Below are positions 1 through 64,000 of a stretch of 64,000 bases of DNA, one piece after another. Position 1 is the stretch's first letter, and every line of letters starts with the position of its first letter. The position numbers and the translations under genes were made by a program. The notes below the pieces were generated by a model. That model saw only the letters and a list, made by a program, of their open reading frames with translations, was not told where the DNA came from and did not search any database. This DNA is from Siniperca chuatsi (Eukaryota > Chordata > Actinopteri > Centrarchiformes > Sinipercidae): NCBI RefSeq assembly GCF_020085105.1, contig NC_058042.1, forward strand, positions 10,243,501 to 10,307,500. The letters run 5' to 3'.

Positions 1-1809
1 AGTTACGAAGCTGCATGGATGAGGAAAACAGCAGGTGAGCTGCTCAATTATAGATTTCCATGATGTTTATCCACAAATTCAGAAAGGCCTGCTTTCTTTT
101 GTTTGTGCTAAAGGGAAACACTGCTGACATTCAGCTTTAAAATATATAATGTCCTGTCCAATGTTTTGTCCTGTTTTATGAAATATACACTCCTGTCTCC
201 CTGACCCAGAAACACAAAATAACAGTTTTTCTGTGATGTCACACCAGCACAGGAATCCATCAACAATCAATGAGTGGTATCATTTTTTTTCTTGATGGCG
301 ATACATACAGCATACACTGTTAATAGGTCAGAACTGATAGTACTGCTACAAATATAAGGTTAACGCTGTTGTTCATATTCAGAATAGTACCACGAGACCT
401 CAAGAATCAAGTTTAATAATAGGTATATCTACACATATAATTGAAAAAAATTTGTTTTGTTTGACTTTCAACTGATCTTAATTGAGAACATACTGTATGT
501 CTGTATTACTCTTTTATTTACATGCATATACTGATGTAAACACATCTTAAACACCATCAAAAACATTCATGACTTCAGTTGTTTTCTAGATTTTGTTGTT
601 GTCTGGTGTTAGTCTAATGTGATAAAAGACATGTTAATCAATTTGTGAGTGATAACATGTTCCAGTGCTGTATCTGAATAGTGGTCATGGGGCTACCCTT
701 TTATTTACATTTAAATCACAGATTGTGCCCTTAGGAATACGCTCAAGAGTAGTAGGCCACTCCAACAGCAAGACATGCCAGCCCACCACAGAAATGGGCA
801 ATCTGCATGCAAAATAAGAATGCATTTGGGTGCACAGGTAATGCCGGGACAAAATCACTCACCCTCCACCGCGGAGACCTGGGTACAATCCCTGATACTG
901 ATACCTTTGGCTTGGTCGTGCATTCCCAAAAAACCCACCAAATTTGCCAGTGCTTGTGGATGGGAAGCCAGTGAGGGGCTCATGTCCTTGTTGCTGCACT
1001 AGCGGCCCCTATTGGCTAGTTACAACACCTGCATGGAGTGGGGTGGGATCTGGGGGACTTTACACGCACTGCATGGCTGATGACACCGGCAATGGCAATA
1101 GCACTGAGATAAGTGCAGTACAAGAGAATTGGCTATTCCAGAGTGGGCAGAAAAAAATAGGACAAATAATAAATAATCAAAGAAAATATAAAGAATGTTA
1201 TTAGATGTTGCTATCATCTGTCACTAGCAAACAAATCTGCTGTAGAGGAGCTTTATTTCTTACATTATCATAAAATTATCTAAAAAATTATTCTACCATC
1301 CGGTGGAGTGTATGAAAGATTGTTTAGACCTCAAATAATGACTGATAGTTACTATATGAAGCAAACTGATAACAGTTTCCCATTTTCTAAATGGTTTGCT
1401 AAATGTCAAGCCAAACCCTAAAATAACACACAAGAGACACTGCAATCAAAGTGTTGTGTTTATAGGTTGCCAAGACACAGTTGTATGGCTACAGTGGATG
1501 CCTGGTGATTTACCACAACAGCAGATTCTCATGAGTGTGTGTTTCACTTGAGATCAGATCAACACACACAGAGATACATACATGTACAGTATGCACAGTT
1601 TATCAGACACCTTATAGGATAAGCAAAACACCTCAAGTGCACTGAGTTCTGTGTCTGGTTTGATGACAAAAGGAGAAGATAACCAAACGGGCTACTGGGA
1701 GGAATTTCAGGCACACAGCAGTTTTTTTGGTGGCTTGTCTCTTGCCATGTCATAGCGGTTTCAGATCAGAGGTCTCTGTTGAAAGAGAAGCTGTCATTAT
1801 TTTATGATG
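1..1809. other. Non-coding spacer upstream of the USP50-type gene
   Basis: Apart from the SINE-like repeat at 828-1000, no coding exon, RNA gene or clear promoter was recognised here. Reading frames are short and carry no family motif. Non-coding 5' exons and the promoter of the downstream gene may lie here, because a splice-acceptor-like tract sits at 1810-1820. Confidence 0.5.
828..1000 (+). repeat. SINE-like, tRNA-related repeat (degenerate copy 1)
   Basis: A stretch with CACAGGT, a CACTCACCCTCCACCGCGGAGA core, and a degraded RNA polymerase III B-box-like GGGTACAATCC, followed by GGGAAGCCAGTGAGGG. The last motif and the order of blocks recur at 41295-41440, so this is a dispersed family. 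The tRNA origin is inferred from the box-like motifs, which are better preserved in the second copy. Confidence 0.5.
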
Positions 1810-1835
1810 GCTTTTTCTTAGACCAAGAGGCTAAG

Positions 1836-3091
1836 ATGAAGGCCAAGGCTTTGTCAGTGAGAGAGTGTACCTGGATGTCAGAGGAGTGCCACCTAGTGGA
1901 TGAGCTGCATGGAGACTCCAAGAGGGACGGCCTGTGTTTACCAAACATCTTCAGGTCCAAAAAAGTGAAGCCGCTCACTACGATTCAGACTGGACCCACT
2001 TACCAGGTCTACTATACAGCCAGGGAGCTTCTGCTGGAGGTGCTGGACAGAGGGGCCGTCCGGGAGCTGATCAGGAGAGCTGCCAGTGTGAAGGCAGGAG
2101 CTAACCGTCCGTCATACAGCCAGAGCAGAGAGCAGAGTGCAGATCTCTCTGAAGGGGAGTATGCTGAGGCGTTAACATGGTTCTCTATCGTCCTACAGAG
2201 CGGTCTGTCTGTAGGAGAGAACTGCAGCTTTGGCTCTGAGCTGACCCTAAAACTGGATGGATGGCAGGGTGTTCTGAAGAGAAACAGCTTCCAGACCAAC
2301 CTCTTGTCTCTGACCAGACTGGAGGATGGAGACAAGTTGGAAGCCCTCTCTGCTTTCTGTAGCCACGTAACCAGACGCTACCAGGCCTTATACACACCTG
2401 GTCACAACCTGGCTGTGAAGAAATACCAACTTTCCTACGGGCAGGGTCTGTGCTCTCTCCATCTTGCCCTCCTCTGTGACATGAGCTCGGGGTTAATCTG
2501 TAACATCTATTTGTACTGTCCAGAGCAACTCCTGAGGCAGAGCGGGAAACCTGTAGTTGAGCAGGTGGTCGGACAACTGCTGAGACCTTTCTGCAGCCAT
2601 AGATACACGGTTCAGCTGGACAGCTCTGCTTGGATGGAGGGCAGACTCACTGATATCTTCTCTGGCTTAGGGGTGGATCTTCATTTTGTTCCAACTGTTA
2701 AAAGGCCAGTCTTGGACCCAACATCACCTCCATCTCCACCAGTCATGCCGCATCAGCTCCAACGAACATCTGAGGACTCACTGTGTCAACTTGCAGCCCA
2801 TCTGCAGGGCTGGACCGGACCTGCTCTGTTTCCTCTGTCAGACCTGAAAGGATCAGTGGCAGATGTGTTTCTCCCAGGCCTCTGGGCGACGCTACACATC
2901 ATCTGCATCAACACATTTATGCTCCATACTCTGCAGAGCCAGGGCTCAGGCAGGCAGGTCCACCTGACAGAGTTCACCAGGACTCTGGCCTCTAAGCTGG
3001 CCGTGGACAGCAGCATCACAGTGCCTGTTCTGCAACAGCTAAACAGCAGTTCATACCAAGAGAAGAGTTTAACAAATCTTTCCAAGCAAAG
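1836..3091 (+). other. piggyBac-transposase-derived exon (domesticated, catalytically broken)
   Basis: This single large exon encodes about 418 residues without a stop. Recognisable piggyBac landmarks in order: an N-terminal helical block ([10 protein letters not shown]), [14 protein letters not shown], the strand [18 protein letters not shown], the block [11 protein letters not shown], a late [10 protein letters not shown] helix and [10 protein letters not shown]. The Asp that normally follows LYTPG...V is replaced by Lys (K195). The second catalytic Asp seems kept (D262). The region that would carry the third Asp is shortened and no equivalent was found. No terminal inverted repeats or TTAA flanks were identified. 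The exon ends in a GTTAGT donor at 3092 after two bases of an Arg codon, and the USP acceptor exon at 3982 supplies the third base. A weak alternative is an independent piggyBac-derived gene using the stop at 3159-3161 and the AATAAA near 3361. Confidence 0.72.
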
Positions 3092-6000
3092 GTTAGTCTT
3101 ACCGTTCGTTCTAGTGTTTCAATTCAAGATAATAATAGCCTTCATGATATTAAATGTTTGAAAAAAACAACAACTAAACAAACAGAAAAAAGGACAGCAA
3201 AAACAGTGGTACAGTGATAACTATTTTTGATCTGATCTCGAAAATATTTGTATCAAGGCTAACTGTGGAAGACTCTGTTATTTTGAATTGAATTCAATTA
3301 ATTTCAGTGCAACTTTAGTTGATTTCAATTCAATATGACTGTTCGAGTTAATCTACAACAAATAAACAATGGAGTGTGGAATTAAGTTCTCATCATTTAA
3401 TTAAGACACCGTTGGGCAGTAATGTATGTGCTATTAATACAGATTCTAACAGTATATTATGTACAAAGTGCAAGTGAGGAGTAAGAAGATACAGTACACT
3501 GTATATAAAAGGTAACAGTGCAGTACTCTATCAGTGTAAACTGGGTTGATATTTTTAATATCAGCTGCAACTAATGATTATTTTCATTAATAATTAATAT
3601 GATTATATAATTATTTTTTCAATTAATTGATTATTCATTTGGTCAATAACATTTCAGAAAATAGTGAAAAAGCCTGTCACAATTTCCCAGATCCCAAGGT
3701 GACATCTTCAAAATGCAAATATATTCAATTTACAATTATTTAAAACAGAAAATACTCAGTCGAAAAGCTGGAGCCAGCAAATGTTTGACATGTTTGCTTG
3801 ATAAATTACTTAAATGCTTAATTATCAAATTTGTTGTAAATTAATTTTCTGTTGATGAACTAATCAACTGATCTATTCAACTATAGAAAACATATTTACG
3901 GTTTTTAATTTTGTGACTACTATATTAAATTATGATACAATGCACAGGAATAAGGTTATGGTTTTGTCACTGGTCTTGCAGGACAAATACTATGAACTGT
4001 GGTCAGATGATGGAAAATGAGAAACGAGGTCGGAGTTCTGCAGTGAGGCTGCAGAGGTGGAACAGACCAGGAGTGCGCGGTTTGGACAACTCCGGCAACT
4101 CCTGCTACTTAAACGCTGTGTTACAGTGTCTGTGTTCCACTGTGCCCCTCGTGGAGCACCTCCTTAATCACGACACTCGCAAAGAGCTGGCAAGGTAAGA
4201 CCACCCCACCATCTCTTTCTGACTCACTTGAATGTTGGCAGTCATGTTTTCCCACTGGTTTAACCTCTGTTCCTGCAGGTCTAAGTGCCGGGTGGCTGAG
4301 GTGTTTGTGCGCCTGCTGGAGGAGATGTGGCTGGGAAGGAGCTCCAGCTGTGCACCTGTGGAGGCAAGGTCTGTGCTGTGCTCCATCCTCCCCCAGTTCA
4401 ACAACTACTCCCAGCAAGACGCCCAGGAACTGCTGCTCTTTCTCCTCAACGCACTCCACGACGACCTCAAAAAGGTGCAGCGACATCTATCACATCTGCA
4501 CCATCACTCATCACGTAGCTCTCTGTGGCAGATCACTACACCGACAGAAAGAGTAAATCTGTGTGTGTGTACCCGTTTACCAGGTTGCTAAGCGCCAGAT
4601 GCGTTCCTCAATGCAACAACAGAGACAAGACCAGAATAGAAACTGTGCCACTGCAGCGGGGGAGTCCACCATTGTCTCACATGTGTTTGAGGGCCAGCTG
4701 AGCTACATGACCCTCTGCATGCACTGCGATCACCAGGCACACAGCACACAGACCTTCACTGTACTGTCACTACCAATTCCAACAGACATCATTAAGTGCT
4801 CCATTCAGGTACCTTTTAATAGTTGCAGGTGCTTGCAGCTCCCATTCAGCTTCCCATTAAAAACATCATCTGACTGTATGCACGTCATATTTTAGACATT
4901 GGTGGTCTTGTTCTGTGCTTTCTCACAATTCTGTCTTTATGTTGTGCAGGATTGCCTGTCACTGTTCTTCAAGCAGACTACCCTGTCCGGAGGAGAGCAG
5001 ATGCTGTGTTCAGTGTGTGGGCTGAGGAGAGAAACAGCAGTCCTCACTTGTATGGACAAACCTCCCGAGATCCTCATGTTGCACCTCAAACGGTGGGCCG
5101 AAACGTAACATTATCTGTTATCATTATAGTAAGGGTACATGTTTAATTGAACAAATGCACAAGATTTAAAACTTAAAACTTGAATCACTATTGATACAAC
5201 AATCTCACCTAAAAGGTCCACTTAGTAGCTGGTCTGGGACTTTCCATCATATCACATGATCTTCATAAGAACTTTGTCCAGTTGCAATAGAAATGTAAAT
5301 GTTCAAATTTCCATTTTCTCATTGCAAATTAATAACTTTTAGTTCATGTTGGCTTAAAAATTTAGTTTCAAACTTCAGTCTTGACCTTGAAAGCAGCAGT
5401 TGACAACACTATCTCATCTAATCATCATTCAATTTATGACTTACAGTTGAGTCGTATGATAATAAACATAATCAAATTAGCTGTGAACCAGAGCGCCTTG
5501 TTCAGCCTCATCAAAAACAAGACAGTTCCTGAATCTTTTCTACCTACAAAGTATAATTCTGCTAAAGAAACTTTGGTCTGCTCACAATGATAAACTTCTA
5601 TTTTGCCTTCTAATAGTCTGCTTTTGCTCTTTAGTTATGCATTCACAAAAAAACGTTATAAGTGTCATGACGACATTATACAAGCATGGATATTTATTAG
5701 ACTAATTGATAAACAAAAACCATTAATTTAAGCAGCCGTTCAGTGGGCAGAAACCATCTTGTTAATGAGAGAGGTCAGAGAAGAACTGCCAGACATGCGG
5801 AAGCTAAGAGAAAGACTATAAATACTCATTTGATGACATTTTAACTATGGATGATTTAACAGAGTTAACATTCATCAAGTGGTGGCCCATTAAGCGTTCA
5901 GTACACAAACTAACAGTGCCTTGAGCGTGTATTAATATTGAGCCACAGACCTTCACAACCTATCGTGTTTAGTCATGCATTAATTCAAGGAGAGTCATGC

Positions 6001-7232
6001 ATTCTTTATGCACTAAAATAAGCTACGTGTTCTATTACGAAGTGCTACTACGTCTAAATACCCGGGAGAGCTAATGTTGTGGGTATTATTAGCTGTAATA
6101 TTTTCTTAAATCAATGTGATCTTTATTTCTTCTGCAGGTTTGGTTGTAAGGGGAAGAATCAGGTGAAACTGAGGACTAATGTTGTGTTCTCCATGAAGCT
6201 CGATCTCACCACGTTTCTATCCAGCTCGGTACCTCACACCTCATATTCTTCATACCACCTATATGCTGTTGTGGTGAGTAACCACACACATATATTAGAA
6301 ACCCTAATTACTAAATGAATTGTTGAATCATTTTAAAAAGGTGAAATACCTTTTATCTGTCGCTAAATTGACAGCAGTAAATTTTATCAGCCAATAACGG
6401 CTGATTATTTAAATCTGGAAGGTGTAGTTAAGACAATTTTCGTATGTTTAACATTGTGTTGCTGCACCGTTGTAGTATGGGCCGATGTAATAGTCTCGAC
6501 CTAAAAATAACTTGACATGTAAAAACTGACAAAATCTGTCACCATTTAATTATTATTAGTTTTGCTAATAGGCTTTTCATTTTTTATAACATGAAAGCTT
6601 TGGTTCTGTGATTTTGTAGTTTATGGAGCACATCATTATTCCATATTTTCACATATTTTTTTGAGATGGCAATGGAGTTTTGACCTTGTTAACAATTTCT
6701 GTCTTTTCTATCTTTCCGGGGACTTTTCATCTAAATCAGTGGTTCTCAAACTGGAGGGGGGGCGTAGAGCGACTGTGGGGAGTCATTGATGTTGAACAGA
6801 CCTAAAGTTGCATGAATATGATTCATGTGGTGACATAAACAAACAAAAGTGCACTGATGCTAGCAAGGCTATTTTGCTAACCTGAATCTTGTTTATTTCA
6901 ATCGCCTGTATTGTTAGCGATTACTACAAATTAAATCCAATTTTGCTGGGGTGGGGGGGGGGCATTAATGTTAATTTTCTGAAGGGGGGTGTGACAGACA
7001 AAGTTTGAGAATCACTGATCTAATGAACTCTTTCCTTCTCTAGAACCATACAGGTCATCTGAACATGGGTCACTACACAGCTCTGTGTCAGAACGCCCTC
7101 ACCCAGGCATGGCACTGTTTTGACGACTCAGCGGTCAGAGAGGTACAAGACAGCCTTGTGCAATCTCCAAATGCCTACATGCTGCTCTACAGTCGCAAAC
7201 CCTTTCAAAAGCCAAACATCAATGGACTCTGA
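1836..7232 (+). CDS. usp50: USP50-type ubiquitin-specific protease with a piggyBac-transposase-derived N-terminal domain
   Basis: Predicted exons: 1836-3091, 3982-4194, 4279-4474, 4584-4808, 4950-5092, 6138-6273, 7044-7232; 785 residues, in frame throughout. Residues about 420-785 form a peptidase C19 (USP) domain: Cys box [12 protein letters not shown] with C460, QQDAQE block, two Cys-x-x-Cys zinc-ribbon pairs, HLKR, and the His/Asp box with H733 and D750/D751. Mammalian USP50 matches in length of this domain and in WLG, CSI/LQ and AYxLxYS motifs. Residues about 50-410 resemble a piggyBac DDE transposase and come from one exon. The ATG at 1836 is the first in-frame ATG, in good context, 16 bases after a splice-acceptor-like TTTTTCTTAG. 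The gene is tail-to-tail with USP8, as in mammals, and an AATAAA lies at 7403. Mammalian USP50 has been reported as catalytically inactive; here Cys, His and Asp are all present. The USP exons are secure. That the large first exon belongs to the same mRNA is inferred from matching phase and needs transcript evidence. Confidence 0.82.
3560..3885 (+). repeat. Dispersed teleost repeat, copy 1 (in intron 1 of the USP50-type gene)
   Basis: Begins GCTGCAACTAATGATTATTTTCATTAAT and continues with ATTTCAGAAAATAGTGAAAAA, GATGA/GGTGACATCTTC, AGCTGGAGCCAGC and a closing TAATTTTCTGTTGATGAACTAATC. A copy in the opposite orientation lies at 63357-63705. The same block order is a widespread fish repeat; its class is not decidable from this window. 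Confidence 0.7.
6737..7017. mobile_element. hAT-type MITE in the last intron of the USP50-type gene
   Basis: The 281-bp element starts CAGTGGTTCTCAAACT and ends AGTTTGAGAATCACTG, which are inverted copies with one mismatch. These are the terminal repeats typical of Charlie/hAT non-autonomous elements. The flanking 8-mers ATCTAAAT (6729-6736) and ATCTAATG (7018-7025) match at six positions and look like a decayed 8-bp target duplication. The element has no coding capacity. It ends only 26 bases before the last exon at 7044. Confidence 0.85.
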
Positions 7233-7402
7233 GCTCTTCCGACCAGCAGACCAAATCCATGAGGTCCATGGTGACAGTCGGACTCACGATGGTACTCTTT
7301 TTAAAGTGTAATTTGAATCTGATCCTCATCAGTGAACTTTTATCAGTCAGACAACATCGCTGATGATTGTTTTTCTGCTGGCTTCTCCATACCTGTACTC
7401 CA

Positions 7403-7408
7403 AATAAA
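7403..7408 (+). terminator. Poly(A) signal of the USP50-type gene
   Basis: An AATAAA hexamer about 170 bases after the stop codon at 7230-7232. It is the first canonical signal downstream. Confidence 0.65.
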
Positions 7409-7419
7409 CTTACAAGATC

Positions 7420-8969
7420 CAGCATTGACTTGCGTGCCGTTATTATAGCCATCGGTTGTAATGTTTATACAATATACTATATACACAACATATTTTTTGT
7501 GGCACCACTGTAGCCAATATATCCTGAAACAGTCATTCAGACACAAATGCAAACACTAATTTGAAGCAGTTTTAATAAATAGTCATATGAGTTGTTTGAG
7601 GTTAATATATTCGTTATATCCGAAACAATTTTTTTTAAGAGCATTACGAAATGAAATCAATGTGTACAAGTAAAAAGAAAAGGGATTATGAGCTCATGCT
7701 AGGCAATAAAACTGTACTCAGGAAGAAGAGTCAAATCCTGCCACCTCAGATCTCTGGTCCATTTATCAGTATACTTTGTGCTTGCTCTTGTCAGTCATTC
7801 AGTAAGTCAGGCAGCAAATGCACTAACGCACTCCCGTAAATGAATATAGTCAATTTCTCCCGTATTCATATTCTCTCGGGTCAGTACTGAACACAGAAAT
7901 AAAATCAATCAGACAAAATTCCAGCCTCCTAGAAACATGTTCCTTCAAAACCAGCATCACTGGTATAAGTAAAGAAGTTATCCCAGTAATTGTTCCTCTA
8001 AATACTTTTTTGTGGTTGAATATAATAATGTAAAGAGTTAAGTATGTTTAACAGAGAATAAAATCTACAACAAACTTTATAGAAGCAGGCAGGTTTTTCT
8101 GTCACTGGCTGGACCGAGCAAGACAGACAAGATCTCAGCATCACTATCATTTTAAAGCATTCTGAGTCGAGTATTAATGTCTGCTGTTAAACAATGTGTT
8201 ATACATAAACAACTTAAATTGATTGCATATTGTGTAAGTGCAAGATATAATAATAATGAACAAGCAACAATCTCAGTTCACACTTCTCTTTAGGAAGAAT
8301 GCAAAATTCAAAACACTCACAGTTTCTTCCATCCCCTTTAAGATCATGTTAAACATCAGAAGGCTATAGAGTTAAACCCCTAAAACACATGGTTTGTCTT
8401 TATGAATATGGTGGTACTATGATGGCTGCTACTTTCAAGAAAAAAAATTATAATTTGGTCACTTAACAGATAAACAGTATTTACATTTTTGAATGTGCAA
8501 CATCAGCATTGGTAAGTATGTACATGCCATCTAACTGTTAACCCTGGTGTACACACGTTAGAAGAAAGCTGAAGATCAGTTCTGCAATATGGCCATCCAC
8601 ACTGAGTGCAACAGAAATGACAGTTAAGAGCATCTGAACCAGCTGTCAGCCCTACAACACAACCATCAAGGTATAGAAGTCAGAGTAAAAGGAGTATCTG
8701 TTTAGTCTCTAGATTATCAGTAATATGAACAGATGGCATGTTTTAACAGGTATAAGGTCCTCTAGTAGCTGAAGCATTGCACAGTGAATCCTGCGCCTTT
8801 CTCAGATCTGCGACAGACCGGGATCTCATAGCCACTCGCTCGAGTACGTCCTTGCGTGCACATACACGACTAGTTAACCCGTGTACCAGGTCCTCAGAGC
8901 TGTGATTTTAAAAAGAAAAAAGCATCGTTGCCCTGGTGTAGTGTTCTCTCTTCGTGTCCTACAGCTCCA
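7420..8969. other. Spacer and probable USP8 3' UTR
   Basis: No coding exon was found between the ends of the two convergent deubiquitinase genes. Part of it is presumably the USP8 3' untranslated region read on the minus strand. A minus-strand ATTAAA (plus-strand TTTAAT at 7571-7576) is a possible far poly(A) signal, which would give a 3' UTR of about 1.4 kb. Confidence 0.45.
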
Positions 8970-19075
<10,106 letters not shown>

Positions 19076-19879
19076 CTTCGCGGATGTGTTCAGTCAGAGC
19101 TCACAAGCAGGCAACCGGTCTGTGCTGTACACAAGCTCTGGACATCTCTGCAAAAAAACGTTTGTAAAGTAAACACACGCTGCTTCTAAAACATTCAACA
19201 ATACCTGCTCCAAATCGCATTACTATTACTGAATAGCTAGCATTTAAGTTACTGTTAGCTTCCAATATTATCAGCAACGTCTCAGCGAGATACCAGTTAA
19301 ACGAAGTTTAGTTTTCACTTGCAGTTAGCTGTCATACATCATTTGAAAATGGTCACCATACGGATACATTAAACTAAAAACATGACATGTCGATGATACG
19401 TTTAGCTATCGCAGAATGTTGCTGTCACTGTTAGCAGCGTATTAGCCAACGTTATTTAGCTTGTGCTGGTAGTTAGCTGGCGCAGGATATGTCAACATGG
19501 ACGACAACAACATGGAATAGTTTTTGGCTAACACCGCGAACACCTGCTTTGACTAGGTGCCTGCTGGCCAGCTAATGGACAACTAAATTGACGTTATTCA
19601 ACAAAGAGCATAAACCAACCACTGGGTTAATATAAACACCGTTTAGCTAATTAAGTGTTAAATTAGCCTTGTTACCTTCCGTGTTAGCCAGCTAGGCTAG
19701 CTACGTTAGTTAGCAAGCTACGTTCTGAAGTCACGCAGTTTCTGCGAGCTATTTAACTACAACACAGGTTGTCACGGCTATAATCACGTTCAGCAGTAAA
19801 CAGATATCCTCTAGTAATAATGCCGACACATACAAAGTGGCCGATTGTTTGACAATATAACGTTAATTTAACAAATTAC

Positions 19880-19935
19880 CTCTTTCTGATCCGTTGCTTA
19901 CACTTAAGCTACTTTTTTTTGGACAGCTGATTCCC
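19880..19935 (-). promoter_or_regulatory. USP8 non-coding first exon and promoter edge
   Basis: On the minus strand a GAAAGAG/GTAATT splice donor is found at 19880/19879, and the second exon has a TTTTTTTGCAG acceptor at 19147/19148 before 72 bases of 5' UTR and the ATG at 19075. The transcription start is therefore placed near 19930. Just upstream (19938-19975) are several GGAA cores on the minus strand, compatible with an ETS-driven housekeeping promoter. Exact start is inferred. Confidence 0.5.
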
Positions 19936-19989
19936 GATTCCTTCTTCCTGTTCCTCTTTCTTTTTCTTCTTTTTTCAGATTTTGCGGCA

Positions 19990-22900
19990 GCTGGCATACT
20001 TAATGTTGCATTACTGCCACCTTGTGGAGTTCATTTTCTGCTTCACTGAGCACTTTCTCTCTCAGTATCCCCCCCCCCCCCCTCAATGATCTCCAAAATC
20101 CTTTTTATTCTTGTATAATAGCCGAAATAGTTGTAGTTCAGTAAACATGCCCTCACGCTCACATATCTCCTTGCATTGTTCACTAAAACCAGTCAGACGC
20201 ATTCCTGCAATGTGTTGTAAACTGCTATGTTCTATTGTTAATCTTGTCATTCATTTGCACTACCCGGTACTCTTGCACTACTTGATACTATGTGTTGTCC
20301 AGCTGTTGCCTGTATAAAATATGTTTATGTTTGCTTTGTTTTGCTGTGTGTCTCTATTTGTATCTTTCTGTGAATTTGGAGAAAATGAAGTAGAACATTA
20401 GTCATCCCAAAGGAATTTGAGGCTCTAACTTCCCCTTCTCCTACACCCATACCCCTACATTACGCCTACCAATACCAGCTGCACTGCTGCTGCTCCGTGA
20501 CCTTTAATCTACTTGTGGAGTTGTATAAAAAGTAATAGTTGTGTCTGTGGAACAATGTGGTCTAAAAACCTAAATTACACTTAAATTACATAACTTGTTG
20601 GCTTATGCAACACATTGTGGAAATGGCTAAAGTGCCATTGAAATGAATCCATATATTATAAACGTTTTGTAGTCTGTTGTACGTTGTTGTTTGATTGTGC
20701 AATCAAACTTTTTTCACAACATAAGCAATAAAGTTTTTATATTGGGTTCAAACTGTATCCAGAAGAGTTTTGCTTTGAATGAATTTATATATTAACAGCT
20801 TTTTTTGTATAGCACTTTTTAAAAAAACAACAAAGTTGGGGGGATGGGATTAAAATAAAAGAAAGTAATGCAAAGTGCAATGGTGTCTTTTTCAGGAATA
20901 CCCTGTTAACACTCACACACATCCACACCAGGAAGATGCCCAGTACAACCAGTGTGATCTAATGGCCACTAAGTGTCTTCACTGGAGCAGTTGGGGGTTA
21001 AAGGCTGTGCTCGAGGGCACCTCAGTGGCGGTAATGAGGGATGGGCAAGTGTTGCTCTGTCACTGTCCACTTTCACATTTATACTGCCAGTCCAGAGATC
21101 AACCTTCCAGTAACAGTAAGAAGAAATAATAACACATTTAAGATATTAGGAATGCTAAAGGAAAACTTAATTGAATCAATTATACCTTAAATCTTAATTG
21201 AAAATATGCTAAAGGTGTATTATAACCTATCAAAGTTGCTGTGGCCAAATCCTCTGTCTATGAATTGTTTCTGACTTTTGGTTTGAATTATCAAGCCCAA
21301 GGTTGTTGTTTTTTTGTGACAGGCTGATGTAATGTTGATATTTTCAGCTTATTTGAATAAAAGTAACAGAATAAGATCCATCAGAAAGCACTTTGACTTT
21401 GATGTCACAAGGCAGGGCTCAAGCTTCAATTGAACAATTATGGTTAAACCTGCTTTCATCAGGCTCAGACTCACAGACGCACACAAGCAGCACAATAGTC
21501 ACAGTGTGCTCTGCTCCATATCACATGACACTTATTTCTGTGTATTATACCACACACACACTTATCATCACTCTAGTCATTTCCTGGTACAGGGCTTCCT
21601 GCCTTCAGTGGGATCAAAAGTCTGTGTAGCAATTACTGATCAGATTCAAAGAACTTTAAGCTCAACTGTAATTCAGAAAATCATGTTTTGTGGAAAACAA
21701 ACATACTGTCCATAGTTTAATAGCAAAATATGTTACACATGTAACAGTTTGGACTTAATTAAAGGAATACTGTGTAATAGATGTGGTGAATCATTTAGGC
21801 TGAATGTGTGCAATGAGTTGCAAAAAAGAAAATGTCTTTTTGAAACATTTTGCTGTTTGAATCCAGTACAAGAAATGCACCTACATGAATGAAAAGCTAA
21901 AAATCAACATTAAAGTTCACTGGTGAACAAGCTGAAACAAGCACGCACATGCCAAATTCTTAGAGGTGTTGGACAGAAAAATGAGGGTGTGATGAATCAC
22001 CTGAAAGCGGTGTCAATAAATAATACACCTACAGTGTACAGACTCTATTTCTACCTAATGGACTTCCTGAAAATAACATCTAAATTCATTAAATCTGCAG
22101 TTTTAATATTGATGAACAGGAATAGAGGTTTCAAATGGCTTAGATAAACATCCTCTGGTGCTTTATTAGTTTCACTGAATCAGTGGAATGAATTGATTGC
22201 ATCTCATCATAGTCTCTCTGGTATAACACTGATGTGTGCTTAGCGTGTTTGAAATATGGTTAGATTTGCATCCAACCATTGGCTTCCCCAGAGAACCAGA
22301 TGAGAGCTAGCCCATGTCGAGTACAATGCGTGTGAACAGTCCAGGTGCTGCTCCAGCTTTTGTCCGAGTTTAAAAGGCAGCGATAAGCTGTGACATAGAT
22401 AGGTTTGCCCTCATCATCCTATTACCTTTTACTGTGTGTTCATTCATTGTTCATCCTTTTGTAATGTCCCCTATTCTTAACCTTTCTATTTGTTTCTAAA
22501 GAGTCATCATCCAACACAAATATTGCTGCGCTCTAACAATCATCTTCTGTAATGTGTTCAGGCAAGTTGAGAAGAGGAAATAGCAGAAAATGTTATTTGT
22601 CTCAACTATGAGAACATTAATACCCTTTTGTCAGCTAGCTGAGAGGGCAAAACTGTTTTAGAGGATTATGATGCAAATATCTACTGTATATATCATTTGA
22701 GTAATATTATCTGGCCAAACCTTGAATATATTAAAAAGAATAGTTTGACATTTTGGGAAACATGCTTCGTTGCTTTCTTGTCGAGTGTTAGATGAGAAGA
22801 TTGATACCACTCCCACATCTTGTACCGTACAGTATGGTAAATATATAGCTGGAGCCAGCAGTCAGTTAGCTTAGCTTAGCTTAGCACAAAGACTGGAAAT

Positions 22901-23740
22901 AGGGGAAAACAGCTAGTCTGGCTCTGTCCAAAGATAACTAAATCCACCTACCAGCACCTCTCTCCCTCATTAATCATCTCACGACCCCTCAGATTTATCT
23001 CCTAACCCTTTGGAGGGGGCCTGAACCTTAGATTGGGAACCATATACTGGACTAAACTGTATATAAAGGACCAAACTGTATATAAAGTAGTTAAAACTAA
23101 CTCCACCTCAAACAGCTACAACAGTAAAATGCGCATTGACGCATCAGTAGCCCTTTTAACAATATAATAATGTAAGGAATTTACATGTACTTTGCAAGAG
23201 ATTATTATAAGAATTATCATTATTGTTTAATATATTACAGAGTAGGACTGTACATTATCCATTTTTCTTATATTCAAGTTAATATGGTAAAAATATGTAA
23301 TATATTTTTAAATAACTGAAAAGTTGCTGCAATATATTGCAGATATGTTTGGTATTTTGCACAATACATTCTAAACACATTTCCAAATGACATATCATAT
23401 AGAAAATATATTCCAGATAAGTATATTTTATATTGCACATAAAATAATTACACTGTGACTTTTTCTCTCTATATAGAGAATATTTGTTCCAGGTGCCGAG
23501 GGATTGATGTATATTGCACAAAGAATATTGCAATATTGTTATGTTATCTATCAATTAAAATACTGTTGATAATATTGTCCTATTATACTAAATACAGTAT
23601 CTCAGTGTCTCAGAGATGTGAATAAATAAATCATTACCACCAGAGGAGGGTAAATATTTAGTAGAAATCAACCATTCCAAAAGAACATGTGAAGGGCATC
23701 TGTTTGGTGGTTTAAATGCGTCACCAATTTAGGGCGTGTT
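19990..23740. other. Repeat-rich spacer between USP8 and HDC (divergent genes)
   Basis: No exon was recognised. Contents include a poly-C run (20069-20081), a repeat-like block at 20960-21110 (GGGCACCTCAGTGGCGGTAATGAGGG), the repeat at 22728-22960, and an AT-rich repeat-like stretch at 23225-23590 rich in AATATATTGCA units. The two flanking genes are transcribed away from each other, so regulatory sites for both are expected here but were not resolved. Confidence 0.5.
22728..22960 (+). repeat. Dispersed teleost repeat with TTAGCTTAGCTTAGCACAAAG core (copy 1)
   Basis: Contains GTTTGACATTTTGGGAAAC, GAGTGTTAGATGAGAAGATTG and the core TTAGCTTAGCACAAAGACTGG followed by CTCTGTCCAAAG. A second copy is at about 46580-46690. 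This block order is a familiar fish interspersed repeat; its class is not assigned here. Confidence 0.7.
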
Positions 23741-23753
23741 CTTCACAACAGGG

Positions 23754-23762
23754 TCTATATAG
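23754..23762 (+). promoter_or_regulatory. Putative HDC TATA box
   Basis: TCTATATAG lies about 100 bases upstream of the HDC ATG at 23859, a distance that leaves a short 5' UTR. It is the only TATA-like motif in the immediate upstream region. Function is inferred from position. Confidence 0.5.
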
Positions 23763-23858
23763 TTCTGCAATCTCTGCTACCGAATACACAAAGCATAACT
23801 GCAGCCACCTGTTACAAGCAGCGAATTAACTCAAAGAGCTCTCATCTCAAAAAAAAAA

Positions 23859-26800
23859 ATGCAGGCTGAGGAATACAATCGCAGAGGTAATAATAGGTTC
23901 CATTTTATTATATTGACTCATTTGGCTGTGTTGTATTTCACTGCAAATAATGACAAGTTAACAATAGCCAAAATAAAGATGATTAATACATTTTAATAGG
24001 AATATCATTCCAGCTGTTACAGTGTCTGTTACTGATCAGGTAAGGAGCTGGTGGACTACATCACAGAGTACCTGGGCTCCATCAGGGAGAGGAGGGTGAT
24101 TCCAGATGTGAAGCCAGGTTACATGAAGGAGCTTCTCCCTGATGCTGCACCTACAGAGCCGGAGGACTGGGAGAGTATCTTCAACGACATTGAGAAAGTC
24201 ATCATGCCAGGAGTAAGTTCCTACTGTCATCCATCATCAAATCGGTAATTTGAAACTATGGCAAGGAAGCAAGTATTTTCTCACCTTTATCCCCAGGTGG
24301 TTCACTGGCAGAGCCCTCACATGCATGCCTACTACCCCAGTCTGACTTCATGGCCCTCTATGCTCGGGGACATGCTGGCCGATGCCATCAACTGTGTTGG
24401 ATTCACCTGGGTAAGGGGATCACCCACACTTTTTTCTCCACTACACGAAAAACAGCACAACAAAGAAGTCATACAATCCGAATAAATTGAATTGTCCATT
24501 TCGGTTTTGAACAGGCCTCCAGCCCAGCATGTACAGAATTGGAAATGAATGTGATGGACTGGTTGTGTAAAGCACTGGGGCTCCCCTCCTTCTTCCTGCA
24601 TCACCATCCTGACAGCAGAGGTGGAGGCATACTGCAGGTTCGTGACACCCTGATCTGTTTATTTTAAACCCAAAACCTTCATACAGCAGTCACTGTGGTA
24701 ACTGGTAACTCTCCTGTTAGAGCACAGTCAGTGAGAGTACACTGGTTGCTCTGCTGGCAGCCAGGAAAGACAAAATTTTGCAGCTGCGGGCTGAGCTCGA
24801 CCAGGACGTGGACGACTCAGTCCTAAATTCAAGACTGGTGGCCTACGCTTCAGATCAGGCCAGTGTTACCTCTTCTTTAACAATAACTTCCTATCAATCA
24901 GATGAAATATGCTGAGAAACTGATGTGATGTGCTTTTACAGGCTCATTCCTCAGTTGAGAAGGCAGGTCTGATCTCTCTGGTGAAGATCAGGTTTCTGCC
25001 CACCGATGAACAGTTGTCTCTGAGAGGAGACACTTTGAAACAAGCCATACAAGAAGACAGGAGGAGAGGACTGGTCCCTTTCATGGTAGGTATTTGACAC
25101 TGAAGGATGGGTGGATATCATGGGGGTTAAGGGGTGTTTATGTGGAGGATTTAAGAATCATGCCAGTGTTTTTTCATGTTTTAGCTGACATCACGTACTG
25201 CTGCGCAAAACTACTTTTGAAAGCAAGGAGGAACTGTTTTCCCTTATCCCTTTCTTGTTGGTGCATTCAAGGAAAATCCAACATCTGAGATTTGAAAGTC
25301 AGTTGTCAAATGACAGTTTCTTCAATTCAAGAGATTACGACATTTACATGTCCTTTTCTTGACATCCTTGCATGCTTGTTGGTTTCCCAACAACCTAACA
25401 TCTGCGATGCTTTTCAGCAGCTAACCGTCAAACATCTGAAGCTTCCTTAAATGTGCTACCATGAGGGAGTTTTCTACTGTTCGTGCTTCAGACTTTATCA
25501 GACAAATAGCCAGTGGATGAAAGTAACGTAAAGTACATTTACTCAAGTACAGTACTTACAGTAACATATTGTAAGTACAATTTTGAGGCACTTGTACTTT
25601 ACTTGAGTATTTAAAAAAAACACAAACTTATAAAATACAATATATTAAAGAATGAAGATTAAACCAGTGGTTTCCAACCTTTTTGGTTTGTGACTCCTTA
25701 TATAAAAACAGTGTTTAGTTGGGGCTGCTTGTCAAAGAGACATTTCCCTTCTAAACTTCTCAGATGATTTTCTTTAAATAATTGTTTGAGGCAAAAAGAG
25801 GGAAAATTATCAAATTTTACAAAAAAAGCAAACACTGGAGAAAAATCTGAAAATGTAATACAAATGTCTGTCTCAGAACCTGTTTTTTCCTCTTTTCAGC
25901 TGTGTGCAACTTTAGGAACTACAGGAGTGTGTGCCTTTGACAATCTATCTGAACTGGGACCAGTCTGTACGTCTTTTTTATTAATTAATTAATAAAATAA
26001 TAATTATTAATTCATTTTATTCCCCATAATGTCTGCTTTAACACTGCCTGTAAAATCAAAACATTGTGCTGTTGCATTGAGATGCATTAGAAGAATTACA
26101 GTACTTGGATTAAAATAATTTTTTACAGGTGTAGAAGAGGGACTTTGGCTCCATGTTGATGCTGCGTACGCTGGCTCAGCCTACTTCTGTCCTGAGCTCC
26201 GCTGGTCCCTAGAGGGCATTGAATTTGCTCACTCTTTTGTCTTCAACCCTTCCAAGTGGATGATGGTCCATTTTGACTGCACAGCTTTCTGGTGAGTAAG
26301 AACACTGAAACCTTATCTCACCTCTATAAACATTATCTATGAAAGTAGGCCTGAAACTAAAAACCAATAAATCCAAATTTAATATGAAGGATACTTGTTG
26401 GTTGGTAATATGGTTTAACTTTGTTTTCTCAGGGTGAAGGATAAATATAAGCTCCAACAGACGTTCACTGTTGATCCTGTTTACCTCAGACATGAAAACT
26501 CACAGGCAGCCACAGACTTTATGGTATGATACTGTCATGTCTTCACCAAATTAAAGATTAAATTGTCAGAGTGAATCATTTCATGCAATGACACTACTTT
26601 TTTCTGTTGTTCAGCATTGGCAAATTCCCCTCAGCCGACGTTTCCGTTCTCTCAAACTCTGGTTTGTTATGCGCTCCTTTGGACTGAAAAACCTCCAGGG
26701 TCATATCAGACATGTAAGTGGCATTCAGTTCTCTTCATGCAAATTGTTTTAGGAATAAATATCAGATATTATCAGATGAGGGACCTCACACAGAGTGCAG

Positions 26801-27861
26801 GGAATTCTGTGACAACCCACATATCAGTATTTTTTTTAAGTTTTCAGAATTTGCATGTATATTTTTTCTGTATTTTTTAGGGAATTGAGATGGCAAAGCT
26901 CTTGGAGTCTCACATAAGGAGTGACCCAAATTTCGAGGTTCCTGCTGAGAGGCACCTTGGCCTGGTGGTCTTCTGTCTGAAAGTATGTAGCACAAATTTG
27001 GACCGTAAACTACAAAAATGTTTGTAAAGCAACATTTAGCAACGTTTATGAATATTTTATGTCATTTTCTTATTCTAGGGAGGAAATGCTTTGACACAGG
27101 AGCTGTTGAGGAGACTGACCCGGTCAGGCACCATGTACCTCATCCCTGCAGACATTCACACCAAACGCATCATTCGATTTACAGTGACCTCACAGTTCAC
27201 TACCGCAGATGACATCCTTAAGGACTGGAGCATCATCTCCAAAACGGGTTCCACTCTTCTGGCTGAGACACAGGCTCTGAATAACGCAGACCAACTAAAA
27301 TCAGGGAAACATGAGGAGATAGGAGCTGAAGAAAACCAAGACCCTGACTCAGACACCAGGTCTGAGGAGAGAGAGGATGCTGCCTCCAGGCTGGACAAGG
27401 CTGAGGTGGAGCTGTGGATCGACAAGGCTTGGACTCGATCTAGGAGACCAATGCGCTCTCTTAGCTGCAACAGCGAGCCTCTGCCTTACACTTACATTGG
27501 GCCGCTGTCTGGCTACGACTTTGAAACAAGGCCTAGTCTTAAAGATGCTGCAGGTGCCCTCCCCGCGCCGTCAACGACAGGATCTGGCCCTGTGTTCAAG
27601 ATTACAGAGATGCCTTCAAATCTTCTGGGTAAACAGGTCCTGAAAAAGCTGACAAAGTTCTACAGCGTGCCCAGTTTCTGCAACCAGTGGGTGCAGTGTA
27701 GCCGGCACCAGCTGTGCTGCCCTCTGAAGGTTTCACAGGCAACTCAAAAACACTTGTCCTCTAGCTGCAGAAGAATGAACTGTATGTCTTCTTCTCCTGT
27801 AGCCAACACAGCTCCCTCTCCTACTCCACTGGAAACTGCCACTGCACCTAAGCTCCTGTAA
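23859..27861 (+). CDS. hdc: Histidine decarboxylase (PLP-dependent), histamine synthesis
   Basis: Twelve exons: 23859-23886, 24040-24212, 24297-24410, 24515-24637, 24721-24858, 24942-25085, 25900-25966, 26129-26291, 26433-26523, 26615-26713, 26881-26982, 27079-27861; 674 residues (human 662). Group II PLP decarboxylase converting L-histidine to histamine in the cytosol. Visible landmarks: [19 protein letters not shown] substrate/PLP region, HVDAAYAG with D273, and the PLP Lys in [12 protein letters not shown], which falls at K305, the same number as in human HDC. The C-terminal tail carries RSLSCNSEP and [11 protein letters not shown], motifs that separate HDC from DOPA decarboxylase, which lacks this long tail. 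The tail is acidic (about residues 485-530) and less conserved. The start ATG follows a poly-A run and gives [10 protein letters not shown], matching other HDCs. Intron 5 has a GC donor at 24859. The neighbour downstream is convergent slc27a2. Confidence 0.97.
25511..25612 (+). repeat. GTAAC/TACTCAAGTAC palindromic repeat (HDC intron 6)
   Basis: Starts CAGTGGATGAAAGTAAC and continues with AAGTACATTTACTCAAGTAC and TTGTACTTTACTTGAGTATTT. Related copies are at 37932-38093, 45505-45670, 49469-49912 and 53079-53500. The CAGTGG...CCACTG ends suggest a non-autonomous hAT-like family, but that class call is tentative. Confidence 0.7.
25665..25820 (+). mobile_element. hAT-like repeat end in HDC intron 6
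   Basis: Begins CAGTGGTTTCCAACCTTTTTGG, the usual hAT-type terminal sequence, then GTGACTCCTTATATAAA and TTCTAAACTTCTCAGATG. The same sequence in inverse orientation closes at 45425. The right boundary is approximate. Confidence 0.6.
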
Positions 27862-28053
27862 TGATCCTGAAAGCAGCGTACAGTAATTCATACACACACG
27901 GTAAATCAGCTATTGATAATTAGACAATTTAGTACTGTACCAGGTGTGTTGGTGCTGAGCCAGCACAGTCAGCTCTTGGCAAATTGAAGATCACTATCTG
28001 TGTCAATGATTTGGGATTGCTTTGCTCATTTACAATCATGTTTTCAAAAGCTT

Positions 28054-28062
28054 TTTATTAAA
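28054..28062. terminator. Overlapping antisense poly(A) signals of HDC and slc27a2
   Basis: Plus strand ATTAAA at 28057-28062 lies about 195 bases after the HDC stop. Minus strand AATAAA (28059-28054) lies about 210 bases after the slc27a2 stop. The two hexamers overlap by three base pairs. An additional plus-strand AATAAA near 28249 is an alternative for HDC. Confidence 0.5.
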
Positions 28063-28267
28063 AAGTATTTCAAACAAAATGATATCCCTTGAAATTTTTC
28101 AGTACACAATATTCTCCACAGAAGGTAAAGTAGCTCATAAAATGTGCAGTACATAAATGCTCAGTGTGCAGGTCATTTACAATTATTTGGCATCCTGTAT
28201 CACCTAATACCTAAAAATCAAATGTACTCTTTGAGGTTGACAATCCAATAATAAACACTGATCTCAT

Positions 28268-31200
28268 TCAGAGCCTGATTTTTCCCTCTGTGATGGAGTT
28301 GAATATCTCCTGAGTCATGGGTACGTAGCCCTTATTGTCCTCCAGGTAGAACAAAGGGTCCCAGATGATGGCAGGGTTGAAGCCCTCCTCTGCCAGTTTC
28401 ACCTTCATTTGCTTAAACGTCCCAGTTACTACCAGTGCATCCTAACAGAGAGAAATAAAAGTTTAAACAAGGGTTGCAAGACATTTTCAGTCAAATTCCT
28501 GATTGTTTTAGATGTCATAATCTTGTAAGTAAATTCAGCAGGACTTTGTTCACCTGTATGCGTAAGAAACGTGGTCTTGCATAGCTGGGGAGGTAGTTTT
28601 TGACATGCTGATATGCAGCTTTGCCGTCAAAGTTCATGTTTTCTTTCAGCTTCACTGCGGCCATTCCAATTCTTCCCTCGTGTCCTAATAAGTTATGGTC
28701 AAAGTAAAAAGAGGAGATATTTCTTTATGTCTTTCATACTATCGCAAAGTATATGAGCACTTTTTTCAAATACATGCATTCCTGTTTCAAATTCTTCTCA
28801 ATTTCAATATTTTTAAACTTCATTTGCAGGATTACATGGTTCATAATTACAATGATTAATGACTAATGGGAATGTGAAAGTCCAAGAGGTCTTACAAAAC
28901 CTTTAAAAAACCCAAATAGACTCAAACATATATAGTGGTGAGATGAAAGGCTTTTAGTAAAATGTTGTATTTTGGAGATACACATTTTCATCCACATGAG
29001 ATCTTTCTAATAACCTTATCTAATTAGTATGTCCTTTATACGTCTTAAATCATTGCTAATAATATAATTATTACCTGGCACCTTCACACCATAGACATTA
29101 GCCTCCTCAATGCAGTCCACCATGAGCAAATGATCGGCCACCTCTGTGGTTGCCACATTTTCTCCTTTCCACCTGTATTCGATGACAACACAAAGACAGT
29201 ATGTGCATAACTTAGCTGCAATGTTGTCATGTAGCAATGGGAACAGTTTGTCATAATTTAGATACAAGCATAGTCTGACAAAACTTTTTTTGATTTTCAG
29301 AAAATGCTGAAATAATAATTACATGAAGATTCTTAATTTTACCAACTACAAGGGATAAAATATTGAAAGTAAAACAGAATAACCAGGGTGTCTGCAATTC
29401 CTGAAATCTGAAAAGTTGATAAAACTTGCAGGGATTCTGGATAAAATACATCTACAAAAGGTCAACCATCTTACACATTTCAGGCTTTGTTCTGCCTCTG
29501 ACATTGTTATCTAACCAATAGTAACACTATTTCCAGATGTGGGCTCCTTGTCTCCATTATTTACTCAGCTTGTCAAATTTGTACAATTTGTTTCATCCAC
29601 GGACCTGAAAGTGTCTCCAATGCGGTCTTGAAAGAAGACAAATCCCTCATTGTCTATCTTTAGAAGGTCGCCACTGTTAAAGTATAAGTCTCCCTTCACA
29701 AACACGTCTCTCAGCTTCTTTTTCTCTGTCTGCTGCTTGTTCTTAGCGTAGCCGGCGAAAGGTGTTCTTTCTCCGATCTTTGCCACCAACAAACCGGTCT
29801 CTCCTGCAGGTGAAAGCAACAAGCAAATATGTATTAGTAAGAGCTAAAAGGTCAAGAGAGAAACATATTTTTGGAGGAGACTGGCTCACCTCTGGGGACT
29901 TCAATACAAAATCCTCTGGAGTCTTTGACAGGCTCCTCTTTCTCCGTGTCATACCTTATGAGGGCATATGGACATCCCATCTGAAACACAACAAGAACAA
30001 CAAGAATAAAACATATGGAAAAGAATAAAGTTATAGTAATCAGCCATATAAATAATCTTGTTTTGCACATTTAAATTCTTACTACTTCAGTTTATATACT
30101 ATTTATGTTGTAATGGTGCAATTAGCACCTGTAAAAGTTTAATTAAAAAAAGTCCAGCCAACCCTGCAAGTTCATCCCATGGTGTTAAATGTAACCTTAC
30201 AACAAAATACTGAAACTTATTTGCATAAGGGACAAATAAACAGCATTTATCCCCCTCTCTTACTTTGTGGAGAAAATGCTCTTTGCCAATAGCTCCAACT
30301 TTGCCGACATAGTTGACAAAGCCAACATTTCCTTCTGTCGCTCCGTAGCATTCACAGATACGAATGTCCCCAAATCGCTGCAGGAAGTCAGCCCAGGTGT
30401 CGGCCCTTATCCCGTTCCCCAAAGCCAATCGGACTTTATGATCTCTGTCATTGTCTCTCTACAGGAGAGTGAAGGAGTGGAGAGAATAGGATAATAAACA
30501 CCACATTATGTTTCCCTTTGGTCTTGAGTAGAAGCAATGTGCCATGCAAATATCATTAAAAACTATTTAAGCTGCTAATAAATTTACCAAAATATTGTTG
30601 GTAATAATGCTAAAACAATATAACCATATGTGATATTATCCTGAGGTTTACCTTTGGTGTGTTGCAGAGGTAGCGCATAATTTCTCCTATGTACTGAACA
30701 ACAGTCACATTGTACTTTCTACAGTCATTCCAGAAGTGGGAGGCAGAGAATTTACGTCTTAAAACAACAGTGATGCCTAGAAATGAAGAGGCACAGATTT
30801 CAGCCTCACATAATCTCACACTGAGAGCTCAGTAAGTGTTGTAAACGTGTGACCTTTTGGACTTTGAAATATAAACAGTGGAAATGAGAGCCAAACTGCC
30901 AGTTATTTGAAGTCATACACCTGTTAGTTTAACCTTTAGTAAACTCATCAGAATGCAGTCTGGAAATCATGTTTTGCAGTTGTATCATGCCATGAATTAC
31001 CTTTTTCTATGGCTCCACACAGTCCCATCAGAAAGCCAGCACTGTGGTAAAGAGGCAGGTATACATAGATGATATCGTCTGAGTGTATACCAGCAACAGC
31101 CTGAAGAAAAGATGACATCCATAGCCTCTCGTGGTTAATTACAGCTGCCTTGGGAAGCCCTAAAAGATAACATCGCCATTAGAAGCGGACGTAGCATATT

Positions 31201-33421
31201 TTTATTGTCCTACTTCTGCTGCTCAAGGCCTGCACACTAAAAATACGAACGCAGATTAGAAGTGAAGGTCAGATTACCAGTGGTTCCTGAGGTGTAGATG
31301 TACAGAGCAGGACTCTTAATGTTAATGTTGGCCCTCAGCTGAGGTGACAGAGGCTGGTCTGAGGCCTGCTGAATTTTATCAGAGAGGCTTTCAATGCCCT
31401 CCACAGCACAGTCCTCACTGAGGATAAACACACGGATGCCCTGCTGGTTCAAAGTGGGCAACACCTCCTCCACAGCCCCCTGCAGGTCTGAGAGACACAG
31501 GCAAAAGAGAGCTTCATGCAGTGACAACAGAAATGGGAAAAAATATTTATACAGATGTGGAGAATCATGGGAATGATGCCCAGCGTGGGATGAATAGACG
31601 TTTAACAGAAGTTTAACAACTGACACTAAATTAATGTCAGAATACTTTATTGGTTTGTTGAAACAAAAAAGGAAATTGATTCTCAACACATTAGCTGATA
31701 TCAACATATTGTAGATATATTGATATTGGTGTATTTGTCAGGCATGGACGCCCTGAGGGGCAAGTGAGAGAAAAAATACTGATGGTGATCCAGGTGATCC
31801 ATTTTCTAAATAGTTTTCTCCTCATGTTTATGACTTAAGAACAACAAAAACAGGTTTTGCCAGGATAATATTCCTTAAATTCCTTTCAAAAAAATTCTTC
31901 TGTGAAACAGGTGGAAAAAAACAAGTTTTGCTAGGATATTTTTTTGTTTTGTTTGTTGTTGTTCTCCATGCACTCCAAACACAAGGTACATATGTTGTGT
32001 GTTAACAAGTTATGTAACATTACTGTCATGTTTTTCATTTGGCTAGAAATGTATTTTAAAATCAGCACTTCACATGAAAACATGAATGCTTTAAGTCCTA
32101 TTTAGAACATTGGGTAGTGGTTCACTTCAGTCTCTTGTGGCCAAAATGAGTATTAAAACAACAAACCCTTGATCCTGACAAAGAAAAATTTCACCTGTTT
32201 TCAAACATGAAAAAAACAGTAATTTAGAAAAAAAAAAAATTCTTTCACCTGTTTCACAGATTAACATTTTAAGGAACTTTATCATGGCAAAACTTTTTTT
32301 CACCTGTTCTTAAATCACCAGACTTAGAAAATGGGTCACCAGATTTTTTTTTCCCTCACTTGACTCTCAGGGCTTCCTAGTAAGGCAATAATTATCAAGA
32401 AATTGCAGTACAGAAATGTCAAACTAGGTTTGAGGTAATTATGTCGCCATTACATAGTCTATCAACTAGAGAGAACTGATTTGGCTTAAGTAAATGTGTA
32501 CTGTATAATGTCTCACGTAGTATGTATCTTGGTCACTTTTTTTTTTTTAAGTATTTGGATTTAGTGGCTTCTGGTGTTGAAATTACAGTTTGCAACCATT
32601 TGAATACTGCTCGCCCTTCCAAGTGTGTAGGAGAAACTAAGGTGGCACTAAGGTATTCACAGGAGGATACAAATTTAACAAAATTGATAATTTATCAAAG
32701 AAGAAGTATTCATTCACGCATTAGAGTCCTTTAAGTGTTAATGAACTCGTATCTTTAATTTAAATGTATGTTTATGTGACAATATTAATGACTTACAAAG
32801 GGAGGTCTGGAAAACCACGTATTCCTAACGCAACACTAGACAAATTAACTCGTGCAGAAAACCTGAAATTCATGTCATAATCACAAAGAGGATAATGAAA
32901 ATAATAATAAGACTATATCAGTCTTATTTTCCCAGCTTACCAGCACCAGTGACCAGGACCTTGGCTTCACAGCAGGAGAAGCAGTGCAGCAAAGATTTGG
33001 ATCTGATGTTGTAGTTCAGTAGAGAAGCTGTGCATCCCAGCTTGGCCAGTGCGAGCCAGATCCACACGAACTGCGGCTCGTTGCCCAAGTAGAGGGCCAC
33101 CGTGTCTCCCTCCTTCAGGTGGGCATGCGCGGACAGAGCTCTGGCCACTCTGTTGCTTTCTTTGTCTGCTTGGCTGTAAGTATAGGAACTTTCCTCGAAA
33201 AGTATAAACTTCTTGTGCGGCTGCCTCGCCACTTTGTCCAGAAAACAATCCAAAATACTGTAAAACGGTTTCTGCTTCTTGAATTTGCCCATTCGCATAG
33301 CGATTTGAATGGCAGTAACCGCGTAGCTTAAATCTTTCAGAAAATAAGGATTTCTAAAGTAAATCAATAATGGCAAAAGTGCCAAACCTGTAAGGGCGGT
33401 ATATAGAATATATGCGAACAT
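28268..33421 (-). CDS. slc27a2: Very-long-chain acyl-CoA synthetase / fatty-acid transport protein 2 (FATP2)
   Basis: Ten exons on the minus strand: 32941-33421, 31278-31487, 31001-31159, 30652-30776, 30264-30458, 29890-29980, 29605-29803, 29075-29172, 28554-28684, 28268-28441. They join to 620 residues, the same length as human SLC27A2. The product activates very-long-chain fatty acids to CoA thioesters and aids fatty-acid uptake at ER, peroxisome and plasma membrane. Landmarks: hydrophobic N-terminal anchor ([19 protein letters not shown]), AMP-binding P-loop YIYTSGTTG (about 223-231), YGATEGN (363-369), the FATP signature [13 protein letters not shown] (about 486-498) and [10 protein letters not shown]. 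The C-terminus KIRL resembles a weak peroxisome-targeting-like KxRL end. ATG at 33421 is the first in the frame and starts the membrane anchor. It is convergent with HDC and in tandem with the paralogue upstream. Assignment to family member 2 rather than 6 rests on length, motif similarity and synteny with HDC. Confidence 0.93.
31750..32373. mobile_element. Fold-back (long inverted repeat) element in slc27a2 intron 1
   Basis: The left side GCCCTGAGGGGCAAGTGAG and the right side CTCACTTGACTCTCAGGGC are inverted copies, and homology continues inward through CCATTTTCTAA, TTAAGAACA, GTTTTGCCA.GATAA, TCCTTAAA and CTGTGAAACAGGTG on both arms. Arms are about 170-185 bp. There is no coding capacity. 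Boundaries are approximate and no target duplication was settled. Confidence 0.7.
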
Positions 33422-33519
33422 TATAATCAGGAGATATGTGTCAGTCCTGCAGCTGAGTGTCCTTTAAGTTTCAACAGCATAAAGACAGTTGAATATTTGC
33501 CTTTCCAGTTTACGCCTCT

Positions 33520-33532
33520 TGAACTTTGAACG
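33520..33532 (-). promoter_or_regulatory. DR1-like (PPAR/HNF4-type) site upstream of slc27a2
   Basis: The minus strand reads CGTTCA-A-AGTTCA, two related nuclear-receptor half-sites spaced by one base, about 100 bases upstream of the ATG at 33421. Such DR1 elements bind PPAR/RXR or HNF4. Mammalian SLC27A2 is a liver/kidney gene of PPAR-alpha-linked lipid metabolism. Binding is inferred from the motif alone. Confidence 0.4.
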
Positions 33533-33979
33533 AGTTTCTCCTCTGGGTGGTGTAACAAAAGAGCCCCTATGTGTTCCTGGGTCCAAACAAATTCTGCAAC
33601 TACTGCCAACAGTGAAATGTTGATGACCTCTCTGTGAAATTAGTCTGTGACTAATTTGCTGTCTGTTTAGAGTATGCCAATCAATAAAGAGAAAAAAATA
33701 TACATTAAAAATAGTTTTTTAAATTTACAAAACGTATTTATATGAAGGCTGGGAAAATTGCCCTTGCATAATAAATTAAAATGACCATAGAAAGCAGGGG
33801 GCTATAGTCATTGCAACACATTTGTCATTAGTATATCTCCCCTTATGCCTAATGTTAATGACCCTATTGTCACCTTATGCAAGGGCTCCAAAAATCGTTC
33901 CTCATCATTGAGACATGTAATTTAAACGGAGAAAATTATACTTACATTGTACTTGTTTTGCACCAAAATACCAAAGCAA

Positions 33980-34027
33980 ATTCCTTGTATGTGTAAATCT
34001 ACTTGGCAATAAAGCTGATTCTGATCG
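33980..34027 (+). mobile_element. LINE 3' tail fragment
   Basis: ATCTACTTGGCAATAAAGCTGATTCTGATC has the ATAAA plus TGATTCTGAT ending typical of teleost non-LTR retrotransposon 3' ends. Only the tail is present; the clade cannot be decided. Confidence 0.5.
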
Positions 34028-34499
34028 GCAGTAACAGTGAAAACAAGCTTGATGACCTTTATAGCTATAAAATCAAAGATTAACCTCCTGTGAATCTCTC
34101 CATCTTTTTTAATCTAAAATGGCAAACTAATCATAAAAGAATAAAACCACCTTTTCTTCCATCCGGATGATTGAGACACTGTGCATATTACACTACAATT
34201 ACACAGCTGTTGCAGTTTTCTGAGGATAATGGATTCAAAGGTTTTGAAAGGCAGGGCCCGGCGGGAAATTACTCACCGTGTCATTACTGTTAGGTCTTTT
34301 ATGTCTGGTCTGTTTTATTATTTTCCTGTACATAAATTATTTGCCATTGTTTACTGAGTGAAAAAGTGACATTTGAACTAGTAACTGATTGGAACTGACT
34401 GATCTTGGCAGTATCGTACAAGCTGTTCTTGCATCAGTTTATGAGGGGGGCTGAACAGAAACGCTGTCCAAGTCAGTGAATAATAAACACAAAAGCATA

Positions 34500-34925
34500 A
34501 AAGGCAAAAGGTATGCAGACACCCCTGTCCACATACTTTTGGTTTGATGCTGTTTTTCATGGTTTGGTCCTCTTCATTCCACCTAGAAATCTTAGTGCTT
34601 CAGCATACAAGGATAGTTTGGACAATAATTCCAACTTTGTGGCAACAGTTTTTTGTTTTATGTTTCGACATGACAATGCCCTGATCAATAAAGAAATGGT
34701 TTTCCAGTTTGCTGTGGAAGAATTTGACTGGCCGGCACGAAGTCCTGACCTCAACCTCGTCCTACACCTTTGGGATGAACTGGAGCATCGACTCCGAGCC
34801 AGGCCTTACTACTAATCACTAATGCTCTAGTGGCTGAATGAGAGAAAATCCCTGGGTGTAATTTTCAGGTGTCCACATTAATTTGTTTAACATTTTTGTC
34901 CATGTAGTGTATATAGTCTACTGTA
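34500..34925 (+). mobile_element. Tc1/mariner transposon relic
   Basis: A reading frame at 34513-34815 ends with EEFDWPARSPDLNLVLHLWD then ELEHRLRARP, the conserved C-terminal part of Tc1-family transposases surrounding the last catalytic residues. Nearby ASAYKDSLDNN and RHDNA blocks also fit. The start of the transposase is missing and internal blocks are deleted or out of register, so it is a dead 5'-truncated copy. The 3' side ends ...TTTTTGTCCATGTAGTGTAT near 34912, resembling a Tc1 terminal sequence. It lies between the two slc27a2 genes. Confidence 0.85.
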
Positions 34926-35713
34926 TATCCCAACTACATTGAGGACTGAGACTCTGGTAGCATGTGCATTTGTCTCCACCTTGTGGTTTTTCCACGTCTG
35001 TCACACCTAGAATTTGTCTTTGTATTGTTGTAACTGTGATCAGTCAAATCAGAGCAGACATGCACGTGAAAACTAGTTCTGGTTTTACGATAACAATCAC
35101 TTTAATTTTTAGGAAAGTAATTTATATTTACAGATATTGGCACATAAATATAAAATTCATATTAGGCCCTGTTCTACGTGCTACTCACGTCTTTCCTAAA
35201 AGCAAAGTATTCTGTTAGGTACATCAGATACTACCTGTGAGAGGAAGTCCAATAGCCACTGTCTTATAGTTAGTTCTCCATGGAGACTGTCAGATGCATC
35301 TCATTAAACTACACTATCCGTTTCTGTGTATGGTGTCTTCGCTGCGATAGGAGACACCCCCCGCCATCCCAACAGCAACACTTCTCAACACCATTATTAG
35401 ACTTAATAAAGTAAAAGCAGCAGTCCCCATTCTGGAAATCCGTCATCATGCTAGTAAATACACCATTTATATCATCACTTGCCAGTAAATATACCATTTA
35501 TATTATCAAACTCCCTCCTCCCCTTGCAGGTGGACTCTGGCCCCTGACATGAATCCTTACAAATGAATCCTCCACTTCTGATTTCCATTTACTGCTTTTA
35601 ATAAAAGGTGTTCATGTCTCCATATTATTTTACACAAATTATGAGTATTAGTAAAAATGCATATCATGCATATCAATGCAACCAGACATTATTAGTGAAC
35701 ACTAAGAGCCTAC

Positions 35714-44534
<8,821 letters not shown>

Positions 44535-45239
44535 GTTTTCTCGTTTAAAAGCCACAAGGTCCTGGGAAAAAGTGCAGCCCCTGCTGCAAAATGGGGAATG
44601 TTACAAATAAGGATTTTTTTTTCAGTGGGGCGGGGCATTTTCCCAGAAAGTAAGTTCATAGAAAAGGGCAAATATTTTAAATAATTTGGAATACCGATGA
44701 TTGAAGGGAAGATTGCTCAGCAGCAGCTAAAAGCTGCTTTTATTGCCCAAAAAATAGGAAAAGAAGGAAGTGATCTTCAAACTTTGGTTTACACAACTGA
44801 TCAAGATTTATTTAGAGAGCAACAAAGTTAAAGGATGGAACACAAAATAGCACACACATATCTCTCACACTTAAGGTCAGTGTCAGGGTCAGCTGAAAAA
44901 GGCTGTTGAGGTTAAACGATGTAAACAACACTTTGCAGCTTGTGCGGAATCAGTTGATGCAGTAAGCGGAGCCGCAAATGCAAACGTAAGAGTTTGACCA
45001 TTTAATCTGACAAAAAATAACATTTTCTCTGATCATTACAGTAAATGAGCCTGTATTATTCTTTCATATACAGTTTGGCAGTTTAGTGCATGTTCCCAAC
45101 CCAAGGGTCAGGTTCCCTCCAAAGGGACATGAAACTAATCTGTGCGGTGGAGAGATGATAGTTGGGTTGGTAAGAAGAAAATCAAAGTTCTGCTACACAG
45201 ATATATATTTGTTAATTTGACTTTTCTTTTTTTATGAAA

Positions 45240-45425
45240 TAGTGGATAATTTCACCTCTTTGGGCCTCCAACATTTATTTAAAAACCATCTGAGAAGTTT
45301 AGAGGGGAAAGTCTCTTTGGTGGAACTGCTAACAACTCACAGACATCTGAAACATAACAAGGGGCCCTAACCAGACACTGCTTGTTTGTAAGGGGTCACA
45401 AGCCAAAAAGGTTGGGAAAAACTGG
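45240..45425 (-). mobile_element. hAT-like repeat end, inverse copy
   Basis: Ends GGGGTCACAAGCCAAAAAGGTTGGG, the inverse of the terminus at 25665, and shares CCATCTGAGAAGTTTAGAGGG with that copy in inverse orientation. Left edge approximate. Confidence 0.6.
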
Positions 45426-46579
45426 TTTCATCTACAACAATGTGTACATACTTTATAAATGTATGTAAAATCTTAATCTGATTAGTGACTCTTAACTCCA
45501 GCTGTCAAATAAATGTAGTGGAGTAAAAAGTACAATATTTCACTCTGAAGTGTTGTGGAGTAGAAGTATAAAGAGGCACAACATGCAACTACTCAAGTAA
45601 AGTAAAAGTATCTCAAAATTAAGTACAGTAGTTGAGCAAATGTTCCTAGTGACTTTCTGCCACTGGTAATGGGACCACCCCTATGTATAAAATTGGATTA
45701 TGGACTGGAAAATTCTGATGATTGGCTGCATATGCATACAGGTACACACACAGGCTCAAACACACAGAAAAACACATACTATGACAAAAATTAAGAAGTT
45801 TAATCCTCAGACACAGTATTAATTTTGGTGATACCAGAATTGTAAAATTGGCAATATCCCAGACGAACTGTCTTTTTCTCTGAATGTTCTTATGAAGCAC
45901 TTTTAAATTCCTGCAGGTGGCACTCTTTTCTTTGTTTGCGCTTGACTTTTATTCATTTCCACCAAGCAATTGTTCTGTTCAAATCTCCATTAAAATTTTA
46001 AATAATGTTCTATGGTTTAAACAACCCTTATTTGGTTGCATTACGTGGGTTTGTAAAAATAGACACACATGTTTAAGAAAAATATTGAGGATTGTTTTCA
46101 GGTTCAGTTAAAAAAATATTCCAACATTTTGGAAATGTCAGGGCAAGAAACTGAAGCAATTTTATAGTGCATTATTTGTATTGGACTGTCAGTATGTCTA
46201 TAGCATCTACATTACTGCAATTAAAAATATTTTGAGCTTTTTAACATAAAAGCATACTTTTCTCTCCTGCCTTAGTTAACTAAACTAATTTAATTTGTTC
46301 ACATTAGTTGATGGGCTATAAAACTCAGAGATGAGTCCACTGAACATGAGAAAACAAGTTAAAGACATTCAATCAGAGTTTAGTCAGACTGTGTGAAGTG
46401 CTAAAGTCCGCTTTGTTTTCCAGTTCTCTCAATTTGAAGGATTTTGAAGGGGTCAGTCTCTGGTTCTAAACTCCTGTTGATGCCATTTTAGTACCAGGGA
46501 TACAGAATGGTGGTTACATTTGTAAAACATTTATCCATAGAAGAAATAAGGCTTTGTGCAGGGGTTAAACCCAATAGTT

Positions 46580-46690
46580 ACAGCCAGCAGCTGGTTAGCT
46601 TAGCTTAGCACAAAGACTGGAAATGGGGAAAACAGTTATGGCTATGTCCAAAGGTAACAAAATCAGCACCTCTAAATCTAACTAATTAAC
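46580..46690 (+). repeat. TTAGCTTAGC-core repeat (copy 2)
   Basis: CAGCCAGCAGCTGGTTAGC then TTAGCACAAAGACTGGAAATG, ATGTCCAAAGGTAACAAAATC; matches the repeat at 22728-22960 over its core. Confidence 0.7.
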
Positions 46691-47719
46691 ACATTTTATC
46701 TTGTTTGTTCTATTTCTTGCCCATGAGCAGTAACTCCTGAACTCTTGTGATCACTGTAAGGCAGCCAGCAGAAACTCCAAGAAGTCACTGGACTGTGTAT
46801 ATCAGCTGTGTATCTATCTGCTTGTCTGGATGTCTTTCTACCCCCTTGTGACCACAAATTGATTAATGCAGCTTTAATGATAAAATAGTTGATTTCACAA
46901 AATTCTCCTGGTGACCGTTGGACCAGTAAATGATGCTATTGGGAGCTGAAGGCATCCTCAGGGCATAGCCTATCCTTTGAACCTTGGGGATCAGCTAGAG
47001 ATTTTTTTAGAGGGTGAGGTAATATCAGTGGTCACTGAGGTCTTAGGGTTGAGAAACTCTTGTGAGCACATTCCAGCCAAGCATGTGGTGACACAGCCTG
47101 CATAAGGCTATCAATCTGTTTGATTGTGTGAACTCCTTTTTCACCCTGCGCTGTGCTCTCCAGAGTGTGTTTGGTAATGTTCCCTGATGAAGTTATGTCA
47201 GTATTACTATTACTGTTATGATATTACACTGGATTCAAAACAGTCAAATAAGCAGGCATGACAAACTCAAACATTTTAACAGTGGCCATTTTTTGTGTAT
47301 AATAATAACATATTAATAAGAGAAGGTTGAAAAAATCATTCCTTTTAGACTTGATCTTGGTGTTGAATTACTGAATAAATGTAATAACTAAAAGGCTCAA
47401 TTTATGTGTTTATTATCTGTTTTTATGCAGTAGCAAACAAGATGTATTGCAGTAATTTGTATTTTATTTTGCAATGCAAACATGTCTTCAATCGGTTTAT
47501 ATTGTTTCTTAAATATTTCTGAGCAAAAATGACAGTTCCCAAGTCGCTGCTTTGTAGGAGAACAATACTTATTCTGCACAATGAAAATCACGATCATCAG
47601 ATATTCTCCTTGGAAACTTTTAACACCAGTAGCCCAGCTGATAAGAATTTGCTGGCGCAAGGGATTGGGTTTCAGAAATGCTTTTTCTCAAGTCACGTTG
47701 CCCCACAACACGAAAGTGA

Positions 47720-47757
47720 CCAATGGGCTAAGAGGCACGTAGACCCACTCCTATAAA
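47720..47757 (+). promoter_or_regulatory. GATM core promoter (CCAAT and TATA boxes)
   Basis: CCAAT at 47720-47724 and CTATAAAG at 47751-47758 lie 130 and 100 bases upstream of the GATM ATG, spaced as in an ordinary TATA promoter. Predicted start is near 47783. Confidence 0.6.
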
Positions 47758-47851
47758 GCTGAGGTGTCTTCATTTTTGAGTGCAAACTGAGAGGTGGATC
47801 CTGCTCTGCCGTTTGATTTCACTGACACACTCACTATTCCTACATTGGACA

Positions 47852-51786
<3,935 letters not shown>

Positions 51787-51907
51787 CCTTGCCAGAAATA
51801 GGCAGTTTTTATTGAGCTTTGAAGATTAAAGCATCAGTCCCGAATCTTAATACCGCTGTAATTGTTAAATCTTTATTGCCAGTCAATCATGTATGTATAC
51901 ACAGGTT

Positions 51908-51913
51908 AATAAA
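51908..51913 (+). terminator. GATM poly(A) signal
   Basis: AATAAA about 120 bases after the GATM stop codon at 51784-51786. Confidence 0.75.
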
Positions 51914-53078
51914 GGGTGGAGCTTTGTGATAAAAAATCTACTATTTCAACCCCTATCTTAAAAAGTATACACATTTGAAATTTGTGTGTTTGGGTGTCAC
52001 CTGCAGCAACTCAAAGTCAAACCTGTGAACAGTATATTCTTCTAACCTGTATGAAACTAAAAAACTAATAATGGGGCAATCTTATCATGATAGGTGACAC
52101 CAAAGTCCTTTTTCTGGACTGGGTCTTTATGTCCTAAATGAAAATGTATGAATTGTTTTGATTTGACATTGCTGTGCATCACAGTGCTTTTGCAAACAGC
52201 TCCGTTCAGATATAAATACATTCAATAGTAACAAATGAACATCACTTTACTTCAGTCAGTGATCTCAATATTAACTGCATTTCTGGCCTGGCTATTGTGA
52301 AGCTGAATTGTTTTATGGCTTATACACCTAAAAGTCATAACTTTGAGGACAAGGTACAATTTGGTATGTGAAAGTCATCAAACAAGGGCACAGGAGGAGA
52401 GAAGCTACATCCTCATGAAAAGTCAGAAACCATCAATTTATCTTTTTCCAAAGTTTTTTTTTTTAGTAAACAATATTAATTTCTTATTGCTAGTATTATA
52501 TATTATTTTGTAAAGATTTTAACTGATTAAACAGACAAAGTTCTATTTATATTTTTCACACTCTTTATTGGATTTCCAGACAATTATTGTTTTTTATATA
52601 TTTACTTAAGTATGCAGTCCATATCAAATATGTATACCTTTTACCTCTGCTGTTTTCTCCTATTGCAAATCTGGGCCAGTTACATGCTACTTGTCATTCT
52701 CACTGCCTGTCTGCTTTTGTGTGCAAACCAAAAATGCCTAAAGAATGTTGTGAAGATTCATGTTTTGATTCCTTTGCTGCATATACAGGTGGATATAGGA
52801 TGTTTACCTCTTCAAGTCTGCCTTTATTTCTTTTGAAACAATGAATTCAAGGGAAGTTATGGCTCAACAGAGGCATGCAAGTGATGTTCTGTATTATGCA
52901 ACACTATTAAATGTAATTAAAAAGAGTTGTGTGTCATTTTTGTGATTGTGCCTTTTTGTTTTGGATTATATTATTTGTTTTATTTAACATATTTGTTTTT
53001 GTTAATTGGACCATTAGTGGTGTGAAAAAAACAGTGCAGCATTGCATATCTTAACCTTTAATCCATGTCACAGAGATT

Positions 53079-53500
53079 TTTTACTTAAGTAAAATTATTA
53101 ACACTACAAGTTAAAAAATACTTCATTACAAGTTGAAGTCCTGCAATCAAAAGTTTTACTTAAGTTAACATACAGGAATATTATCAGCAAAATGTACTTA
53201 AAGTATCAAAAGTAAAAGCACTCATGACACAGAGTGGCCACTTTCATGGTGTTATATGTATCATATTAATTATTTGAAAATTATTACTAATGCGTTAACG
53301 TGTTAGCATTTTAATGTCATCAGGGTGGAGTTTTTTAACTATTTAATATACTGTTAAGTAGTTTTATCAATGCATCGTATTTTAGAAGCTGATCATGTAT
53401 TTTGGTTGGTTGGATATACTTAAGTAAGGCACAAATACATCAAAATTGCACTTAAGGACAGTAGTGGAGTAATTATACTTAATTACATTCCACTGCTGGA
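53079..53500. repeat. GTAAC/TACTTAAGTA repeat copy
   Basis: TTTTTTACTTAAGTAAAATT, TACTTAAAGTATCAAAAGTAA and closing AATTACATTCCACTGCTGG; same family as the copies in the HDC and GATM introns. Confidence 0.7.
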
Positions 53501-55841
53501 TACCACACATTTAGTTGAATATAGTAGGCCATTGTGGGTCACACAAACCAGTGAACCTGGAATCTATTCACCTGGTTGATAAATGGCACCACATATATTC
53601 TAACACCTTTATGTCTGTAAACATTAACCAGGCAGAGGTGTCAGTGGAGGGGGAATATCGCATGATGTATTATCATGTAATGTGGACTACTGCCAATGCA
53701 AATAGGTGTGAACTTTACTGTAAAGATAACAACATTAACAGCTTCATGTATTTATTACTTTTAAGTTGAAGGCAACTCTTGGTAATTATTGCTTTATTTA
53801 GTGGTTATCTGGAAAAGAAAAATCTGTGTGGTTATGTAAAATGAAGGGCTAGGTTGTGGTCAGAGGTACTATTTTCACATAAGTGCAAAAACTCCTATTT
53901 TAATACTGTATAAATAATCATTTATTTATTTAATCATTTATTCACTCATTTAATGCTCACTCTGGTGAAAGGTCAGTCAGGTGAAATGTGCTCAAAAGTA
54001 CATAAGTAGATCTCAATTGATGAAGTGACCAGTAAAAGACAAACTAACAGTCTCAATATTTTAATGTTTGAAGTCTGCAAGACAATATATTAGATTTGAA
54101 AATTAATAATGTCAGAGATAATTTTATAAATGATATCAATACAGTGATATGTTGTCTGATATCAATTAAATTTAAAATTACAACCTGCTGAAAAGGTTAT
54201 GTAATAACAGAAAAAAGGCAAAACTATGAGAAAAGTAGTGTAACCGCATGTAGATGTCTGCATTCTACTGCCATCTAGTGGTAGAAATTACACATAGCAC
54301 TGAAGTTATCAACTTTAGAAATAAAGTTTCTGAATGACACAATCAAACAATGATGTCACTGTGCAAATAAAATTTAGGTCATAACAGCGAATTCAGCTGT
54401 ATGCAATGGAAAACAAGTCGTGACTTAAATATGAATATTTAATGTAACATTTCAGCATATGAAATTGTTTTCCTCAGGGTGCAAGTCATTTAACAGATTA
54501 CATTTACACTGAGACGGCAACATACTGAAGGCATCCACATACAAGACAACATCCTAAAGACAGATAGATAGATTCTGATCCTGATTATGAAAGTTTGCAC
54601 CCTACAAAATCTTTCAACTCAAACTCTCAACACTTTTTCCAAACCATCATTTTCAGCTTGAACCCTGCCACTCACTTTGTCACTATCCTACCCAATCATA
54701 GCTCCAAGTCATCATCTTTAGCCTGGATCTGTAGTGGTGGTGATGGGTGGTGGGGCTTTCTTATAGTCCAAAAGACCAGACTTGCCCTCCATAACCTGTT
54801 GGTGATTTAAACTCCTTCACATTAAATCTAAATTCCTTTTTTACTCTCTGTCTTGAACTTTAAAATGCTTCCATCTTTATGGCCAGTTGTTATTTGATTT
54901 CTTTTCTCAGCACTGCACTTAGACAAATCTTTTGAGAGCATCGCTTCATACTAAAGCCATATACTGTGGTGTCTTCTCAAGTGTGTCCAAAAGTGGACGC
55001 TTAAGACCTTTAATGACATTTCAAGTAAATAAGCTTTGATTTGTGACAAACTGCTTGAGGATTGTGATCTGATTGTGCTGTTAGGAGTACATTTTAAGCG
55101 ACAAAGTCTGAATTCACAATTTCCTCAATCTAATTAATGTTTTTCCAACCCCACTGTGACAGCATATGACTTCAATGGGACCCAAACAGTTTGCTACCAG
55201 TAGACAAATCCTGACTATGTGAGGCTCTCTGACACTCAGCACGCTGCCTATTTAACTGATTCACCTTTGTCACAATGTGGCTTGGATCAGTCACTACAGG
55301 GTGAATGCTATCAGGCTACAGCTGTGGCCTGTGACGGGGCCTGCGGCTGCCTCCTGCACTGATAAATCACATTCAGAATCACACTCTGGACTGAAGGTGG
55401 CCGTGTGTCAGGACAGGTTCACTTGAAGCCAAGTCGCTTCTCTTCACAGCTGCTCAGTCGTACCTCATTTTTTCACCCTGCTTATATGTAGTCTTCCGCA
55501 GATGGATTGCTTGTTTGTACAGCTGCCTAATTGCGCAATACTGCAGCTGCCTGAACTGTCTTCAAACAGGAGAATTGATTGGGATCTGGTAATGATCGGG
55601 CTTCAATGTCTGCAGGAAAACAGCAGTCATCCTCTCAGATTCTCTTGACTAAGGGTGACTTTATAGTCTGAATTAGGTCCAGAACAGTCTGCCAGAGAGG
55701 ATCCGCATGTTCAAATCTCTGGTAACTTGACCTTTAGAGGGTATACAAACAGTATATCAATAAAAGGTGTCTCAGAGAATGAGCAGAAATGTGGATTTTT
55801 CATCCATATTAGGGCAAACAATGGTATGTGGTCGTGATATA

Positions 55842-55900
55842 GGATAAGATAAACTTTATTGATGCCACGCAGGGAAATTGAAAAATAATTCATCAAAAAT
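55842..55900 (-). mobile_element. LINE 3' tail fragment (minus strand)
   Basis: ATAGGATAAGATAAACTTTA then TTGATGCCACGCAGGGAAATTG; on the minus strand this reads CAATTTCCC...ATCAATAAAGTTTATC, a usual teleost non-LTR 3' end. The adjoining 56000-56200 may belong to the same element. Confidence 0.5.
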
Positions 55901-56783
55901 ACAAGAAAAAAAATTTAATACTTTATACATTATAAACATCATAAAAGCATGAAAAAAGTATTAAATCCTATTTACACCAGCATAAACAGTTAACTTAAAG
56001 AGTGGGGAGGCACAGATGTTGACATACAAGCTGAATGCAATAAAAATGCATAAAAAGCTGAATGCAAAAATTGCACTTGAATCAGAAACTGCAGTTGGGT
56101 GGTGGGTAAAGTGTCTTGTGTCTGCAGATTGCAGGTTTAGCAGCTAAAAATATGGCACTTGTAGCAAAGTGTACAAGGTGTTTGTCTTAGAGGTGAACAA
56201 TTGATCAGTGTGATTGACTTATAGGTCATGTAGTTGTTCTGGACTGCTGAGAACAGTTGTGATTGAATAGTCTAAAAGCAAAGTCTATACAAGCAAAAGT
56301 GGTTATTTGGCATGACTGGAAATTGTAAACAAGTGACAGTGGAACAGTAAAATCGTGCTTTTCTAATGTTTTACCTGCTTTAACATGGCATAAAAAGTGG
56401 GCATTTTCCTTTTAAAGTGGTTAAGAGTGGTTGCAGGTGGGGGAAGGGGAGGACAAACAAGCTTTCCATGCAAATCCACTACAGAGGTTGGTACATTTGT
56501 CCTGTGGTGGTTTGCACAGCAATCTTTCCATGAGTTCAGCAAGTCCCTTTTTTTTCAAAGTTGTCCAATGTCCTAACCATACTTTTGACTCACAGTGTAA
56601 ACTCCTTAAATCTCCAGTGTTATCAACCAGAAGGTGGCTGGAGATTCTTTTGTTGCACCTTTTCACTTGTTTGCAACTCCTGTATTTATTGTCTGTTAAT
56701 GCCAAAATGACAAAATATAGCACCTTTCAAAATAATGTAACAGTAGTCATAGTGACGATTGTATTCTTGTATGTGGATACTTA

Positions 56784-56806
56784 CATAATAATAATAATAA
56801 TAATAA
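56784..56806. repeat. (AAT)n simple repeat
   Basis: Seven to eight AAT/ATA units. Confidence 0.85.
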
Positions 56807-57360
56807 GACCCACCTATTAAAGGGCTACTCCAGTGATTTAGTTGTCAGCAGGCAGACACGGGACGCGGAGGTAAGTGCAATGACGAGGGAGTTTATTGTA
56901 ACACAAGACAGAAAAATGGGTAAAGCAAGTACAGTGGATACGATGGGCTGGAGCTAGGAGAGTCTGAGTTTTATCTGATTATGAGTAGTTTGTTCAGTCC
57001 ACTGGAGAAGGGGAACAGGAGTCAGCAGTCAAAGACACACACATAGGCTGAATGGAGTCCAAAGTCCTTGGGGAATCTTCAGGGGAATCTTCAGGCGATA
57101 CTGCGGTCGGGTTGAATCTCATAGTAGGTTTGAGACCAGACAGTGAGTGAAATGGGGGAGTGTGACTTTATAGTGTGGGGTTGGTGATTGGTGGCAGGTG
57201 TGTGATCAGTACTCAGGTGAGTGAGATCTGTTGATTGCAGTGGGTGGAGCTGGTGGTGTCTGTGTTGGCTCTCTGACATTAGTATTGCACTTCCATAAAA
57301 TTGGGGGGACTTGTGAGAGACAGATTTCAAAATAAGGGAATATCCTGACTTTAAGTCAAG

Positions 57361-57404
57361 CTCCAGAAAAACTGGATCCTACATTTCCCATAATGCAATA
57401 AATA
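57361..57404 (-). repeat. Dispersed repeat with GCATTATGGGAAATGTAGGA core (copy 1, minus)
   Basis: CTGGATCCTACATTTCCCAT then AATGCAATAAATAA; inverse of the copy at 61399-61441. Confidence 0.65.
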
Positions 57405-57707
57405 ATAGCTTTTTGTTAGACCCTTTCTGCCTGATAAATGCTCACATATTTTAAACTCCAGGCCTTCAGTTTGTAATGCAGGCTTTCTGTTATGAATGTG
57501 TAGCTTCCAAGACTTCCCTCCAGGACTAGACAAAGTGTCAAAGAAGATATTTAACAACTGTTTTCACAGGCTGGACAGAACTAACCATGAAGAGTAAAGT
57601 AACCTTCATGTGTAAAAGTGGTGGAGTGCCTCTTTGATGTGTTGATTTATATCTAATTATATGTTTAATGACAAATTAGAACACTTAGACCAGGGAATGA
57701 CCCACAT

Positions 57708-57768
57708 TGGAGAGAGAAAGAGGAAAGAGTTTCCCCTCGGGGATCAATAAAGTATTTCTGATTCTGAC
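57708..57768 (+). mobile_element. LINE 3' tail fragment
   Basis: GTTTCCCCTCGGGGATCAAT then AAAGTATTTCTGATTCTGAC, a familiar teleost retrotransposon 3' end. Only the tail was recognised. Confidence 0.6.
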
Positions 57769-60700
57769 ATTTTCCAAAAAGATCCAAAAGAAAAAAGTAC
57801 AATATTATGAGACATATATTCAATACACATCTTTGACTTCCCAGTCTACATATAGGCTCAAGGTAACCTATAAAAGGAGTCAAAACGGTGTGTTGAATCA
57901 CTATCACCAGTATACAGTAGCTAACTGTAATTATATAAGCTTGTTATTAAATTAAGCTGGTTGAATTGGAAACTTTGCTCATTGCAGGTCACATTTTTTG
58001 TGAAGAAGTTTTTCTCTTTGTCAAAATGGTTTATTTATATCGTTAGAATTCCTCTGTTTATCATCCAAATAACACAATGTGATTTGTGGATTCTCTGTGT
58101 GTGTGTCTGTCTGTCTTAAGTATTCCTGTAAATTTAACTTTTCTTTTTTTTTGGATTACAGGAAATTGGATTAATGTTTGATGTGCTGGAGTTCATTAAA
58201 ACAATTTCTTTTTATTCGAGACTATAAAACACAACATTCATTCAGCAACGTGTCATTGACCCAGAGCAGAAAGGATCTTGAGCTCATCCACGTCAGTGTG
58301 GTTTCATGCACAGCCTTTAATCTAATGCTTTGAACAAGGTGTCCTTTAACTTGTCTGTTGTAACCTGAATGACAGTTTTGCACTGGATCATGGCAAATAA
58401 CAGCGTGTGGAACAAAGATACTGCAAGCACAACGTGTGCAGACAATACATAATACAACAGCATGACCACAGTGTAGTAAGAAAAACTGTTTATGTTTTCT
58501 GTGTTGTGTCTGGACGTACTGTGAGACACAGCCACTAAACTGTTTAAAAAGCTCAATTGTTCAATAGACACCAGTGACATGAAATAGAGTAGCTGCCAAT
58601 TGCTATATTGCCCAGTTTACACCATTGTCTGCTGTAATATCCAGGGTGTTCTGTAGCAATTTGAAGTTTCAAGTTTAAAATTTGCCAAAACAGTCCTACA
58701 TTTGCAAAATATGTGTCGATATACATGTTTTTACCAGGCACAAGTGTGGAGCACTTTGACTTTCTTTTTGAACAGTAGAGAACAAGTTTTCAATTTTGGT
58801 AATAAATAGGCCAACAGAAATATCTCATTTAAATTATTGTACTAAACCCTTAAAGTTATATAATGACTTGTGTGGAGAGATCCTAACTTGCTATTTTGAA
58901 AATAGTAAGAATTTGAAAATTCACCCCGTTGTCGCCCTCTAGTGGAAGTATCAGAAAAGACACTTAAGCAGACTACAATGCCCACTGCTTGGATTGTTGT
59001 CAGGCACTTGCAAGTAGTGATGAAGAGCACATTTTTGATTAAAATCAGTTGCAAACAACCAATATGGCCAAAGTGGAATCATTTTTTACTGTTGTACAGT
59101 CAATGTAGTGTTAGACTGGTGCTGCTGAGTGTGGCTCTGATCAGCATGAGTTGATACAATAAGGTGAGGAGCAGGTAGGAGGCTTTACTGTTATTATATC
59201 AGGAAGTTGGTGTGGGATTAATTCAGTATTAACTTTGATGAGATAAAACTGCTCATTTGTTAACATCATTTCCTTTCACATCTGAACCAGTATTTTTTGA
59301 TCTAATGTTTTACCTGCCTGTACACGTGTCAAAGCAATGTGTTTTGAAGTATGTGTGGAATTAGTTTGTCCATGACCTTCTGCATGCTCATGTTTCTCCT
59401 GACTATGTAATGGTGAATTTGACTCTACAGTAGTTTTTCTTACTGTACCAAGACACAGGATCTACTGTAAGCCCACCTGGTGTTCTCTAACTAAAACGAG
59501 AACCTTTACAGAAGATGACTTTGAATGTTAGAAGAAACACTATCACAGTGGTGCACACCAATTGTTTGATGCACTATATGTTTCTTGTGCAGTTCCTTTC
59601 AAAATGTTCCTTCCAGGGCCTCTTGATTTCCTGTTACAGTCACAGACAGAGAGGATGGGGTATCAAAAGAGGAAGGTGAACTAGGACAGGAGGATTAACT
59701 AGGGCTGAACTCCTTTCAGTGAATGGTAATGGAGCACTTAAGCTTCATACACTCTGACCAAATGCTCCCTCAGCTGCCTAAAAGATACTATATATGCCCA
59801 GGATACATCAGTCATCTTTTTTTAATTGTACATTTTCAACCACAGCTACAAATCCGTTCACCTCTATTATTTTGGAGAGTGAGAGAAGTCTCAAAACATG
59901 TCTCAAAATCCCTGCAAAACGTTCTGCATGGCAAAATACAACTAGGGTTAAATGGGAAAATGTTTTTTTCTGATTTTGGTGGACTGACTCTTTAAAGAAC
60001 ATTGTCTTCTAACTGTCTGCTAATATGAAAATGTTGCAAGGAAATGCATACATGTATGCAGCTTCTTTTGCATCCACCTACTTCTTTACTGCCTGCAAAA
60101 AGGTGGTAAAAACCTTATACTGTCAGAAATCTCAATAACTAAATTAATTTGATTGCAATTCCCACTAAAATGAATTAAATGAGTGGTGGGGAATACTTTC
60201 ACCCGTCAAATCAAATTTTAGATAATCACAACCAGTTTTCAGCTAATTCTGATGAAAGTTATGGGAATAATAATAGTTTATGGGTATTTCAACTTCGATT
60301 TATTAGTTAGAGGGAAATGAAACAAAAATCACTTTTGTGTTATTGGGAGCTGATATATTAATTTTGAAAGTCTAATATCAGAAAGGCAGTTGTTTGTTGG
60401 TCCGAAAAGCTATTTTTATATCTGAAGACATTTCAAATATACTGTACAAGTTTCAGTCAATATCAGGCTAATTTTCACGTAACAATTCAATACTGTGATC
60501 TTTATTTGGGTAAGTATGCAAGTTTGTGTATTTTAAACTAACTTTAACGCCAATTATAATTAGAGGAAAAGGGATTTTATTAGCAATACAGGACAGTTGA
60601 AAAATACAGGACTGACACCACTAAACTTTACATATAGTGTGGACAAAACATGCTGTTTGACAGTAAACCAAACATAAACTTTCCTACAGTGGCCCAGCTA

Positions 60701-61398
60701 AAGAATGTAGCAGCACAAAGTACAATGATGAGAACTGAGAGCCAAACACACATAAATGACAAAAGTGCAAATAAGGCAACAGTAAACTGTAAACATGTCA
60801 TCCCCTCATGAATAATGCAGCCAGTGTTACTGATAGCTTATAAAGAATTGAGCATGACCTGTCAGTGGATTAATTTATGTGCTGTCATCTGTCATATATC
60901 TAACATAGATGTATTTAACACTTGCATTCTTTGTATTAAACTGGTCTGTATTTGTTTTAGCAAAGCAATAAACCAGTTGAGACCATGATTTACAGTGATT
61001 TTAAGGTTTCATGAACTGCCTAAGCAACTTATCCCAACCACACCCTCATGAGATTTGTTGCTTAAAGCTCCAAATAGAAATTATTATTGATACTAACATT
61101 GAATCAATAATGGTCTATAATGTGAAATGGTTGCTAGTATTGCACATCCCACTGAGAATTAACAGCTGCTCTGTGCAGACTTTTAGCATGTAGAAGCTCA
61201 TGCTAAACACACAGGCGTCGTTTGACATGTATTAGAGGGGAACTAAAGGGCAGTTTACTTGTCATGCGGAGTACTACTCTGCCTATGAGGACTTTTGTTA
61301 AGTCTAAGAAAACAACCCTGATGATGTTATCAGGTTTATCTTAACTCAGCCTTGAAGACTACAAATTTATAACAGAAAGAGAGAGGGGTTCTAATGAA

Positions 61399-61441
61399 AA
61401 GATGCTATTGGTTGCATTATGGGAAATGTAGGATCCAGCAT
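61399..61441 (+). repeat. Dispersed repeat with GCATTATGGGAAATGTAGGA core (copy 2)
   Basis: TTGCATTATGGGAAATGTAG then GATCCAGCATTTTTGGAGC; matches the inverse copy at 57361-57404. Confidence 0.65.
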
Positions 61442-61692
61442 TTTTGGAGCTTATACAGACTATAGTCAGGATATCTCTGCCTGTTCGATTTTAATCGTTC
61501 CATTTGCAAGTTCGCCAGCTTTAGAGAAGTGCAATACTGAATTGTTGGAGTACCCCTTTAAATCATCCACGTCTTTTATTTTCTGCCCACACATCGGCAG
61601 CATCTTGCATGTCAATGCATCGGAGTACACCACTGCCCTTTTTCTCAGTGTTGACACACGACACTGTCAGAAAGGTAATAATTCTAATTTAT

Positions 61693-61874
61693 GTTTATTA
61701 TTGAGGTCGCAGTGGGTGGTGGTGTTGTACAGGAGTGCATTATATTGGCACATTATATGGGTGTTTCTAATATTCTGGCTCTCTCATGTATGTAAATGGG
61801 GTGGCCAAAATATTAGAAACACCTCACAATATAATGCAGTCCAGTTCAACACCACTACAACCTCAATAATAAAC
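61693..61874. repeat. Near-perfect inverted repeat (hairpin)
   Basis: Left arm from GTTTATTATTGAGG (61693) through GTGCATTATATTG and GGTGTTTCTAATATTCTGGC (to about 61779). Right arm from GGCCAAAATATTAGAAACAC (about 61803) to CCTCAATAATAAAC (61874). Arms are about 72-87 bp with a loop near 22 bp. Probably a fold-back MITE; a following TAATGAAGTGGCCGGTGAGT resembles a common fish repeat end. Confidence 0.8.
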
Positions 61875-63356
61875 ACGTAGTTAAATTAATACCTCTCTGA
61901 CAAAATGAACATTATTATCTTTGTAAAGGCAGAATTTATGGCAGAGCTGTTGTATTAGATCACATTAGATTGTACAAGTGTACCTAATGAAGTGGCCGGT
62001 GAGTGTATGTTGGCTGATAAGTAACAAAAAATGTTTTGTTTGTGATAGTTTGGAAACTATTACATAGTTTGTCCACCAGAGGGCAATGACAAGTTCATTT
62101 CTCAACTATAAAATAATCTGCTCAGTCAAGGAATCTTCTATCAAAAATGTTTGTTTATGTGATCCATTTGTGTTAACAAAAAGGAATATTGGCATATATT
62201 TTGAAAAGTGAGGTTTAAAACGAAATCTCATCCCGACAGAGTTATTGTGAATCCCCACAAGCGGCAAATGTCACCGATAGGCTGAAGACTCTTAATAGTC
62301 AAAATAAAACTGATAAGGAACACAAATAAATACAGTGCTCAAGGGAAAGAAAAATGTGAACAAATGTGAAATGGCAAATAAATATTTAACCATGTGCTAG
62401 GATCAAGAATTTGAAAAAATAAATGTGATAGTAAAATATGTTTTTAATTTATTTTATCAACTTGATTGTTGGTAAATGGGGGGAAAAATAGTTCATAGTG
62501 TTTTTTACAAACTAATTATTTAGCTTGAAAGTATTTTTGTTAAACAGAGGTGTCAACTTTAAGTTCATTAAAATATATAAAAACAGTGTTTGCACTGGAG
62601 ATCATCTACAGTGAAATGAGGACAAAATGATGGAAGTATATAGTTTTTTGTATTTACTTGATCATACGATGAAAAGCTGAAGCAACAACATATAGTCACC
62701 AGTCATTTCCAAGTCACTCTAAGATTGAAAAATACAAAATATGCTTTAGACAGCCAGATGTCCACACCAATACCTACCGTACAGTAATAACTCCATAAAG
62801 TAACACTATAGCAATTATAGAAACATTTTGTTTACTGTCAAAGTCATGGGCTAGGCTATAATGCACTCTGCAGTCAAAGCTCATGACACAACACAAGGTA
62901 CAGTAAGCACCATAGTTGAAGACTGATGTTGTGTTTGATTGTACTGAATTATACCATATTACATCCATATACGGTAATATTTTGTTTCCTGGGGAAAAGT
63001 ACATTTGACAATATAATGTAATTATATAACTAAAAAAACTATAAACTACTGCCTTGTAATTACTAGACTTGAGACAATAACTCTCTCACACAATCTCAAT
63101 AAAAATGGAGCATTATGAGTTTAATAAAGTATTATTTGCAGAAATATTATACTGTATTATATTAAGGTATTTGTGTTCATGTATTATTAGGGTAGTTTAA
63201 AATTTAAGGTTAAATAAAGTGACAGTTGCTGAGCCTGCTAAGAGGCTGTGAACATGAACACCGTCATGAAATGGAAAAAAGTGTCATAAAAAAAAACAGA
63301 CATTATGAAAATGTGCATTTTAAAAAAGAAAATATTATGAAGAAAGATAGAGATGA

Positions 63357-63705
63357 AATGAGGAGTTGATTAATTGATTAGTTAGTTGACAGACAATTAA
63401 TCAAAAACTATTGTGACATCCGACAAATCATTTGGGTCACTTTTGTGACCAAACATTTGCTGGTATCAGCTTCCAAAATGTGAGGATTTGCTGCTTTTCT
63501 TAATGTTATATATTAGTAAATTGAATACTTTTGTAGTTTGGACAGTTGGTTGGACAAAACAAGCAATTTGAAAGCAACACATTGGAATTGTGATTGGATG
63601 TTTTTACTATTTCCTGAGATTTCATAGACAACATGAATGATAAATAAATTGATAAAATAATTGTCAGATTAATAAATAATGAAAATAATCATCAGTTGCA
63701 ACCCT
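63357..63705 (-). repeat. Dispersed teleost repeat, copy 2 (minus)
   Basis: Ends ATGAAAATAATCATCAGTTG then CAACCCTG, the inverse of the start of the copy at 3560-3885, and begins with TTGATTAATTGATTAGTTAG. Same family in opposite orientation. Confidence 0.75.
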
Positions 63706-64000
63706 GATAATAATTAACTCCAATAGCCTAATCCAGTCACTGATTAACTAACATTTCACAATAATCAACTGATTTTTGAATCATTTCTTATTACACAGTC
63801 TATTAGTTCATTTATATATTTTTCTGTATGTTTTTTAATAAAGCGCCATTAAATGTAATTAATTTGGGCGCAGTTGGTATTCCATAGACTTGAGATGCGA
63901 CCAAAAACGTTTTACTGCGTGGAAAAAAAAATGTTTAACTGCCACTGTAAATTACAGCTATTGTGCAATAGAACCGTGGAAAACCCCACCAAAAACACCT

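Follow-up and report, generated by a model that had tools for sequence, protein, structure and literature searches.

A catalytically dead piggyBac transposase domain as the probable N-terminus of a USP50-type deubiquitinase in Siniperca chuatsi

The capture of transposases is a known route to new vertebrate genes. In CSB-PGBD3 and in SETMAR, the transposase lies behind the host part and the partners act on chromatin, as described in extracts of the papers concerned (PMC2268245, PMC3459987, PMC3902484, PMC12062965). The splice acceptor of PGBD3 stands 7 bases before the first methionine and the moth piggyBac has a similar layout, for which the authors use the term exon trap (extract of PMC2268245). 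As for the deubiquitinase side, human USP50 is presented in the extract of PMC11405836 as a protein without acidic catalytic residues that binds ubiquitin conjugates and has a role at the replication fork without catalysis, and USP50 is listed as missing in a zebrafish survey (extract of PMC2809080). Among the matches listed in the open-licence literature, we found no paper on a transposase-USP fusion and none dealing with USP50 and piggyBac together; a survey of domain co-occurrence uses neither "UCH" nor "deubiquitin" in its main text (PMC12062965).

We studied a locus of Siniperca chuatsi lying in a stretch of 64,000 nucleotides (NC_058042.1, positions 10,243,501 to 10,307,500), hereafter the window, for which the original prediction proposed that a USP50-type gene had captured a transposase exon. 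On the evidence presented below, a long-domesticated, catalytically dead transposase domain probably constitutes the N-terminus of a USP50. The features of the locus are collected in Table 1.

Table 1. Features of the Siniperca chuatsi locus, in window coordinates
Feature	Position	Strand	Basis and remarks
Probable splice acceptor CTTTTTCTTAG	1811..1821	+	sequence; codon-score peak; layout like the piggyBac elements of PMC2268245 (extract)
Transposase-derived exon	1822..3091	+	ATG 1836; 418 whole codons + two bases; Pfam DDE_Tnp_1_7, coding score
Intron 1 of the fusion model	3092..3981	+	890 bases, 28.8% G+C, phase 2; donor AAG/GTTAGT, acceptor CTTGCAG/GAC
USP exon 2, Cys box C460	3982..4194	+	splice model, USP8 alignment; in-frame ATG 3992
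USP exon 3	4279..4474	+	splice model; inside USP8 alignment
USP exon 4	4584..4808	+	splice model; USP8 alignment
USP exon 5	4950..5092	+	splice model; USP8 alignment
USP exon 6	6138..6273	+	splice model; USP8 alignment
USP exon 7 and stop	7044..7232	+	His box H733; FDD 749-751 including D750, D751
USP8, part (outer exons not delimited)	9668..16030	-	convergent neighbour and paralogue; frames, splice phases, USP8 matches

The plus-strand frame that holds the exon is open from 1683 to 3161 (492 codons stop to stop) and has its first ATG at 1836. The exon contains no stop in 418 codons, against 12 to 24 in each of the remaining five frames, which upholds the earlier claim of an exon open throughout with some 420 intact codons. 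When random substitution was simulated at 0.1 changes per site, the exon frame was still open in 10 of 2,000 cases. Searching the whole genome (718.8 Mb, 65 contigs) at E <= 0.001 returned the exon itself and nothing else, both with its protein (2 candidates scored) and with its DNA (1 candidate). A piggyBac family model, for which 116 of 470 candidates were scored, matched at least 125 stretches elsewhere in the genome, some of them pieces of one copy; the exon itself was absent from the matches to these scored candidates, so that copies as diverged as the exon could be missed by this model. A recently active transposon is ruled out, since no second copy of the exon was found in the genome by protein or DNA. 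The exon has a G+C content of 52.8%, as against 51.8% for the USP exons and 28.8% for intron 1, and a codon score of 0.153 bits per codon versus 0.119 for the USP exons; the training frames excluded USP50, were cut stop to stop and contain some intron. Taken alone, the codon score is weak evidence because one reverse frame of the exon reaches 44.4 bits, compared with 63.8 bits for the true frame. In collections of prokaryote and virus contigs, which do not cover fish, the exon protein had 38 and 12 pattern matches and the USP part 12 and 7, none of which was confirmed.

To judge by sequence homology, the exon encodes a divergent transposase domain of the piggyBac type. Pfam DDE_Tnp_1_7 matched its residues 132-264 with 29.6 bits (E 5.5e-7), above the cut-off of 22.4, in agreement with the piggyBac-like character first ascribed to it, and gave 27.9 bits in the joined 785-residue protein. 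Thirty piggyBac loci were retrieved from this genome, and a profile based on 10 of them scored the exon at 20.0 bits (E 1.1e-8, for a single sequence), with a second, very weak match of 0.5 bits at residues 349-391; 200 shuffles of the exon protein reached at most 2.2 bits and its reversed copy no more. With the longest frame of each of the 30 loci as target, BLASTP gave 6e-5 at best, with about 23% identity, and phmmer E 0.0028 at best against the same single frames; a phmmer search of the PDB with the exon protein had no match at E up to 10. A maximum-likelihood tree was computed with 18 of the 30 loci, the 12 dropped having mostly shorter or broken frames. The exon is isolated in it, on a branch that measures about 3 changes per site and is too long, the composition being deviant as well, for a placement among the piggyBac clades. 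Two other loci of the tree, L020 (G000:C9:418090-419175) and L004 (G000:C5:17156864-17158000), have long open piggyBac frames of 595 and 676 amino acids and are sisters with a support of 100/100. In L020 the second catalytic Asp is missing (YLASS) and the terminal CxxC motifs are kept, which makes this locus a second candidate domesticated piggyBac gene in this genome.

Several features of a transposase are lost from the exon. The position of the first catalytic Asp is occupied by K195 in both the MAFFT and the profile alignments, the second is kept as D262, and the third corresponds to D336 by MAFFT or to A342 when aligned by eye with the help of known piggyBac motifs, in a stretch that the profile does not align. 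A block of 13 residues that follows the first Asp in the relatives is deleted. Of the cysteine-rich C-terminal domain nothing was found, there being no CxxC in the exon and no cysteine-rich tail in intron 3092-3981, where two of the three forward frames have one isolated CxxC each and the third none. The exon is piggyBac-derived but encodes no working transposase, its set of three catalytic Asp residues being incomplete. The original prediction had held transposition unlikely on account of at least one replaced Asp (K195) and a third that it did not find, and to these are now added the missing 13-residue block and cysteine-rich tail. AlphaFold, run without an alignment, returned a model of a confidence too low to count (pLDDT 38.5), in which the elements at 193-277 follow the order E-E-E-H-E-H, the order of an RNase H-like core; K195 falls on the first of these strands, and D262 comes after the fourth. 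Of the nine inverted repeats in 600-4000, a perfect one (1550/3227) and one at 92% (1168/3627) have their arms on either side of the exon. The perfect one, of 13 bases (1550-1562 and 3227-3239), may flank the exon by chance, and no TTAA lies directly outside it; the original piggyBac ends could have decayed.

The 5' end of the exon revealed an element absent from the original prediction, the acceptor CTTTTTCTTAG, whose last base is 1821 and which lies 14 bases ahead of the ATG. Beside this acceptor, at the codon that begins at 1821, the cumulative in-frame codon score reaches its maximum. Since the acceptor ends just before the ATG, a further leader exon probably exists upstream of 1822. The next gene upstream, on the same strand, we take to be MAPK6-like from its sequence; the last of its frames stops about 11.6 kb away.

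At the other end, the splice model joins 1836-3091 to the six USP exons of Table 1 in a frame of 785 amino acids that has no internal stop and closes at 7232, with GT..AG at six of six introns. It reproduces what had been claimed for this junction, namely a donor two bases into a codon, an in-phase join to 3982 and a product of 785 residues. According to an approximate weight matrix, the donor at 3091 belongs to the top 0.9% of plus-strand GT sites (34/3,803). It is the only candidate above 1 bit between 2900 and 3165, and the last 129 bases would contain an equally good in-phase donor with a chance of about 0.02, by the same approximate matrix and for a stretch chosen post hoc. A T at +3 of a donor, as in GTTAGT, is uncommon. 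The codon score peaks at 3032 and falls from 3033, 59 bases before the donor, and at the same position the G+C content drops from 58% to 37%. The mean score per codon is -0.30 for the 19 codons at 3033-3089, which immediately precede the donor, and -0.18 for the 23 that follow it. Base use therefore does not mark 3091 as an exon edge. The Cys-box exon, too, begins with 18 codons whose score is near zero. In the fusion model, the exon tail from 3033 would be a loose linker; alternatively, a separate gene could end here.

The USP part of the joined protein matches Pfam UCH at 2.4e-58 and has USP8 as its best match in the PDB (5.7e-63). In the alignment to the USP8 structures 8XPN and 2GFO, C460, H733 and D750/751 are kept. 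A second USP50-like Cys-box exon was not found in the genome, where seven other matches, USP8 among them, have 43-58% identity. The gene at 9668..16030 we take to be USP8, in part from the USP8 matches of the USP part, and the name USP50 is likewise our assumption, in part from the USP8 neighbourhood. Farther along the window, the minus strand carries at 29019-44600 two or three tandem genes, which we presume to be SLC27A2-like (fatty acid transport protein), and beside this array lies at 48733-51630 on the plus strand a presumably GATM-like gene. At three matching places, the introns of USP8 have phases 2, 2 and 0, identical to those of the USP50 gene; we assigned these phases by visual inspection of the GT/AG sites, using only the donor side for the third. 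The phase-2 intron precedes the catalytic Cys by about 44 codons in USP8 and about 41 in the USP50 gene. Because the phases match, the acceptor at 3982 looks like that of an old family intron, the upstream partner of which looks to have been coding and to have ended in phase 2, and the exon fits this description. Adjoining USP8 and having intron phases in common with it, the gene would qualify as the USP50 orthologue. USP50 of Siniperca chuatsi may still be an enzyme, as the FDD motif and the His box are kept, unlike what is described for human USP50. A short USP-only form could start from the in-frame ATG 3992.

If the tail of the exon were the end of a separate gene, the locus would hold two neighbours, an independent domesticated gene whose frame stops at 3161 and whose poly(A) signal lies at 3361, and a USP50 with a promoter inside the "intron" and with either another upstream exon or ATG 3992 as its start. 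This arrangement is the chief alternative to the fusion and the less probable of the two. The frame does continue to 3161, the codon score and the G+C content drop at 3033 and not at the donor, and an AATAAA is present at 3361 and a TATA-like TATATAAAAGG at 3502; piggyBac elements have such a poly(A) signal just 3' of their frame (extract of PMC2268245). However, signals of these two kinds are presumably common in DNA of 29% G+C, the 300-base windows from 3051 to 3651 have at most 31% G+C with no cysteine-rich stretch in any forward frame, and two separate genes would leave aside both the good in-phase donor near the end of the frame and the upstream coding exon ending in phase 2 that the phases of USP8 predict. 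That the exon is optional, and that an internal promoter yields a USP-only short form besides the fused long one, as CSB and CSB-PGBD3 come from one gene, we regard as very improbable: the TATA-like site at 3502 and ATG 3992 would suit it, but the former is perhaps there by chance. Least credible of all is a relic, a transposase fragment open by chance and neither selected nor used, which would agree with the degeneration of the exon (Asp lost, block and tail deleted) but not with its lack of stops despite great divergence, with coding-like base use across most of its length or with the failure to find sister copies in the genome.

Capture of the transposase exon by the USP50-type gene is the best-supported reading because of the coding score, the single copy, the in-phase donor and the phases of USP8. 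With respect to the original prediction, the frame, homology, phase, coding score and single copy speak for the capture and the donor is not marked by the codon score; the fusion in mRNA and the selection that would have kept the frame open are what we infer. In the proposed scheme, a piggyBac element would have landed long ago upstream of a fish USP50 gene or in its first intron. As in other piggyBacs, a splice acceptor would have stood immediately ahead of its ATG and made its uptake as an exon possible. The donor at 3091 lies close to where the transposase core ends, ahead of the expected position of the cysteine-rich tail, and would join in phase 2 to the old acceptor of the USP8/USP50 family at 3982. 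In the resulting protein of 785 residues, the dead transposase domain would precede a USP domain that retains its catalytic residues. The transposase part would most likely be a scaffold for targeting or dimerisation and so determine the place or the substrate of deubiquitinase action; the simplest scheme is that of a dead folded core that would dimerise or bind a partner and thereby place the USP. The wider proposition, of a transposase-fronted deubiquitinase in a fish lineage whose ancient dead piggyBac N-terminal half redirects a USP described as a non-enzyme in humans, we put forward tentatively. The DNA or chromatin binding suggested originally for the new domain has become a weaker proposal, given the lack of a cysteine-rich domain, the near-neutral character of the transposase domain (net charge +2, pI 7.9) and the fact that human USP50 reaches chromatin, partly via its ubiquitin-binding face, without a transposase part (extract of PMC11405836). 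Specific binding of transposon ends by the exon product is unlikely because the cysteine-rich domain is lacking and the net charge is +2; charge alone is not decisive, as the intact piggyBac frame of L004 is acidic.

If the fusion is real, a transposase placed ahead of a ubiquitin protease would add to the kinds of partner and to the ways in which transposases are captured. The locus resembles CSB-PGBD3 of primates, in which a domesticated piggyBac frame with an acceptor just before its ATG is joined in frame to a host gene (extracts of PMC2268245 and PMC3459987). There, the transposase is entire, forms the 3' terminal exon behind the host exons and is at least 43 My old (same extracts), whereas the Siniperca exon would be a 5' one, before the host enzyme, degenerate and without a cysteine-rich tail. 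With PGBD5 it would have in common the status of an ancient, single-copy, piggyBac-derived vertebrate gene, PGBD5 lacking three of four conserved Asps, but the transposase domain of PGBD5 extends over seven exons and is not described as fused in the extract of PMC3902484. SETMAR is likewise a transposase joined to a chromatin enzyme, but it involves a mariner transposase, placed behind the host exons, with DNA binding kept (extracts of PMC3902484 and PMC12062965). Finally, human USP50 is also a USP8-like paralogue beside USP8, with several differences: its 339 residues leave no room for a transposase part, it forms a head-to-head pair with USP8 where the Siniperca pair is convergent, and it is said to be without the acidic catalytic residues, where the Siniperca copy has FDD and His (extract of PMC11405836). 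Were the fusion confirmed, the fish gene would offer a natural comparison with human USP50, described in the same extract as a pseudoenzyme at replication forks.
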